From: Anaerolineaceae bacterium
GTDB lineage: Bacteria > Chloroflexota > Anaerolineae > Anaerolineales > Anaerolineaceae
Assembly: GCA_002702705.1 (NCBI GenBank)
Contig: PABH01000057.1
Span: 1-64,000 of the forward strand
Reading direction: 5' to 3'
DNA: 64,000 bases
In this document: in pieces, positions 1 through 64,000 of the stretch
Layout of the letters: each line of letters opens with the position of its first letter
Numbering within the stretch: position 1 is the first letter of the stretch
The notes under the pieces: model-generated
Told to the model about the DNA's origin: nothing
What the model saw: the letters and a program-made list of their open reading frames with translations, nothing else
Databases searched by the model: none
Program-made: the position numbers and the translations under genes

Positions 1-20
1 AGAATTAAATAAAAAAAGCC

Positions 21-138
21 TCTTGGCAATGACCTACTCTCCCGGGGGGTCGCCCCCCAAGTACCATCGGCGCAGACAGCCTTAACGATCGGGTTCGAGA
101 TGTGTCCGGGTGTACCACTGTCGCTATTGTCACCAAGA
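21..138 (-). rRNA. rrf: 5S ribosomal RNA
   Basis: Last gene of the minus-strand rRNA operon. The ends pair (TCTTGG with CCAAGA), the length is about 118 nt, and the interior carries the usual 5S blocks such as CGAACCCG and GGAGAGTAGG. A T-run on the minus strand (positions 17 to 11) follows the terminal helix at once and may end transcription. No separate hairpin is visible before the window edge. Confidence 0.95.
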
Positions 139-215
139 GACTATTTTTTCATCGTCTCTTTTTTCTTCTTTGTGTTGCCGCTAACGTATATATAGTCCTT
201 GTTTTCATCTACTCA

Positions 216-250
216 AGAACCGAAAGAATTTCCAGTTCTCCGCATTACTT
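216..250 (-). repeat. 23S processing stem, 3' arm
   Basis: This segment is complementary over about 33 nt, with a few mismatches, to the segment at 3225-3258 on the other side of the 23S gene. In the primary transcript the arms would form the long helix expected to be cut by RNase III. The shared core is AGTTCTCCGCATTAC on one side and its complement on the other. Confidence 0.8.
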
Positions 251-3221
<2,971 letters not shown>

Positions 3222-3224
3222 CTC

Positions 3225-3258
3225 GTAATGCGGAGAACTCGAAATTCTTTCTCGTTCT
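3225..3258 (-). repeat. 23S processing stem, 5' arm
   Basis: Partner of the arm at 216-250. The reverse complement of this segment matches that arm at all but a few positions, so the two ends of the 23S precursor can pair into a helix of about 33 bp. This is the usual layout of a bacterial 23S precursor. Confidence 0.8.
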
Positions 3259-3362
3259 CCATTGCATGATTACTTGATTATTCTTTCTTTTCGTTCTTTT
3301 TCTCGGTTACTTTTTTAATTTCTTTTGTAGATGCTTTTTGGCCTACATATACGTTATTCGGC

Positions 3363-3374
3363 TGTTAATGTGCT
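3363..3374 (-). promoter_or_regulatory. boxA antitermination element in the rRNA spacer
   Basis: On the minus strand this reads AGCACATTAACA. It differs by one base from AGCACCTTAACA in the operon leader at 5566-5577. Both resemble the known bacterial rRNA boxA (TGCTCTTTAACA), which binds NusB-S10 and keeps RNA polymerase terminator-resistant. One copy in the leader and one before 23S is the classical arrangement. Confidence 0.6.
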
Positions 3375-3627
3375 GGTCTTGCTCTGCGTTAGTTGCCTAA
3401 CACTCACTAGTACTCATCTTCCCCTTTGATCAGTCCCACTCAGTGGCAGGTAACTTCTTTTCGCTTTTTTCTTACTTCAATTTTTTATATTCTGTGTCCA
3501 GAGACAAATCGACCCGACTTACCGCCGGGTCCTAATTTCTAATCCGATCGGTTTCGCCTTATTCGTTTTAGATCAATAATTCTGAACTTATTCTCACACA
3601 CACTCCTGAAATTTTTTAACCGTACAG

Positions 3628-3700
3628 TGGAGATGAGGGGACTCGAACCCCTGACTTCTGCCTTGCAAAGGCAGCGCTCTCCCAGCTGAGCTACATCCCC
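3628..3700 (-). tRNA. tRNA-Ala (anticodon TGC)
   Basis: This 73-nt cloverleaf has acceptor GGGGATG paired with CATCTCC, anticodon stem CTGCC/GGCAG around loop TTTGCAA, and TTCGA in the T-loop. The discriminator is A at 3628. The 3' CCA is not encoded, because the next bases read CTG. It lies in the 16S-23S spacer after tRNA-Ile. Confidence 0.97.
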
Positions 3701-3735
3701 ATTTCCAACAGGAACTACTCCTAATGAAAATTAGG

Positions 3736-3809
3736 TGGGCCTTTCAGGACTCGAACCTGAGACCTCGCCCTTATCAGAGGCGCGCTCTAACCAACTGAGC
3801 TAAAAGCCC
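3736..3809 (-). tRNA. tRNA-Ile (anticodon GAT)
   Basis: This 74-nt cloverleaf has acceptor GGGCTTT paired with AAGGCCC (one G-T pair) and the anticodon GAT in loop CTGATAA (complement of 3773-3775). CCA is not encoded. It sits 35 bp before tRNA-Ala in the transcript, giving the common Ile-Ala spacer pair. Confidence 0.97.
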
Positions 3810-3938
3810 ATTTTCTTCAGCAGCTCCTTAGCAACTGAGAAGTGATAAGAAAAGTACTCAAATTCTTTCCTGCCATTCCTTCGCCTCACACCGCGTGAGG
3901 CTCTTGTGGGTCCGCACCTTAGTGCTTCCCCGTTTCCT

Positions 3939-5462
<1,524 letters not shown>

Positions 5463-5876
5463 AAAAATTTTTTATCATCTACTTCCGTAGATGTTTCGGT
5501 TTTTCTATTGCGGTGTGTAGAAATTGACAGGTTTGTCTTCTTTCGTCTTCTTATCACTCTTCAGTTGTTAAGGTGCTACCTCGTGAAGGAACCAACCCTT
5601 GACCCACAATGCGACAAGCAAAAACCGACGTTGGCACTAACTGGTCGTTATCGGCAACATCGGCTAATCTCAGCGACGTTATGGAGGGACTTCTGTTATG
5701 AAGTCGTTATGTTTCCCTCGAATGGTGACTCTTGTCCGGGTCTCATTGCTGCCCTGTTACAGAGCTTTGTGAGGGTGTGTTTCCTTCAGTCAGGTATTCT
5801 TTTTTCAGCGATCTACCGTTTCCGGTGAGACCGGGCTGCGACTTGTACCCTGGAGGGGCACTTGTTTGCCGCAACG
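5463..5876 (-). other. rRNA operon leader transcript
   Basis: About 410 nt lie between the predicted start of transcription and 16S. The leader contains a boxA element (5566-5577) and a small hairpin CATCTAC-GGAA-GTAGATG just before 16S. No protein gene is supported: the open frames here lack a ribosome site and run into 16S. Confidence 0.7.
5566..5577 (-). promoter_or_regulatory. boxA antitermination element in the rRNA leader
   Basis: The minus strand reads AGCACCTTAACA, close to the known rRNA boxA and one base different from the spacer copy at 3363-3374. It should recruit the Nus antitermination complex. Confidence 0.6.
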
Positions 5877-5882
5877 AACAGA

Positions 5883-5910
5883 ATTATACACTCTTCTCAG
5901 AGCATGTCAA
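5883..5910 (-). promoter_or_regulatory. rRNA operon promoter (sigma-70 type)
   Basis: On the minus strand, a perfect TTGACA (5910-5905) and a perfect TATAAT (5888-5883) are separated by 16 bp. AT-rich DNA lies upstream (5911-5960), as for an UP element. Transcription would start near 5876. This is the strongest promoter match in the window. Confidence 0.85.
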
Positions 5911-6042
5911 GGGAAATTTAGAAAAAAAGTCAAATTGATTTAATAAAGCTTTTTTTATTGGTAATAATGCTTTAATTTCACCTTAAATAAGCCTATTCAT
6001 CGGGTTTTCAAATTTGCCCTACATTAAAAATAGAAAAATTGT

Positions 6043-6960
6043 TTATTTAATAATGTCGCGGAAAAAATTTGTTTTTCGTTTTCCACTGGTTTTGATGTTT
6101 GCTAAAAACACACCAGTTGCTGCCAGGATAAGACCAACAATATTCCAAATGGAAAGTTTCTCTCCCAAAAATAACCATGCCAACAGTGCAATTTGGATCA
6201 ACATAGTGTTGTTGATCATACTTGATTCCACCGAAGAAAGTACTTGAAGTGTTTTATTCCATAATGTAAAAGCAAAAGCAGTATTTACCACCGCTAATAT
6301 TAAAATTACCAACCAATCGTTTAACTTTAACATTGGCCAGCCATTACTGATTAACCCTGCACTTAATAATATGATGGATCCAATACCCATGCTGACCACC
6401 GTCACCACCAAAGGGGGAATATTTTGCTGGCGATTCACCGCCCTACCCAACATGGAAGCACCCGCATTGGCAGAAACTGTAAAAATCGCCAAAACAAACC
6501 CCAAAATACTACCTCCAGCCAATTTTTCACTGGAGAAATAAATTACTACCCCAATCAAAAAAACAAAGATACCGCCCCATTGCAAACGACTGGGAACTTC
6601 CCTCAAAAAAAAGATCCCAAGGATGGCTACCAAGACACTCGTAAAATTTAGAATTAAACTAAACGAGACCGCATCCAGGTGTTTCAATGTCAAAAATTGG
6701 CCACCCTGAGTAAATGTATAAAATACCAGCCCTAAAACAAAGAGCATTCCCCATTGTTGTTTTGTTAACTCTTTTACAACGGTCCTGTGTTTTTTTATTC
6801 CAGGCAGGAGAATTAAAAACGCCATCATATATCGAAGCCCAGCAAATAACAATGGTGGGATCGAATCAATCGACCGCTTAATCAACACCCATGAAAGTGA
6901 CCACAAAACGGTAACAAACAATGCTTGCAAAATCGCCCGATAACGGGAAGTATCAATCAT
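6043..6960 (-). CDS. EamA/DMT-superfamily transporter
   Basis: A 305-residue integral membrane protein with about ten hydrophobic helices in two repeats (roughly residues 10-145 and 155-290), as in drug/metabolite transporters of the EamA (RhaT) family. The first helix region has LWSLSWVLIKR, typical of EamA proteins that move metabolites or amino acids across the cytoplasmic membrane. The start is an ATG with AGAGGTG a few bases upstream. The gene stands alone and is preceded by a riboswitch-like leader of the ykkC class and a consensus promoter, so it is probably controlled by a small ligand. Substrate unknown; the leader suggests a guanidine- or nucleotide-related signal. Confidence 0.9.
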   Translation of the reverse strand: MIDTSRYRAILQALFVTVLWSLSWVLIKRSIDSIPPLLFAGLRYMMAFLILLPGIKKHRTVVKELTKQQWGMLFVLGLVFYTFTQGGQFLTLKHLDAVSFSLILNFTSVLVAILGIFFLREVPSRLQWGGIFVFLIGVVIYFSSEKLAGGSILGFVLAIFTVSANAGASMLGRAVNRQQNIPPLVVTVVSMGIGSIILLSAGLISNGWPMLKLNDWLVILILAVVNTAFAFTLWNKTLQVLSSVESSMINNTMLIQIALLAWLFLGEKLSIWNIVGLILAATGVFLANIKTSGKRKTNFFRDIIK

Positions 6961-6969
6961 AGAACACCT

Positions 6970-6996
6970 CTTTTTTATTGGCCTTAAGCCAAAAAG
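6970..6996 (-). promoter_or_regulatory. Hairpin between riboswitch and EamA start
   Basis: The transcript can fold TTGGC-TTAAG-GCCAA, extended by a U-run pairing with an A-run. The A-run side touches the ribosome site AGAGGTG of the transporter. There is no U-tract after it, so it is more likely a translational switch element than a terminator. This is inference. Confidence 0.4.
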
Positions 6997-6998
6997 AT

Positions 6999-7112
6999 TT
7001 GTCTACCTAACCCCTCCCGGCTTTTATCCGATCCGGTGCTACGCTTTTGGCTTTCGTGACGCTTGGTCCAGACCTGGCATTACAGCGGAACCCTAGTCAC
7101 TCAGGGCGACAA
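6999..7112 (-). ncRNA. ykkC-class riboswitch upstream of EamA transporter
   Basis: The leader of the transporter carries both hallmark blocks of the ykkC RNA family: CTAGGGTTCC (complement of 7087-7096) and GGATAAAAGCCGGGAGGGG (complement of 7011-7029). The ends can pair as P1 (GTC...CCT with AGG..GAC, near 7110 and 7003). Known members sense guanidine (subtype 1) or ppGpp, PRPP and nucleoside diphosphates (subtype 2). The central GGACCAAGCG and the GGGAGGG ending look closer to remembered subtype-2 sequences than to the GGTCCGAGAG of guanidine-I. That subtype choice is tentative. Confidence 0.75.
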
Positions 7113-7116
7113 GGAC

Positions 7117-7145
7117 ATTATAATTTTCAGCATTCAACCTGTCAA
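7117..7145 (-). promoter_or_regulatory. Promoter of the ykkC-EamA transcript
   Basis: Perfect TTGACA (7145-7140) and perfect TATAAT (7122-7117) with a 17-bp spacer on the minus strand. The start falls near 7110, exactly where the riboswitch begins. Confidence 0.85.
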
Positions 7146-7283
7146 TTTTACGCATCACCCATCATTAGTTTAGGCAGTCTTTATTAGATTTTTTGAAGTA
7201 AACCGTTAAAAATTGGCTATGCGAACGTCAAAACTGGGAATACAAAATTTCAACTGTATTAATACAATCTTTAAGTCATTTTG

Positions 7284-7312
7284 TTGACACAACAAAGGGT
7301 TTATAGTAAACT
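7284..7312 (+). promoter_or_regulatory. Promoter of tRNA-Met
   Basis: TTGACA (7284-7289), 17-bp spacer, TAAACT (7307-7312). The expected start near 7319 lies 18 bp before the tRNA. Confidence 0.65.
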
Positions 7313-7336
7313 TTTTGTCGCTCAAGAGAGTTGCAC

Positions 7337-7409
7337 GGCGAGGTAGCTCAGTCGGCAGAGCAGCGGACTCATAAGCCGTCGGTCGTGGGTTCAAGTCCCA
7401 CTCTCGCCA
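7337..7409 (+). tRNA. tRNA with CAT anticodon (probably elongator Met)
   Basis: This 73-nt cloverleaf has acceptor GGCGAGG/TCTCGCC, D-arm AGCTC...GAGC, loop CTCATAA with anticodon CAT at 7370-7372, and T-arm GTGGG/CCCAC with TTCAA. CCA is not encoded. The last pair of the anticodon stem appears to be A-G. It is not initiator-like (no GGG/CCC anticodon stem). The isoleucine tRNA modified by TilS also has CAT and cannot be excluded. Confidence 0.93.
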
Positions 7410-7414
7410 CAATC

Positions 7415-7440
7415 AAAGCCCCTATTAAGGGGCTTTTTTG
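7415..7440 (+). terminator. Rho-independent terminator after tRNA-Met
   Basis: Stem AAAGCCCC (7415-7422), loop TATTAA, stem GGGGCTTT followed by a T-run. It lies 5 bp after the tRNA. Confidence 0.93.
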
Positions 7441-7510
7441 TTTCCTATCCTTTAAATGAAATTTTTTCTATAAAGATTTAATTCGATTTTTATTGAATTC
7501 CTCCATTGAA

Positions 7511-7541
7511 GGTATTTTTACTTTCACTCAGTAAAAATACC
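7511..7541 (+). repeat. Perfect inverted repeat upstream of heliorhodopsin
   Basis: Arms GGTATTTTTACT (7511-7522) and AGTAAAAATACC (7530-7541) match perfectly over 12 bp around a 7-nt spacer. It lies about 100 bp before the heliorhodopsin ATG. The arms are AT-rich and have no T-run beyond, so an operator for a dimeric regulator is more likely than a terminator. Confidence 0.6.
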
Positions 7542-7643
7542 TATCGCCCAATACAAACGCTATACAAACTTGGTACATATTACTTTTTTTATATATACAA
7601 TTTATTTAAATTCAATAATAACTTAGTATAAAAAGAGGAAGAA

Positions 7644-8414
7644 ATGACCGAAGATAAAAAATTATTCCGTTTGCGCAGATTTAACTTGATTATGGGTTTT
7701 CTGCATTTGATTCAGGGTATATTAATGATCGTGCTCAGTAACGATACAGCCTACCCTATTTTTACCAACTTCTTAAAATTTGATGTATCCAAAATGGCCT
7801 TGGTTCCTGATCCCCAGCTTGCATTTGAACTCCGTTTTGGTCCTGCTGTTGCGGTTTTCTTATTACTTTCCGCCATCGCTCATTTTTTCCTGGCAACCAT
7901 CGGTTACAAGTTATACATCACAAATTTGAAGAAGGGTATGAACCCAGTACGTTTTTATGAATATGCCTTATCCTCATCGGTTATGATCGTTTTAATCGGC
8001 ATGTTGGTTGGTATATATGATCTGGGTGCCATCATTCTCATGTTCGGCATTAATGCCATGATGAACCTTTTTGGAATCATGATGGAATTCCACAATCAGC
8101 ACACCAAAAAAACCGATTGGACGGCTTTCATTTATGGGTCCATCGCAGGTATCATCCCCTGGATTGTGATTGTTGTTTATTTTATGGGTTCTTTAGCAGG
8201 CGAAGGTGGAGATCCTCCAGGATTCGTCTATGCGATCGTACCAACCTTATTTGTCTTCTTTAATATTTTTGCCATCAATATGATTTTACAATACAAAAAA
8301 GTTGGTAAATGGAAAGATTATCTTTACGGCGAACGGGTTTACATCATCCTCAGTCTGGCAGCCAAAACCGTTTTGGCATGGATCATCTTTGCCGGTACAT
8401 TAGCTCCAGTCTAA
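7644..8414 (+). CDS. Heliorhodopsin
   Basis: A 256-residue seven-helix retinal protein of the heliorhodopsin family, a group distinct from type 1 rhodopsins with inverted membrane topology (N-terminus inside). Family signatures seen: RFNLIMGFLHLIQG in helix 1, RFYEYALSSSVMIVLIGML in helix 3, FGINAMMNLFGIMME in helix 4, and LSLAAKTVLAWIIFAGTL in helix 7. K241 should carry the retinal Schiff base and E106 matches the known counterion glutamate; H21 and H80 match the conserved buried histidines. The ATG has AGAGGAAGAA upstream, and the gene is monocistronic with its own terminator. No retinal or carotenoid gene is in the window. Its function (signalling, enzyme regulation or other) is not settled for the family. 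Confidence 0.94.
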   Translation: MTEDKKLFRLRRFNLIMGFLHLIQGILMIVLSNDTAYPIFTNFLKFDVSKMALVPDPQLAFELRFGPAVAVFLLLSAIAHFFLATIGYKLYITNLKKGMNPVRFYEYALSSSVMIVLIGMLVGIYDLGAIILMFGINAMMNLFGIMMEFHNQHTKKTDWTAFIYGSIAGIIPWIVIVVYFMGSLAGEGGDPPGFVYAIVPTLFVFFNIFAINMILQYKKVGKWKDYLYGERVYIILSLAAKTVLAWIIFAGTLAPV

Positions 8415-8437
8415 AATCAATTTATTAGAAAATAAAA

Positions 8438-8474
8438 AGGTCTTTACTTCAACGTGAGGACCTCTATTTTTTTA
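8438..8474 (+). terminator. Terminator after heliorhodopsin
   Basis: Stem AGGTCTT pairs with AGGACCT (one G-T pair) and is followed by CTATTTTTTT. It ends the single-gene heliorhodopsin transcript before the opposing gene. Confidence 0.8.
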
Positions 8475-8515
8475 AGAGATCTGCTTGGAATATTCATCGT
8501 AACCAAGTACATACT

Positions 8516-8821
8516 TCATAGACCTCTTGTTAGCAGCGTTGCTAATATTTCTGCCTTTTGACCTCTATATTCACTTAATCCCTCTTCAATCTCGCTTTTA
8601 TGTTTTTCAGCATTTGCCAGGACAAAAATACTTATCAACAGAACGATCAAACCAAGAATCTTATATCCTCCGCTCAAAAACAACATCAGTAACACACCCA
8701 CAAAAAGAAGTAACAAAGCAAATCTGCTGGTATCACTGGCTCTTCTGAGCAAGTTTTCTCCATCACTAATTTTCCGTTCCATTGCACTAAAATGGGATAT
8801 ATTAGTTTGTAACTTATCCAT
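8516..8821 (-). CDS. Small membrane protein of unknown function
   Basis: 101 residues: a charged N-terminal stretch (1-30), two hydrophobic helices (about 33-50 and 53-70) joined by the short turn SGGY, and a charged helical C-terminus (71-101, rich in E, K and R). The pattern is a membrane hairpin with both ends on the same side, probably cytoplasmic. The ATG is preceded by GGAGG at good spacing, so it is a real gene. Convergent to the heliorhodopsin gene. No family recognised. Confidence 0.75.
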   Translation of the reverse strand: MDKLQTNISHFSAMERKISDGENLLRRASDTSRFALLLLFVGVLLMLFLSGGYKILGLIVLLISIFVLANAEKHKSEIEEGLSEYRGQKAEILATLLTRGL

Positions 8822-9025
8822 TTCTTGATCCTCCGATTTTTTCTATCAAAAACATTTTAAAAAAACAAATACTATAACCTACGTTGTCTAAATGGTCTTC
8901 TGTGTTCTCAGTATACAAAAATACAGTTGTAATTAAAGGGTATTTTTTAAAGCGTTATTTATTTAATAAAGACTAACGATCCATGTGTTGGTCAATTTAC
9001 TGATTTATTTAAGTGTGAGTTAATC

Positions 9026-9610
9026 TTATCCTTGAATCTTATTTTTATGCCAATCTCTTTTTAATAAAGAAAGCAGAAAATGATCATAAAACTTACCATC
9101 CAAGTAAAAATAATCTCGAAGGAGACCCTCTTGTTGAAAACCAAGTCTATTTAACAATGATAAGGAACGTTTGTTTTCAATCGCTACCAAAGCATCAATT
9201 CGGTTTAATTCCATTTGCTGAAATCCATTTGCCAAAACCACTTCCAAAGCTTCTTTCATATAACCGTGTCCCCAAAACTGGGGAAGCATATCATAGCCAA
9301 TTTCAGCTCGAAAATACCGTTTATCCCATTTATGAAAACCGCATGTCCCAATGGTTTGGTTATCAATCTTCCGTACCAAAACCCATCGATTATGTGTTTT
9401 GGTTTCTGGATCAGAATAAAATTGGATAATATCTCTGGCTTCATCTCGATTGGTTAATGGTGGTTCATCCATTAAATACTGAGTAATCATCGGGTCACTG
9501 AATTCGTTGTAAACAAAGTCAATATCATCAAATGTCATTTGCCGCAGAAACAAATGTTCGGTTTCTAAATCCGGAAAATTTTTATGTTTGTGGAGATCCT
9601 GCAAACTCAA
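9026..9610 (-). CDS. GNAT acetyltransferase, RimJ/RimL type
   Basis: 194 residues with the RimJ/RimL layout: LETEHLFLRQMTFDD near 15-29 is the usual first strand, IGTCGFHKWDKRYFRAEIGYDM (about 87-108) is the central sheet, and QFWGHGYM (111-118) is the acetyl-CoA pyrophosphate loop. These enzymes acetylate N-terminal amino groups or small molecules in the cytoplasm. The start appears to be TTG, supported by GAGG five bases upstream. Target not predictable. Confidence 0.88.
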   Translation of the reverse strand: MSLQDLHKHKNFPDLETEHLFLRQMTFDDIDFVYNEFSDPMITQYLMDEPPLTNRDEARDIIQFYSDPETKTHNRWVLVRKIDNQTIGTCGFHKWDKRYFRAEIGYDMLPQFWGHGYMKEALEVVLANGFQQMELNRIDALVAIENKRSLSLLNRLGFQQEGLLRDYFYLDGKFYDHFLLSLLKRDWHKNKIQG

Positions 9611-9647
9611 TATATCCTCAACTTTTTAACAATAAATAGTATTATTT

Positions 9648-10358
9648 TTAAAACCCCAGGCCGCGTTCCTTCAACGAAACATACTTACCGTGGCCGATAA
9701 CAATATGGTCAAGCACATCCACATCCAGTAATTTGCCAGCCTGCACAGCAGCCCTTGTTAGCGCAATATCTTCCGGGCTGGGTGATGGATCACCGCTGGG
9801 ATGATTATGCACTAAAATCAACGCGGCAGCATTACGGCGGATCGCTTCTTTAAACAGCTCTCCCACCCGCACTGAAGATGAATTCAACGAGCCAATATAT
9901 AATGTCACCATTTTTTCAAGCCGGTTGCGTGTGTCCAATAGCAGTAAGCGCAATTGTTCCTGATCCAATGCCATCATTTCATATTCCACCAAAGCTGCCA
10001 CATCTTTTGGACTATTAAATGCTGGTCGGTCTTCCTCCGCAAGTTTTCGCTGTGCCAGGCGGTTTCCAATTTCAATGGCGGCTTTTAATTGAGCGGCTTT
10101 TGCCTGCCCCAAACCCCGTTCCTGGCGCATCTCTTCAAACGAAGCCCGGTGTAAACCCATCAAACCACCAAACTTAGACAATAGACGCTGCCCTACCTGA
10201 ACAGCATTTTCTCCCTGTACCCCCACGCGAAGTAAGATTGCCAGCAATTCCGCATCACTTAACGCCGCCGGACCAAACTGTGCAAGACGTTCTCTTGGGC
10301 GTTCTGTGACTTCCAAATCCTGAATGCGGTATATTCGTTCATGTTTGAAAACTTCCAT
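9648..10358 (-). CDS. radC: RadC family protein (JAB/MPN metalloprotease-like)
   Basis: 236 residues, usual length. An N-terminal helix-hairpin-helix part (about 25-105, with LSDAELLAILLRVG and GLGQAKAAQLKAAIEIG) precedes the JAB/MPN domain. The metal motif HNHPSGDPSPSPED spans 184-197 (H184, H186, D197), and E167 is the likely catalytic glutamate. RadC proteins are widespread; the old DNA-repair role is doubtful and the reaction is not known. ATG start. Lies 37 bp before the GNAT gene in the same direction. Confidence 0.95.
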   Translation of the reverse strand: MEVFKHERIYRIQDLEVTERPRERLAQFGPAALSDAELLAILLRVGVQGENAVQVGQRLLSKFGGLMGLHRASFEEMRQERGLGQAKAAQLKAAIEIGNRLAQRKLAEEDRPAFNSPKDVAALVEYEMMALDQEQLRLLLLDTRNRLEKMVTLYIGSLNSSSVRVGELFKEAIRRNAAALILVHNHPSGDPSPSPEDIALTRAAVQAGKLLDVDVLDHIVIGHGKYVSLKERGLGF

Positions 10359-10594
10359 CGCAAAACCCTTTCCCCAACCAAGAATTTTATCCTCTTTATA
10401 ATTTAAATGAAGAGGTTTAAAAACGCAAGCAAAACAATCGCTTTTTTTCTTTATAGGATTTTTGATTATTATTTACTCTGCAAATTCAATCTTTTTTGTT
10501 AGAGTAAAGAAACGATTATTAAAAAATCTTCCGAAATAATTTTCTAAAAAAACTAAAATCACCTTATGCCTTAAAAGGAATTTTTTTGCATCCA

Positions 10595-10603
10595 TGCTAT
10601 AAT
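10595..10603 (+). promoter_or_regulatory. Extended -10 promoter for the zinc-ribbon/ParAB operon
   Basis: TGCTATAAT, an extended -10 box, lies 17 bp before the ATG at 10621. No clear -35 box is visible. The same nine bases recur before the XRE gene (19889) and the HNH gene (41420), so this may be a preferred promoter form here. Confidence 0.6.
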
Positions 10604-10620
10604 TTCAGCGTGGAGCCATT

Positions 10621-11163
10621 ATGAATTTTGATCCGACAACCTTAAACAATTTTGTCCTGATTGGCACTGCTTACGCAGCTGCCTTTGTCGTCACCTTTTG
10701 GGTCAGCCTGATCATCTGGGCTTTTCGAGATGTGCGTCGTCGTTCACGTGATCCCCTTGCTCGAATTCTGGCAATTCTGGTTGTTACCCTTTTGTTTTTG
10801 CCGGGCTTTTTGATTTATTTGATCCTGCGCCCTAGCAAAACCATCGACGAAGAATACCAACAAACACTGGAGGAAGAGGCATTACTCCAGACCATTGAGG
10901 ATATTCCTCTTTGTCCGGGTTGCACACGTCGAGTTCAGCCAAACTGGATTGTTTGCCCAAGCTGCCAAACCAAACTAAAAAAACGATGTCAGCAATGTAA
11001 GGAACCGATGGAGTTAGCATGGAATATCTGTCCAGTTTGTGCAACAACAGCTCCTGGTGTGCGTAAAGAAAACATCAGCCTGGATGAAGCCTTACCCCCC
11101 ATTAGTGATCAAATATCATTTTTAGATGATTTTAATTATTCAGTAGATGAGGACACCCCTTGA
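10621..11163 (+). CDS. Membrane-anchored double zinc-ribbon protein
   Basis: 180 residues: two transmembrane helices (about 11-34 and 47-69) then a soluble part with two zinc ribbons of the DZANK type. Cysteine pairs are at 98/101 and 112/115, and at 123/126 and 137/140. The C-terminus is acidic. Such proteins are common in Anaerolineae-like genomes next to housekeeping genes; the role is unknown, and the ribbons may bind protein or nucleic acid. First gene of an operon with the PfkB kinase, which overlaps it by 4 nt. Start: ATG after GTGGAG. Confidence 0.8.
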   Translation: MNFDPTTLNNFVLIGTAYAAAFVVTFWVSLIIWAFRDVRRRSRDPLARILAILVVTLLFLPGFLIYLILRPSKTIDEEYQQTLEEEALLQTIEDIPLCPGCTRRVQPNWIVCPSCQTKLKKRCQQCKEPMELAWNICPVCATTAPGVRKENISLDEALPPISDQISFLDDFNYSVDEDTP

Positions 11164-12020
11164 TTCAAAGTCTGAAACCAATTGAACCCATAGATTATCT
11201 GGTTATTGGGCATATTACTCAGGATAAAGTGCCTGGTGGTGTTATACCAGGGGGCACAGTGTCCTATGCATCCTTAACTGCATTATCTTTTGGGTTACGG
11301 GTAGGTGTCTATACCTCGATTACTCCGGACGCGGTTTTGCCAGACTTGAGTAGGATTCAAATCATTAACCAACCAACAGAAACCAACACCATTTTTGAAA
11401 ATATTTATGACCAAAAAAATCGCAAACAGATATTACACGCAAGTGCCGCCGAACTTTACGGTAGAATTCTTCCACAAAGCTGGTTAGATACACCCATCGT
11501 ACATTTAGGTCCCGTGATAAACGAAATTGACCCATCGATTATCCGAAAATTTCCTAATTCATTTATCGGAATTACTCCCCAGGGTTGGTATCGCCAATCG
11601 GATGAATACGGAAATATCAGCTTCGCTGAATGGTTGGAAGCAAACCATATCTTAAGTCAGGCAAATGCTGCAGTCATCAGTTTGGAAGATGTCCAGGCAG
11701 ATGAAAATTTAATAGCAAACTTAGTATATGCAATCCGTGTTCTGGTAGTAACAGAAGGCTCACAGGGCTGCCGTGTATACTGGAATGGTGATGTTCGTCG
11801 TTTTAGTGCGCCAGTTGTAGAAGAAGTAAATGCCACGGGTGCGGGTGATATTTTTGCTGCAACCTTTTTTATTCGCCTAAAACAAACCCAAGACCCATGG
11901 GAAGCAGCCCGATTTGCAACCCTAATCGCATCCACTTCCGTAACTCGCAACGGTATGGCCTCTGTTCCAACCGATACTGAAATTCAAGATGCATTGATCG
12001 AAATCATCACTAAACGATAA
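11160..12020 (+). CDS. PfkB family carbohydrate kinase
   Basis: 286 residues of the ribokinase/PfkB family. The N-terminal GGTVSYAS (31-38) fits the substrate-binding region. The C-terminal signature NATGAGDIFAATF (224-236) holds the anion hole and the catalytic base D230. It phosphorylates a sugar or nucleoside with ATP in the cytoplasm; the substrate cannot be read from the sequence. The start is TTG inside the overlap TTGA with the upstream stop, with GAGG upstream, so it is translationally coupled. Shorter than most ribokinases (about 300-310). Confidence 0.87.
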   Translation: MIQSLKPIEPIDYLVIGHITQDKVPGGVIPGGTVSYASLTALSFGLRVGVYTSITPDAVLPDLSRIQIINQPTETNTIFENIYDQKNRKQILHASAAELYGRILPQSWLDTPIVHLGPVINEIDPSIIRKFPNSFIGITPQGWYRQSDEYGNISFAEWLEANHILSQANAAVISLEDVQADENLIANLVYAIRVLVVTEGSQGCRVYWNGDVRRFSAPVVEEVNATGAGDIFAATFFIRLKQTQDPWEAARFATLIASTSVTRNGMASVPTDTEIQDALIEIITKR

Positions 12021-12027
12021 GGATCTC

Positions 12028-12819
12028 ATGGCAAAGATTTATACTCTTGTAAACCAAAAAGGTGGTGTCGGAAAAACCACCACAGCAATCAATTTAGGTG
12101 CTTTCTTGGGTTATTATGGGCAGCGCGTTCTCTTAGTCGATATTGACCCGCAAGCGAACGCAACTTCATCGCTTGGCATTGATAAAAACACAGTTAAAAG
12201 CGGCACCTATGAAGTGCTTATGGGAGACGCCCCCATAATTCCTCAAATTTTACATAATCCACGATTAAAAATCTCATTATTACCTTCATCACCCGCACTC
12301 GCTGGGGCTGATGTTGAATTAACGGATATGGAAGACCGTGAATATCGTTTAAGGGAGGCATTGGAACAAGTCAGCGATCGTTATGATTATATTTTGATAG
12401 ATTGTCCACCATCCTTATCCCTACTAACCATCAACGGTTTAATGTCGGCTTTATCCGGTGTAATCATTCCTGTTCAATGTGAATATCTGGCATTGGAAGG
12501 CCTGGGGCAATTAACCAACACCATAGAACGGATCCAGGGCGCATTATATCCGGAGCTCAAAGTTCGCGGCGTTGTCCTCACCATGTATGACGGCCGTACC
12601 AGGCTCGCAATGGATGTTGTCAATGAAGTCCGAAAATATTTTCCCGAACAAGTGTATCAGACAATCATCCCACGTAGTGTTCGTTTAGCAGAAGCGCCAT
12701 CCTATGGTTTCCCAATTTCCATTTATGCACCGGATTCTACAGCTGCAAAAGCGTATGCATCCTTAGCAAGAGAAGTATTGAAACAAGATGGAATCCATAT
12801 TCCCAATATCGAAGAATGA
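12028..12819 (+). CDS. parA: Chromosome-partitioning ATPase ParA (Soj)
   Basis: 263 residues. The deviant Walker A motif KGGVGKTT is at 11-18, LVDIDPQANAT at about 36-46 is the A' region, and ILIDCPPSL is Walker B. ParA forms an ATP-dependent gradient on the nucleoid and moves ParB-parS complexes, segregating the chromosome. Followed after 11 bp by parB. The ATG is preceded by AAGGATCTC. Length and motifs are typical for chromosomal Soj. Confidence 0.97.
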   Translation: MAKIYTLVNQKGGVGKTTTAINLGAFLGYYGQRVLLVDIDPQANATSSLGIDKNTVKSGTYEVLMGDAPIIPQILHNPRLKISLLPSSPALAGADVELTDMEDREYRLREALEQVSDRYDYILIDCPPSLSLLTINGLMSALSGVIIPVQCEYLALEGLGQLTNTIERIQGALYPELKVRGVVLTMYDGRTRLAMDVVNEVRKYFPEQVYQTIIPRSVRLAEAPSYGFPISIYAPDSTAAKAYASLAREVLKQDGIHIPNIEE

Positions 12820-12830
12820 GGTAATTTGCC

Positions 12831-13694
12831 ATGGCAAGAAAACCAGGTTTAGGAAAAGGACTGGATGCACTCATCCCCAGCACACCTTCTCAAAAACAAT
12901 CTGAAAACAGACCAGGGGCTGTTGAAATAAATATCAAGACCATTATTCCCAATCCCCACCAACCCCGAAAAGAAATGAAAGCGGAAGAATTACAGGACCT
13001 GACTGATTCGATCCGGGAGCATGGCATAATCCAACCATTAATAGTTCAGCCAATTAACGCCGACGGTGTCCACATTCTGATTGCTGGTGAGCGTCGTTTC
13101 CGCGCCGCTCAAAAATTAGGTTTAATCACAGTTCCCGTTATAGAACGCAAAGTTACCGAACAAGAACAATTAGAGATCGCACTAATTGAAAATGTACAGC
13201 GATCTGATCTTTCAGCCTTGGATACTGCCCATGCTTACCAACAATTGGTGGATGAGTTCAGCTTGACACAAGAAGAAATCGCCAAACGGGTTGGCAAAAA
13301 TAGGGTTACCATCACCAACACTTTAAGGTTATTACGCCTTCCGGAAGCTGTTCAAGCTGCTCTGGCTGAAAATCTAATATCAGAAGGCCATGCTCGTGCC
13401 ATGCTTCAACTTCCCTCAATTCAATCTCAATTGGCTGTTTTAGAAACCATTATTCGTTTAGGATATTCCGTCCGTCAGACCGAAGAATTGGTTCGTCAAT
13501 ATGGGGGAGAGAAAAAACAAAAACCAATTAAAAAAATGCCCTCACCGGAAATTCAAGATATCGAAAATCAGTTAGAAGCCAGAATAGGTATGCCAGTTAA
13601 ATTGCAACATTCAGGGAAACAAGGCAAGTTAGTCATCACTTATTACAACACGGAGGATTTAAATACATTAATCGAACGTTTCTTGGGAGAATAA
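12831..13694 (+). CDS. parB: Chromosome-partitioning protein ParB (Spo0J)
   Basis: 287 residues. The N-terminal CTPase/ParB domain (about 32-125) has GERRFRA (86-92) and NVQRSDL (121-127). A helix-turn-helix (about 146-167, LTQEEIAKRVGKNRVTITN) reads parS, and a C-terminal dimer domain follows. ParB loads at parS and slides as a CTP clamp; it stimulates ParA. The extreme N-terminus LGKGLDALIP is the usual ParA-activating peptide. No full parS (TGTTTCACGTGAAACA) was found in the window. Confidence 0.97.
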   Translation: MARKPGLGKGLDALIPSTPSQKQSENRPGAVEINIKTIIPNPHQPRKEMKAEELQDLTDSIREHGIIQPLIVQPINADGVHILIAGERRFRAAQKLGLITVPVIERKVTEQEQLEIALIENVQRSDLSALDTAHAYQQLVDEFSLTQEEIAKRVGKNRVTITNTLRLLRLPEAVQAALAENLISEGHARAMLQLPSIQSQLAVLETIIRLGYSVRQTEELVRQYGGEKKQKPIKKMPSPEIQDIENQLEARIGMPVKLQHSGKQGKLVITYYNTEDLNTLIERFLGE

Positions 13695-13695
13695 T

Positions 13696-15288
13696 ATGTT
13701 CCTTCTCAAAAATGCAAAGATTTATACCCAGCACAAACCTCATCCTACCACCGAAGCGATTCTTATTCATCAAGGAAAAATCCTTGCTATCGGTCAAACA
13801 GATGATCTTTTAAATTTCAATCCTTCACCAACAGAAATCATTAACTTGGAAGGAAAAACGATCCTGCCAGGCTTATGTGATTCCCATTTACATCTGGCAT
13901 ATTTAGGGAAATATCTTAACGCTGTTAATTGTGAAACACCAACAAAAGCAGCTTGTTTACAAAATATTCGGGAGCGAGTACAAAAAACCCCACGAGGGGA
14001 ATGGATCTACGGTCATGGATGGAATCAGAATGAATGGACAGAGGGATTTGGAAATATCCAAGAATTGGATGCCATTTCCACTGAACACCCTATTTATTTA
14101 ACTGCCAAGAGTTTACATGCCGGCTGGGCAAATAGCAAAGCCTTTGAATTAGCAGGAATTTATTCCAATACTCCGAATCCACTGGGTGGAAAATATGAAC
14201 GGGATGAAAACGGACAATTAACCGGTATATTATACGAAACTGCGATTTTTGAACTTGAAAAGGCAATTCCTCAACCAAACCACCTTCAAATGGCTGAATT
14301 GCTTGATTTGGTACAGCAACATCTCTGGTCATATGGGATAACGGCTGTTCATGATTTTGACCGGATTCAGTGTTTTAAAGGTTTACAAACCCTGGAAGCA
14401 CAGGGCAAATTAAATTTACGGGTTCTTAAAAGTATTCCGGCTGAAAGCTTAGATCATTTTCTCAACGCGGGTATTATTAGTGAATTTGGCAGTGAGTTTA
14501 TTAAAATTGGTCCAGTAAAACTCTTTTCAGATGGAGCCTTAGGACCACAAACAGCTGCGATGTTAACCCCCTATGAAAATCAGCCAAATAACTACGGCAA
14601 TTTATTGTTAACCGCGGAAGAAGTTTTTGATTTCGGAAAGCGAGCATCATCGAACCAGTTAGCTTTGGCTGTACATGCCATTGGTGATCAAGCAAACCGT
14701 ATCGTATTAGACGGTTTAGAAAAACTACGCCATTATGAAAAACAGAACCAATTAATACCATCCAAACACCGCATTGAGCATGTTCAGTGCATACACCCAC
14801 AAGATTTACAACGCCTGGCAAAGTTAAATATTTTTGCATCGGTTCAGCCAATTCACCTCATTTCCGATATGGAAATGGCTGATTTTCACTGGGGAAAACG
14901 ATCTGCATGGACCTATGCCTTCAAGGACCTTCAAAACAGCGGCGCAACCTTAATATTTGGTTCGGATGCCCCTGTGGAATCCGCAAACCCATATATTGGC
15001 ATGTTTTCTGCACTACAAAGAACAAAACAAAATGGTAAACCAGAACTGGGATGGCATTCTAAGCAAAAACTCGACCTCGAAACAATTCTTAACGCTTACA
15101 CAACAAATCCAGCATTTGCAGCAGGGTGGTCAGAATCAATAGGAAGTCTCAAGCCAGGCGCCAATGCAGACCTGATCGTATTGAATGAAGATCCATTCCA
15201 CTTTCCGCCTAATCGTTTTTATAATTTAAAACCCATCCGCACCATGGTTGGTGGAAAGTGGGTTTGGCAATCTGAGGTATTTGAATGA
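13696..15288 (+). CDS. Amidohydrolase (YtcJ-like, amidohydrolase 3 family)
   Basis: 530 residues of the metal-dependent amidohydrolase superfamily. DSHLHLAYLG (62-71) contains the HxH metal pair H64/H66. AVHAIGDQANR and IEHVQC supply the later histidines, and GSDAPVESANP the metal aspartate. N- and C-terminal strands form the small beta-sandwich domain. The YtcJ-like group includes enzymes cleaving N-acyl or formamide-type bonds; the substrate is unknown. ATG two bases after the parB stop, and overlapping the next gene by 4 nt (ATGA). Cytoplasmic, no signal peptide. Confidence 0.9.
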   Translation: MFLLKNAKIYTQHKPHPTTEAILIHQGKILAIGQTDDLLNFNPSPTEIINLEGKTILPGLCDSHLHLAYLGKYLNAVNCETPTKAACLQNIRERVQKTPRGEWIYGHGWNQNEWTEGFGNIQELDAISTEHPIYLTAKSLHAGWANSKAFELAGIYSNTPNPLGGKYERDENGQLTGILYETAIFELEKAIPQPNHLQMAELLDLVQQHLWSYGITAVHDFDRIQCFKGLQTLEAQGKLNLRVLKSIPAESLDHFLNAGIISEFGSEFIKIGPVKLFSDGALGPQTAAMLTPYENQPNNYGNLLLTAEEVFDFGKRASSNQLALAVHAIGDQANRIVLDGLEKLRHYEKQNQLIPSKHRIEHVQCIHPQDLQRLAKLNIFASVQPIHLISDMEMADFHWGKRSAWTYAFKDLQNSGATLIFGSDAPVESANPYIGMFSALQRTKQNGKPELGWHSKQKLDLETILNAYTTNPAFAAGWSESIGSLKPGANADLIVLNEDPFHFPPNRFYNLKPIRTMVGGKWVWQSEVFE

Positions 15289-16304
15289 TTCAAAACAAAA
15301 AACCATACACGCCTGAAATGTTAATTCCCCGCATTGGTGAGTATTTGGTAGAACTAGGAATCATTACAGCACAAGATTTACATAAAGCACTAGCGATTCA
15401 AAAAAATGCACCACCGGATAACGACCACGAAATCTTAGGAAAAATACTGGTTGATATGGGTGTAATCAATCAACGTCAATTAGATGAAATTGTGACCGAA
15501 CAAATTTTATCATTGCGTAAAGCGTCCGAACAAAACAACCGCATGTTGGAATTAAGAGTACAAGAAAGAACTGCAGAGCTCGAAGAAGCCCTAAGAAAAA
15601 TCAATGAATTAAACCAGCTAAAAACAAATTTTATTGCTAATATTTCCCACGAACTTCGTACGCCATTAACCCATATTAAAGGTTATTTAGAGTTATTAAC
15701 TTCCGGAGACATAGGCAAATTAGAAGAAGATCAAATGAAGGTATTAACCATTATGGATCGTTCTGCCAATCGGTTAGAACGGTTAATTGAGGACTTGATT
15801 ATGTTCACCTTTGCGGAAAACGACGAGGTGCTTATCATTCCCCGTGAATTTGATCTTTTACCAGTCATTTATCAGAATATCGAACATTTCAAAAACAGCA
15901 CTCCGGTTCGAGAAATTCATTTATCCGTCCAACCAGAATCAACATCCTTATGGGTACACGCCGACCAGAAAAAAATTAGCTGGGTGATTAATCACCTACT
16001 CGAGAATGCCGCAAAATTTTCTGCTGTTGATAAAACAATACAAATCAACGTGGTAGAGAAAAAGGATCACGTGGATATTCAAATTAAAGACAAGGGCATT
16101 GGAATTCCGGAACACCGCATCAATGAAATTTTTGAGCCTTTCCATCAATTAGATGGATCTTCCACCCGTCGATATGGTGGGATAGGACTTGGTTTGGCAT
16201 TAGCCAAAAAGATTTTGACCGCCCATAATCAAACGCTGAAAGTGCAATCAGAAATTGGTATAGGTAGTCAATTTGATTTTTCCTTAAGAAAATTGATAAA
16301 ATAA
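15285..16304 (+). CDS. Histidine kinase with N-terminal MshEN/T2SSE_N-like domain
   Basis: 339 residues. Residues 12-78 (RIGEYLVELGIITAQDL...LGKILVDMGVINQRQLDEI) form a double repeat resembling the N-terminal domain of type II/IV secretion ATPases such as MshE, where it can bind c-di-GMP. A coiled coil (80-112) follows, then HisKA with H122 in NISHELRTP, and an HATPase_c with N box (HLLENAAKF), G1 (DKGIGIP) and G2 (GIGLGLALA). No membrane helix is present, so this is a soluble kinase. It overlaps the upstream gene by 4 nt and precedes a second kinase and a regulator, so phosphotransfer to the regulator at 17529 is likely. Confidence 0.9.
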   Translation: MIQNKKPYTPEMLIPRIGEYLVELGIITAQDLHKALAIQKNAPPDNDHEILGKILVDMGVINQRQLDEIVTEQILSLRKASEQNNRMLELRVQERTAELEEALRKINELNQLKTNFIANISHELRTPLTHIKGYLELLTSGDIGKLEEDQMKVLTIMDRSANRLERLIEDLIMFTFAENDEVLIIPREFDLLPVIYQNIEHFKNSTPVREIHLSVQPESTSLWVHADQKKISWVINHLLENAAKFSAVDKTIQINVVEKKDHVDIQIKDKGIGIPEHRINEIFEPFHQLDGSSTRRYGGIGLGLALAKKILTAHNQTLKVQSEIGIGSQFDFSLRKLIK

Positions 16305-16308
16305 GATT

Positions 16309-17511
16309 ATGATCGAACCTTTGCAACCCATCGAAACTTCCACCCTTTATGCCCTCAGTCAAATCTGTTGGCAGTCTTCAGACTGGAAACAAGCACTGGA
16401 TGATATTATCAAAACAATCCGACCACATTTTATTTTTGATAATATTGCTGTGTACCTCTACGATAAAAACACAAATCAAATTGAAATAAGTTACGCCCGG
16501 GCAACAGGCCGAGGAAAATCCAAGGAAGCCGATGTTGCCTGGGGAGAAGTGATCATTAACGAAGTCATGCACAAAGGTACGGTAATCCTTCAAGAACCTG
16601 AAACACCGAACAGTGACCGGCTCCAACGACCTTATTTATTGGGAATTCCGTTACAATCAAAAAATGCCGGATATGGCGTTGTTGTTTTTGTACGATTTGG
16701 CACGCCGGAATTCACACCTGATCATGTGCGTTTTGCAGAGTACATGTCCCAACAAATTTCTTCTATGATTTTAAGATCTGAACGTGAAGGTATTATCCAG
16801 GAATTAGAAGAACACATAAATACTTTACAAATTCAAGATGATTTTATATCAACATTAAGTCACGAATTAAAAAATCCGATCGGTTTTATTAAGGGATACA
16901 CTACCACCCTTTTACGAAAAGATACTACCTGGAGTCGTGACATCCAAACTGAATTTTTAAATATCATTGATACAGAAACAGATCGACTTCGTGAATTAAT
17001 TGATAACTTGCTTGATTCATCTCGCTTGCAATCCGGCAAGGTAATTCTGAATAAACAGATTTTACGGATAGATGCACTATTAAATGACGTTGTTTCACAT
17101 GCCCGCATCCACCATCCCACCGTGGAAATCACACTGGATATACGCCAAGAGCTGCCAAGCCTTATGGGTGATCCTCGTCGATTAAAACAAGTTTTTGATA
17201 ATCTCATCGCGAATTCAGCTAAATACGCCCCGGGCTCAGGCATTAATATCCGAGTTTACCGTGAAACAAACGGTATTAGTTTGGATTTTCGTGACCGCGG
17301 CCCCGGTATTCCAGCAAAAGATTTGGAAAAGATATTTGAACGGTTTTATCGTTCCGATGCCCACGCAGACATTTCCCACGGATCTGGATTAGGGTTATTT
17401 ATTAGTAAAAAAATCATCGAAGCACATAATGGGGAAATCAGCGCCACATCAATGGTAGGAAAAGGAACCACTATTCATATTTTCTTACCATTGCAAGAAG
17501 CTCAATTATAA
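16309..17511 (+). CDS. GAF-domain histidine kinase
   Basis: 400 residues, soluble. A GAF domain (about 15-155) precedes HisKA with H185 in TLSHELKNP, then HATPase_c with LIANSAKYAPG (N box), DRGPGIP (G1) and GSGLGLFISKK (G2). Four bases after the first kinase and 17 bp before the response regulator. The two kinases probably feed one regulator, or form a heterodimer; this is inferred from gene order only. The GAF ligand is unknown. Confidence 0.92.
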   Translation: MIEPLQPIETSTLYALSQICWQSSDWKQALDDIIKTIRPHFIFDNIAVYLYDKNTNQIEISYARATGRGKSKEADVAWGEVIINEVMHKGTVILQEPETPNSDRLQRPYLLGIPLQSKNAGYGVVVFVRFGTPEFTPDHVRFAEYMSQQISSMILRSEREGIIQELEEHINTLQIQDDFISTLSHELKNPIGFIKGYTTTLLRKDTTWSRDIQTEFLNIIDTETDRLRELIDNLLDSSRLQSGKVILNKQILRIDALLNDVVSHARIHHPTVEITLDIRQELPSLMGDPRRLKQVFDNLIANSAKYAPGSGINIRVYRETNGISLDFRDRGPGIPAKDLEKIFERFYRSDAHADISHGSGLGLFISKKIIEAHNGEISATSMVGKGTTIHIFLPLQEAQL

Positions 17512-17528
17512 GGATATCGGAGGCTATT

Positions 17529-18230
17529 ATGAATAAAACCCCGCGAATACTTGTTGTGGATGATGAACAACTTTATCGCCATCTTGTTCAAGTAAATTTG
17601 GAGCAAGAAGGTTACGAAGTCATTTCAGCTTCAAATGGAGAAGAATGCCTTGACCGCGTATCCAACAAACATCCTGATTTAGTCATTTTGGATGTAATGA
17701 TGCCAAAGTTGGACGGTTTTTCCACACTCGAGCGAATCCGTCAATTCAGTGAAGTACCAATTATTATGCTGACCGGTAAAAATGAAGAACAAGACCGCGT
17801 GCGAGGGTTAAATGCTGGCGCGGATGACTATGTTGCCAAACCATTTTCTGCAACTGAATTAGTGGCACGGGTCCGTGCCGTACTTCGCCGTTCTGCCACC
17901 GCAGATAAAGGCCTAGCAAATCGCTTTTTTACCCATGGCGATCTTAAAATTGACCTGGCAAGAGCGGAAATTTGGCGTGATGATACTCCAATTTATTTAT
18001 CGGCTACAGAATATAAATTATTAATCCAATTTGCCCATAACGTTGGTAAAGTGATGCCTGCAGAAGAATTATTAAGTGCGATCTGGGGCCCTCAATATCG
18101 CGATGACAAAGAAATCTTATGGGTTAGCATCGCTCGTTTAAGACAAAAATTGGAAAAAGATCCACATACACCGGTACATATTGTCACCCGTTCCGGTTTG
18201 GGGTATTTAATGCCCCCAGTAGATGATTAA
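17529..18230 (+). CDS. OmpR-family response regulator
   Basis: 233 residues. The receiver domain (about 6-118) has acidic pair D11/D12, phospho-acceptor D55 in LVILDVMMP, and the switch lysine in DDYVAKPF. The C-terminal winged helix (about 130-228) has the SATEYKLL and SIARLRQKLE parts of OmpR/PhoB regulators. It is the only receiver in the two-kinase operon. Start ATG with CGGAGG upstream. Target genes unknown; the cpaF gene follows 320 bp downstream. Confidence 0.95.
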   Translation: MNKTPRILVVDDEQLYRHLVQVNLEQEGYEVISASNGEECLDRVSNKHPDLVILDVMMPKLDGFSTLERIRQFSEVPIIMLTGKNEEQDRVRGLNAGADDYVAKPFSATELVARVRAVLRRSATADKGLANRFFTHGDLKIDLARAEIWRDDTPIYLSATEYKLLIQFAHNVGKVMPAEELLSAIWGPQYRDDKEILWVSIARLRQKLEKDPHTPVHIVTRSGLGYLMPPVDD

Positions 18231-18259
18231 ACTACATAACTTGCCAACAAGGAGTTCCA

Positions 18260-18559
18260 ATGATCTCTCAGTATGAGGAAAAAGGCAAAATTTTCACCCC
18301 GGTTATCAATAAAGAACCGAAAAAAGTTATCATCCAAACCATCCATCATAAAATTACTGGAACAGTTTATGTCCGTCCGAGTGATCGATTAATTGATGAA
18401 TTAAATAAAAACGAAAAATTTTTGGCGGTTACCGAAGCCATTGTTCATGATCTCGTCGATCAGATCCTCTTTAAGTGTGATTTTTTAACGGTTAACAGTG
18501 ATCAAATTATTTGGATTTTGCCCATTGAAGAGTTGAAACCAGGGGACACCAATGACTAG
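18260..18559 (+). CDS. Small conserved-looking protein before CpaF, function unknown
   Basis: 99 residues, soluble, mixed charge. YVRPSDRLIDELNKNEKFLAVTEAIVHD (about 39-66) reads like a small beta-rich fold, and the segment after it ends with IIWILPIEEL. The ATG is preceded by AAGGAG, and it overlaps the CpaF gene by 8 nt, so the two are made together. It may serve CpaF or the two-component system. No family recognised. Confidence 0.75.
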   Translation: MISQYEEKGKIFTPVINKEPKKVIIQTIHHKITGTVYVRPSDRLIDELNKNEKFLAVTEAIVHDLVDQILFKCDFLTVNSDQIIWILPIEELKPGDTND

Positions 18560-19874
18560 TCCCAGCTCATATTCAATGAACTCTCCAGAAATCATCAAAT
18601 TAAAACAACACCTTATGAATATGATTTCCCGTGAACTGGAAAATAACCCACCCCTTTATCGGGAAAGAGATCAATATGTTCGTAAAACGCTGACCACAGC
18701 TTATAACAGTCTAAATATTCATTTGCCCGGCACCATCCAACAACAAATCATGCGGGATATTTTAGATGATATTTTGGGATTTGGGGCTTTACAACCCTTG
18801 TTAGAAGATGAAAGTGTCACAGAAATAATGGTGAATGGGCCAAAAAGTGTTTATATTGAAAAAAAAGGTCGCTTAACAAAAACAGGTATTCAATTTGATA
18901 ACGATGAAGCCGTCATTCGGGTAATTGAAAAAATTATTATGCCATTAGGACGCCGTATTGATGCAGATAGTCCGACAGTGGATGCACGCTTGCCGGATGG
19001 ATCACGAGTAAACGCCGTGATTCCTCCAGTAGCTATTGATGGCCCATCAATCACGATTCGTAAATTTCAAAAAGGTAGATTAACGATTGAACAGTTGATT
19101 GATTACGAATCGATAACCTCAAGCATGGCAGAATTATTGCAGGCTTGTGTCATCTCCAAGCTTAATCTTGTTGTTTCCGGTGGTACAGGGTCAGGTAAAA
19201 CTACCCTTTTAAATGTTTTATCGGGTTTTATTCCTTCTAATGAACGGATTGTCACCATAGAAGATGCTGCTGAGTTAAAGTTACAGCAAGATCATGTTGT
19301 TCGTTTAGAAACCAAACCAGCCAATGTGGAAGGGAAATACTCTGTAACCATTCGGGATTTAGTTCGTAATTCTCTCCGGATGCGCCCAGACCGCATTGTG
19401 GTAGGTGAAGTACGCGGAGGAGAAGCATTGGATATGTTACAAGCCATGAACACTGGCCATGATGGTTCTTTAACCACCTTACATGCCAATACTCCTCGTG
19501 ACGCTCTTTCACGTTTAGAAACAATGTGCCTGATGGCCGGTATGGATATGCCATTGAGTGTAATTCGGGAACAAATCGCCAGTGCAGTGGATGTGATTGT
19601 CCAACAATCACGCCTTAAAGATGGCAGCCGAAAAGTGACTTCGATCACGGAGGTTTCCGGCATGGAAGGAAATACCATTGTTATGACCGAAATTTTTAAA
19701 TTTGAGCAAACCGGAACTGATCAGGATGGAAAAGTATTAGGGCAGTTGAAACCTACAGGAATTCGCCCATTTTTCAGCCCCAGATTAGAACAAAATGGAT
19801 TTAAACTTGGTCCTGAAGTTTTCGGGGTTAACCTTTCCCAAATGTTGAATAGAGGTTCTGGGCGACAGCGTTAA
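18552..19874 (+). CDS. cpaF: CpaF/TadA-type secretion ATPase
   Basis: 440 residues of the type II/IV secretion ATPase family. The N-terminal domain (about 30-190) has LLEDESVTEIMVNGP, typical for CpaF. The ATPase core has Walker A GGTGSGKT (210-217), the Asp/His boxes, and VVGEVRGGEALDMLQAMNTGHDG around Walker B. These hexamers power Tad pilus assembly at the inner membrane. The usual partners TadB, TadC, prepilins and CpaB are absent here, so it either works with a system encoded elsewhere or has another role, perhaps under the adjoining kinases. Confidence 0.93.
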   Translation: MTSPSSYSMNSPEIIKLKQHLMNMISRELENNPPLYRERDQYVRKTLTTAYNSLNIHLPGTIQQQIMRDILDDILGFGALQPLLEDESVTEIMVNGPKSVYIEKKGRLTKTGIQFDNDEAVIRVIEKIIMPLGRRIDADSPTVDARLPDGSRVNAVIPPVAIDGPSITIRKFQKGRLTIEQLIDYESITSSMAELLQACVISKLNLVVSGGTGSGKTTLLNVLSGFIPSNERIVTIEDAAELKLQQDHVVRLETKPANVEGKYSVTIRDLVRNSLRMRPDRIVVGEVRGGEALDMLQAMNTGHDGSLTTLHANTPRDALSRLETMCLMAGMDMPLSVIREQIASAVDVIVQQSRLKDGSRKVTSITEVSGMEGNTIVMTEIFKFEQTGTDQDGKVLGQLKPTGIRPFFSPRLEQNGFKLGPEVFGVNLSQMLNRGSGRQR

Positions 19875-19888
19875 TTTTAATTGATCGA

Positions 19889-19897
19889 TGCTATAAT
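19889..19897 (+). promoter_or_regulatory. Extended -10 promoter for the tandem-XRE gene
   Basis: TGCTATAAT lies 45 bp before the ATG at 19942. No convincing -35 box. It separates the XRE/TPR/GNAT group from the kinase-cpaF operon. Confidence 0.55.
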
Positions 19898-19941
19898 ATT
19901 TTATTAAAGTACTTCTTAGAAAAATATGGTGAAGGAAACTT

Positions 19942-20616
19942 ATGAACAATCATTCGCAATACGTACAGATTCGAACCAAAAAGATCGGCTTGTTACTATA
20001 TGACGCACGTTTATCTGCACACAAAACGATTGAAGAAGTTTCTTCGAAAACGGGCATATCATTAGAACAGTTAACCCGTTTTGAAAAAGGTCAATCATCT
20101 CCTTCATTGCCGGAAATTGAAGTATTGGCTTACTTTTACGACCTACCAGTGGAGCATTTTTGGGGAAACCAAACAATTAAAAAAACGCCGATGGAAAGTG
20201 AAAAGTTCAAACAATTATTATCTCTTCGCCGTCGTTTGATAGGGGCTAACATTCAGAAATTCCGGAAAGAAAAAGAGATTTCTCCAGAAAATTTAGCAGA
20301 AAAAACAAACTTACCACTAGAACGACTTGTCCAATATGAACATGGTGAATTAGCTATTCCAGTTCCTGAATTAGAAATCATCGCTAAGGCCCTAAATAAA
20401 CAAATTGACGACTTTTATGATCAGCAGGGACTGATTGGAAAATGGCGTTTAGAACAAAAAGAAATCGAAAAGATCAAATCCATGCCAGATGATTTACGAG
20501 AATTCGTCAGCAAACCCATTAATTTGCCTTATTTGGAATTAGCGGTACGTTTGAGCGAGTTAGATGTTAATAAACTTCGTATGGTCGCAGAAGGTCTCTT
20601 AGAGATTACATATTAA
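19942..20616 (+). CDS. Tandem helix-turn-helix (XRE) regulator
   Basis: 224 residues with two XRE-type DNA-binding domains: about 10-70 (LYDARLSAHKTIEEVSSKTGISLEQLTRFEKGQSSPSLPEIEVLA) and about 92-150 (IQKFRKEKEISPENLAEKTNLPLERLVQYEHGELAIPVPELEII). A helical tail (about 170-224) may dimerise. Two XRE domains in one chain are less usual than one and suggest binding a longer or direct-repeat operator. ATG after AAGGAAAC. Followed 12 bp later by a TPR protein in the same direction. Confidence 0.88.
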   Translation: MNNHSQYVQIRTKKIGLLLYDARLSAHKTIEEVSSKTGISLEQLTRFEKGQSSPSLPEIEVLAYFYDLPVEHFWGNQTIKKTPMESEKFKQLLSLRRRLIGANIQKFRKEKEISPENLAEKTNLPLERLVQYEHGELAIPVPELEIIAKALNKQIDDFYDQQGLIGKWRLEQKEIEKIKSMPDDLREFVSKPINLPYLELAVRLSELDVNKLRMVAEGLLEITY

Positions 20617-20628
20617 GAGACTGGGTAC

Positions 20629-21165
20629 ATGATGGATATATCTCAACTAAAACAAACTGCTGATAGTGCTTATCATAAGAAAAACTATTTAAAAGCGGCA
20701 GCATTGTACCAACAAGCTGCCCACCAATACGAACAAGAAAATTTACCAGTTGAAGCGGCTGAAATGAAAAATAACGCCAGCGTTGCTTTTTTACAAGCGA
20801 ACCAACCGAAAAACGCATACGAAATTATTCAGAATACGGATAGTCTTTTTGTTGAACTTGGCTTGCTTGATAAACAAGGGCTTACTTTAGGAAATCAAGC
20901 AGCAGCCTTAGAAGCATTAGGAAAAACAGATGAGGCACTTGAAAAATATATTTCAGCATCTGAAATCCTAAAATCAACTGGTTCAAAAGACAACCGTGCC
21001 TATGTCCTAAAAAGGATATCAGCTATCCAAATTAAAAAGGGGCAGCAGGTGGAAGCGCTTGGTAGTATGGGCGCTGCGTTGGATAATGCGGAAAAATTAT
21101 CCGGACGAGAAAAATTATTAAAAAAACTGACCGATATGGTGTTTAATTTGATTCAGCGCGGGTAA
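20629..21165 (+). CDS. TPR-repeat protein
   Basis: 178 residues, all helical, with about four tetratricopeptide-like repeats: AYHKKNYLKAAALYQQAAHQYE (15-36), AEMKNNASVAFLQANQPKNAYEII, TLGNQAAALEALGKTDEALEKYISASEIL, and a last half repeat. Such scaffolds bind partner proteins. It follows the XRE regulator by 12 bp and may modulate it, as in PlcR/Rgg-like systems where TPRs act with an XRE domain; that link is speculation. The ATG has no strong ribosome site, suggesting coupling to the upstream gene. Confidence 0.78.
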   Translation: MMDISQLKQTADSAYHKKNYLKAAALYQQAAHQYEQENLPVEAAEMKNNASVAFLQANQPKNAYEIIQNTDSLFVELGLLDKQGLTLGNQAAALEALGKTDEALEKYISASEILKSTGSKDNRAYVLKRISAIQIKKGQQVEALGSMGAALDNAEKLSGREKLLKKLTDMVFNLIQRG

Positions 21166-21187
21166 AAACATTTTTCATCAAAATATT

Positions 21188-22036
21188 ATGTCTTCCGATA
21201 TCTCACTTATACCAGCACAACCACAAGATTACGATGACCTATCAATGTTCTTGTCTTTTGAGTATTTTGTTCACCGACACCTTGACTGGCGACCATCTTT
21301 GGATTGGTTGGGAAAACAGCCATTTTGGATAGCGAAGGTAAAAGACGAAATTATAGGTTGTTTTGCTGCTGTACCAGAACCGGAACGATATGCCTGGGTA
21401 CGTCTGTTTGCTTGTAGTGCTTTATACTCACGAACAGCGATGTGGCAAGAATTTTTTCAACGCTGCTTACAACAATTTGGCCAAAAAGTGGAAACTGTTG
21501 GTGCTTTAGGTGTAGAAAATTGGTTTATTAAGCTACTCGATTCGTCTAATTTTACGGTATCACAAAAAATCATTGTCTTGGAATGGAATAAAGGTGAAAT
21601 TGCTCCCATTTCCCTTTCTGATTCTTTTCATCTTAGAAAAATGAAACCATCTGATTTTGAAGGTGTATTTTCCCTCGATCAAAAGTGCTTTTCACCCGCA
21701 TGGCAGTTATCGCTTACTAGTATGGAAAACGCTTTTAAACAAGCAGGTTACGCTACAATCATTGAAACAAATCAACAGATTGTAGGATATCAAATAACAA
21801 CTGAATCATTATCTTCCGCCCATTTGGCGCGCATTGCTGTGGATCCTGATCTCCAAGGCAAAAACCTTGGAAAATCCATTCTGAATGATCTGTTATTGTT
21901 CTACACCCATTCCGGCATTCATCGTTTTACAGTAAATACCCAAAATGATAATTTTAAATCCCAGGCCTTATATCATCAGGCAGGATTTTCTGAAACAAAC
22001 GAAAGTTACCCCGTATACGAATATAAAATTAAATAA
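21188..22036 (+). CDS. GNAT-family acetyltransferase, tandem-domain
   Basis: 282 residues. The C-terminal GNAT domain (about 140-282) is clear: LRKMKPSDFEGVFSLDQKCFSPAW, then ARIAVDPDLQGKNLGKSILNDLL with the acetyl-CoA loop QGKNLG. The N-terminal half (1-135) looks like a degenerate GNAT domain. The end DNFKSQALYHQAGF is the usual final strand. Substrate unknown; RimI-like features could mean protein N-acetylation. Lies 22 bp after the TPR gene. Confidence 0.82.
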   Translation: MSSDISLIPAQPQDYDDLSMFLSFEYFVHRHLDWRPSLDWLGKQPFWIAKVKDEIIGCFAAVPEPERYAWVRLFACSALYSRTAMWQEFFQRCLQQFGQKVETVGALGVENWFIKLLDSSNFTVSQKIIVLEWNKGEIAPISLSDSFHLRKMKPSDFEGVFSLDQKCFSPAWQLSLTSMENAFKQAGYATIIETNQQIVGYQITTESLSSAHLARIAVDPDLQGKNLGKSILNDLLLFYTHSGIHRFTVNTQNDNFKSQALYHQAGFSETNESYPVYEYKIK

Positions 22037-22037
22037 A

Positions 22038-22064
22038 TACAATAACCTTACAAAGTTTATTGTA
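22038..22064 (+). terminator. AT-rich inverted repeat after GNAT gene
   Basis: TACAATAA (22038-22045) pairs with TTATTGTA (22057-22064) just after the GNAT stop. It may be a weak terminator or an mRNA-end hairpin; there is no long T-run. Confidence 0.35.
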
Positions 22065-22114
22065 TAACTCTGTTTTTGAATTTAAAATACATAAAATTCT
22101 TGGAGGTTTATTTT

Positions 22115-22795
22115 ATGGGAAAACGTCAGGAGCTTCGTCAAAAGCGAGAACAAAAAGAACGCCAAAAGAAATTAATAATCTTTGGTGGAATTCTGGTAGT
22201 TGCGATTTTGGTTTCCGCCTTTATCATTATTAATGCGAATAAACCTATTGGTGAAATTAAAGCAGCACCGGAGCGCAGCCACCCCCAAGCCGTTGGATTA
22301 ACAATGGGTGATCCAAATGCACCCGTTACGGTAGAAGAATTCTCAGATTTTCAATGTGTAGCTTGTTATCGCTTTTGGGAAAATTTCGAAGAAGATTTTA
22401 TTCGAGATTATGTTGAAACTGGTTTAGTTTATTTTAAATATTCACCATTTAGTTTTATAGGACCCGAATCATTTCAGGCTGCTGAAGCCGCCTATTGTGC
22501 AAATGATCAAGGAAAATTCTGGGAATATCACGATATGGTGTTTAACAACTGGGATGGGGAAAATGTGGGCAATTTTAGTGATCAACGATTGATTGCTTTT
22601 GCAGAAAACATTGACCTTGATACAGATGCCTTTAAACAATGTTTTAACAGAAACACCTATCAAAGCCAGGTTTTGCAAGATGCTGCATATGGGCAACAAG
22701 TCGGTGTTTCAGGAACACCTTCGTTTTTAGTGAATGACACTCTGGTTTACGCAGATACACTTTTGGAAACAATTGATGGGTACTTAGGGAAATAA
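22115..22795 (+). CDS. Membrane-anchored DsbA-like thioredoxin-fold protein
   Basis: 226 residues from the chosen start. An upstream in-frame ATG at 22076 exists, but GGAGG at 22102-22106 fits the ATG at 22115 at normal spacing. A basic N-terminus and one membrane helix (about 20-39) anchor an extracytoplasmic DsbA/Thioredoxin_4 domain. Active site CVAC (C81 and C84 in this numbering), cis-proline loop GVSGTPSFLVN near the C-terminus. Likely a thiol oxidase or isomerase outside the membrane. Whether the redox partner is VKOR or DsbB is not seen. Confidence 0.92.
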   Translation: MGKRQELRQKREQKERQKKLIIFGGILVVAILVSAFIIINANKPIGEIKAAPERSHPQAVGLTMGDPNAPVTVEEFSDFQCVACYRFWENFEEDFIRDYVETGLVYFKYSPFSFIGPESFQAAEAAYCANDQGKFWEYHDMVFNNWDGENVGNFSDQRLIAFAENIDLDTDAFKQCFNRNTYQSQVLQDAAYGQQVGVSGTPSFLVNDTLVYADTLLETIDGYLGK

Positions 22796-22846
22796 ATATT
22801 TTCCTAACCAAAAATCACAAGTTCAATGGTTCAATTAAGTTGGTAA

Positions 22847-22874
22847 TTTTTTCACAATATATTGTAGAAAAAAA
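22847..22874. terminator. Bidirectional AT-rich hairpin between convergent genes
   Basis: A run of T, then the palindrome ACAATATATTGT (22854-22865), then a run of A. It lies between the convergent DsbA-like and DUF554 genes and could end both transcripts. The stem is AT-only, so strength is uncertain. Confidence 0.45.
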
Positions 22875-22888
22875 CGGCTAATCCATTA

Positions 22889-23602
22889 TTAATAAATTCC
22901 AAAATATTGGAAAAGCCATACCACAAGTGGAATGATCAAAAAGGCCGGTAAAAAGTTCCCAACCCGGATCTTTTTGATTTCCAACAATCCACTGATCGCT
23001 AAGCCCAGCAACATGACCCCACCTACCGCACTGATCTCATTTAATAAAATATCAGTGGTTAAAAATTGCAGTTGATAAGCCAAAAGGGATAAACCACCTT
23101 GATAAACCAAAATCACCAAACTGGAAAACAAAACACCAATCCCCAAGCTGGAAGCAAATGCAATAGATGCAAACCCATCCATGACAGCTTTAATAGTTAA
23201 GACGCTGAAATCTCCGCTTAAGCCATCTTGCAGGGAACCTAATATTGCCATTGGACCAATTGTAAATAACAATGAAGCCGCTAAAAATCCACGAACAAAG
23301 GTGACCGAATCTGATTTGGCATTTGTGTTAAATTTCTTTTCAAACCAAACACCTAAGCCTGCCAAACGATCTTCCAACTGCCACCATTCCCCCAAAAACA
23401 AACCAATTAAAAGAGCTATTAAAACAACCAATGCATTTCCGGTTTGTAAAAATAAACGAATACCGTATGCTACTGTAAATAAACCCAAAGCCATCATCAC
23501 TGAATGACGGAGGCTTTCCGAAAAGCGGTTACCAAGAAAAATACCGATAAATCCGCCGATTAAAATTAAAATAACATTGATGAGAGTTCCAGTGATGTGC
23601 AT
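22889..23602 (-). CDS. DUF554 family membrane protein
   Basis: 237 residues with about seven hydrophobic helices. It fits the DUF554 (YdfK-like) family: start GTLINVILILIGGFIGIFLGNRF, middle FVRGFLAASLLFTIGPMAILGSLQDG, and later SLGIGVLFSSLVILVYQGGLSLLA. The family is thought to be a transporter; the substrate is unknown. ATG one base from the stop of the adenosyltransferase gene, so co-transcribed with it. Confidence 0.9.
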   Translation of the reverse strand: MHITGTLINVILILIGGFIGIFLGNRFSESLRHSVMMALGLFTVAYGIRLFLQTGNALVVLIALLIGLFLGEWWQLEDRLAGLGVWFEKKFNTNAKSDSVTFVRGFLAASLLFTIGPMAILGSLQDGLSGDFSVLTIKAVMDGFASIAFASSLGIGVLFSSLVILVYQGGLSLLAYQLQFLTTDILLNEISAVGGVMLLGLAISGLLEIKKIRVGNFLPAFLIIPLVVWLFQYFGIY

Positions 23603-23603
23603 A

Positions 23604-24149
23604 TTACTTTGCCAGTGTCTGCTGCGTTTTTGAACTTAATTTATTTTCGTAAATTTCCAAAACAAAACATAAGGAAGAAAGGCGATTTAAATATTTTAAT
23701 ACGGCCGTATTTTCAATATCACCTCGAGATAACGATTCGGAAATCCTTCGTTCTGCCCGGCGAACCGTTGTACGTGCCATAGCCATCGCAGCTCCCCCAA
23801 AGGAATCGCCGGGAATGATAAATGCTTTAGGAATATCAATCTGACTACTAAAGTGGTCAATCTTTTCTTCCAGCCACATGATCATTGAATCATCGATAAC
23901 TCTGAACTGTTCCACAGTTTCCTTTGTGGCAGCTACTTCGCCCATTAACTTGTAAATTTGTTTTTGTATTTCTAAAACAACTTGTTTAATATCCGTACTT
24001 GCCGCAGTACTCCGCACCAATCCAAAAACAGCGGATACTTCGTCTAAGGTGCCAAGCGTTTCCATTCTTAAGTCGTGTTTTTCTAATCGACCTTCACCCA
24101 AAAGTCCCGTAGTACCGTCATCACCACGCCGTGTGTAAAAAGATTTCAT
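23604..24149 (-). CDS. PduO-type cob(I)alamin adenosyltransferase
   Basis: 181 residues, usual length. The N-terminal ATP-binding motif YTRRGDDGTTGLLGEGR (5-21) and the helical signature ARTTVRRAERRI (about 126-137) are diagnostic. It transfers the adenosyl group of ATP to cob(I)alamin to make coenzyme B12. It lies 10 bp downstream of an unknown gene and just upstream of DUF554. Implies use of adenosylcobalamin enzymes; none is in the window. Confidence 0.94.
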   Translation of the reverse strand: MKSFYTRRGDDGTTGLLGEGRLEKHDLRMETLGTLDEVSAVFGLVRSTAASTDIKQVVLEIQKQIYKLMGEVAATKETVEQFRVIDDSMIMWLEEKIDHFSSQIDIPKAFIIPGDSFGGAAMAMARTTVRRAERRISESLSRGDIENTAVLKYLNRLSSLCFVLEIYENKLSSKTQQTLAK

Positions 24150-24159
24150 AAAAGTCCTG

Positions 24160-24741
24160 TTATTTTAAACTTCGATAAAGGTACCAATAAATTAAAGAAT
24201 CGAAATGAGGTGCATATTCCTCAGGTCCAACAAAATGGGAAGGTTGTGAGAGGGTGCGAATAAGGTCATCAACTGCTGTTAAATTAGCTTGAAAGTTTTT
24301 TTGTTCATTTATACTTAAGCAAGCCATCATAGAGCCTAATATATATCTTAATTCAATCACCCGTTCAAACATGGCTGGATAAGGTTTTTCAGCTTTTCTC
24401 AGATCGTTTAAATCATTCGTAATCTGGCGTAGACGGACGGGAATTTCTTTTTCGATCTTTTTTTTCCAGTTTACCGGCCAACGTTCAACCAACTGTTGAA
24501 ACAATTCATAATCGGGGTGAATCTCCTTTTGTAAACCGGTATCATGAGCCATAACTACTTTTAAGATATTCATGGCCTGGCATAAACGGCCAGCACTCAA
24601 TCGGGGAATTTCCTCGGGTTGGATGGAAAAGCTGTGATCCAGATGTAAAGGCCAATATATCTCTTCTGAAAAAACAAACACTTCCCAAATCGGTAACGAG
24701 GCTTTAATAATCGCTAACTCCAATTCCCAATTGATTTTCAT
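24160..24741 (-). CDS. Hypothetical protein, helical
   Basis: 193 residues, predicted mostly helical and soluble, rich in W, Y and L. Features: ELELAIIKASLPIWEVFVFSEEIYWPL at the N-terminus and IYWYLYRSLK at the end. It starts inside the stop of the peptide-binding protein (ATGA overlap), so it is translationally coupled to it. Its composition is normal for the neighbourhood. No family recognised. Confidence 0.75.
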   Translation of the reverse strand: MKINWELELAIIKASLPIWEVFVFSEEIYWPLHLDHSFSIQPEEIPRLSAGRLCQAMNILKVVMAHDTGLQKEIHPDYELFQQLVERWPVNWKKKIEKEIPVRLRQITNDLNDLRKAEKPYPAMFERVIELRYILGSMMACLSINEQKNFQANLTAVDDLIRTLSQPSHFVGPEEYAPHFDSLIYWYLYRSLK

Positions 24742-26453
24742 TGGGACACCTCCGTTTCTACGGGAGTTTCATCCTCCGGTTGTGTTGTAGTAGCCGGTCT
24801 TTGCGTTTTTACAAGGTACCACTCTCTGATTGAGCCAAACCGATCACTACTTTCAAACAAAGGCCCAACCCGCACTCCTGCTACTTGTTCCGAAACCGCA
24901 AAGGTATAAACCGGATAGTATAAAGACAGGGCTGGGATTTCTTCTGAAAATACCACCTGGAAATTACGATAAAGAGTAGCTCGTTCAATTAAATCGGTAG
25001 TGGTTCGAGCTTGTTCCAGATAATCACTGGCGACATCACTATCCCACTGAGAGTAATTTTGTCCGCCTGTTGCTTGAACCTGATCCCAAAATGGATATGG
25101 GTCAGGGTCCGGAGTTTGGGACAAATTCAAATCAACCAAAATTGCCTGGAAATTCCGCGCTTCAAGATGATCCGTGATGAGTTCTGCATACGGAACAGCT
25201 CTGATCTCAACCGATGCACCTAATTGTTCCCAATTGGCTTGAATAATTTCAGCCTGCAGGCGGTGTTGTTCAGTATCTGGATATAATAATTCAAATCTTA
25301 AAGCAACCTCATCCTTAGTACGGAGTGTTGTTTCTTCACCACTCAAAACATAACCAGCATCTTTTAATAACTGAACAGCTTTTTCTTGATCGTAGTTAAT
25401 ATCTAATCCTGTATCATAATAAGCCCAAGTACCCGGGAAAATCGGACCATCCGCCAAAATTGCCTGTCCATTTAAAACCTGATTGACAATTTTTTGACGG
25501 TTAATTCCATAATAAAATGCTTTCCGCACATCCACTTCCTGGAAAAATGGTACTTCTTGATCATTCAAATTAAATAGGATTAAACTTAACTGGGGTTCCC
25601 TAGCAGTGTACATTGCCAAACCTGGCTCTACCAAAACCTCATCCAGAATTGAGTCATCCACTTGACTTACTCCCTGAACAGCCTCATCTTTATAAGCCTG
25701 CCAGGCTGCGCTTGGTGTTTCGTAATACCGAAACACGATCTGTTCAATTAAAGCGGGTTCTTGATAATAATCTTCAAAAACTCGCAAAACAACGGACTGG
25801 ATATTTCCCGATTCGGTTACCAGTCCTTCAAATTGGTAAGGACCGCTTCCGATGGGCTGCAGATTTAATTGTGAATCGACCATCTCATCAAAACTCATAT
25901 TGCCAAAAATATGCTCTGGCAAGATGCCAAAAGAAAGATAATCTAAAAATGGTGCAAAAGGTTCTGGCAATAAAAATTGAAGAGAAGTGTCACTTAAATT
26001 TTTTACTTCAATATCTTGCCAAAAAGCTCGAATATCTTCTGGCACAACCCCTTCGCCATCCCGCAGCATACTGATGGTGAAAACAACGTCCGCAGCGGTA
26101 ACCGGTTTTCCATCATGCCAACGAGCATTTTCATGCAATGTAAAATTGTAAATCGTGCCGTCTTTTGTCATTCCCCAAGATTCGGCTAACTGACCTTCAG
26201 GAATGCCACGCTCACCAAAAACTATTAAACGATCAAACAATAACCGGTCAATATCTCGGTCGGCAGGATTATAAAAATCGAGCACAGGATTCAACCGTTG
26301 AAATTTCCCCACCAGGGCTTCAACATATACACCACCTTCTTGAGGTTCAGGTGCTTTCACTTGCTGGGGTTCTGGTTGTTCACTTAACAACAATACTCCT
26401 ACCACAAGTCCGGTAAGAAAGATTATTAACAATTGCCAACGTAAATTTTTCAT
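24738..26453 (-). CDS. ABC transporter substrate-binding protein, family 5 (peptide/nickel type)
   Basis: 571 residues. An N-terminal membrane helix (about 8-24) without a lipobox cysteine acts as anchor or signal. The body matches SBP_bac_5: ESWGMTKDGTIYNFTLHENARWHDGKPVTAADVVFTI (about 88-124) is the family signature, and VDVRKAFYYGINRQKIVNQVLNG the conserved middle. Such proteins bind oligopeptides or other compounds for Opp/Dpp transporters. No permease or ATPase genes adjoin it; instead it sits with a coupled unknown gene. A PETEVSQ-type acidic tail ends it. ATG, no clear ribosome site. Confidence 0.92.
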   Translation of the reverse strand: MKNLRWQLLIIFLTGLVVGVLLLSEQPEPQQVKAPEPQEGGVYVEALVGKFQRLNPVLDFYNPADRDIDRLLFDRLIVFGERGIPEGQLAESWGMTKDGTIYNFTLHENARWHDGKPVTAADVVFTISMLRDGEGVVPEDIRAFWQDIEVKNLSDTSLQFLLPEPFAPFLDYLSFGILPEHIFGNMSFDEMVDSQLNLQPIGSGPYQFEGLVTESGNIQSVVLRVFEDYYQEPALIEQIVFRYYETPSAAWQAYKDEAVQGVSQVDDSILDEVLVEPGLAMYTAREPQLSLILFNLNDQEVPFFQEVDVRKAFYYGINRQKIVNQVLNGQAILADGPIFPGTWAYYDTGLDINYDQEKAVQLLKDAGYVLSGEETTLRTKDEVALRFELLYPDTEQHRLQAEIIQANWEQLGASVEIRAVPYAELITDHLEARNFQAILVDLNLSQTPDPDPYPFWDQVQATGGQNYSQWDSDVASDYLEQARTTTDLIERATLYRNFQVVFSEEIPALSLYYPVYTFAVSEQVAGVRVGPLFESSDRFGSIREWYLVKTQRPATTTQPEDETPVETEVSQ

Positions 26454-26470
26454 AAGTTTATTTTATATGG

Positions 26471-26507
26471 AAAAAGGGCGACCACCTATTTGTAATGGAG
26501 CGCCCTC
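26471..26507 (-). terminator. Terminator after secG
   Basis: On the minus strand GAGGGCG and CGCCC form the base of a hairpin whose inner part CCA/TGG also pairs, and the stem is followed by TTTTT. It separates secG from the peptide-binding gene. Confidence 0.75.
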
Positions 26508-26541
26508 GATGGTTGGATTTTTACAGTTTCTATAAATACAA

Positions 26542-26766
26542 TTAACTTCGAACGATAACAGAAGCAAATGTCAAAATAAAAAACAGAATACTTAATCCAA
26601 TGGTGATATAAAACAATGTTTTTTCAATACCACGGCGGGCTGTAAAAACATTACTACTATCGGCGCCGGTTAATCCGCCCAAACCAACACCCTTGTTCTG
26701 CATAATCACACTCGCAATTAATGCGATCGAAGTTATAATTAAAGCTATGTCTATGTAAGTAGTCAC
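26542..26766 (-). CDS. secG: Protein translocase subunit SecG
   Basis: A small two-helix protein with the SecG signature SVIMQNKGVGLGGLTGADSSNVFTARRGIEKTL between helices (about 5-23 and 48-70). It joins SecY and SecE in the export channel. Start choice: an ATG at 26770-26772 touches GGAGG directly and is too close to be used, while the GTG at 26764-26766, two codons later, is 6 bases from GGAGG. The protein would then be 74 residues, starting MTTYIDIALI. Confidence 0.95.
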   Translation of the reverse strand: MTTYIDIALIITSIALIASVIMQNKGVGLGGLTGADSSNVFTARRGIEKTLFYITIGLSILFFILTFASVIVRS

Positions 26767-26835
26767 GCTCATCCTCCAAATTAAGATTCAGGTCTACTAT
26801 CTTTATAACAGCTACCTGATTTTTAAGCAAACAAA

Positions 26836-26865
26836 ATTATACCTTCCAAAGGCAAGAATCGTCAA
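26836..26865 (-). promoter_or_regulatory. Promoter of secG
   Basis: TTGACG (26865-26860) and TATAAT (26841-26836) on the minus strand with an 18-bp spacer. Transcription would start near 26829, giving a leader of about 60 nt. Confidence 0.65.
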
Positions 26866-26871
26866 CTAACT

Positions 26872-27954
26872 ATGAATGAATTAATCACAAATTTGCATAT
26901 GCACACGCTTTATTCTGATGGAAGTGGTACTCATCAACAGCTTGCGAAAGCAGCGTTAAAACAAAATATCGATGTTTTATTGGTAACAGATCACAATTTG
27001 TTAGTTGAAAATATAAACGGTTACTATAAAAAGGACCGTCATAAACTTTTATTATTAACTGGCGAAGAAATTCACGATAAAAGTAGAATTCCGCCCAAAA
27101 ACCACCTGCTCGTTTTTGGTGCAGAAAAAGAACTGTGTACTTTTGCAGATCATACCCAAAATCTCATAAACCAAGTCAAACGATATAATGGCCTTAGCTT
27201 TTTAGCTCACCCATTTGAAGAAGCTTTACCCCAGGTGCATGAAGATGATATATCTTGGGTGGATTGGGAAGTGACGGGCTTTACCGGTCTGGAATTATGG
27301 AACCATCTCAGTGAATTAAAAACCCGTTCTACCAATTGGTTTTTGTTAATTTTCCATATCTTTTTCCCCTATTTTTTTACAGTGGGTCCTGATTCCCGCA
27401 CAGTGCAAAAATGGGATCAACTCACAATGAACGGTAGAAAAGTGGTTGCCATTGGTGGTTCGGATGCTCATGCCTTAGAGATAAAAAAAACATTTATAAA
27501 AAGAATCGTGTTTCCTTATGCCTATCATTTTTCTGTCATCAATACTCATTTGCTCACGCCCACACCACTAACAGGAGATCTTCTAACCGATAAAAAAATG
27601 GTTTACCAAGCCTTGGCAGATGGGAAAGCTTTTATTGGTAATGATTTGCCTGCTCCAACCAAAGGTTTCCGATTTAATGCACAGGGAACCAACCAAACCG
27701 CCATTATGGGGGAATCCATCGTCCTGCAAAACGGGGTTACATTTCAAATCAATCTACCGGAAAAATGTGAATGTAACCTCATTCATAATGGAAAAATCGT
27801 AAAAACCTGGAATAAACAAAAGATTTGCACATACATAACCAAAGAACCTGGGGTATATCGTGTTGAGGCATACTTAAACTACCTGGGACGTAAAAGAGCC
27901 TGGATATTCAGTAATCCCATTTATGTTTCCCAAACCCATTCAGGAGTACTATGA
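26872..27954 (+). CDS. PHP-domain metal-dependent phosphoesterase
   Basis: 360 residues. The PHP motifs are in order: NLHMHTLYSDG (H9, H11), VLLVTDHN, LLTGEEIH, FLAHPFEE, and IGGSDAHAL. These ligands hold a trinuclear metal site for phosphoester hydrolysis. A hydrophobic stretch FLLIFHIFFPYFFTV (about 161-175) lies inside. The C-terminal part (about 260-355) is a beta-sandwich-like domain, as in CehA/McbA-type PHP proteins. Substrate unknown. Overlaps the next gene by 4 nt (ATGA). Confidence 0.88.
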   Translation: MNELITNLHMHTLYSDGSGTHQQLAKAALKQNIDVLLVTDHNLLVENINGYYKKDRHKLLLLTGEEIHDKSRIPPKNHLLVFGAEKELCTFADHTQNLINQVKRYNGLSFLAHPFEEALPQVHEDDISWVDWEVTGFTGLELWNHLSELKTRSTNWFLLIFHIFFPYFFTVGPDSRTVQKWDQLTMNGRKVVAIGGSDAHALEIKKTFIKRIVFPYAYHFSVINTHLLTPTPLTGDLLTDKKMVYQALADGKAFIGNDLPAPTKGFRFNAQGTNQTAIMGESIVLQNGVTFQINLPEKCECNLIHNGKIVKTWNKQKICTYITKEPGVYRVEAYLNYLGRKRAWIFSNPIYVSQTHSGVL

Positions 27955-28436
27955 TTGTAAATAACGTTACTCGTTTTTTAAATGCCAAAAAAATCTCATT
28001 TGATCAATTTGAATTACCGGAAGAGAAATTAGGTGCACTAAAAACAGCAGAATTCCTGGGTGTAAAACCGGAACAAGTATTTAAAACCATCGTTATAACA
28101 CGATCCGGGAAAGCAAAACCCATTCTTGCTGTTGTTCCGGGAAATCACCAAGCCGATTTAAAATTGATCGCACAAATTTTAAATGAGAAAAAGGTCTTTT
28201 TACCCACGCAAGCCGAAGCTGAAAAACTAACCGGCCTGTTATCCGGTGGAATTTCTCCTTTTGCTTTAATCAACAAAGGGTGGCCTGTTTTACTTGCAGA
28301 AGAAGCCAAACAATATTCAAAAATCCACCTTTCTGGGGGACAACGTGGATTAAACATCCGGCTGGCGGTGGATGATATTATGATGCTTTTAAACGCAAGG
28401 GTTGGGAAAATCAGCACCATTATTGCTGAAAATTAA
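27951..28436 (+). CDS. ybaK: Cys-tRNA(Pro)/Cys-tRNA(Cys) deacylase YbaK
   Basis: 161 residues, usual length. Family pattern: VTRFLNAKKISFDQFELPEE, KTAEFLGVKPEQVFKTIV (conserved lysine for substrate), VVPGNHQADLKLIAQ, and GGISPFALINKGWPVLL. The enzyme clears mischarged Cys-tRNA(Pro) in trans after prolyl-tRNA synthetase errors. Coupled to the PHP gene by a 4-nt overlap. Confidence 0.94.
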   Translation: MIVNNVTRFLNAKKISFDQFELPEEKLGALKTAEFLGVKPEQVFKTIVITRSGKAKPILAVVPGNHQADLKLIAQILNEKKVFLPTQAEAEKLTGLLSGGISPFALINKGWPVLLAEEAKQYSKIHLSGGQRGLNIRLAVDDIMMLLNARVGKISTIIAEN

Positions 28437-28439
28437 AGT

Positions 28440-29891
28440 TCATCCTTTTACCACAACAAGCGGCTTTAATCGTGCTACTTTTTTCGTAATTCCTGCGCCT
28501 ACAACCGCCTCAATTACCTCATCCACATCTTTATAAGCAGCTGGGGCTTCTTCCACCAAACCAGCCAGGGATCCCGCCTGTATTTGAATGCCTTTCTGGC
28601 TTAATTCAGTTCGCAGCTGGCTGCCTGAAAATGTTTTTTTCGCTTTGCTGCGGCTCATTACCCTTCCGGCACCATGGCAGCTAGAACCAAAAGAAACTGC
28701 CATACTGCGTGGAGTGCCCACCATCACCCATGAGGATGTTCCCATACTGCCAGGAATTAAAACCGGTTGTCCGATTTTTGCAAACTCAGATGGAATTCCG
28801 ATTTCATTCGGCCCAAAAGCTCTAGTAGCGCCCTTTCGATGAACACATACTTTTTTAAGTTGACCATCTATCTGGTGTGTTTCAATTTTTCCAATATTAT
28901 GAGCAATATCGTAAACCTGACTTAATTCATACCCTTTCGTTTTTTTCAAAAACACAGATTTAAAGGCTTTTCGCGCGAGATGTGCTAATACCTGGCGGTT
29001 GCAAAACGCAAAATTCGCCGCCGCTCGCATCGCTGCCAAATATTCTTTCCCCTCTGGCGAGTTTATCGGTGCGCACACCAATTCACGATCTTCAAGGTGA
29101 ATTCCATATTTTTTAACCGCACTTTGTAAGGATTGAACCGCATCACTACAAACTTGATGCCCTAAACCTCTCGACCCGCAGTGAATCATTACCACCAATT
29201 TTCCCTGAGATAATCCCATCACTTCAGCTGCATCTTGATCAAAAATTTCATCAACATAATCTACTTCAATAAAATGATTACCGCTTCCTAAAGTACCTAA
29301 CTGGGGCAGTCCACGTTGTTTGGCTCGCTCACTAAGTTTCTTAAAATCAGCCCCTTTAATATTGCCTTCTTCTTCAGTTCGTCTTAAGTCCTGCTGGGTG
29401 GCATAACCTTTCTTTAACGCCCAGTTTGAACCTGTTTCACAAACTTGTTTTAAATCTTCTAAGGATAATTTGATTCCACCAGATACGCCTAAACCAGTTG
29501 GACAATAGTGGTTTAAAGCATATGCCAGGTTTGATAATTCACCAGCTGCCTCTTCCACATCAATACGGGATGCCAATAATCGGACACCGCAATTAATATC
29601 ATACCCAATACCTCCCGGTGAAATAACACCATTGGGATAAGATGTTGCCGCCACACCACCAATCGGAAAACCATATCCCTGATGCATATCAGGCATAACA
29701 GCGACATGACCTTCCACCCCAGGTAAACTCGCTGCATTGATAGCTTGTTGAATGGACTGGTCTACCAAAGCTGCTTCCAAAATTTTTTCAGTTGCAAAAA
29801 TGCGAACAGGAACGGACATCGACGTAGAAAAAGAAACTGGAAGCTCCCATTCAAAATCGCTAATTTTAACAAAATCGATTAAATTGGGCAC
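28440..29891 (-). CDS. rtcB: RNA-splicing ligase RtcB
   Basis: 483 residues, usual length. Metal and guanylylation motifs are present: [15 protein letters not shown] with C101, [27 protein letters not shown], and [12 protein letters not shown] with the histidine that takes GMP. RtcB joins 2',3'-cyclic phosphate or 3'-phosphate ends to 5'-OH ends using GTP and Mn2+, repairing cleaved RNAs such as tRNAs. The archease gene lies 15 bp upstream. The neighbouring Rhs array encodes predicted RNase toxins, so a repair link is possible but unproven. Confidence 0.97.
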
Positions 29892-29906
29892 CTAATCCTT
29901 CCTTTC

Positions 29907-30341
29907 TTAAACATCAAAAACTACCGTTACGGATAAACCCTTTGCATTTTGTTTAATTTCCATCTGGTGATAGGTCACCGCTTTGATCTCTTCCTGTATT
30001 GATTCAATAAAGAATCCCCTTAATTCCCCATCCAATTCGTTGTTTTGAATTCGGAGCCGCATCCAATTAAAAACTACTCTTTCTGTTTCGTAAAAAAACA
30101 ATAGATCGGAAAGAAATGAAACCAATAGACTTTCCAAATCGACACCTTGTAGATGGATTTTTTTTTGGATTTCAGGGCTTTCATTTGATTTTTTTACTTT
30201 TAAGAGCGAATACATACCAGACGCACAACACTCAAACAAAGCTTCCGGAGATGAGGCACAAACCCGAATAGCCCAATCAGCCGTGTGTTGAATCTCTTCA
30301 AAACAGTTATTTTCAGGGTTTATCATTGCGCTTCGCTCCAT
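29907..30341 (-). CDS. Archease, RtcB activator
   Basis: Up to 144 residues. Signature FEEIQHTADWAIRVCASSPEALFECCASGMYSLL near the N-terminus carries the metal-binding H-x-x-D; the chain ends TYHQMEIKQNAKGLSVTVVFDV, typical of archease. It helps RtcB reach multiple turnover and use GTP. Two starts are possible: ATG at 30341, almost leaderless, or ATG at 30326, which has GGAG 9 bases before it and removes the first five residues. The second looks better. Operon with rtcB. Confidence 0.93.
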   Translation of the reverse strand: MERSAMINPENNCFEEIQHTADWAIRVCASSPEALFECCASGMYSLLKVKKSNESPEIQKKIHLQGVDLESLLVSFLSDLLFFYETERVVFNWMRLRIQNNELDGELRGFFIESIQEEIKAVTYHQMEIKQNAKGLSVTVVFDV

Positions 30342-30347
30342 TCTCTT

Positions 30348-30357
30348 TATAATTATA
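30348..30357. promoter_or_regulatory. Overlapping divergent -10 boxes (archease / FhaA)
   Basis: TATAATTATA contains TATAAT on the plus strand (30348-30353) and on the minus strand (30357-30352). Plus start would be near 30360, so the FhaA gene (ATG 30362) is effectively leaderless. Minus start would be near 30345, just before archease. Confidence 0.55.
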
Positions 30358-30361
30358 AATT

Positions 30362-31135
30362 ATGAAACAATTTTTTGAACAAGTCGAAAAAGCTATTCAG
30401 ACCTTTTTTGAAGACAGCATCCGTATTTTGCCGTCGAATATATCAAAAAAAAGATTAGTTCACGATATCGTACGTCAAATCACTGAGATCTTATTTCAGT
30501 ATATCCAATACAACCAATCCGTTCCTACCCATTTTGAGATTCTTATTCATCCTGATGATCTTGAAAAGGAATTTAATGATCCAAACTGGGTCGAAGGTAT
30601 CACACATGGAATTAAAGAAACTGCGGAAGACACCGGTGTTATTCTTGCCACACCATTATCTTTATTATTAAAACCATCTCGCGAAATTTCTCCAGGTGAT
30701 GTACTGGTTCAAGAATTAATTTATGATGATAAGATTGAACAAACGGCTGTCATGGAGCTAAACAGAGAACAAAATGATGTTTTTCAAAATGCTCCAAAAG
30801 CTTTTTTAATTTTGCCGGACAAGCATAGTTTTAATTTACAAGGTAAAATGGTTCAAATAGGGCGCAAAAAAGAAAATGATCTGGTCATTGAACATCCATC
30901 CATTAGCAGAAATCATGCTCAGATTCGTCTTATCCGGGGAAAGTATGTAATTTTTGATTTAGGGTCAACTGGTGGAACCATGGTAAACAGCGTAAAAATA
31001 GACAAGGCGATTCTAAAACCTGGTGATGTGATTTCGCTAGCAGATTACGCCTTTATTTACGGAGAGGAAGGCGATGGTAAAACTACACCTCACGACCCCA
31101 CCACCGAACTCCCTAAGATTGTGAATAAAGAATGA
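30362..31135 (+). CDS. FhaA-like protein (DUF3662 + FHA domain)
   Basis: 257 residues. The N-terminal DUF3662/FhaA_N domain (about 1-125, with PSNISKKRLVHDIVRQI) precedes a C-terminal FHA domain (about 155-232: MVQIGRKKENDLVIEHPSISRNHAQI...DLGSTGGTMVNS) that binds phosphothreonine. In Actinobacteria FhaA works with Ser/Thr kinases in cell-wall growth next to rodA-pbpA. Here the same partner set follows (FhaB-like, RodA-PBP) but no kinase is in the window. No ribosome site before the ATG; probably leaderless. Confidence 0.9.
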   Translation: MKQFFEQVEKAIQTFFEDSIRILPSNISKKRLVHDIVRQITEILFQYIQYNQSVPTHFEILIHPDDLEKEFNDPNWVEGITHGIKETAEDTGVILATPLSLLLKPSREISPGDVLVQELIYDDKIEQTAVMELNREQNDVFQNAPKAFLILPDKHSFNLQGKMVQIGRKKENDLVIEHPSISRNHAQIRLIRGKYVIFDLGSTGGTMVNSVKIDKAILKPGDVISLADYAFIYGEEGDGKTTPHDPTTELPKIVNKE

Positions 31136-31569
31136 CCGGAATTGTTGTTTTTATCCTACGTTTGTTGTTAGCCATAGCCCTATATACCTTCATAGGCTTA
31201 ATTTTTATAACCATGCTAAAGCAGTATAAATCTCAAATACGGTTGCTTACCCCCCAATCTAATACGGCCTTACAGTTAACCAGTCTCAATCAACCGGAAA
31301 AAACAACCCATAAAATCAATCAATCCGAAGTTTTGGTTGGGCGAGACCCCAATTGTAAAATCCACATTCAGGATGAAACCGTCTCCTCTCAACATGTACG
31401 GATTTATTACCATGACAACAATTGGTGGATTGTTGACCTTAATTCAACAAATGGAACTTTTCTAAACGAAGAAATGATCTCCCATCCATGTGTCATAACG
31501 GAAAATGATGAAGTACGGATTGGACAGGTAAAGTTTTTGGTACACATCCGAAAAAAGGAAAATGATTAA
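31132..31569 (+). CDS. FhaB-like membrane-anchored FHA protein
   Basis: 145 residues: an N-terminal membrane helix (about 4-26), a linker, then an FHA domain (about 62-140) with VLVGRDPNCKIHIQDETVSSQHVRI and VDLNSTNGTFLNEE. This is the plan of actinobacterial FhaB. It overlaps the FhaA-like gene by 4 nt. The FHA domain would face the cytoplasm and read threonine phosphorylation. Confidence 0.9.
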   Translation: MTGIVVFILRLLLAIALYTFIGLIFITMLKQYKSQIRLLTPQSNTALQLTSLNQPEKTTHKINQSEVLVGRDPNCKIHIQDETVSSQHVRIYYHDNNWWIVDLNSTNGTFLNEEMISHPCVITENDEVRIGQVKFLVHIRKKEND

Positions 31570-31583
31570 GTTAAGGAGGATCC

Positions 31584-32447
31584 ATGCGTGATGTTGCAGA
31601 AATCGCCGTAATCGGCGGAACTGGTGCATATCAGCTTGAAGGCTTAACAGAATTAGAAGAAATAGAGGTGATGACTCCATTCGGATCACCCAGTTCATCA
31701 ATAAAAATTGGCAGTTTTCAAAACAATCGGATTGCATTTATCGCCCGCCATGGCGAAGAACATACGATTCCACCAAGTGATATTAATTATCGTGCCAATA
31801 TATATGCTTTAAAATCTCTTGGCGTGAAAAGGATTATTTCTATTTCTGCCTGTGGCTCACTGCGTGATGATTATGCACCTGGCGACATTGTCATCCCAAA
31901 TCAACTGGTTGATTTCACAAAAGATCGTAAAAGAACATTTTTTGATACTGGTTTGGTCGTTCATGTTTCCATGGCAGATCCTTTTTGTAATACGCTCTCC
32001 AACCAACTTTACGAAGCGGCAATTCAAACCGGAGCAAATATCCATAAAGGTGGATCATTTATAACCATTGAAGGCCCACGTTTTTCGACCAAAGCAGAAT
32101 CAAACTTATTTCGTTCCTGGGGAATGTCGATCATCGGCATGACCACCTCACCTGAAGCATTTTTAGCCCGTGAAGCGGAAATGTGTTACGCTGCTTTTGC
32201 CCATGTAACGGATTATGACGTATGGCATCAAAATGAAGAGTCCGTCACCGTTGAAGCCATCACCAAAATCCTTCATCATAATAAAAATTTAGCTCAGGAA
32301 ACGTTAAGCTATTTAATCCCCAGTCTAATCGACACAGAATGCGATTGTCACTCTGCGCTTCAATCCGGCTTAACCACTACAAATCAGGGAATCAGTACCG
32401 AGCAAAAAAAGAAATTAGGGCTGCTGATTGATAAATATATCTCGTGA
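31584..32447 (+). CDS. mtnP: S-methyl-5'-thioadenosine phosphorylase
   Basis: 287 residues. IGGTGAYQLEGL is the N-terminal phosphate loop; ARHGEEHTIPPSDINYRANI, ISACGSLRDDYAPGDIVIPNQLVDFTKDR, and IGMTTSPEAFLAREAEMCYAAFAHVTDYDVW are the MTAP blocks, the last with the catalytic aspartate. It splits MTA with phosphate into adenine and MTR-1-P. Start ATG with a strong AAGGAGG. Its stop overlaps the GTG start of the RodA-PBP gene (GTGA), an odd pairing of methionine salvage with cell-wall genes. Some relatives act on other purine nucleosides. Confidence 0.93.
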   Translation: MRDVAEIAVIGGTGAYQLEGLTELEEIEVMTPFGSPSSSIKIGSFQNNRIAFIARHGEEHTIPPSDINYRANIYALKSLGVKRIISISACGSLRDDYAPGDIVIPNQLVDFTKDRKRTFFDTGLVVHVSMADPFCNTLSNQLYEAAIQTGANIHKGGSFITIEGPRFSTKAESNLFRSWGMSIIGMTTSPEAFLAREAEMCYAAFAHVTDYDVWHQNEESVTVEAITKILHHNKNLAQETLSYLIPSLIDTECDCHSALQSGLTTTNQGISTEQKKKLGLLIDKYIS

Positions 32448-35050
32448 AATCTTTTTTTAAACTCGATATAGCCAATAAAGACTGGTTACAAAGCCGCCTC
32501 CTTTTTATAAGTGGGATATTTTTAGCGTTATACAGCATTATTCTCAGTTTAGCACCAGCGGTTCGGTTTCATAGTTGGCAGGTGGACTATCGTTGGCAGC
32601 ATTGGGTCGGGTTCATTGTCTGGGTTATTCTTGCTTATCTTTTAAATCAATTCAGCCAAAAAAAATACAATAACCGCGATCCACTATTACTTCCACTCAT
32701 TATGTTTTTAATGGGATGGGGTTTGCTCAGTATTTTTCGTTTAAATCCATTTTTTGGGTTTAAACAAACCATTTGGTTTGTTTTGGCAGGTTTAATTTTC
32801 CTGTTCGGCTTATTAAAGCCCCATTGGATTAATGAAATTCGGAAATATAAATACCTGTGGTTAACCATTGGATTAACGATCACCGCATTAACCTTTTTAT
32901 TTGGTATTTATCCAAACGGCAGCGGTCCCAAATTATGGTTAGAATTTATGGGCGTATATATCCAACCGTCGGCGCCTTTAAAATTACTTTTTATTGTTTA
33001 TCTTTCCGCATATTTAGCCGACCAATGGCCTAATCGGAAAAACATCATTGGGTTAATTACACCTACCCTTGTGTTTATTGGAGCTGCAATATTAATTCTG
33101 GCTGCTCAACGTGATTTAGGAACTGCGACCATTTTCATTTTGGTGTTTGCTTTTTACATGTTTATTATTTCCGAAAAAAGGCGCACCCTGGTTTTATTTT
33201 TATTCCTTTTAATATTAGCGGGTGCTGCAGGTTACCAGTTTATCGATGTCATTCAAAACCGGGTTGATGCCTGGTTAACACCCTGGGTGGATTCTGCAGG
33301 CATTTCTTACCAGGTTGTGCAATCTTTACAAGCGATTGCTGCCGGTAAATTGATCGGTGCCGGACCAGGTATTGGCAGCCCGGGTATCGTTCCAGTAGCT
33401 TTATCAGACTTCATATTTGTGGTTATCGCAGAAGAAACCGGATTATTTGGTGCCATGGCTTTGTTTAGTATCTATGCCATCATCACATATCGCGGATTCA
33501 TGATCGCAATTCATGCCCGAAATCAATATCAACGCCTGCTTGCCGCCGGGATCACTGTTCTTATCAGCATCCAGGCGATCTTAATCTTGGGTGGAAACAC
33601 CTTGCTCCTACCGCTTACCGGAGTTACCCTGCCGTTTGTTTCTTATGGCGGTTCTTCATTGATCACATTCACAGTAGCCGCTTCAATCCTGCTCTGGATC
33701 AGCCAAAACAGAAATCCGAGAACCGGCAACCCGAATGAAATGAAACCTTATTGGGTTTCCTTAAGTGGTATTGTGGCTGTCTTTTTTATCCTTGGTTTAT
33801 TCACCGGTTACTGGAGTATTCTTCGCTCAGATCAATTATTAGCTCGACCGGATAATCTGCGGAATGTTATTAATGACCGTTACGTTGTGCGGGGAGAAAT
33901 CCTCGACCGCAATAATACAACCATTGCTTTTACAGACGGCGCGGTAGGGAACTATTATCGAACAACCAATTATCCTGATTTGTCACACACGATTGGTTAT
34001 ATTCACCCACTGTTTGGCTTAAATGGATTGGAACTTGCCTATGATGGTTATTTAAGAGGAATTGAAGGCCTTCCTTCTTCCATGCGTATTCAGAACGAAA
34101 TTTTATTTGCTCAACCCCCACCTGGCTTGACCATTCGCACCAGCATTGATCTTAAACTTCAGCGCATGTTGGATGATATTTTACAGAATTATCAGGGGGC
34201 GGCGCTGTTGATGAATGCGAATAATGGAGAAATTTTAGCGTTAAGCTCTTCACCGACTTTTAACAGTAATACCTTGGATGAAAATTGGGAGACCTGGAAA
34301 ATTGATTCTAATTCACCAATGATCAACAGGGTTTCTCAGGGACAATACCCCACCGGAGCATTAATAACACCTTTTGTTGCTGCTTATCAATTCGAAAAAA
34401 AATTAATCGAGGATATATCAATTGATGCTGCAGTGATTAACTTGAATAACTGCGCGCTTGAACCAACCAATTTAAATAACAACGCGTTGGTGCAAGCAGG
34501 GTGTCTCTCCTTTTTACAACAATTATTAACATTGAGCCCTTCATTCGATCCATCCCAATTTATTAATTCCTATCAATGGGATACCCCCATACTTTTTGAA
34601 CTACCTGTGGTTGGAAATGAAACCAATGCTGAACTTTCCACAAATACGGATCTATTTGAAAAATTAACATTGTCCCCCTTGCAAATTGCAGCGAATGCCG
34701 CCATATTTTCCAATGGTGGAAACTCGGTAACGCCCCACCTGGGAACCGCTGTAAACACACCAAACCAGGGCTGGGTCATTTTTCCAAACCCAGCCCCTCA
34801 GCAAGTCCTATCAAGTGAGATTGTTCAACGAGTTTCTACTTTAATTTCTCGGAAAGATTTTCCAGCCTGGGAAATTACCAGCCAGTCCAAAAGTGAAACC
34901 AGCCAAATTGCCTGGTTTGTCAGCGGCACCAATCAAAATTGGAAAGGCACACCACTGGTCCTGGTGTTAACGTTGGAAAATCAAGCTGCAGAAACGACAC
35001 ATCAGATTGGAAGAGAAATTTTCCAAACCGTGGTTGGCGGATTACAATAA
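32444..35050 (+). CDS. RodA/FtsW-PBP fusion with inactive-looking transpeptidase domain
   Basis: 868 residues. Residues about 15-430 are a SEDS (FtsW/RodA/SpoVE) glycosyltransferase with about ten helices and signatures GAGPGIGSPGIVPVALSDFIF, IAEETGLFGA and LPLTGVTLPFVSYGGSSL. A further helix (about 437-460) leads to a class B PBP part (about 465-868): dimer domain (YVVRGEILDRN), then transpeptidase-like region. The SxxK position reads A639-L-I-T642 after YPTG (normally YPPGSxFK), and no KTG triad is visible where WFVSGTN stands. So the SEDS half may be active and the PBP half structural. GTG start, coupled to mtnP. Confidence 0.9.
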   Translation: MKSFFKLDIANKDWLQSRLLFISGIFLALYSIILSLAPAVRFHSWQVDYRWQHWVGFIVWVILAYLLNQFSQKKYNNRDPLLLPLIMFLMGWGLLSIFRLNPFFGFKQTIWFVLAGLIFLFGLLKPHWINEIRKYKYLWLTIGLTITALTFLFGIYPNGSGPKLWLEFMGVYIQPSAPLKLLFIVYLSAYLADQWPNRKNIIGLITPTLVFIGAAILILAAQRDLGTATIFILVFAFYMFIISEKRRTLVLFLFLLILAGAAGYQFIDVIQNRVDAWLTPWVDSAGISYQVVQSLQAIAAGKLIGAGPGIGSPGIVPVALSDFIFVVIAEETGLFGAMALFSIYAIITYRGFMIAIHARNQYQRLLAAGITVLISIQAILILGGNTLLLPLTGVTLPFVSYGGSSLITFTVAASILLWISQNRNPRTGNPNEMKPYWVSLSGIVAVFFILGLFTGYWSILRSDQLLARPDNLRNVINDRYVVRGEILDRNNTTIAFTDGAVGNYYRTTNYPDLSHTIGYIHPLFGLNGLELAYDGYLRGIEGLPSSMRIQNEILFAQPPPGLTIRTSIDLKLQRMLDDILQNYQGAALLMNANNGEILALSSSPTFNSNTLDENWETWKIDSNSPMINRVSQGQYPTGALITPFVAAYQFEKKLIEDISIDAAVINLNNCALEPTNLNNNALVQAGCLSFLQQLLTLSPSFDPSQFINSYQWDTPILFELPVVGNETNAELSTNTDLFEKLTLSPLQIAANAAIFSNGGNSVTPHLGTAVNTPNQGWVIFPNPAPQQVLSSEIVQRVSTLISRKDFPAWEITSQSKSETSQIAWFVSGTNQNWKGTPLVLVLTLENQAAETTHQIGREIFQTVVGGLQ

Positions 35051-35052
35051 AT

Positions 35053-36336
35053 CTAAATTGCCTTAATCAAATGGTAATTCTTTTTCCCTTTTCGCAGAAC
35101 AACAAACTTACCATCCAACAATTGATTATTATCAATAACACTTTCCGCATCCGTTACACGGACATTATTTACATTAATGCCGCCTTCTTTGATTGAACGG
35201 CGCGCATCACCATTGGATTTAGCTAAACCGGTTTCGACCAAAGCTGTAATTATGTTCAAACCTGCCCCAGTCAGGTTTTCTTTTGGCATCTCAGTGGAAG
35301 GAACCTCAGAAAAAATTTCTTCAATATCAGCTGCGGATAAACCATCCAAACTACCACCAAACAATACTTGAGTGGCCTGTTCAGAACGGGATAAAGCTGT
35401 TTCACCATGGACAATCGTGGTCATTTCCTGCGCCAATCGCCGCTGCGCCTCACGCTGTTCCGGACGGGTCTGGACAAAATCTGCCAATTCTTCAATGGTG
35501 TCTTGATCGAGGAATGTGAAGTATTTTAAATAATTAACCACATCCCGGTCATCCGTATTTAACCAAAACTGGTAAAACTTATAGGGTGAAGTTCTCTCAG
35601 CCTTTAACCATACCGAACCCCCTGCGGTTTTGCCAAACTTGGTGCCATCCGATTTTGTAATCAGCGGATATACCATCCCATAAGCGGATTTCCCGGTCAC
35701 CCGTCGCACCAATTCCGCACCAGCAGTGATATTGCCCCATTGATCACTACCGCCCGTTTGTAAGCGGCAATTTTCATTTTGGAATAAATGCAAAAAATCA
35801 TAGGACTGCATTAACATATAACTGAACTCGGTGTACGAAAGTCCTTCCTCACGTTCCAGCCTGGACTTGACGGAATCTTTCGCCAACATATAGTTAATGG
35901 TGAAATGTTTACCAATATCCCGTAAAAAGCCAATTAAAGGCAGCTTCATCAGCCAATCCGCATTGTTAATTACTCGCGCGGGATTGGTCTTTACATCAAA
36001 ATCTAAAAATTGTGCCAGTTGTTGTTTTATAGAAGTTAAATTCTCATCCACAATGTCCTGAGTTAATAAAATCCGTTCTGCAGATTTACCACTAGGGTCG
36101 CCTACCATCGAAGTACCACCACCAGCCAATGCAATCGGATGATGCCCGAAGCGCTGCAAACGCGCTAGAGCTAACAAAGGAACCAAATGACCAACATGTA
36201 AACTATCGGCAGTGGCATCAAAACCATTATAAACAGTCACCTTCTCCTTTACGAGCAGTTCTTCGACGCCATCCATATAGTCGTAAACCATGCCCCGCCA
36301 TTTTAGCTCATCAAAAGCGTTGGTTGTTGTTTTCAT
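35053..36336 (-). CDS. tyrS: Tyrosyl-tRNA synthetase
   Basis: 427 residues, class Ic. HVGH in ATADSLHVGHLVPL replaces HIGH, and KFGKTAGG is the KMSKS loop. The tyrosine pocket motifs GGSDQWGNITAG and YTEFSYMLMQSYDF are present. A C-terminal S4 domain (about 350-427, with SNGDARRSIKEGGINVNN) binds tRNA(Tyr). ATG after AAAGGTGG. No T-box was found upstream. Convergent with the RodA-PBP gene, two bases apart. Confidence 0.97.
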   Translation of the reverse strand: MKTTTNAFDELKWRGMVYDYMDGVEELLVKEKVTVYNGFDATADSLHVGHLVPLLALARLQRFGHHPIALAGGGTSMVGDPSGKSAERILLTQDIVDENLTSIKQQLAQFLDFDVKTNPARVINNADWLMKLPLIGFLRDIGKHFTINYMLAKDSVKSRLEREEGLSYTEFSYMLMQSYDFLHLFQNENCRLQTGGSDQWGNITAGAELVRRVTGKSAYGMVYPLITKSDGTKFGKTAGGSVWLKAERTSPYKFYQFWLNTDDRDVVNYLKYFTFLDQDTIEELADFVQTRPEQREAQRRLAQEMTTIVHGETALSRSEQATQVLFGGSLDGLSAADIEEIFSEVPSTEMPKENLTGAGLNIITALVETGLAKSNGDARRSIKEGGINVNNVRVTDAESVIDNNQLLDGKFVVLRKGKKNYHLIKAI

Positions 36337-36739
36337 AGTCTCGATTCCACCTTTCTGTAATTTATTTTTTGATTGGGCAATTTTAACACAAAAAACGCGT
36401 TATGCCGTGCCAACTCGTGAGATTTTGATCCTTAAGGATAGGTAGTCAGGATATACAAAAAAAGCACCCTGTTTATTCATGAATTTTCTAATACCATAAG
36501 GTTAACCACGGTTAGGCAGGCACCCAACCTCAGAATTTTGGAACAATAGTAAAACTTTTCGGGGATTATAGAAACAATCAGGATGAACCGTCATTGATTA
36601 GGATTTAGCCAGAGATTTGACCTTAAAAGAACAGAACAGGTCATAAGGACCTCACGAATTTTTAATTTTGTCTTATTCGTGTATTTTCGCAAAAACTTGT
36701 ACTCCGAAGGGGTATTCGCGGTTGCTTTTTACCTATAGA
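36337..36739 (-). other. Non-coding gap between TIGR01777 gene and tyrS
   Basis: About 400 bp without a supported gene. On the minus strand it holds a CACGAAT/ATTCGTG inverted repeat and a GGTTGGG-TGCCTG-CCTAACC hairpin followed at once by TAACC-GT-GGTTA, which could be alternative folds. The tyrS leader and promoter lie at the left end. No known riboswitch was recognised. Confidence 0.5.
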
Positions 36740-37639
36740 TTACTTCAACAAATCCTGGATTGCCTGGGTATGCAAATTGTATTTAAACGAAAACCCATCC
36801 TGCAGTAATTTTTTTGGCAAAACATTCTGTCCATCCAAGACCAACGTGCTCATTTCCCCCAGAATCAAACGCAGTGCAAATCCTGGTACCGGAATCCAAT
36901 AAGGGCGGTTTAATACGGAAGCAATTTGTTTCCCAAATTCTGCATTCCTCACAGGGTTGGGACTGGTGATATTATAGATTCCACACGCCTCAGATGAATC
37001 AACAAAAAAACCCAATGCACCCGCCACATCATCAATATGCACCCAGGATACCCACTGTTTGCCATTTCCCAACGGACCACCTACAAATAATTTGAACGGA
37101 AGCAACATCTTCGGAAAAGCTCCCTCGGCTTTATCCAGCACCACCCCAAAACGGGCGATCACCACCCGGATACCGGTTACCGCTAAACCTTTGATAGAAG
37201 ATTCCCACTGCTTGCCAACCCCAGCCAAAAAATCATTTCCAAGGGAGGAACTCTCATCAAAAACCTGATTGTTTTCCGTACCGTAAATACCAATTGCGGA
37301 AGCCTGAACAAATAATTCGGGTTTATGTTCTGCTTGCAGCACCGCCTGGGTCAGCACCTGTCCGCTCTGCAACCGTGATTGAATAATTCGTTCTTTTTGG
37401 CTGTCTGTCCAGGGTTTATCGCCGATATTTTCACCAGCTAAATTAAGGATGACATCCACCTCATTCACAACCTGAGCCCAATCACCTAGTGTTTCCCCAT
37501 CCCATTCCACAAAAGTCACATTGCCTGATGAATGATGCGTTTTTTTATTACGCGTTAATACAAAAATTTCATCATTTTTTCGGCTGTCTATAAAATGGCT
37601 GCCGATTAAACCCGTTCCACCACTGATTAATATTTTCAT
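36740..37639 (-). CDS. TIGR01777 family epimerase (SDR)
   Basis: 299 residues. The N-terminal NAD(P)-binding loop is GGTGLIGSHF (8-17). NLAGENIGDKPWTDSQKERIIQSR (about 66-89) and SAIGIYG are family signatures, and a C-terminal DUF1731 piece (PVPGFALRLILGEMSTLVLDGQNVLPKKLLQDGF) ends it. This places it in the YfcH/SulA-like TIGR01777 group of extended short-chain dehydrogenases. Reaction unknown. ATG start. It borders the Rhs array. Confidence 0.93.
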   Translation of the reverse strand: MKILISGGTGLIGSHFIDSRKNDEIFVLTRNKKTHHSSGNVTFVEWDGETLGDWAQVVNEVDVILNLAGENIGDKPWTDSQKERIIQSRLQSGQVLTQAVLQAEHKPELFVQASAIGIYGTENNQVFDESSSLGNDFLAGVGKQWESSIKGLAVTGIRVVIARFGVVLDKAEGAFPKMLLPFKLFVGGPLGNGKQWVSWVHIDDVAGALGFFVDSSEACGIYNITSPNPVRNAEFGKQIASVLNRPYWIPVPGFALRLILGEMSTLVLDGQNVLPKKLLQDGFSFKYNLHTQAIQDLLK

Positions 37640-37699
37640 ATAATTTCACTCCAATGAGTCAAGTTTAATCAATTTTGGTTGGGTTGTGGAAAGTTTGTA

Positions 37700-37866
37700 T
37701 AGGTTATGTTAACCATTATCTCAAAGTCTACAGCCCGTTGTCCGGCCTGTCCTCGGAACAGGGATTTAGGTCTTATCCGTGGGAGATGTGCCGCTGGTGA
37801 AACGTTCCTCGCCAAACGGGAAGTAGCGCGTCTCGGCAAATTTGTTCCCGCTGGCATCCACAACAC
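37700..37866 (-). pseudogene. Degenerate Rhs core fragment (copy a)
   Basis: Reading leftward from 37866 the frame gives VVDASGNKFAETRYFPFGEERFTSGTSPTDKT and then a stop near 37767. Beyond it, to about 37700, faint similarity to the Rhs stretch TGQRSEDFGLMDYN continues out of frame. It matches the cores at 38979-39196 and 40385-40594 and starts at the same residue as they do. It is the worn-out end of the cassette array, with no toxin left. Confidence 0.8.
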
Positions 37867-37871
37867 GTTTA

Positions 37872-38216
37872 TTAATCTGAATCGTTTGTAAACTTTGGTC
37901 TTGTTTTATCTATGGACTCATTCATTTTATCTAATAATTCTTTGAAAAATACCCTGCCCCTACCTGGTGTTTCCGGAAATAACGCGAATTCCGAAAAAGC
38001 AATTTCATCCAGTTGGGTATCAGAAAAGTTTTCCAAGATTACCAATATTGCATCACGCTCTTCTTCCCACAGCATTAGACCTTGAATTTTAGATGACTGA
38101 AAAATCCAATCGCTAATTATGGAATATATTTCTTCAACCGTGAAACGATCTACTTCATCATAAAAATAAGAATATCCCATATGTCTCACAATTTCTCTTG
38201 CTTTATTAATGTCCAT
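37872..38216 (-). CDS. Candidate immunity protein for the RNase A-like Rhs toxin
   Basis: 114 residues from ATG at 38216, chosen because GGAGG stands 4 bases upstream; a longer frame to 38342 would overlap the toxin in another frame. The protein is acidic and mostly helical (INKAREIVRHMGYSYFYDEVDRFTVEEIYSIISDWIFQ...). It follows the toxin-bearing frame by 8 bp, the position where Rhs systems keep the cognate immunity gene. No family was recognised, so the role rests on position, size and composition. Confidence 0.7.
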   Translation of the reverse strand: MDINKAREIVRHMGYSYFYDEVDRFTVEEIYSIISDWIFQSSKIQGLMLWEEERDAILVILENFSDTQLDEIAFSEFALFPETPGRGRVFFKELLDKMNESIDKTRPKFTNDSD

Positions 38217-38224
38217 CAATCCTC

Positions 38225-38689
38225 CTATGGAATTGGATAAGTTGTATATAGACCCCAGTTTCCATTTCCATCGTACCATATCACCACTTTCGCTGGAGCT
38301 TTTCCAGATACGGGAACGATTGTTCCGCTCACATTTTGCCATCCAGTATAGTTTACTGTTGATCCTGTATAATCAAAAGTCCCTGGTTTCCCTGCATTTG
38401 CTCTATTGGCAATATCTGCCTGGTTAGTGGTTAATACGTTGTTCACTACGGCGGCCATTTCATTTTCATCACTGAATCTGGTTTGTGCTTTTGAAGAATT
38501 TCTAGCTGCACTAATTAAATCAGCATCTGTCGCATCAGGTCCGTGTTTATCCCTGGCATGTGATTTCGGGTTTCCACCTTCTACCGTCTGAATATAATTT
38601 TTTCCAGATTGTCCGGGTGTCCAAATCCAACCACTAACAAGTCCTCCAACAAAAACCGGAATTGATGGATCCAATGCCATATCATACAT
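38225..38689 (-). CDS. Rhs C-terminal toxin domain, RNase A-like (after in-frame stop)
   Basis: 154 residues from ATG 38689. KSHARDKHGPDATDADLISAARNS, then TRFSDENEMAAVVNNVL and the end VVIWYDGNGNWGLYTTYPIP resemble the CdiA/Rhs RNase A-like toxin domain (paired H residues, F-D-x-x-E-A block, final TxYP). It is in the same frame as the Rhs core piece to its right, separated only by TAA at 38701-38699 and three codons. The intact ancestor would have been one Rhs-CT protein. As it stands the toxin could only be made from the internal ATG. Confidence 0.72.
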   Translation of the reverse strand: MYDMALDPSIPVFVGGLVSGWIWTPGQSGKNYIQTVEGGNPKSHARDKHGPDATDADLISAARNSSKAQTRFSDENEMAAVVNNVLTTNQADIANRANAGKPGTFDYTGSTVNYTGWQNVSGTIVPVSGKAPAKVVIWYDGNGNWGLYTTYPIP

Positions 38690-38698
38690 TGGATTAAA

Positions 38699-39196
38699 TT
38701 AACTATACCCCATTTGTGATCCAGCAGCGCTAATGGAACGTCCTAATGATGCATAAGCACCATCAGGAATTGAATTTAGACTAGAGGTATCTTCAGATAT
38801 AAAATAATTTGCAAGGGCAACCTCAACATAATTTGGAAAGACATTTCCACCTTGGACGATACGATACGAATTATCTGATGTGGTTCTTACACATAAACCA
38901 TCTTGTAGTTCGATACAATGCTCGCTTGGATCGCTATACCGGATAGGGTTATTCAGGACGTACCCATACCGATCCCATGCGAGGACGTTCCCCGGGTCGG
39001 GGATGATGGTGTCGGCGCTGATAAACTTGCCCAGCAGCGGCGAGTAATACCGTGCATTGTAATCCATCAGACCAAAGTCTTCGCTGCGCTGCCCGGTGTA
39101 TGTTTTGTCCGTGGGGGAAGTTCCGTCGGTGTAACGTTCCTCGCCAAACGGGAAGTAGCGCGTCTCGGCGACTTTGTTACCACCGGCATCCACCAC
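38699..39196 (-). pseudogene. Rhs core fragment (copy b), cut by in-frame stop before its toxin
   Basis: 165 residues from GTG 39196. The Rhs core VDAGGNKVAETRYFPFGEERYTDGTSPTDKTYTGQRSEDFGLMDYNARYYSPLLGKFISADTIIPDPGNVLAWDRYGYVLNNPIRYSDPSEHC takes up residues 1-92. It contains the RHS-associated core end (DYNARYYSPLLGKFISAD...NPxxYxDP), after which variable toxin sequence begins. It lacks all YD repeats upstream: the frame meets TAG at about 39218. The frame ends at TAA 38701-38699, directly before the RNase A-like toxin in the same frame. Confidence 0.85.
38979..39196 (-). repeat. Rhs core direct repeat, copy b
   Basis: Near-identical to 40385-40594 (copy c), including a stretch of about 74 identical bases at 38979-39052 and another of about 40 covering the TDKTYTGQRS codons. 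It is clearly GC-richer than the AT-rich toxin and immunity parts around it. Such homology lets orphan cassettes recombine into a full rhs gene. Confidence 0.85.
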
Positions 39197-39253
39197 CAGC
39201 GCGGTGGACGAGACCTACGCCTTCACATTGAAAAACTAATTATGACATATCGC

Positions 39254-39652
39254 CTACTTAAAATTGTTTCCGTTATAAATTTTTTGTATAAATGCAAAGA
39301 AATCCTTTGCTATATCAATAACATCATTTGGATAATCTCCAAAATAAGGGTACATCACGAAACACTTCTTTTTTTTATCGTAAGCATAAACCTCCCCCCC
39401 GCCATCTGATCCCAAAAAAAGAAGGTTTGGTGCAATTGACCTTATCATGTACAATTCTTCCATTTGTTCCATCTCATGAGATGACCATAATTGTATATAA
39501 CCTTTTCCTATTGAGCCAATCGCCCCATTAGAATATTTGTAAAATTCAATGACATCCTCGGGGAATGGATGGTCTTTTCTAAACTCATCAATGCTTCCAA
39601 GCCCTTCATTTAGTTCTAATTCTTGAATATATTTTTCAAATTTTTTTTTCAT
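39254..39652 (-). CDS. SUKH (SMI1/KNR4) family immunity protein
   Basis: 132 residues. PEDVIEFYKYSNGAIGSIGKGYIQLWSSHEMEQMEELY, then LFLGSDGGGEVYAYDKKKKCFVMYPYFGDYPNDVIDIAKDFFAFI match the SMI1/KNR4 (SUKH-1) fold: the N-G patch, the L-F-L-G-S-D-G-G-G-E motif and the helix at the end. SUKH proteins are common immunity proteins that neutralise nuclease toxins of polymorphic systems. It begins 2 bases after the HNH toxin stop, as expected for its cognate inhibitor. Confidence 0.9.
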   Translation of the reverse strand: MKKKFEKYIQELELNEGLGSIDEFRKDHPFPEDVIEFYKYSNGAIGSIGKGYIQLWSSHEMEQMEELYMIRSIAPNLLFLGSDGGGEVYAYDKKKKCFVMYPYFGDYPNDVIDIAKDFFAFIQKIYNGNNFK

Positions 39653-39654
39653 GT

Positions 39655-40473
39655 CTACTTCACTTTCGTCACTGATCTTCTAACTTTATCCCAAAATTTA
39701 TTATATACATAGTGTTCAGTAGGAGGCAATGCGATCTTATTGGATTCTGCCGTGGGGCTACCACCAAATCGTACTGGGTGGATTTCATGTATATGTAAGC
39801 CTTTCCACTGTGGGTTATTCCTTTGCAATCTTTGATTAGTGCTGTTAGCTAATCTACGTGCTATGTCATACTCCTCTTTTGAGATTAAGTTGAATGGACC
39901 AGAAGAACGAGGTGCTGGTCCATCTGGATATCCATCCCAGTTTATCACAGAGAAATCTCCTTCCTGTATACTTGCAAGATCATCAACAATTCCTAAAGAA
40001 GAGTTCGTTGGTTTATTAAAGGATACGGCTATTTGCCCAAGACCAACTACCGTGGCAGCAGTCTCAACAGCAAAACTTCCAACCCTTATTGAAGGGCCTA
40101 TTCGATCCAAGAGCGGTTCATTGGAAAAGACTGTATCAACATCATCATTCATTTGATGAACAGCATCAGCAGTGTCAACAATTAAGTCTTTCCCTCCGGT
40201 TGCCTCCAATCCTAATATAACTGGATCTCGCACACCATTTAGATAAGCGATCCCAGCATCAAATAGATCTTTTCCGCATGAGAAAATGATTCCCCATACA
40301 TTTTGTCCGATAGAATAACTACAGTGTCCCGTTGGATCATTATAGTTAATCGGGTTATTATAGGCATACCCATAACGGTCCCAGGCGAGGACGTTCCCCG
40401 GGTCGGGGATGATGGTGTCGGCGCTGATAAACTTGCCCAGCAGCGGCGAGTAATACCGCGCATTGTAATCCAT
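39655..40473 (-). CDS. Orphan Rhs-CT with HNH-type nuclease toxin (copy c)
   Basis: 272 residues from ATG 40473, but the Rhs core reads in frame back to about 40594 (ASGNKVAETRYFPFGEERYTSGTSPTDKTYTGQRSEDSGL) with no start codon, after a TGA at about 40606. Residues 1-50 hold the core end DYNARYYSPLLGKFISAD...NDPTGHC. A helical linker follows, then a toxin tip with GLHIHEIHPVRFGGSPTAESNKIALPPTEHYVYNKFWDK (about 222-262), an HNH/xHH-type nuclease signature. Without YD repeats or a secretion signal it is likely a silent donor cassette. Confidence 0.85.
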   Translation of the reverse strand: MDYNARYYSPLLGKFISADTIIPDPGNVLAWDRYGYAYNNPINYNDPTGHCSYSIGQNVWGIIFSCGKDLFDAGIAYLNGVRDPVILGLEATGGKDLIVDTADAVHQMNDDVDTVFSNEPLLDRIGPSIRVGSFAVETAATVVGLGQIAVSFNKPTNSSLGIVDDLASIQEGDFSVINWDGYPDGPAPRSSGPFNLISKEEYDIARRLANSTNQRLQRNNPQWKGLHIHEIHPVRFGGSPTAESNKIALPPTEHYVYNKFWDKVRRSVTKVK

Positions 40474-40594
40474 TAACCCAGAGTCTTCACTGCGCTGCCC
40501 GGTGTATGTTTTGTCCGTGGGGGAAGTTCCGCTGGTGTAACGTTCCTCACCAAATGGAAAATAGCGCGTCTCGGCGACTTTGTTGCCGCTGGCA
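40385..40594 (-). repeat. Rhs core direct repeat, copy c
   Basis: Partner of 38979-39196. Like copies a and b it begins at the codons for VV(D/I)A(S/G)GNK, so all three were cut or joined at one point in the core. Confidence 0.82.
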
Positions 40595-40644
40595 ATTACA
40601 ACTCATTTGTTTGCGATTATGAAAAATAATAAATTTTATGCCGA

Positions 40645-41184
40645 TTATTTAATTCCTGTAATTAATTTTTTCGCTAAAGCTATTTCAACAGCTCGGCAAC
40701 CAAAGAGGCTGTCCTTTGGTATTTTTAATATTTCTTCATCAATATTAACTTTTTTTTCGGAAATTGGATTTCCGGAACCGGAATAATCTTGCCCATAATC
40801 TACAATATAGGCAAGATCTTCAGGGTATGGTGGATTTCTAAGAAACAACGGAACAGGCCAATCTTGACGGGAAAATGCTTTCCCCTCACTAATTAATGGC
40901 CATGTCCCATTAATTATTCCTAAATCTCCAAACATACAAACCAATATTGCATTCGATTTATTTTTCTCCAAAGTATCTATTCCTGTTGGAAGTTCAGTAT
41001 ATCTAGGACCAAAAAAATACCCCAAACCACCTTTGGTTTTAAATGCACCTCTAACAATGATTCCCATACCGTAACCATAATCTCGTAAAGGAACAGCGAA
41101 CCAACTTCCTTCGAAGTACTGAATTTTTTCCTGGTCATTATATTCTCCTTTTTTAAAAAATTCATCGCGATCCGCTTTGACCAT
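40645..41184 (-). CDS. Imm26-like immunity protein without adjacent toxin
   Basis: 179 residues. EGSWFAVPLRDYGYGMGIIVRGAFKTKGGLGYFFGPRY (about 25-62) fits the Imm26 family pattern (WFAVPL..G.G.G...R......GYFFG), known as immunity to polymorphic toxins. Its stop lies about 50 bp before the Rhs copy c, so it is the distal member of a further cassette whose toxin should lie to the right, where only 256 bp of non-coding DNA remain before the HNH gene. It therefore looks like a kept immunity gene after toxin loss. ATG start with a weak ribosome site. Confidence 0.78.
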   Translation of the reverse strand: MVKADRDEFFKKGEYNDQEKIQYFEGSWFAVPLRDYGYGMGIIVRGAFKTKGGLGYFFGPRYTELPTGIDTLEKNKSNAILVCMFGDLGIINGTWPLISEGKAFSRQDWPVPLFLRNPPYPEDLAYIVDYGQDYSGSGNPISEKKVNIDEEILKIPKDSLFGCRAVEIALAKKLITGIK

Positions 41185-41357
41185 TAATCTTTTTTAAGAA
41201 TTTTATACTAACAACAATATGTTAGTACAAATTTACCCCTTATGAAATTTTCATTAGAAAATATTTACCACCCTTTTTTTGTCTTAAAAAACGAAGCAGC
41301 TTATATTTCTCTATTCTTCGAATAACAAATTATTAGTTTTGACCTGCTAATCCATAC

Positions 41358-41428
41358 GGGCATGCTATACCCCGCAGGGCATGCTATACCCCGCAGGGCA
41401 TGCTATACCCCGCAGGGCATGCTATAAT
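41358..41428 (+). repeat. Tandem 19-bp repeat carrying the HNH gene promoter
   Basis: Three full copies of GGGCATGCTATACCCCGCA (41358, 41377, 41396) and a partial fourth copy from 41415. In the last, CTATACC is changed to CTATAAT, giving the extended -10 TGCTATAAT (41420-41428). Each copy has the palindrome GCATGC. With no unique spacers this is not a CRISPR. It may bind a regulator in phase (19 bp is about two turns) or come from slippage of a promoter. Confidence 0.8.
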
Positions 41429-41440
41429 ATTTTTTATATC

Positions 41441-41944
41441 ATGTCACACGATGTGCTTGTCCTGAATGCGAATTTTGAACCAATTCACATTTGTGGCCTG
41501 AAACGTGCTTTTGGCTTGATTTTAGCCGAAAAAGCGGTACTGGTCATTAATGGTCGTGGTGTGCTGCATTCCGTTAATCAAAGTTTTCCCATTCCGTCCG
41601 TCATCCGCCTGCAAAGAATGGTAAAACGTCCCCGCACCACCTTGCGGCTAACCCGAAAAGAAGTCTTTCGCCGGGACCACTACACATGCCAATACTGTGG
41701 AAAAACTGCGAGCCTACTCACCATAGACCACGTTTTTCCTCGTCACTTGGGGGGAAAAACCATCTGGGAAAACTGCGTAACCGCTTGCGGATACTGCAAC
41801 CACAAAAAAGGCGGGCGAACTTTGCAAGACTCCGGATTAACCCTAAAGCGACCTCCTGTTGCCCCACCCCAATCAGCTCTTTATAAATTTGGACATAACT
41901 TGAACCGATATGCTGAATGGACTCCATTTTTGGAAGGCTGGTAA
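41441..41944 (+). CDS. HNH endonuclease family protein
   Basis: 167 residues from ATG 41441. The longer frame from 41381 would run through the repeat array and is rejected. SHDVLVLNANFEPIHICGLKRAF is the family N-terminus. The zinc-held HNH core has CQYCGK, LTIDHVFPRHLGGKTIWENCVTACGYCNHKKGG: cysteine pairs and D-H...N...H. Such proteins are common and chromosomal; the role is not established. The -10 box ends 13 bases before ATG, so the message is almost leaderless, and no ribosome site is present. Confidence 0.9.
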   Translation: MSHDVLVLNANFEPIHICGLKRAFGLILAEKAVLVINGRGVLHSVNQSFPIPSVIRLQRMVKRPRTTLRLTRKEVFRRDHYTCQYCGKTASLLTIDHVFPRHLGGKTIWENCVTACGYCNHKKGGRTLQDSGLTLKRPPVAPPQSALYKFGHNLNRYAEWTPFLEGW

Positions 41945-41948
41945 ATTA

Positions 41949-42704
41949 TCAATTCAGATCGATTTCCATAAAGTCATGACACACATAAATTGGGCCGGAA
42001 AACGTGCTTTGTGCCTCTCCGATTAAAACGGATGGGGCTATATTGGTTGGATAATGAATGAGATACAAGTTTTTAACACCAGCTTCTGATGCGATCTCTC
42101 CACATTGTTCTCTGGAACTGTGCCCCAAGGAGTTTCCATTGGCTTCATGAATTAAGATATCTGCGTTGTTAGCCAACTCAACAACGGTTTCAGTCGGTTC
42201 TGTATCGCTGGAATAAACAAAAACCACCCCGTTTTGCTTAAATTCAAAACGCAAGCCGATCGTAGGCAATAAATGTTTTACCGGGCTGGTGATTAGTCGA
42301 AGTTCGCTATCAGAGATTACTTCCTGGAGAGGTAATTCATCAATCGAAATGAATTCCACATCAAAAAAGCCGGGCCACTTCTCCCATTCAAACAAATCCA
42401 TCATCTTCTTTGCACGTGAAATCGTATGAGTAAGGCCGTAAATCGGTAAGGGCGCTTTCCTTCCCAACAACCACATATCCAACAGTAATAAAGGTAAACC
42501 GGATACATGATCTGGGTGGAAGTGAGTCAGAATCAAATCTGTAATACTGTTTAGCTTTATCCCAGCTTTTTTTATTCGTACAACCGGATTACCAGGACAA
42601 TCGATCAGAATATTTCTTTTATCGGTCATTAAGAACAGATGAGCATTTTCGTGATTCTCATCGGAAACAGCATTGGCACTCCCTAAAACGATAACCTTAC
42701 CCAT
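41949..42704 (-). CDS. MBL-fold metallohydrolase (RNase Z-like)
   Basis: 251 residues. LTHFHPDHVSG (about 58-68) is the HxHxDH metal motif, FVYSSDTEPTETVVELANNADILIHEA supplies the bridging aspartate and later ligands, and NLYLIHYP the last histidine. The order resembles RNase Z/arylsulfatase-like members of the metallo-beta-lactamase fold, but the tRNase Z exosite is not obvious, so the substrate remains open. Last gene of the lgt-ABC operon, 18 bp after the permease. Confidence 0.88.
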   Translation of the reverse strand: MGKVIVLGSANAVSDENHENAHLFLMTDKRNILIDCPGNPVVRIKKAGIKLNSITDLILTHFHPDHVSGLPLLLLDMWLLGRKAPLPIYGLTHTISRAKKMMDLFEWEKWPGFFDVEFISIDELPLQEVISDSELRLITSPVKHLLPTIGLRFEFKQNGVVFVYSSDTEPTETVVELANNADILIHEANGNSLGHSSREQCGEIASEAGVKNLYLIHYPTNIAPSVLIGEAQSTFSGPIYVCHDFMEIDLN

Positions 42705-42722
42705 TCAGACTCCTGACGAAAA

Positions 42723-44147
42723 TTAATAAAACAAACCCAATGCAATTCTGGGTGTTACCCAGGCTTCCACAAAAGCCGCGATTAACAGCATCGGGATCAC
42801 CAGACCCACCATGACCTTAAACCAATCCGCAATCGCAGTTAACCAGACTTCTCCAACCGTTCTTTTATAGTCCGGGGTAGCTAACATCACCCCAATTTGA
42901 AAAACAGCTGCACTCGCAATCATAATCGCCGGAATTTCAATGATTCCATGCGGCAGAATAAATCCAATTAAGTATACCCCAACTTCCATACCATTCATTT
43001 GTAACAAAGCCATCAAATAACCTGCTACACCTACCGAAAGTAATAAGGGAAATACCCCTAATACACCAAAAGAAATCATTCCCATGATCATTGCGATGAT
43101 CACAACCCGAAGGTTTTGCCAAAAAATTAACATGACCGGTGCGATGTTCCCGATAGGTAAAATTTCAGTCAGGAACGTTAATGATTCATCCATATTTTGA
43201 ATGTTAGAACTTTCAAAAGTAAAACCAAATTGATTAATTAACCCTGTGCCAATCCAAACTCCAGCCACAACTAAAATCAATGTAATTAACAAAGACCAAC
43301 GCAGCTTTTTGATAGTTAAAAAAACGTTAAACCGATACCATTGTAAGACATTCTTGGATTGCCCGGTGAAAGAACGCCAAAAAAATTTCAACGCCCAACG
43401 AATATTTAATACATCAATTTCCCGTCCTAACAATTCTTCACGCTGAAAATGCGCCAGACCTACCCGCATAAATAAAACCGCCAGCACGGCTAGACCAAGA
43501 ACAACAAACCACAGGGTTTCATATCCCCAAAACATAACAATGCTTTCACCTTGAATCAATAAGGCAAAGGGGATGATAATAAAACTGGATAATAAATTGG
43601 CGGCACGAATTGAAGTTGCTTGGGAAGATACGACCACAGCGCCGCTGACCATCACAATTGCTTGGACAATGGTTAAGGTGATAATTTGCAAAAACATTTC
43701 AACTTCCGGTAAGGGGACCTTATTCACCAAAAGCCCAAGAGTATAAACCAGGATACCTAAAAAACTACCTACCAGTGGTGGAACGACAGAAGCAAATAAT
43801 TTACCGGTATACAACTGCCAATCTTTTAGGGGGGAATTTAATAAGGGTTCAATGCTGTTACGTTCTTTTTCACCTACAAAACTTTCCAATGCAATCACCA
43901 ATGAAACGGAAATCGGAAAAAAACCAACAATCATCATGGAAAAGGGAACCAGGCGTTCTCCGATAATATTTGCCCCATATTTTTGAACAAAATTCAACAT
44001 TTGGTTGGTGGTAAAGTTCATTAAAAACGGAAAAAAGATAGTTAATCCAAAAATAGGGAAAATAATTCGCCAATCTCGGAATTGATCTCGCACTTCGCGG
44101 CGGGTGATCACCAGAGCAGGTTTTAATTCATTAAAGAAGTTTTTCAT
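42723..44147 (-). CDS. ABC-2 permease fused to a SpoIIM (DUF95) domain
   Basis: 474 residues. The N-terminal half (about 15-235) is an ABC-2 type permease with six helices (TRREVRDQFRDWRIIFPIFGLTI, then VIALESFVGEKERNSIEPLLNSPL, the usual coupling region). The C-terminal half (about 275-470) matches SpoIIM/DUF95: FWQNLRVVIIAMIMGMISFGVLGVFPLLLSVG and GFILPHGIIEIPAIMIASA. These domains are normally separate neighbours. Partner of the ATPase gene, which it overlaps by 17 nt. Probably exports a lipid, peptide or ion. Confidence 0.88.
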   Translation of the reverse strand: MKNFFNELKPALVITRREVRDQFRDWRIIFPIFGLTIFFPFLMNFTTNQMLNFVQKYGANIIGERLVPFSMMIVGFFPISVSLVIALESFVGEKERNSIEPLLNSPLKDWQLYTGKLFASVVPPLVGSFLGILVYTLGLLVNKVPLPEVEMFLQIITLTIVQAIVMVSGAVVVSSQATSIRAANLLSSFIIIPFALLIQGESIVMFWGYETLWFVVLGLAVLAVLFMRVGLAHFQREELLGREIDVLNIRWALKFFWRSFTGQSKNVLQWYRFNVFLTIKKLRWSLLITLILVVAGVWIGTGLINQFGFTFESSNIQNMDESLTFLTEILPIGNIAPVMLIFWQNLRVVIIAMIMGMISFGVLGVFPLLLSVGVAGYLMALLQMNGMEVGVYLIGFILPHGIIEIPAIMIASAAVFQIGVMLATPDYKRTVGEVWLTAIADWFKVMVGLVIPMLLIAAFVEAWVTPRIALGLFY

Positions 44148-45072
44148 TTAATTCTCCCCCATGGTGATTAACAGCTTCCAAATAAGCGGTTTCCAGCTTC
44201 CGTGCTTTTTGTTGAAAAGAGATCAGATGATAGTCCTGTGAGAGGTGTTGAATAAGCTTAGGGTTACTTACCGCTGGATTTTCAACTTCAAAGGTAATTT
44301 GAGTCGCAGTTTGATTAATCACTTTTACACCTGGCAAAAAATCGAAAGAAAAAGACGAGGTATTTTCAGCGAACGTAGCTTCAAAAACAGGAAACCCCAA
44401 CAGCGTGGATTTTACCGTTTCCAGATAATCATTTAAGATAATTTTTCCATTCTGAATGATAGCTACCTGGTCTGCTAACTCATCAGCCTCATTCAAATTA
44501 TGGGTACACAAAATGATGGTTCGGTCGTTCTGTTTTAAGGTCGAAATCGCATTCCGAACCATACGCGAACTTTCTGGATCCATTGCGGATGTTGGTTCAT
44601 CTAACAGCAGTACGGGGGGATCATTTATTAATGCACGTACCAAAGAAAGTTTTTGGCGCATACCTTTTGAATATTCACCAAGTCGTTTATTAATTTGGGT
44701 AATCAAACCAAATTTTTCAAGCAGGGGAACAAATCTTTTTTGGCTTTCCTGTTTGGATAAACCATATAATTCCCCAAAAAAAGTCAGATATTCCTTGGCA
44801 TTCATACGGCCGTACAGTCCATGATGTTCCGTTAAAACTCCAACCATGGATCGCACTTGAGCAGCATGTGTTACCACATCATATCCCGCAATTTTTGCAT
44901 TTCCACTAGTCGGTCTTAACAGGGAAGTTAACATGCGAACTGTTGTTGTTTTTCCAGCACCGTTTGGACCAAGTAAAACCAAGAGCTCCCCTTGAGGAAC
45001 TTGTAAATTGACTTGATCAACTGCTAAAAAATCATCAAATTTTTTGGTAAGATTTTCCGTAACAATTTGCAT
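44131..45072 (-). CDS. ABC transporter ATP-binding protein
   Basis: 313 residues. Walker A GPNGAGKTT (about 34-42), signature YSKGMRQKLSLVRALI, Walker B PVLLLDEPTSAMD, and the switch histidine in LCTHN. The C-terminal extension (about 215-313) is that of ABC-2 exporter ATPases. Overlap with the permease gene by 17 nt indicates translational coupling. It energises the ABC-2/SpoIIM permease at the inner face of the membrane. Confidence 0.95.
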   Translation of the reverse strand: MQIVTENLTKKFDDFLAVDQVNLQVPQGELLVLLGPNGAGKTTTVRMLTSLLRPTSGNAKIAGYDVVTHAAQVRSMVGVLTEHHGLYGRMNAKEYLTFFGELYGLSKQESQKRFVPLLEKFGLITQINKRLGEYSKGMRQKLSLVRALINDPPVLLLDEPTSAMDPESSRMVRNAISTLKQNDRTIILCTHNLNEADELADQVAIIQNGKIILNDYLETVKSTLLGFPVFEATFAENTSSFSFDFLPGVKVINQTATQITFEVENPAVSNPKLIQHLSQDYHLISFQQKARKLETAYLEAVNHHGGELNEKLL

Positions 45073-45099
45073 TATTTTATTTAGCTTTCCTAATAGAAC

Positions 45100-45963
45100 T
45101 TACGCAGATTCTTTAGGCTCCGGTTTTTCTTCTTTGACAAACTCTTTATATTCTTCCACAGTTTGGCTGGATTTAAATACAGTATGCCGGAGGATCAATG
45201 TGATGAGGGAAACCAAAGCAATCACGCCCATTAACGTTTGATTGGCATTAATACCACCCACATTGGAAGGATCTAATCGAATAAACTCCAATAAAAATCG
45301 TCCGATCGGATACATTACCAAATAAACCAAAAAGATATCTCCCCGGAAAAGCTTATCTTTAAGCTTTCTACCCAAAACTAATAAAACAGCCATGCTCATT
45401 AAATTCCATAATGATTCGTATAAGAACATAGGGTGGTAATAAGCTTGATCCATAAATTCCGGTAATCGTTTTACAGGCTCAATATATAGTTTCCAGGGCA
45501 AATCGGTTGGTGCGCCATACAACTCTTGATTAACAAAATTTCCCCAACGACCAATCGCCTGCGCTAAGGCCAAACCAGGTGCAATAATATCAACCCAGGT
45601 TCCAAACGCCATTTTTTTCGAACGGGCATATAACCATAATGCTAGTGCACCACCCATTACCGCTCCGGGAATACCCAAACCACCATTTCGTACGTTAATG
45701 GCATCCAATGGATGAGTTAAATAATATTGGGTGGTTATACCTTGCTCAACCATAGAAGCGGGCGGAGTAAGGATATGCCAGATACGCGCACCAACAATTC
45801 CTGCGAGTAGTAACCAAGGCATCACATCCCAGATAATTTCCGGGTCGTGTCCTCTGCGTTTTGCTTCTTTTGTGGAAAGAACAGCAGCCATCAATGCACC
45901 AAACATGATGATGACTCCGTACCAATGGATGAATAATGTACCTATGTAAAAGCCTTCGCGCAT
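45100..45963 (-). CDS. lgt: Prolipoprotein diacylglyceryl transferase
   Basis: 287 residues with seven helices. The Lgt signature GRWGNFVNQELYG (about 142-154) is intact, as are the N-terminal YGVIIMFGALMAA and the end YPIGRFLLEFIRLDP. It attaches diacylglycerol to the lipobox cysteine of preprolipoproteins; LspA, also in this window, then cleaves the signal. A lipoprotein with a suitable lipobox lies at 61747. ATG start, 11 bp after the CDP-alcohol phosphotransferase gene. Confidence 0.96.
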   Translation of the reverse strand: MREGFYIGTLFIHWYGVIIMFGALMAAVLSTKEAKRRGHDPEIIWDVMPWLLLAGIVGARIWHILTPPASMVEQGITTQYYLTHPLDAINVRNGGLGIPGAVMGGALALWLYARSKKMAFGTWVDIIAPGLALAQAIGRWGNFVNQELYGAPTDLPWKLYIEPVKRLPEFMDQAYYHPMFLYESLWNLMSMAVLLVLGRKLKDKLFRGDIFLVYLVMYPIGRFLLEFIRLDPSNVGGINANQTLMGVIALVSLITLILRHTVFKSSQTVEEYKEFVKEEKPEPKESA

Positions 45964-45974
45964 AAGATCTCCTG

Positions 45975-46619
45975 TTATTTATTTTTTTCTAATCTGACTA
46001 CATCGTTTGCGTCATAAGCCTGTTTCCGTACAGACCATACCCTTTGGATGGCGGTGAAGTTTGCTAATATCGCTAATACCCACAAAGCAATCATTGGGCG
46101 ATTTAAGAGCAGCATAGGCACCAAAATCAGGTACCGTTCAATTCGAGTCATCAAACCAATTTTGGCATTATAGCTTAATGCCTCTGCCCTTGCCCGGGTA
46201 TATGAAACCATAATCGAACCAGCTGCTGCAAAAAAAGTTAATAAACAAGCCAAAAAATTTTGCTGTTGCAAAAAATAATATAATAGACCAGCAAAAACTA
46301 CCAATTCTGAATAACGGTCTGCAACCGAATCCAAAAAGGCGCCATATCGAGAAACCTGGCCTCTTAACCGAGCCATTGTGCCATCAATCGCATCGATCGG
46401 GGCCGTTAATAAAATGATCAAACCCCCAACTACAATGAACCCTTTGGCTAAAAACCAGGCAGCAACCATATTTCCCACCAGCCCAATTACAGTCATTGTA
46501 TTCGGGGTTAAACCGAGACCATTCAAAAACTTTCCGATCGGATCCAAAATCCCCTTAAAACGGACGCGTAAAAAATCTGTTAAAGTCATTGCCCGTTTTT
46601 GTTGTGCCGCTCTGTCCAA
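45975..46619 (-). CDS. CDP-alcohol phosphatidyltransferase (PIP synthase/PgsA-like)
   Basis: 214 residues with about six helices. DAIDGTMARLRGQVSRYGAFLDSVADR satisfies the whole family motif D-x2-D-G-x2-A-R-x8-G-x3-D-x3-D. The size and sequence lean towards the phosphatidylinositol-phosphate synthase branch rather than PgsA. It joins a CDP-diacylglycerol to an alcohol phosphate in the membrane. The start seems to be TTG at 46619 with AAGGTG upstream; an ATG ten codons later is the alternative. First gene before lgt. Confidence 0.9.
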   Translation of the reverse strand: MDRAAQQKRAMTLTDFLRVRFKGILDPIGKFLNGLGLTPNTMTVIGLVGNMVAAWFLAKGFIVVGGLIILLTAPIDAIDGTMARLRGQVSRYGAFLDSVADRYSELVVFAGLLYYFLQQQNFLACLLTFFAAAGSIMVSYTRARAEALSYNAKIGLMTRIERYLILVPMLLLNRPMIALWVLAILANFTAIQRVWSVRKQAYDANDVVRLEKNK

Positions 46620-46720
46620 TTTTCACCTTCTTTGTATTCAATTTCAAAACAATTAATGACCCAAATTATACTATACACCTTTTTATTGGGTTTAAACTGC
46701 TTCAAAATTTTTAAGAAGAT

Positions 46721-48937
46721 TTAATCGTTTTCTTCAGTTTCGATGTCTTCCCAATCATCGTCCGCATCAATCATTACTTCTCGGTCTTTCCCACCACCCT
46801 GACTCGGTCCAACAATTCCCATTTCTTCCAGCTCATCCAACAAACGGGCTGCTCTTGGAAAACCGATTCTCAATCGGCGTTGTAACATAGATGCACTGGC
46901 TCGTTGTGATTTTTTAACAAGATCAATTGCTTGTTTGACCAGATCATCCGTATCATCATCCATCACTTTCATTAATTCTTCCCATGGAGCTTCAGCAGAT
47001 GAATCTTCTATACCGAAATTTTGCCAATATTTTATGATCTTATCTATCTCTTGGTCAGAAACCATGACACCTTGTGCTCTTTGCGGTGCGCCAACATCTG
47101 GTGCCAAATACAACATGTCACCTTTACCCATTAACGTTTCCGCACCGCTAGTATCTAAAATTACACGGGAATCGATGGAAGAAGCTACGGTAAAAGCAAT
47201 TCTGGCTGGGAAATTGGCTTTAATTAAACCTGTTACCACATCTGTACTTGGGCGTTGCGTCGCAACCACCAAATGAATACCCACTGCTCGAGCCATTTGT
47301 GCCAGTCGTACCAATCCATGTTCAATTTGATCAGGAGAAGACATCATTAAATCCGCCAATTCATCAATAATCAAGACAATTCTTGGTAACGTTGGTTGAT
47401 TTTTTCGACCCATTTTAAAATTATAAGCATCCAAATCACGTGCTTTGGCATCTTCTAATAAACGATACCGTTGGTCCATTTCAGCAATCGCCCAATGCAT
47501 CACACCTACCATGCGATCAATGGAGGTTTCAACCTTTCCTAACAAATGAGGTACGCCATTAAACCGGACCAACTCCACCATTTTTGGGTCCAGCATGGCA
47601 ATCCGCAGATCCTGAGGTGAATTATTCATCAACAAACAAGCGGTGATAGCACTGACACACACCGATTTACCGGAACCTGTCGTACCAGCGATCAATACAT
47701 GCGGCATTTTAGATAAATCTGCTACGACTGCTTGCCCGGAAACATCCTGACCCAGGGCTAATGCCAGTTTAGAGTTAATCCGCTGCATCGCTTCAGATTC
47801 CAAAATCGGGCGTAATCGGACCATTTTACTTTGAGGATTCGGCACCTCAATCCCAACATAGGACTGTCCCGGAACTGGTGCTTCAATCCGCAAACGTTCT
47901 GCTGAGAGGGCTAAAGCCAAATCTTTTGCCAAGGAAGAAATTTGAGAAACACGCACCTTATGTTTGCTGATCTCGCCATCCGTACCCACTCGTTCCACAA
48001 AACCGGGCTCAATTGCAAACTGAGTAACTGTTGGACCAATGCGATATCCGGCTACCCGTGCCGGAATACCAAACTCTTCCAAGGTATTCTCGATTTGAGC
48101 ACCCATTTTCTCAACCAATACATCGTCCATTACAATTAGCTGTTCTTTATCCAGCAAACTCAGTGGGGGTAAAGTTTGATCACGGTTTAATGAAGCAGCC
48201 GGAGTAATGACCAATTGTGATTGCGGACGCTGCTGCGTCTTTTTTCCTCGTTTTTTTAATGGGCTGATCATCCCCTCGGGGGCAGATCCTTGTTCTGCCA
48301 GCTCTTCCAAACTAATCGCTTGCGGATTTTCAGCCGCATATAGCGCTAACCATTGATCGAATTGTTTTCCTAACCATCCAAAAAATCCGGTTGCCGCTGT
48401 GAGAAAAAGAACAAAAACCAGCACCAGAATTACTGAAACCACTGGTAACGGTAAAAACCGCAATAATAGATCAGCAATTCCCCAACCGATAATACCCCCA
48501 TTTACCCCACGCCCAATCCGGTCTAGGGATAGGCTACTGTGAATAGCAAAATAAGCAATTAGGGCAAAATAAGCAATCTCAAAATATATAATTTTGCGAA
48601 GTTGAATATCTTTTAAACCAAATACACGTCGGCGAAAGATCCAAAAAGCAAATACAAGAAAAAGAAGTACAAAAACAAAACTTCCCGAACCAAAATATCG
48701 CTCCAGAAAAACTTGCCAGCGATCAATAAAACTACCAGAAGTCCACCCAATTAACGAAAATAAGGTTAATATGGCCCAGGCAATTAGGACTATAGCCAAT
48801 ATATCCAGACCATAACGTCGTAAAAATGGCCTTATTTTGGTTAATATCGATAATAAGGGGGCTTCGGATGGGGGATGGGTATTCGATCCATTCTGCAAAA
48901 AAGATTTTGATTTCTTTTTCTGTTTCGTTTCAGTCAT
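46721..48937 (-). CDS. ftsK: DNA translocase FtsK/SpoIIIE
   Basis: 738 residues. Four N-terminal helices (about 45-195), a short linker (about 200-245), then the motor: alpha/beta RecA-like parts with Walker A GTTGSGKS, RIAMLDPKMVELVRFNGVPHLL, and Walker B IVLIIDELADLMM. A C-terminal gamma winged helix (about 665-725: SQRASASMLQRRLRIGFPRAARLLDELEEMGIVGP) reads polar DNA signals. It pumps chromosomal DNA at the septum and activates dimer resolution. Shorter linker than E. coli FtsK. Overlaps the S1 gene by 8 nt. Confidence 0.97.
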   Translation of the reverse strand: MTETKQKKKSKSFLQNGSNTHPPSEAPLLSILTKIRPFLRRYGLDILAIVLIAWAILTLFSLIGWTSGSFIDRWQVFLERYFGSGSFVFVLLFLVFAFWIFRRRVFGLKDIQLRKIIYFEIAYFALIAYFAIHSSLSLDRIGRGVNGGIIGWGIADLLLRFLPLPVVSVILVLVFVLFLTAATGFFGWLGKQFDQWLALYAAENPQAISLEELAEQGSAPEGMISPLKKRGKKTQQRPQSQLVITPAASLNRDQTLPPLSLLDKEQLIVMDDVLVEKMGAQIENTLEEFGIPARVAGYRIGPTVTQFAIEPGFVERVGTDGEISKHKVRVSQISSLAKDLALALSAERLRIEAPVPGQSYVGIEVPNPQSKMVRLRPILESEAMQRINSKLALALGQDVSGQAVVADLSKMPHVLIAGTTGSGKSVCVSAITACLLMNNSPQDLRIAMLDPKMVELVRFNGVPHLLGKVETSIDRMVGVMHWAIAEMDQRYRLLEDAKARDLDAYNFKMGRKNQPTLPRIVLIIDELADLMMSSPDQIEHGLVRLAQMARAVGIHLVVATQRPSTDVVTGLIKANFPARIAFTVASSIDSRVILDTSGAETLMGKGDMLYLAPDVGAPQRAQGVMVSDQEIDKIIKYWQNFGIEDSSAEAPWEELMKVMDDDTDDLVKQAIDLVKKSQRASASMLQRRLRIGFPRAARLLDELEEMGIVGPSQGGGKDREVMIDADDDWEDIETEEND

Positions 48938-49877
48938 CCATTATCCCTAAACCGAGGCGGCGGCGTTCTACATCAATATGTAATATTCGAACCACAATCT
49001 CTTCCCCGGTTGTAAAAATTTTGTTTAGGTCTTTTCCTTCATCAAGGCCATCTGTGATTGAAGAAATATGAATTAATCCTTCTATGCCTTCATTCAGGCG
49101 GGCAAAAGCACCAAAACGGGTTACAGCGGTAACCGTAGCCTGAACTACGTCACCAATCTGGTATGTTTCTGCTAAGGTCTCCCATGGGTTGCTGTATAAC
49201 CGTTTGAGACTTAAGGCTATACGGGCATTTTCCTCACTAACCTGTAATACCAAAACTTTAACCGTTTGCCCAACTACCAATACTTCTCCTGGATGTTGAA
49301 CGCGTCCCCAGGATAATTCGGAAACATGAATTAAACCTTCCACACCGCCGAGGTCAACAAACACCCCAAAGTCAGTCACATTGGTGACTGTACCATTAAC
49401 AATCGAACCAGTTTTTAATGTTTTAAAAAGGGTTTTACGGCAGCCTTCACCAGCCAGTGCAGCACGTTCTGATAAAACAATTTTTTCTTGTGATGGTTCA
49501 CATTCAATAACTTTAACTTTGATTGTCTTACCGACGTAATCAGATAAAACCATTCTACGATCATCTTCCGTGATGACATTTGGAAAATCAATCAAATGAG
49601 ATACAGGAACAAAGCCCTGTACATCTTCACCTTGTACCAATAATCCGCCCCGGTTAAATCCATGAACTAGCATTTCAACAATTTCATCACGATCATAAAG
49701 ATTTTGGACATGCCCCCATTCCACCATCAAACTGCTGGAAGGTACCGCCACTTGTAAGTCTTGCTCTCTATTTTCTGATGATAATGCGTTTTCATCCGCT
49801 AAAACAGATGCCCACCACCCTTCATCGAGTTGAGGCATATCAGGTTCTGAATTTGATTTGGTTTGATCCGGTAACAT
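48930..49877 (-). CDS. S1 RNA-binding domain protein (RpsA-like)
   Basis: 315 residues with an acidic N-terminus (1-50) and three S1 domains: about 55-122 (less typical), 134-202 (GSIVNGTVTNVTDFGVFVDLGGVEGLIHVSELSW), and 220-290 (GDVVQATVTAVTRFGAFARLNEGIEGLIHISSI). It resembles the shorter RpsA-like proteins of Gram-positive-type bacteria, which bind mRNA and may aid translation. The ATG is preceded by GGAGGAGGG, a very strong ribosome site, implying high expression. Coupled to ftsK by overlap. Confidence 0.92.
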   Translation of the reverse strand: MLPDQTKSNSEPDMPQLDEGWWASVLADENALSSENREQDLQVAVPSSSLMVEWGHVQNLYDRDEIVEMLVHGFNRGGLLVQGEDVQGFVPVSHLIDFPNVITEDDRRMVLSDYVGKTIKVKVIECEPSQEKIVLSERAALAGEGCRKTLFKTLKTGSIVNGTVTNVTDFGVFVDLGGVEGLIHVSELSWGRVQHPGEVLVVGQTVKVLVLQVSEENARIALSLKRLYSNPWETLAETYQIGDVVQATVTAVTRFGAFARLNEGIEGLIHISSITDGLDEGKDLNKIFTTGEEIVVRILHIDVERRRLGLGIMDD

Positions 49878-49951
49878 TTACCCTCCTCCCAATATTTTTT
49901 TCCTGTAAACAGGGAAATGAATACCAAAATAAGCAAGGTGATAAGAAATTT

Positions 49952-51883
49952 TCATCCTTTTACCACCTCCCCCATATGGTCACGGGCTTCGCGTTCCATA
50001 TTTACCACCGCTTCCGCTACCGCTTCAATTGCGATGCGTTGTTTTCGGTATAAATCTGCTTCTGACATTGATAATTTTAAGGCTATCTCACGAACCTTTC
50101 GTCCCTCCAAAAATTTCATTTCTAAAATATTATACAATATCCACTCAGCAGTAAACCTCCTTTCACCTTCCGGTTTAACAAAATTAATCGCATCTTTTAA
50201 TATGGATCTCAAAGCATTTGCCTGATTTCCCTCCAGACGTTCCGCTGCATCCTGCACAATTTTTAATTCCATCAGGGGATTTTCAGTTAATTTTGGACCA
50301 CCCCAATAATGGGTGAGGGCACTTTTTACCCATGTTGTAAGATCCTGCTGATCGGACAGTGTATCAAGACTCAAAATACCTTCACTATCATAACGTCCCT
50401 TAGCTCTTAATCGTTGGATATAGTCTACCCGTCCAGTTAATTTTTCCATGGATTTAAAAATTTGTAATTGTAGCTGCCGGTCTTGAATGGCCATTGCAGC
50501 TCGATCAGTCAGTAACTTAACTGCTTGTTTTTGCTCAATATCCAGTTCAACCACTTCCTGGCCGGTTACACCCAAAAAACCCAACAAATTACGAGGTTCT
50601 GTGATGTCTGTTCCTGGATTTTGCTCATATAATGGGAACAAAAGATCGTCTCCCCAGCGAAATGATTCCGCAAAATGCCCATTATTGATTAATATTTTCG
50701 TTAATTCATCGGATACATCTTTACTGTTAAACCGATTTTTTCCGGATGTTATCACCAATTCAACCCCTTCTTCGTTTAGGGCTGCTAAAAAGGCTCCTTG
50801 TGCCTGTAAACGATCAATAACAGCAGATAAAATCATCTCCAAAAACTCTAATAGATCGGTTCGGGTTAATAATCGGTCTTCCAGCGTTTTTAACATTTCC
50901 AAATCCTGCTGGTCATTACCGTAAAAAAGCCATTTTTCACCGGTAGAAGCAAATAACGTGATCAGATATTGAATGAGAATGATGGTGGCCACCATTACAA
51001 TAGGAGCTACCCCGTTCAAATCCAGTCCAAACACATCTCCTGTTCTGCGGACGAGGGTGGTAAGTGCAAGAGTCACAATGGCAATAAATGGAGCACGCAT
51101 TAACCATTTTAACAATCTGCTCTTAACAACCCGATCTGACCAAGAAACACCAAAAAAAGATACCGCATAAGCCATCAATATTAACAAAAGACCAACCACC
51201 ACATTGCTTGTCATAGCAATAATCCAAAATAAGGTTGGGCTGCGGTCAACAATACTTGAGCCAAATAAAAGAAAAGGGAATGAACCCAAAGCAGGGGCTA
51301 AAGCACCAATTACCAAATAACCCATTCGTCTTCTGCTGGCTGGCGTTACAGTGCGGATATAAGCACGCGTAAAATTAATCCAGGATAACACCATGATTAC
51401 TAAATAATAAAATGTAAATAATTCGGTAAAAATGGTACGCTCCAAGTGCGGGACCGAACTTGGTTGGCTTACTAATGGCCCAACTAATAAATTCGTTGGG
51501 ATAAGCACCAATAACACAAGAGAGAATAAATATGTCAGTCGAACTGCCCAGCGTCTTCGCCAACGGCTGGGACGACCCGTTGTCGCTACCAACGCATCGG
51601 AAAAGTGAAGGTATGTCGGCGGCAGGAAGATTAATCCGACCCATTCTAGCCTTAACCACAAAGCAAGACCGTCCGGTGTAGTTGCAATACTGCCGATAGC
51701 CTCCGATGTAAAAACGACCACAACACAAATTAAAATTAATGCAAACGAACGGGCTACCCGATCCCGCAGGTTATAGGTGAATGCATATAACAAAATTGAG
51801 AATGCGGTTATTGCAATCCCTGCGGTTAAAATTTCGCTGATTGTGCGAATTAGATTTACCAAACCCACTTGCCAGTCTAACAT
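49952..51883 (-). CDS. 7TM-GAF membrane sensor with C-terminal HTH, no kinase
   Basis: 643 residues. About seven to nine helices at the N-terminus (10-300) resemble the histidine-kinase N-terminal 7TM region. A GAF-like domain (about 325-470) with a linker follows. The C-terminus (about 560-640) has a helix-turn-helix, EGRKVREIALKLSMSEADLYRKQRIAIEAVAEAV. No histidine, HATPase, GGDEF or phosphatase motif is seen. A membrane-bound one-component regulator is a reasonable reading; the function is unknown. Lies 74 bp downstream of nothing related, with the S1 gene following. Confidence 0.8.
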   Translation of the reverse strand: MLDWQVGLVNLIRTISEILTAGIAITAFSILLYAFTYNLRDRVARSFALILICVVVVFTSEAIGSIATTPDGLALWLRLEWVGLIFLPPTYLHFSDALVATTGRPSRWRRRWAVRLTYLFSLVLLVLIPTNLLVGPLVSQPSSVPHLERTIFTELFTFYYLVIMVLSWINFTRAYIRTVTPASRRRMGYLVIGALAPALGSFPFLLFGSSIVDRSPTLFWIIAMTSNVVVGLLLILMAYAVSFFGVSWSDRVVKSRLLKWLMRAPFIAIVTLALTTLVRRTGDVFGLDLNGVAPIVMVATIILIQYLITLFASTGEKWLFYGNDQQDLEMLKTLEDRLLTRTDLLEFLEMILSAVIDRLQAQGAFLAALNEEGVELVITSGKNRFNSKDVSDELTKILINNGHFAESFRWGDDLLFPLYEQNPGTDITEPRNLLGFLGVTGQEVVELDIEQKQAVKLLTDRAAMAIQDRQLQLQIFKSMEKLTGRVDYIQRLRAKGRYDSEGILSLDTLSDQQDLTTWVKSALTHYWGGPKLTENPLMELKIVQDAAERLEGNQANALRSILKDAINFVKPEGERRFTAEWILYNILEMKFLEGRKVREIALKLSMSEADLYRKQRIAIEAVAEAVVNMEREARDHMGEVVKG

Positions 51884-51893
51884 TCAAATACCT

Positions 51894-52433
51894 TTATTTA
51901 AGAAATCGAGAGAAAAACAAAGCTATGTCTTTGTTAGCATAAAAAGCGTCGTTGTATCCGGAAAACTCAAAACCCAGCTTCATGGCTAATCGGATCGCAG
52001 GATAATTTTTTGATGGCATTTCCATCGTTATTCTACGAAAATTACGCTGAACAGCCCAATTTCTCGCTGCCAGCACCAGGCCTGTTCCAATTCCTTGATG
52101 ACGATGTTTTTTAGCGACAACAATATCACGGAGAGTTACAGTCTGAACTTCCGACTGTTCTTTTAGATATACATATCCTACAACATTTTCCTCAAAAATT
52201 GCAACTAATAAACCGGAGGCATGTTGCCAATCTTCAGCTAAATTTTCCACGTCCCTTGGATAGGTTATCGTTACAGATCTTGGCAACCGTATTTCCCGAA
52301 AATTAACTTGAATTTGTCCTTCATCAATCTGGCGATCCATTTGCCAGACATAGGATGATACACAACTATGATCAATGTTTACCAAATCATTAATATCAGA
52401 GGATAAAGCTGGGCGAATTTCAATTTGAGGCAT
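51894..52433 (-). CDS. GNAT-family N-acetyltransferase
   Basis: 179 residues. IEIRPALSSDINDLVNID opens the GNAT fold, TLRDIVVAKKHRHQGIGTGLVLAARNWAV (about 118-146) contains the acetyl-CoA loop RHQGIG, and MKLGFEFSGYNDAFY ends it. Substrate unknown. 10 bp before the membrane sensor gene in the same direction, and 15 bp after the anchored Pro-Thr protein. Confidence 0.88.
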   Translation of the reverse strand: MPQIEIRPALSSDINDLVNIDHSCVSSYVWQMDRQIDEGQIQVNFREIRLPRSVTITYPRDVENLAEDWQHASGLLVAIFEENVVGYVYLKEQSEVQTVTLRDIVVAKKHRHQGIGTGLVLAARNWAVQRNFRRITMEMPSKNYPAIRLAMKLGFEFSGYNDAFYANKDIALFFSRFLK

Positions 52434-52448
52434 ACCGTTATCTCCAGG

Positions 52449-53129
52449 TTAAGGGTTAGTTACACGAACACCAACGACACAACTACCAAATTCATTGTTT
52501 TCATTATCCAAGACAACCAGACGCAAAAGATAATCTCCTGCCAATAATTGAGTCGTATTCCATGACCCAATCTCATTATCTTCATTAATTTTATTTCCAC
52601 CGGCAATTGTTGTCCATAAGTCACTGCCGACAGCGGCATATTCATATTTGTAAAAACCAAAGTTTGGGATATTTACCTCACCAACTAAAGGAACTACATC
52701 ACTGATTTGATCTCCCACTTCTGGGCTGATCCAGTTCACCTGGCCTGGGATACAGGTATCCGGCTGTGGCGTAGGGCTTGGTTGAGCCGGTTCAGACAAA
52801 GCTGCATTTTCCACCGGAGGTAAGGTAGGTGTGGCTGTTGCTAAAACGTCAATCGTGGGCGTCGGAATAACCTGCATACTGGGTAGCGAACTAGCAGAAA
52901 AAGAAACGAAGAAAAATTCAGAGATAGCAAATACAAATAACACGATCAATGTCATCCCTGCATTAATAAAACGTCGTTTTGCAATTTCTTTTTCAATACC
53001 AAAAGTAGCATCCCGCCAATAAGCAATCGCCTTAAACAAACGAGATAAAAAACCAAGCGCAACAATGCCAAGAATAGCATAGATCCAAATTTCATATGCC
53101 GTCAGAAATTGGACAACTTCAGAGACCAT
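52449..53129 (-). CDS. Membrane-anchored extracytoplasmic protein, unknown
   Basis: 226 residues: membrane helices about 13-31 and 55-76, then a linker rich in P and T (VIPTPTIDVLATATPTLPP...QPSPTPQPD, about 85-126) and an outer beta-sandwich-like domain (about 127-226, GQVNWISPEVGDQISDVVPLVGEVNIPNFGFYKYEYA...GDYLLRLVVLDNENNEFGSCVVGVRV). Two cysteines (about 128 and 218) could form a disulfide. Similar domains occur at the ends of some penicillin-binding proteins. Role unknown. Confidence 0.78.
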   Translation of the reverse strand: MVSEVVQFLTAYEIWIYAILGIVALGFLSRLFKAIAYWRDATFGIEKEIAKRRFINAGMTLIVLFVFAISEFFFVSFSASSLPSMQVIPTPTIDVLATATPTLPPVENAALSEPAQPSPTPQPDTCIPGQVNWISPEVGDQISDVVPLVGEVNIPNFGFYKYEYAAVGSDLWTTIAGGNKINEDNEIGSWNTTQLLAGDYLLRLVVLDNENNEFGSCVVGVRVTNP

Positions 53130-53150
53130 AATTTTTGTTCACAACGCAAA

Positions 53151-53987
53151 TTAAAGCGTTGCTAAAAATCCTTTAATAATCGTTGTCAATTTAGGCACTA
53201 AAACAATTCCTGCTTCCACAACTTCATCATGGGTGGTGATTGTGCTGCCATCCAAATTAGCTTTATTACTGATACCCGAAATTCCCAAAACTCTCGTTCC
53301 ACCATGACGGGCAATGATCACTTCCGGAACCGTGGACATCCCAACAGCATCCGCGCCAATCGTTTTCAAAAAACGAAGATCTGCAGGGCTTTCATAAGAA
53401 GGGCCGCTTAACGCACAATAGACTCCGGAAAAGGTTTTGATTTGATTTTGATCTGCCACTTTTTTGGCTTTGTCCAATAACACCCGATCATAAGCCTGGC
53501 TCATATCAGGGAAACGAGGTCCCAATTCATCCAGGTTCGGACCGCGCAGCGGATTATTACCTGTCATTCCAATCATGGAGATATGATCTGAAATAAACAT
53601 GACATCCCCTGGTGCATAGTCGGGGTTAATGGCCCCTGCGGCATTGGTAACAATCAATATTTCCACACCCAATCGCTGCATCACCCGAACAGGCAATGTA
53701 ATTTCTTGCATACTGTACCCTTCATAATAATGGGTACGCCCTTTCATGACAATAACTTCTTTACCTTCTAATTCGCCAATCACCAATTTTCCGCTGTGCC
53801 CCTGGACAGTGGATAATTTCCAATATGGTAATTTTTCATAAGGGATTTCATCAGCTTCAATTACCGATTCGGCTAAATTACCTAAACCAGATCCTAATAT
53901 TAAACCAATTTTTGGTTTTCTTTTCGTATATGAGCGGACAACATCTGCTACTTCATCAATTTCAGCTAATGTGAAAAATTCTTTCAT
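53151..53987 (-). CDS. punA: Purine nucleoside phosphorylase
   Basis: 278 residues, trimeric PNP type. IGLILGSGLGNLAE (phosphate loop), VQGHSGKLVIGEL, MKGRTHYYEGYSM, VTNAAGAINPDYAPGDVMFISDHI, and VGMSTVPEVIIARHGGTRVLGISGISNKA are in the right order. It splits guanosine and inosine with phosphate for purine salvage. ATG with GGAGG upstream. It is preceded by a leader with a promoter-proximal terminator, suggesting attenuation. Confidence 0.96.
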   Translation of the reverse strand: MKEFFTLAEIDEVADVVRSYTKRKPKIGLILGSGLGNLAESVIEADEIPYEKLPYWKLSTVQGHSGKLVIGELEGKEVIVMKGRTHYYEGYSMQEITLPVRVMQRLGVEILIVTNAAGAINPDYAPGDVMFISDHISMIGMTGNNPLRGPNLDELGPRFPDMSQAYDRVLLDKAKKVADQNQIKTFSGVYCALSGPSYESPADLRFLKTIGADAVGMSTVPEVIIARHGGTRVLGISGISNKANLDGSTITTHDEVVEAGIVLVPKLTTIIKGFLATL

Positions 53988-54019
53988 TTACATCCTCCAA
54001 ACATAATCCATGTACTTTT

Positions 54020-54112
54020 TTATGGGTTACAGGTCAGCTTATGAATAAAAAATCCCGGACAGACTGAACTACCAACAGTCACATAAACCGGGAACCAACT
54101 ACCTCCAACCAT
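54020..54112 (-). CDS. Possible leader peptide upstream of punA
   Basis: A 30-codon frame starts at ATG 54112, has AGGA 9 bases upstream, reads through the terminator hairpin, and ends at TAA 54020, 33 bp before punA. The peptide would begin MVGGSWFPVYV. It has no run of one amino acid as in classical attenuation, and 30 open codons may occur by chance, so this is only a candidate. Confidence 0.25.
   Translation of the reverse strand: MVGGSWFPVYVTVGSSVCPGFFIHKLTCNP
54047..54093 (-). terminator. Terminator-like hairpin in the punA leader
   Basis: The transcript has TCCCGG (54093-54088) pairing with CCGGGA (54058-54053), an inner stem GACTG/CAGTC (54080-54076 with 54066-54062), and six T after it (54052-54047). 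It lies between promoter and gene, so part of the transcripts should end before punA. Confidence 0.8.
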
Positions 54113-54138
54113 TAAGTCTTCCTTCAGGCTTCTGCCCA
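54053..54138 (-). ncRNA. Structured leader/attenuator RNA of punA, unassigned
   Basis: From the predicted start at 54138 there are about 45 nt (containing GGGCAGAAGCC and GGTTGGAGGTAG) before the terminator. GGTAGTT occurs both before and inside the hairpin, so the two could compete for a partner. No known riboswitch core (purine, preQ1, ZTP and others) was recognised. A small new aptamer, a protein-bound leader or peptide-mediated attenuation are all possible. Confidence 0.5.
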
Positions 54139-54144
54139 ATTATG

Positions 54145-54153
54145 ATTATATCA
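54145..54153 (-). promoter_or_regulatory. Extended -10 promoter of punA leader
   Basis: TGATATAAT on the minus strand (TGnTATAAT) about 150 bp before the punA ATG. The -35 region has only a weak match. Confidence 0.55.
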
Positions 54154-54262
54154 AAGAATTAAAAATGGAAACTTAAAATGATTAAAAACGAATTAATATA
54201 AAAAATCCTTTAACCCTAGAATATTCATTACCGCTGTGACGAAAGGAGTTCTTACTGGTGAT

Positions 54263-55300
54263 TTATGGTCTCATTACTTTCGAAAAAGCAGCGATGGTTT
54301 TTTGAATGGCGTTATCATCAATATCATGGTGAGTCACCAACCGGAATCCATATAATCCCGCTTCTCCCACCAGGATTTCATCCATTTTCAATTGTTGGCT
54401 GATTTCCGAAGTTGATTTTTTAATTGAGGGATCAATATCCATAAAAACCATATTGGTTTGTGGTGAATTTGGACGTATCTTTATTCCAGGAATTTGGGAT
54501 AACCCTTCTGCCAAAATTTTCGCCCGGCGATGGTCGTCTTCCAATCGATCAACTAATGTAGTTAATCCGACCCAACCTGCTGCTGCCAACACGCCAACTT
54601 GCCGCATACCACCACCGACTTGTTTCCGTATCCTTCTGGCTTTGGTTATAAATGCCCTTGATCCGCACAATATGGAACCAACGGGAGCACATAATCCTTT
54701 ACTCAAACAAAAACTAACCGAATCAAAATCTGCAGTTAATGCAGCAGCCGTACTTTTAGTTTTAACAACTGCGTTAAACAGTCGTGCCCCATCCAGGTGC
54801 ATTTTCAGATCGTGTTTTTGTGCGATCTTCGCTACTTGATGAGTATATTCTTCTGGTAAAACCACACCACCGCAGCGATTGTGTGTGTTTTCAAGGGTTA
54901 TCATTCGAGTACGGGGAAAATGAACATCTTTCTCACGAATTGCTGCTTGAATAGCCTCCAGCCTAATGGTACCATCTGATTCATTTTGCAGGGTATGTGG
55001 AATTACACCACCTAACGCAGCCATTCCACCAGCTTCATATAAAAAAGTATGCGCCAGGTTGCCCATAATCATTTCATCACCGCGCTGACAGTGGGTTAAA
55101 ATGGCGATTAAATTACCCATCGTGCCAGAAGGGACAAACAGGGCAGCTTCTTTTTTTAATAAATCCGCTGCATAATCTTCCAACTTGTTTACGGTAGGGT
55201 CTTCTTCATAAACATCATCCCCAACCTCCGCTTTAGCCATCGCTTCCCGCATGGCGGGGGTAGGTTTGGTAACTGTATCAGATCTTAAATCAATAACCAT
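54263..55300 (-). CDS. ltaE: Low-specificity L-threonine aldolase
   Basis: 345 residues, usual length. [39 protein letters not shown] is the family N-terminus. [10 protein letters not shown] binds the PLP ring and [14 protein letters not shown] carries the lysine that forms the Schiff base. It splits L-threonine or allo-threonine to glycine and acetaldehyde in the cytoplasm. ATG with GGGGAGG upstream; last gene of the lspA-rluD-ltaE group. Confidence 0.96.
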
Positions 55301-55318
55301 TACTTAACCTCCCCAGTT

Positions 55319-56248
55319 TTATTGTTGGCTTAAATAAACCAATGCTCGCTGCATATCTTCAGGTCTCTTTGTTTCAAAAACACGCATTTCTGTTTCACCT
55401 GGTAGTTGAATCTGCAGTCGAAAGGCATGCAGCTGATGTCTTTTAACTGGCAAACTGGTTTTTTTATGGCCATATAAACTGTCGCCAACAATTGGGCAGC
55501 CTAAAAACGCAAGATGAAGGCGGATTTGATGGGTACGTCCAGTTAATGGGCTGGCCTCGATCAAAGCATGATTCTTAAAAACTTGTAATACCTTATATTC
55601 CGTAACAGCTTCCCGACCCCTCTGGCTGGGAACAATAGCCATTTGTTTTCGATGAGATGGATCACGCCCAATCGGTGCTTCCACGCGCCCTACAGGGGTT
55701 GGAGGAATGCCATCCGTGATTGCTAGATAAGTTTTTTTTACAGTTCGCAGACGAAATTGGTCTTGCAAAAATTGGTGTGCCTGATCATTTTTTGCCATCA
55801 CAATAATGCCTGATGTATCCTTATCCAGCCGATGCACCACCCCAGGGCGTAACTCACCACCAATCCCTTCGATATCCGGGGCATGGGCTAATACGGCATT
55901 GACTAATGTACCTTGATCGTGACCAGCAGCTGGATGCACGACCATCCCAGCATCTTTATTGATGATCAAGACATCTTCATTTTCAAACAAAATCTCCAAT
56001 GGAATATCTTCTGCCAATAAGCCAATATCAACCGCCGCTGGCACTTCTATTTCAATTTTATTGTTACGATCAAGTTTATAACCCATTTTGGTGATGATCA
56101 TTTCATCAACTTTTACCAATCCATCTTTAATCAAAGTTTGAATCCGTGACCTGGATAAACTTGGTAAACACTCTACCAAGAATTTATCTAAACGTTCCGG
56201 TTGCTCTTTTTCAAAATCAAAATTAAATATTTCAGACATCTTACTCAT
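55319..56248 (-). CDS. RluD-family 23S rRNA pseudouridine synthase
   Basis: 309 residues. An S4 RNA-binding domain (about 15-75: ERLDKFLVECLPSLSRSRIQTLIKDGLV) precedes the RluA-type catalytic domain with VVHRLDKDTSGIIVMAKN, which holds the catalytic aspartate (about 142), and GRTHQIRLHLAFLGCPIVGDSLYG. It makes pseudouridines in 23S rRNA; sites not predictable. The gene overlaps lspA by 8 nt, a pairing common in many bacteria. Confidence 0.95.
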   Translation of the reverse strand: MSKMSEIFNFDFEKEQPERLDKFLVECLPSLSRSRIQTLIKDGLVKVDEMIITKMGYKLDRNNKIEIEVPAAVDIGLLAEDIPLEILFENEDVLIINKDAGMVVHPAAGHDQGTLVNAVLAHAPDIEGIGGELRPGVVHRLDKDTSGIIVMAKNDQAHQFLQDQFRLRTVKKTYLAITDGIPPTPVGRVEAPIGRDPSHRKQMAIVPSQRGREAVTEYKVLQVFKNHALIEASPLTGRTHQIRLHLAFLGCPIVGDSLYGHKKTSLPVKRHQLHAFRLQIQLPGETEMRVFETKRPEDMQRALVYLSQQ

Positions 56249-56777
56249 CTTCCTGAGTGATTGGAGAAGTCATATCCGGAGCGACAGCTTCTTTTTGTTT
56301 ACGTTCTTGTCTTTCCTGTAAAATGACCCCTAACAACAGAACGCCTACCCCAATCGTAATACAGGAATCTGCTACATTAAAAACGGGAAAATTACCAACA
56401 GAGATAAAATCGACGACATACCCAACCGTTAAACGATCAATCCAATTACCTAATGCGCCACCAAGCTGCAATCCCAACGCCAACCGTAAAGACCAATCAG
56501 CTTTGGGGATTTGCGGATAATAAACAATAATAATGATGGCTACAACGATCGGTAAAAATTTAAATATATTTTCTGCACCCTGAAATAAACCGAAAGCACT
56601 CCCTTTATTAGGTATATGCAAAATCCGAAAATAAGGGTCTAACCAGGTTATTGGCATCCATCGGTCTGTCCATAACTCTAAATTGGTTCGCACCAAATAT
56701 TTTGTGTACTGGTCTAAGGCAATCACTAGCCCGGAGATCAGGGTTAACAATGCGTATGAACGCAGATATTTTTTCAA
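56241..56777 (-). CDS. lspA: Lipoprotein signal peptidase (signal peptidase II)
   Basis: 178 residues with four helices. Catalytic aspartates are in FNVADSCITIG and DFISVGNFPVF; LQLGGALGNWIDRLTVGYVVDF is the conserved block. It cuts the signal from diacylglyceryl-prolipoproteins after Lgt. The start is TTG at 56777, with GGAGG seven bases upstream. The C-terminal tail (about 152-178) is longer and more charged than usual. Confidence 0.96.
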   Translation of the reverse strand: MKKYLRSYALLTLISGLVIALDQYTKYLVRTNLELWTDRWMPITWLDPYFRILHIPNKGSAFGLFQGAENIFKFLPIVVAIIIIVYYPQIPKADWSLRLALGLQLGGALGNWIDRLTVGYVVDFISVGNFPVFNVADSCITIGVGVLLLGVILQERQERKQKEAVAPDMTSPITQEDE

Positions 56778-56918
56778 AACAAAACCTCCACAAAGTTCGA
56801 CTGTTCAAATTTTACCGTAGTTTTCATAAAACTGATGGGGTTATGAATAATCTGCTCTTTATGACTCAAGACGCATTTCTTTTTTTCTCTCCAACCTGGT
56901 TTTCTAAAAAATATATTT

Positions 56919-58019
56919 TTATGATTTCTGATTATCTTTTTCATTCTTCCAATTGGTTAAAAAACCACGGATTCTTTCGCAGGTCTCATACCAGGTCGGA
57001 TATTGTTTGTATTTATGATAAGACGCCACACCCATGGCAGCCAATCGGTTACGGTCATTAAGAAGTACTTCGAGCTTTTTCGCTAAATCTTCCTGGGCTT
57101 GATCAGCAGATATTAAATATCCATCCTGACCTGAAAAAATGATTTCCCTCGCACCTCCAGCTTTTGTTCCAATGGGTACAACCCCAAAACCCATTGCCTC
57201 TAAATACACAATACCAAACCCTTCGTAAGTTGAGGGAACCGCCAATACATGGCTTAAATTAAGCAGCTCTTCCAGTTTTTCATCAGACAATTTTCCGTGA
57301 AATTTTATATGATTCGTCAATTGATACGTTTCCACAAATCGCATGATATCTTGGGCATACGATGGGTCTAAGCGCATGTTTCCTACAATATTCAAAAACC
57401 AATTCTTGTTTGTTATTCTTGCTAATGCTTTCATCAAAATATGCAGCCCTTTGCGGGGAATAATACTGCCAACAAAAATAATATTTAAAATTTCCTGATG
57501 GGCTCGTTGCACAATTTGATGCACACCTAATTGATGGGGTAAACGGTCACCAGAAGGAAAAGCAACCACACCTTTTAGTTTTTTTCCAGCAACTGCTTCC
57601 ACTGCATGTTTTGTGGCCTGGCTGTTATAAATAAATCCGTCCACCGATAAAATATACTTTCTTTCAAACTGACGGTATATCCATTTAATTGATTTGGGAT
57701 GGGGTTCGCTGGTCCTTAATTGATGAATCATTGAAATAACCGGATACGGTGTCGGTTTTATAAACCGCCGATTCATCCAATCCAAGGAAGGATGAGCCAA
57801 TTCATCCAAAATTAAGAAATCAAAATCGTATTGATAAAAACGTTCTAAAAACGAATTAATATACGCATTGCTCAATCGAAAAAAATAATTTTGGACAGGC
57901 ATTGTCACCATCGTGACTTGATCCCCCTGAATATGAAAAAATTCAACCAGTTTTCGCATATATAAAGAACTACCGGAATAATTCTCTAAATTATCATATA
58001 TTGCAAAACCGATCTTCAA
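56919..58019 (-). CDS. Glycosyltransferase, family 4 (GT-B)
   Basis: 366 residues. The C-terminal half has the GT4 blocks IIFVGSIIPRKGLHILMKAL, then HVLAVPSTYEGFGIVYLEAMGFGVVPIGTKAGGAREII, with E-x7-E for nucleotide-sugar binding. The N-terminal half (IAIYDNLENYSGSSLYMRKLVEFF) is the acceptor domain. It transfers a sugar to an unknown cell-surface or small-molecule acceptor. It lies 142 bp upstream of lspA and 160 bp downstream of ileS, with the ileS terminator between. Confidence 0.9.
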   Translation of the reverse strand: MKIGFAIYDNLENYSGSSLYMRKLVEFFHIQGDQVTMVTMPVQNYFFRLSNAYINSFLERFYQYDFDFLILDELAHPSLDWMNRRFIKPTPYPVISMIHQLRTSEPHPKSIKWIYRQFERKYILSVDGFIYNSQATKHAVEAVAGKKLKGVVAFPSGDRLPHQLGVHQIVQRAHQEILNIIFVGSIIPRKGLHILMKALARITNKNWFLNIVGNMRLDPSYAQDIMRFVETYQLTNHIKFHGKLSDEKLEELLNLSHVLAVPSTYEGFGIVYLEAMGFGVVPIGTKAGGAREIIFSGQDGYLISADQAQEDLAKKLEVLLNDRNRLAAMGVASYHKYKQYPTWYETCERIRGFLTNWKNEKDNQKS

Positions 58020-58128
58020 TACCGCTCTCCACGATTTTCCCGCACGCTTTTAGCCAAAAAGGAACCCACTTTTCATTTGCATTTTAACAAAATACCCATC
58101 ATCGTTTCATATTGTTGCAGAAGGTTAT

Positions 58129-58165
58129 AAAAAAAGCGCAGTCCATTAAGATGAACTGCGCTTTT
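58129..58165 (-). terminator. Terminator after ileS
   Basis: AAAAGCGCAGT and ACTGCGCTTTT form an 11-bp stem with a 12-nt loop on the minus strand, followed by T residues. Strong intrinsic terminator 14 bp after the ileS stop. Confidence 0.93.
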
Positions 58166-58179
58166 AAAATTGATATCGT

Positions 58180-61100
58180 TTACACTCTTTCTACACCGAC
58201 GGTTACCGTTTCTCCATCAAATTCACTGGTAACTTGAGGAAGATCTTCCGATGGTTTTTCAGCTTTCATTTCCACTGTTAAGGTTTCGGCCATCACATAG
58301 TCTTCAAAATCCTTAAGCGCTTTCGCTAATTTCGGCGAAGCTTCAACCTTCAGTTTGATTCGATCTGAAATATCAAATTCAGCGGATTTACGTAAATCCT
58401 GCACCCGACGTACAAACTCTCTTGCCAAACCTTCTTTTTCCAATTCCGGAGTCAGGTCTGTCACCAGGGCAGCCAGGTATGCTCCTTCGGAAGCAACTGC
58501 ATAGCCTTCTTTTGCCAGGGAGCGAACTTCCACTTCTTCAGGAAGAATATCAAATTGCTCACCATTAACTTCGAGTTGAACAGATTCATCTGCTAATAAG
58601 GTCTTCGCTACCTTTTCTGCATCCAAAGCCATTAAAGCACAGCGGATAGCAGGGAAATTTTTACCATATTTTTGCCCAAGCTGCTTCGGTAAAGGTTTGA
58701 TCTCATAAGCCACGGCTTCCGTTGCGGCGTCCAAAGCCCGTACATGTTTAACATTCAGTTCATCTTCCAAAATATCTGCGTATTTAAGGATAACTTTTTG
58801 TTCTTCAACATTACCCACAGAAAATGCAGCTTCAGCTAACGGTTGGCGCACTTTGCGATTTGCTTTATTACGAGCTGCGTGCCCAACAGATGCCAGTTTC
58901 ATTACCACGGCCATTTCACGGTTCAGTTCCTCATTAATCGCCGCCTCATCATAAGCTGGCCAAAAGGCAAGGTGAACCGAATCAGGCATACCAGGTTCCA
59001 CATCCCTAACCAAATTTTGATATAGTTCTTCTGCCATAAAGGGCATGGTCGGAGCCAACAATTTACTGATGGTGGTTAAGGCTTCGTACAGGGTGGCATA
59101 AGCCGCATATTTATCCCCATCCGATTCGCTCTTCCAGAAACGGCGGCGAGAACGGCGTAAATACCAGTTGGAAAGCTGATCGACAAACACTTCGATTGGC
59201 CGGGTTGCGCCCAAGACATCGTAATTTTCCAGCGCTATCGTCACGTCCCGAACCAGGGTATGTAAAGCACTGCGCACCCACTGATCCAACGGGCTGTATT
59301 CCGGGGTAACTCCAGCTTCAGGTTTCCAGCCATCCAGATTGGCATAAGTCACAAAGAATGAATAGGTATTCCAAAGGGTTAAGGTGAAATTCCGCAGCAC
59401 TTCCCCAACCAAGTCACTGGAAAATCGCCGTTCTTGTCCTGGCGGGCTGGCCGTGTATAAATACCAGCGCATCGCATCAGCACCATTTTTATCGAGCACT
59501 TCCCATGGGCTGACCACATTCCCTTTCGTTTTGGACATTTTTTGACCTTCACCATCCAAAATCAAGCCTAAACAAATGACATTTTTATAAGCTACTTCAT
59601 CAAATAACAAGGTGCTGATGGCGTGTAAAGAATAAAACCAACCACGTGTTTGGTCTACTGCTTCACAGATGAAATCAGCCGGAAACTGTTGCTTAAATTG
59701 TTCTTCATTTTCAAATGGATAATGCCACTGAGAAACCGGCATAGAACCTGAATCAAACCAGACATCAATCAATTCCGGCACACGCTGCATCTGACCGCCG
59801 CATTCCTGGCACTTAAAGTGAACTTCATCCACATGTGGACGGTGCAAATCCAGCTCGGATTGATCCTTACCGGTGAGGGTACTTAATTCTGCCACAGAAC
59901 CAACGCAGTGTTGGTGACCGCAGTCTTCACACTGCCAAACCGGTAATGGAGTTCCCCAATAACGCTCACGGCCTAAAGCCCAGTCAACATTATTCTCCAA
60001 CCAATTACCAAACCGGCCATTTTTAATATGTTCCGGATACCAATTGATCTTCTGATTAAGTGCCACCAGACGATCTTTATATACGCTGGTACGAACATAC
60101 CAGGTTGGCCGAGCGTAATATAACAATGGTGTGGCACAGCGCCAGCAGAAGGGATAAGTGTGGGTATACGTTCCTGCTCGGAATAATAAACCTCGTTCTT
60201 TTAAGTTTTCAAGGATTTTCGGATCAGCCTCTTTTACAAAAACGCCAGCCCAAGGAGTCACTTCTTCTTTAAAGCAGCCATCCGGGTTTACGGTCATCAA
60301 AACCGGTAAATCCTCTTCGTTAGAGACGGCCATATCATCGGCACCAAAAGCAGGTGCAATGTGTACCAGACCGGTCCCATCTTCGGTGGTCACAAAATCG
60401 CCAAGCACCACGCGGTGAGCAGGTTTTTCTAGTGGCAGGAATTTAAATAAAGGTTCATACTGACGACCTTTTAAGTCTTTGCCCTTAAATCGTTCCAAAA
60501 TAGTGACTTCTTCTTCACCAAACACCTTCTCCAGCAGTGCTTCTGCCAGGATCAGTTTTTCAGTATGGTCATCATGCAAAACACGCTCAACTTTCACATA
60601 ATCGACCTTAGCTCCAGCCGCGATGGCTACATTAGCTGGTAACGTCCAGGGAGTGGTGGTCCATACCAAGAAAGAGGTATCCGGTTCGTCCAAAAGCCGC
60701 ATGCGCACAAACACGGAAGGATCATCCGCATCCTTATAACCTTGCGCCACTTCATGGTCGGAAAGAGGTGTGCCACAGCGTGGGCAGTAAGGTACCACTT
60801 TAAAACCCTGGTACAACAAATCTTTTTCCCAGAACTGTTTCAAAATCCACCAGGTCGATTCAATAAAAGAGTTCTTAAAGGTGATATACGCAGTTTCCAA
60901 ATCAACCCAGAAGGCAATTCGGTCCGTCAGTTTTTCCCATTCTTGAATATAGGTAAAAGCAGATTCGCGGCATAAGGCATTAAATTTATCAATACCATAA
61001 TCTTCGATTTGTTGTTTATTGGTAAAACCCAATTGTTTTTCAACTTCAATTTCAACCGGCAAACCATGAGTATCCCAGCCGCCCCGGCGGGAAACAAAGT

Positions 61101-61329
61101 GACCGGTCATGGTTTTATAACGAGGAAAAATGTCTTTAAAAGCCCGGGCTAAAACATGGTGCACACCCGGTCTGCCATTAGCCGTTGGCGGACCTTCATA
61201 AAAGACATAATTGGGTCCATCTTTGCGTTCTTCCAAAGTACGGTGAAAAACATTTTCTTGTTTCCACAAATTGAGAACGCCTTCTTCAATTTTGTTTACA
61301 TCCAATCTCGGCGTTACTGGTTTAAACAT
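58180..61329 (-). CDS. ileS: Isoleucyl-tRNA synthetase, type 2, with GXHH signature
   Basis: 1049 residues. It is the eukaryote-like IleRS2 form: FYEGPPTANGRPGVHH at 43-58, with CP1 editing domain (TTTPWTLPANVAIAAG, GTGLVHIAPAFGADD) and KMSKTKGN. Where HxGH is expected, the aligned residues are G55-V56-H57-H58, so first and third residues are swapped. Published work on IleRS2 describes this GXHH type as mupirocin hyper-resistant. Cysteine pairs CPRCG, CEDCG and CQECGG bind zinc. The C-terminal anticodon-binding region is complete. Expression is under a T-box leader. ATG with AGGAGG. Confidence 0.97.
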   Translation of the reverse strand: MFKPVTPRLDVNKIEEGVLNLWKQENVFHRTLEERKDGPNYVFYEGPPTANGRPGVHHVLARAFKDIFPRYKTMTGHFVSRRGGWDTHGLPVEIEVEKQLGFTNKQQIEDYGIDKFNALCRESAFTYIQEWEKLTDRIAFWVDLETAYITFKNSFIESTWWILKQFWEKDLLYQGFKVVPYCPRCGTPLSDHEVAQGYKDADDPSVFVRMRLLDEPDTSFLVWTTTPWTLPANVAIAAGAKVDYVKVERVLHDDHTEKLILAEALLEKVFGEEEVTILERFKGKDLKGRQYEPLFKFLPLEKPAHRVVLGDFVTTEDGTGLVHIAPAFGADDMAVSNEEDLPVLMTVNPDGCFKEEVTPWAGVFVKEADPKILENLKERGLLFRAGTYTHTYPFCWRCATPLLYYARPTWYVRTSVYKDRLVALNQKINWYPEHIKNGRFGNWLENNVDWALGRERYWGTPLPVWQCEDCGHQHCVGSVAELSTLTGKDQSELDLHRPHVDEVHFKCQECGGQMQRVPELIDVWFDSGSMPVSQWHYPFENEEQFKQQFPADFICEAVDQTRGWFYSLHAISTLLFDEVAYKNVICLGLILDGEGQKMSKTKGNVVSPWEVLDKNGADAMRWYLYTASPPGQERRFSSDLVGEVLRNFTLTLWNTYSFFVTYANLDGWKPEAGVTPEYSPLDQWVRSALHTLVRDVTIALENYDVLGATRPIEVFVDQLSNWYLRRSRRRFWKSESDGDKYAAYATLYEALTTISKLLAPTMPFMAEELYQNLVRDVEPGMPDSVHLAFWPAYDEAAINEELNREMAVVMKLASVGHAARNKANRKVRQPLAEAAFSVGNVEEQKVILKYADILEDELNVKHVRALDAATEAVAYEIKPLPKQLGQKYGKNFPAIRCALMALDAEKVAKTLLADESVQLEVNGEQFDILPEEVEVRSLAKEGYAVASEGAYLAALVTDLTPELEKEGLAREFVRRVQDLRKSAEFDISDRIKLKVEASPKLAKALKDFEDYVMAETLTVEMKAEKPSEDLPQVTSEFDGETVTVGVERV

Positions 61330-61347
61330 ACAACCTCCTGGTTAAAT

Positions 61348-61628
61348 AAAAAATCCTCGTCCAATCAGGGACGAGAAAAAATTCCCGCGGTACCACCCTG
61401 CTTCTCACAAGAGATGCAAGCACTCAACAGATACATCCAAAAGGTAGATCTGCGCCTTGATAACGGTTGGCGGATCCGTCTCCCCTACTTACAACTACAA
61501 GGTTGTGTTCAGTTTGAAGCTCCGGAAGGATTTTCGATTCCGCGTCCTGCCCCGGCTCACACCACACCCGGGTTCGCTGACAGCACGTTTTGAAATTTAC
61601 TCGTTTCCATCATCACTGATTATTGATT
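61348..61628 (-). promoter_or_regulatory. T-box riboswitch of ileS
   Basis: The leader carries the T-box antiterminator AGGGTGGTACCGCG (complement of 61386-61399), then a terminator CTCGTCC-CTGATT-GGACGAG with a T-run (61375-61348). Stem I shows GAGTAAA near the start and GGTGTGAGCCGG in the middle. The specifier is an ATC (Ile) in GAAAATCC, complement of 61529-61531; a second ATC lies at 61536-61538. Uncharged tRNA-Ile(GAT) would pair there and turn ileS on. Confidence 0.95.
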
Positions 61629-61634
61629 GTCCAA

Positions 61635-61663
61635 ATCATACCAGAATCGGGGTGAAAAATCAA
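61635..61663 (-). promoter_or_regulatory. Promoter of the T-box/ileS transcript
   Basis: TTGATT (61663-61658) and TATGAT (61640-61635) on the minus strand with a 17-bp spacer. The start would be near 61628, at the 5' end of the T-box stem I. Confidence 0.65.
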
Positions 61664-61746
61664 TCAATTCAACTTTATATAACAAAAAATATTGTTATAT
61701 AATAAATAAATCAAATTCACAGGGTTGGTAAGGTCAAAGAAGATAT

Positions 61747-63318
61747 ATGAAAAAGATATTTGGGATTTTTTTTATTATTGTTCTAATAGGAATTTTGTTC
61801 TTCGGATGCACACCGCAATCATCCGAGTCCATTCCTAGAAAGACGCAACCAAGTACCACGGTCTCGGTTGCTCATTCACCAACACCTAGTCAAACTCAAA
61901 ATAAACCTACAGTCACATTTACTTTATTACCAACGCATACGCCTTCCCCCACGGATATTCTACCCCTGGAAGATGTACTGCTAACTCCTTTTTTTTACAG
62001 CCCAACTCCGACCTTTGACGTTGCACAAGTAAAGACAGTTACACCTGGCATTCCTCAAGTATGTCCCACAGTTAATACAGATCTCGTCTTTGATCGAGAC
62101 ATTTTTGTAAAAGATTTATGGTATGGAGAGAAATTAGAATATATACTGGATTATTTAAACCAAGGCGGCTCAATTCCACCTGTTTTTGGAGAGGCTGACC
62201 CTTCATTTGCCGATAAAAACGGTTATCAGCATGACAACTATAAAGATTTAACTGGGGATAATATTCCAGAATTGATTTTAACAATTTATGGGGTTGGTGG
62301 CCCTCAAACATTTGAAATCATCGGATGTACTACTAAAGAAAATTACGAGAGTTTATATTCCTTCGATTTGGGTGGTATGGTGCTCGTGAGAAATATAATG
62401 AACAATGATTTGAATCAAGATGGCATTCCGGAAATTGTATTAAGATGGACACCCACTATGGGTTCGGGATATATTTCAGGATATCATATCATTGCTTGGG
62501 ATGGAAATGCTTTTCAAAATCTTATTACACAAACTGAATTTGATGGTGTAAATAAAATATCAGGCATTCAAAATGGTTGGATCCGCATGAATGGTGTAGC
62601 CGGTAATTATCCTTTGGACGGGAATCCCTGGCAGATAAAAGACATCGATCAAAACAGCACCTTGGAAATGCTTATCTCTGGAGGCATAGGAGTTTCTTTA
62701 GACGAAATTCGTCATGGACCGTACCAACCTGTGACCCAAATATTCATGTGGAATGGAGAAGGCTTTGTAATGGATGACATGCAAATTGGCCCCCCAGAAT
62801 ATCGATTCCAGGCGATTCAGAATGGCGATTTGTACACCTTAATGCATAAATATGAACGAGCCTATGAAGCATACCGACAAGTCATTGATGACCCGTATTT
62901 AGCATGGTGGTCTGAAGAGAGCGTTGCGTTTATTAGTGCGGAACTGGATGCACAGTTAGAAAAACTTCCTACACCTACGTTGAGTGCACCGGATAAAAAC
63001 GAATACCCCTATTTAGCGGCATATGCCATGTACCGTATTTTTCTGCTCCACATATTGCAGGGGCAAATGAAGGAAGCGGAACTGGTTTATTCGGCATTAC
63101 AAGCCCAATATATCCCGGAGATGCCAGGCCATATTTTCACCCAGTTAGCTAAAACTTTTTGGAATTCTTATAAGGCTTCAGAAGATATTCACACAGCATG
63201 TGCTGATACTGTGGATTACGCTTTGCCATTTCAGGATGAGGTACTCCGATATATCGGCGGTTATCATGGCTGGCAGAGTTTAGATTATGAACTTACGGAT
63301 ATTTGTCCCTTCCTGTAA
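61747..63318 (+). CDS. Predicted lipoprotein with Asp-rich repeats, unknown
   Basis: 523 residues. A type II signal peptide ends in LFFGC (C21 in MKKIFGIFFIIVLIGILFFGC), a lipobox for Lgt and LspA. A linker rich in T, P and S follows (about 25-95). The middle has three similar Asp/Asn segments, DLTGDNIPELILTIYG, DLNQDGIPEIVLRWTP, and DIDQNSTLEMLISGG, like the calcium-binding loops of FG-GAP/VCBS-type beta propellers. The C-terminal third (about 360-500) is helical, TPR-like. Exported and membrane-anchored; function unknown. Confidence 0.85.
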   Translation: MKKIFGIFFIIVLIGILFFGCTPQSSESIPRKTQPSTTVSVAHSPTPSQTQNKPTVTFTLLPTHTPSPTDILPLEDVLLTPFFYSPTPTFDVAQVKTVTPGIPQVCPTVNTDLVFDRDIFVKDLWYGEKLEYILDYLNQGGSIPPVFGEADPSFADKNGYQHDNYKDLTGDNIPELILTIYGVGGPQTFEIIGCTTKENYESLYSFDLGGMVLVRNIMNNDLNQDGIPEIVLRWTPTMGSGYISGYHIIAWDGNAFQNLITQTEFDGVNKISGIQNGWIRMNGVAGNYPLDGNPWQIKDIDQNSTLEMLISGGIGVSLDEIRHGPYQPVTQIFMWNGEGFVMDDMQIGPPEYRFQAIQNGDLYTLMHKYERAYEAYRQVIDDPYLAWWSEESVAFISAELDAQLEKLPTPTLSAPDKNEYPYLAAYAMYRIFLLHILQGQMKEAELVYSALQAQYIPEMPGHIFTQLAKTFWNSYKASEDIHTACADTVDYALPFQDEVLRYIGGYHGWQSLDYELTDICPFL

Positions 63319-63350
63319 GAACGATTTATGAAATAAAATTTTTTACTCGC

Positions 63351-64000
63351 TCATAAAAAGCACTGGTGGGGCAAAACCAGTTTATCTGGTTCAATTTTCC
63401 GTTTTACCAATTCTCGTTCATTTGCCAGTTCAAAGGTCTTGTGAATTTTTTCAAGCTGTTTGATCTTTTCCGCAGAAGGTTCCGCAGTGTATAACGCCAA
63501 AGTGGTGGAAAAATATCCGGGCATAAAAATTAAAACATGCCCATCCTTGATGACGATGGAGCGCATTCCTTCCCCAAAAATCTCTTTGGCTGCATTCTGG
63601 TAAGCATGTAAGATCGGTATGAACAAAATAGGATCCACAGCAAATTGCCCCAAGGTGCGCAGCGGCTGCCCCGATGTGTTGCTGTAAATTGAAAAACCTA
63701 TCAATCGCGCCGCATATCTTTTTCGGATGATGATCGATTTCCCCTCATTAACTACATCTTGCCACCCATTACCATTCTTTGTGTTTTTTAAAAACAATTC
63801 CAACTGCTGAATCTCTGATTGATAAAATCCATATAAAGCAATAAACTGGTTTTGATTAACCTTGCCCTTTGCAAAACGTTCCGCCAATAGGTCTGTTTTT
63901 TGATTTAGGCGGCTTAAGTATTGAAAAGCTTCCCGGCGTGAACTCAAACCTGATTTTTCAATTTGTTCATCAGTTTCCAGTGGATAAATATTGGTGGGTC
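63351..64000 (-). CDS. Hypothetical protein, 5' end beyond the window
   Basis: A TTG at 63947 could start a 198-residue protein, but the frame stays open to the window edge and reads sensibly (PTNIYPLETDEQIEKSGLSSRREAF), so the true start probably lies past 64000. The C-terminal part (IPILHAYQNAAKEIFGEGMRSIVIKDGHVLIFMPGYFSTTLALYTAEPSAEKIKQLEKIHKTFELANE) recalls the roadblock/LC7 (profilin-like) fold seen in GTPase-partner proteins. That resemblance is weak. Convergent with the lipoprotein gene. Confidence 0.7.
   Translation of the reverse strand, partial: PTNIYPLETDEQIEKSGLSSRREAFQYLSRLNQKTDLLAERFAKGKVNQNQFIALYGFYQSEIQQLELFLKNTKNGNGWQDVVNEGKSIIIRKRYAARLIGFSIYSNTSGQPLRTLGQFAVDPILFIPILHAYQNAAKEIFGEGMRSIVIKDGHVLIFMPGYFSTTLALYTAEPSAEKIKQLEKIHKTFELANERELVKRKIEPDKLVLPHQCFL

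Follow-up and report, generated by a model that had tools for sequence, protein, structure and literature searches.

Candidate CarH-like repeats at the promoter of a heliorhodopsin gene in an Anaerolineaceae bacterium

What controls a heliorhodopsin gene that stands alone in the genome of an Anaerolineaceae bacterium, and from where could its product obtain retinal? The gene lies in the window, by which we mean the whole 64,000-nucleotide stretch of DNA that was analysed, located on contig C59 of a 5.9-Mb genome that is 97% complete. An earlier note on this DNA had recognized the gene and its key residues, placed it in a probably anaerobic-type lineage of Anaerolineae and asked about the source of retinal. 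Here, we examine the protein, its promoter and the genes that could supply its chromophore.

The heliorhodopsin gene and its predicted product

The coding sequence (7644–8414, + strand) specifies 256 amino acids, and its identity as a heliorhodopsin is borne out by several lines of evidence. A Pfam profile search matched PF18761 (E = 9.1e-103, residues 10–253 against profile positions 1–242), and the NCBIfam equivalog NF038020 matched at 2.4e-112 (374 bits; cut-off, 100). The best PDB sequence match is TaHeR (6is6/7clj; 6e-75), and the AlphaFold model (pLDDT 90), which has seven long helices and two antiparallel β strands predicted in the A-B loop (36–47 and 52–64), aligns with the same structures at a TM-score of 0.95. 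The residues that the earlier note had listed (K241, E106, H21 and H80) are all present and, together with S110 and S237, are invariant across an alignment of 38 sequences. Both the SxxxK motif (S237–K241) and the ESL motif (E106, S110 and L117) occur in the window protein. On these profile, residue and fold comparisons, the protein is a bona fide heliorhodopsin, a predicted seven-helix membrane photoreceptor that is new as a protein but belongs to a known family. Retinal attachment is predicted at K241, with E106 as the predicted counterion. An inverted topology, with a cytoplasmic N terminus, is suggested solely by the fold match to TaHeR.

TaHeR, from the Thermoplasmatales archaeon SG8-52-1 (6is6/7u55), is 49% identical to the window protein and shares the Schiff-base lysine, the counterion glutamate and the two histidines. 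The two differ in host and genetic setting: the TaHeR host is reportedly without retinal production (PMC9385722), whereas the genome studied here has crtB, crtI and crtY. A closer relative is BcHeR of Bellilinea caldifistulae, also of the Anaerolineaceae, which was characterized in 2019 by Shibukawa, as cited in PMC7807009. It is 74% identical (locus L109); however, it sits on another heliorhodopsin branch in the tree and has no phased TnnACA pair (see below) upstream of its gene.

The gene is monocistronic, as had been proposed. Its unit is bounded upstream by a tRNA-Met gene (7337–7410, +) with an intrinsic-terminator–like hairpin (7415–7436, +) and downstream by a second such hairpin followed by a T-rich tail (8438–8463, +), after which the next genes lie on the opposite strand. 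A ribosome-binding site, AGAGGA, can be read directly from the sequence at 7634–7639 (+). The perfect inverted repeat described earlier is also real: it spans 7510–7542, with 13-bp arms, a 7-bp loop and no T-run, and is the longest perfect inverted repeat (loop under 20) in the window. However, the genome has no second copy of it, and the sequences upstream of the nearest two heliorhodopsin genes (L084 and L085) lack it. Nothing therefore ties it to heliorhodopsin; we rejected it as a regulatory element of the gene and assign it no role.

Phased 11-bp repeats at the promoter

Five 11-bp units at 7550–7604 (+) form a candidate CarH/LitR-like operator: AATACAAACGC TATACAAACTT GGTACATATTA CTTTTTTTATA TATACAATTTA. 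TACA recurs in phase in four of the five. Operators of CarH, a B12-dependent light repressor, are tandem 11-bp repeats of the form nnnnTnnACAn (PMC9304148). The likeness to the CarH systems of Thermus thermophilus and Bacillus megaterium lies in repeat length, phase and the TnnACA core. The difference is that the candidate operator has two strict repeats, non-adjacent and 33 bp apart, together with two pseudorepeats. The promoters of the closest relatives, L084 and L085, carry the same pattern in different sequence (GGTACACTTAT TATACATAATG TGTACGCATAG TGTACATAAGG and TATACAATTAT TGTACACTTTA, respectively).

Across 81 distinct heliorhodopsin upstream regions, nine had TnnACA pairs spaced 11 or 22 bp apart, versus a mean of 0.52 in 500 dinucleotide shuffles (maximum, three loci with pairs); the other 72 had no strict pair at these spacings. 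Pair spacing peaked at 11, 22 and 33 bp (eight, four and four loci), with at most two loci at any other spacing, and the upstream regions with phased pairs were spread over several heliorhodopsin branches. Note that visual inspection of the window, L084 and L085 promoters had suggested the motif before it was tested, and that all three are within the 81; seven upstream regions with phased pairs are left without L084 and L085. When 256 motifs of the same shape were ranked at 11 bp, TnnACA shared first place with AnnAAA, a motif whose sites are more than twice as numerous.

We also scanned both strands of 1.97 Mb of the genome itself, about a third (33%) of its 5.9 Mb. The heliorhodopsin promoter was the sole case of a block with TACA in phase in four of five units in these 3.94 million strand-bases, and none of 20,000 shuffles of its 200-bp upstream region gave such a block. 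Strict blocks, defined as TnnACA in three of five units, numbered three in the 1.97 Mb. One has no gene start downstream on the same strand. Another, a second candidate operator in the window (37658–37712, −; TTAACATAACC TATACAAACTT TCCACAACCCA, three TnnACA units in phase), lies about 20 to 73 bp 5′ of the start codon of a TIGR01777-family SDR/epimerase gene (36740–37639, −; NCBIfam 1.5e-94), which we propose to be co-regulated. The third is in the promoter of a DegV-TspO operon (C30:283876). A DUF1295 gene on that contig, about 128 kb from the operon, also has a block ahead of it, which is looser and on the opposite strand. Neither crtI nor the P450-crtY pair of this genome showed a repeat block ahead of it. 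Elsewhere, a weaker phased-TACA block (L182:4445–4490, contig C12) lies just 5′ of a thioredoxin-like lipoprotein gene that has a CcdA-like gene downstream.

DegV, DUF1295 and TspO-like proteins are among the commonest neighbors of heliorhodopsin, being encoded beside it in 12, 8 and 8 of 75 related loci, respectively. Compared with these neighbors, the DUF1295 protein of our genome is 71% identical, its DegV 39% and its TspO-like protein 40%. Published neighbor groups include photolyase, MerR, SDR and DUF2177, among others (PMC11109279), and DegV and Blh neighbors are cited in PMC9385722; the same families recur around Anaerolineae heliorhodopsins. The texts of PMC11109279 and PMC8612252, in contrast to our analysis, mention no CarH/LitR identity or operator. 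Our genome thus seems to hold, dispersed, genes that its relatives keep beside heliorhodopsin, joined by a candidate operator.

A MerR and B12-binding protein with the Wx9EH signature is encoded within about 4 kb of heliorhodopsin at six related loci, and at five of these its gene is upstream on the same strand. The best PDB match of this protein is CarH of Thermus (3e-26; domains and structure match were tested on the L144 protein). At L139, two repeats overlap the TTGACA-16-TATAAT promoter of carH. Peroxiredoxin-like genes beside heliorhodopsin or its remnant in three genomes (G004, G006 and G007) likewise have phased repeats in their promoters. Unlike known CarH systems, no carH was located within 1.97 of the 5.9 Mb of our genome with six CarH-like queries; DNA-binding-domain matches came only from an IS607-type resolvase and a short MerR. 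A further difference is that the proposed targets are heliorhodopsin and the DegV-TspO, DUF1295 and SDR genes rather than crt genes. As a separate observation, an IS607-type resolvase gene followed by a TnpB-like transposase gene is found at a contig end (L188:1–1500, contig C18).

Could the repeats be a product of chance, or ordinary features of AT-rich promoters, with heliorhodopsin expressed constitutively? The intergenic DNA is indeed AT-rich, strict pairs are confined to nine upstream regions, and the third of the genome that was read has yielded no carH. We nevertheless consider this explanation unlikely, because the peaks at 11, 22 and 33 bp are sharp and far above the dinucleotide shuffles, the four-of-five block is unique in the part of the genome read, and other blocks fall on promoters of heliorhodopsin-neighbor families.

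Respiration, carotenoids and the supply of retinal

The Anaerolineae background given in the earlier note is right: the related loci are labeled Anaerolineaceae or Anaerolineales, and heliorhodopsin-positive relatives in the same family include B. caldifistulae. The label 'anaerobic-type' is wrong for this genome, which encodes two heme-copper oxidase subunits I (C20 and C46) and cytochrome bd (C38). COX1 and bd are common to relatives in the same genus.

The genome also encodes phytoene synthase (crtB; C41:2078–2824, 3.6e-73), with the desaturase gene crtI beside it on the same contig (TIGR02734, 1.6e-179), and lycopene cyclase (crtY; C69:4511–5620, 1.7e-56). Because all three genes are present, synthesis of beta-carotene is likely. 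Carotene hydroxylation is plausible, as crtY adjoins a P450 gene whose product has CYP175A1 and plant carotene hydroxylases among its PDB relatives. The earlier statement that no retinal biosynthesis genes are nearby thus holds for the neighborhood but not for the genome, where crtB and crtY are on other contigs. Among the carotenoid and cleavage genes for which the note had suggested a search, crtB, crtI and crtY narrow the question of the retinal source to the cleavage step. No RPE65-type carotenoid oxygenase was found in our genome, although controls and a same-genus genome (G007) do match. Blh/Brp (BCD, PF15461) gave no match in our genome and one weak match, below cut-off, across 301 Chloroflexota, with a profile that matched no positive control.

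In G007, the RPE65-type enzyme is a carotenoid cleavage dioxygenase encoded by the third gene of a crtB-crtI-dioxygenase cluster (L046:9646–13571, contig C11). Its closest solved structure is 6vcf (2.5e-167), an enzyme from archaea that is not known to yield retinal from beta-carotene. We therefore make no claim that it is the retinal-forming enzyme of the genus. The isolate genome of B. caldifistulae (G010, locus L066), 99% complete, has an intact heliorhodopsin and a lycopene-cyclase match with no phytoene synthase match.

Co-occurrence, which the earlier note had proposed to test, depends on the taxonomic range considered. Within the genus, intact heliorhodopsin and intact crtB occur together in four genomes, and in the remaining four each is either absent or disrupted; one of these, G001, has broken copies of both. 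A link across the family was rejected: crtB was found in 6 of 21 genomes with intact heliorhodopsin versus 10 of 52 others (P = 0.53), so that the association is seen only within the genus. Oxygen respiration as a requirement for heliorhodopsin was likewise rejected, the trend being the opposite. COX1 and bd were both absent from 13 of 25 genomes with intact heliorhodopsin versus 20 of 96 others (P = 0.004 over the order and 0.06 in the family, with a statistic that ignores phylogeny).

Two questions that the earlier note had treated as one can therefore be separated. Our genome can make the precursor, whereas about a dozen relatives face a problem of retinal supply that is real: 12 with intact heliorhodopsin have no crtB, crtY, COX1 or bd. 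In these, the protein must either obtain retinal from an external source or function without it. Uptake of exogenous retinal through a fenestration has been proposed for TaHeR (PMC9385722), and the lack of carotenoid oxygenases in Chloroflexi that host rhodopsins has been discussed (PMC5459899); the supply question is thus not new.

The same observations bear on whether, in our genome too, the gene is kept for a protein that mostly does without retinal or scavenges it, with the carotenoids serving photoprotection only. Such a role would fit the 12 relatives, the lateral opening of TaHeR and the lack of an RPE65-type or Blh match (the latter from a profile without a positive-control match). It is doubtful given that intact heliorhodopsin and intact crtB coincide in the genus (four of four versus zero of four), that both are broken in G001, and that K241 and E106 are invariant.

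A candidate light regulon and the distribution of heliorhodopsin

Taking these results jointly, we lean toward a reading in which a bona fide heliorhodopsin, in a host that makes beta-carotene itself, is transcribed under probable light control through a CarH/LitR-type repressor. The broader proposal, that Anaerolineae heliorhodopsin is a target of a CarH-type B12 photoreceptor within a dispersed light regulon, we regard as evenly balanced. That regulon would include the DegV-TspO, DUF1295 and TIGR01777 SDR genes and, in relatives, also those for a photolyase-related protein, DUF2177 and peroxiredoxins.

CarH control, which we infer, would operate as follows. In the dark, a B12-dependent MerR repressor of the CarH/LitR type would bind the phased repeats at 7550–7604 and keep heliorhodopsin off, together with the unlinked DegV-TspO operon, DUF1295 gene and TIGR01777 SDR gene. 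Light would destroy the adenosylcobalamin form of the repressor, the repeats would be released, and heliorhodopsin and the co-regulated genes would be turned on. The beta-carotene precursor would come from the genome's own crtB, crtI and crtY, followed by cleavage to retinal by some enzyme, or else retinal would be taken up. On binding this retinal, whether from cleaved carotene or external, heliorhodopsin would become a second, retinal-based sensor or modulator. Since CarH needs no oxygen, such a regulon would function in the relatives without oxidases as well.

If this is true, a B12-based light sensor sets the timing of synthesis of a retinal-based one. Furthermore, the genes beside heliorhodopsin vary between genomes, and a shared operator would list functional partners even when they are not adjacent. 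It would also make heliorhodopsin function testable via the genes that answer light and B12 together with it. The new part is the presence of CarH-like promoter repeats at heliorhodopsin and at genes of heliorhodopsin-neighbor families. We found no text linking heliorhodopsin with CarH in the literature; coverage was incomplete, and novelty is thus unproven.

A different role, as the physical helper of one enzyme, has been reported with photolyase, glutamine synthetase or an ABC transporter as partner (PMC9769723 and PMC11109279); on this reading the promoter repeats would be irrelevant. In the same-genus genomes G006 and G007, heliorhodopsin is the last gene in a run of SDR, photolyase-related protein, DUF2177 and heliorhodopsin, an arrangement that would suit such a helper. 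In the window, however, heliorhodopsin is solitary, with its downstream neighbors on the other strand, and the PF04244 photolyase-related protein is absent from the genome. We give this role somewhat less weight than either alternative above, noting that a helper role and light-gated transcription could coexist.

As for characterized prokaryotic heliorhodopsins, for which sensory roles have been argued (PMC8612252), the protein would by analogy be a light sensor or modulator rather than an ion pump. A light-driven proton transporter, as was shown for a viral heliorhodopsin of the same family (PMC9448325), is very improbable, given that the closest structures are TaHeR and 48C12 and that no pumping is described for prokaryotic heliorhodopsins in the reviewed literature (PMC8612252).

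In the tree, the genus's intact heliorhodopsins are split among three positions. The window protein groups with those of G040 and L084 (100/100), that of G005 with L154/L156 (100/100), and that of G006 with G007 (100/99). Vertical inheritance within the genus was rejected, as a single clade is incompatible with the data both with G005 (AU test, P = 1.5e-5) and without it (P = 0.0014). These three positions indicate that members of the family have exchanged heliorhodopsin or have differed in retaining it.

Decaying heliorhodopsin genes were observed at L027, L029, L028/L030 and L026 (G001, G004, G024 and G037). That of G001 has an internal TAA, and that of G024 has a TAG and a frame break. In G037, the lysine-bearing C-terminal part is in another frame. 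G004 retains a fragment, with DUF2177 and the peroxiredoxin promoter repeats kept. Beyond the Chloroflexota, we found heliorhodopsin in seven contigs of Trueperaceae (Deinococcota; L108, L121, L132, L138, L141, L145 and L149) and in two MAG contigs labeled Spirochaetes (L103 and L150), which may bear on the claim that heliorhodopsins occur only in monoderms.

Two other features of the window deserve mention. The region at 37872–41184 resembles an Rhs polymorphic region, with YD-repeat/Rhs-like C termini in two related copies (sequence DYNARYYSPLLGKFISADTI) and small open reading frames between them. A T-box leader (61364–61622) lies upstream of the isoleucyl-tRNA synthetase gene (58180–61329, −).
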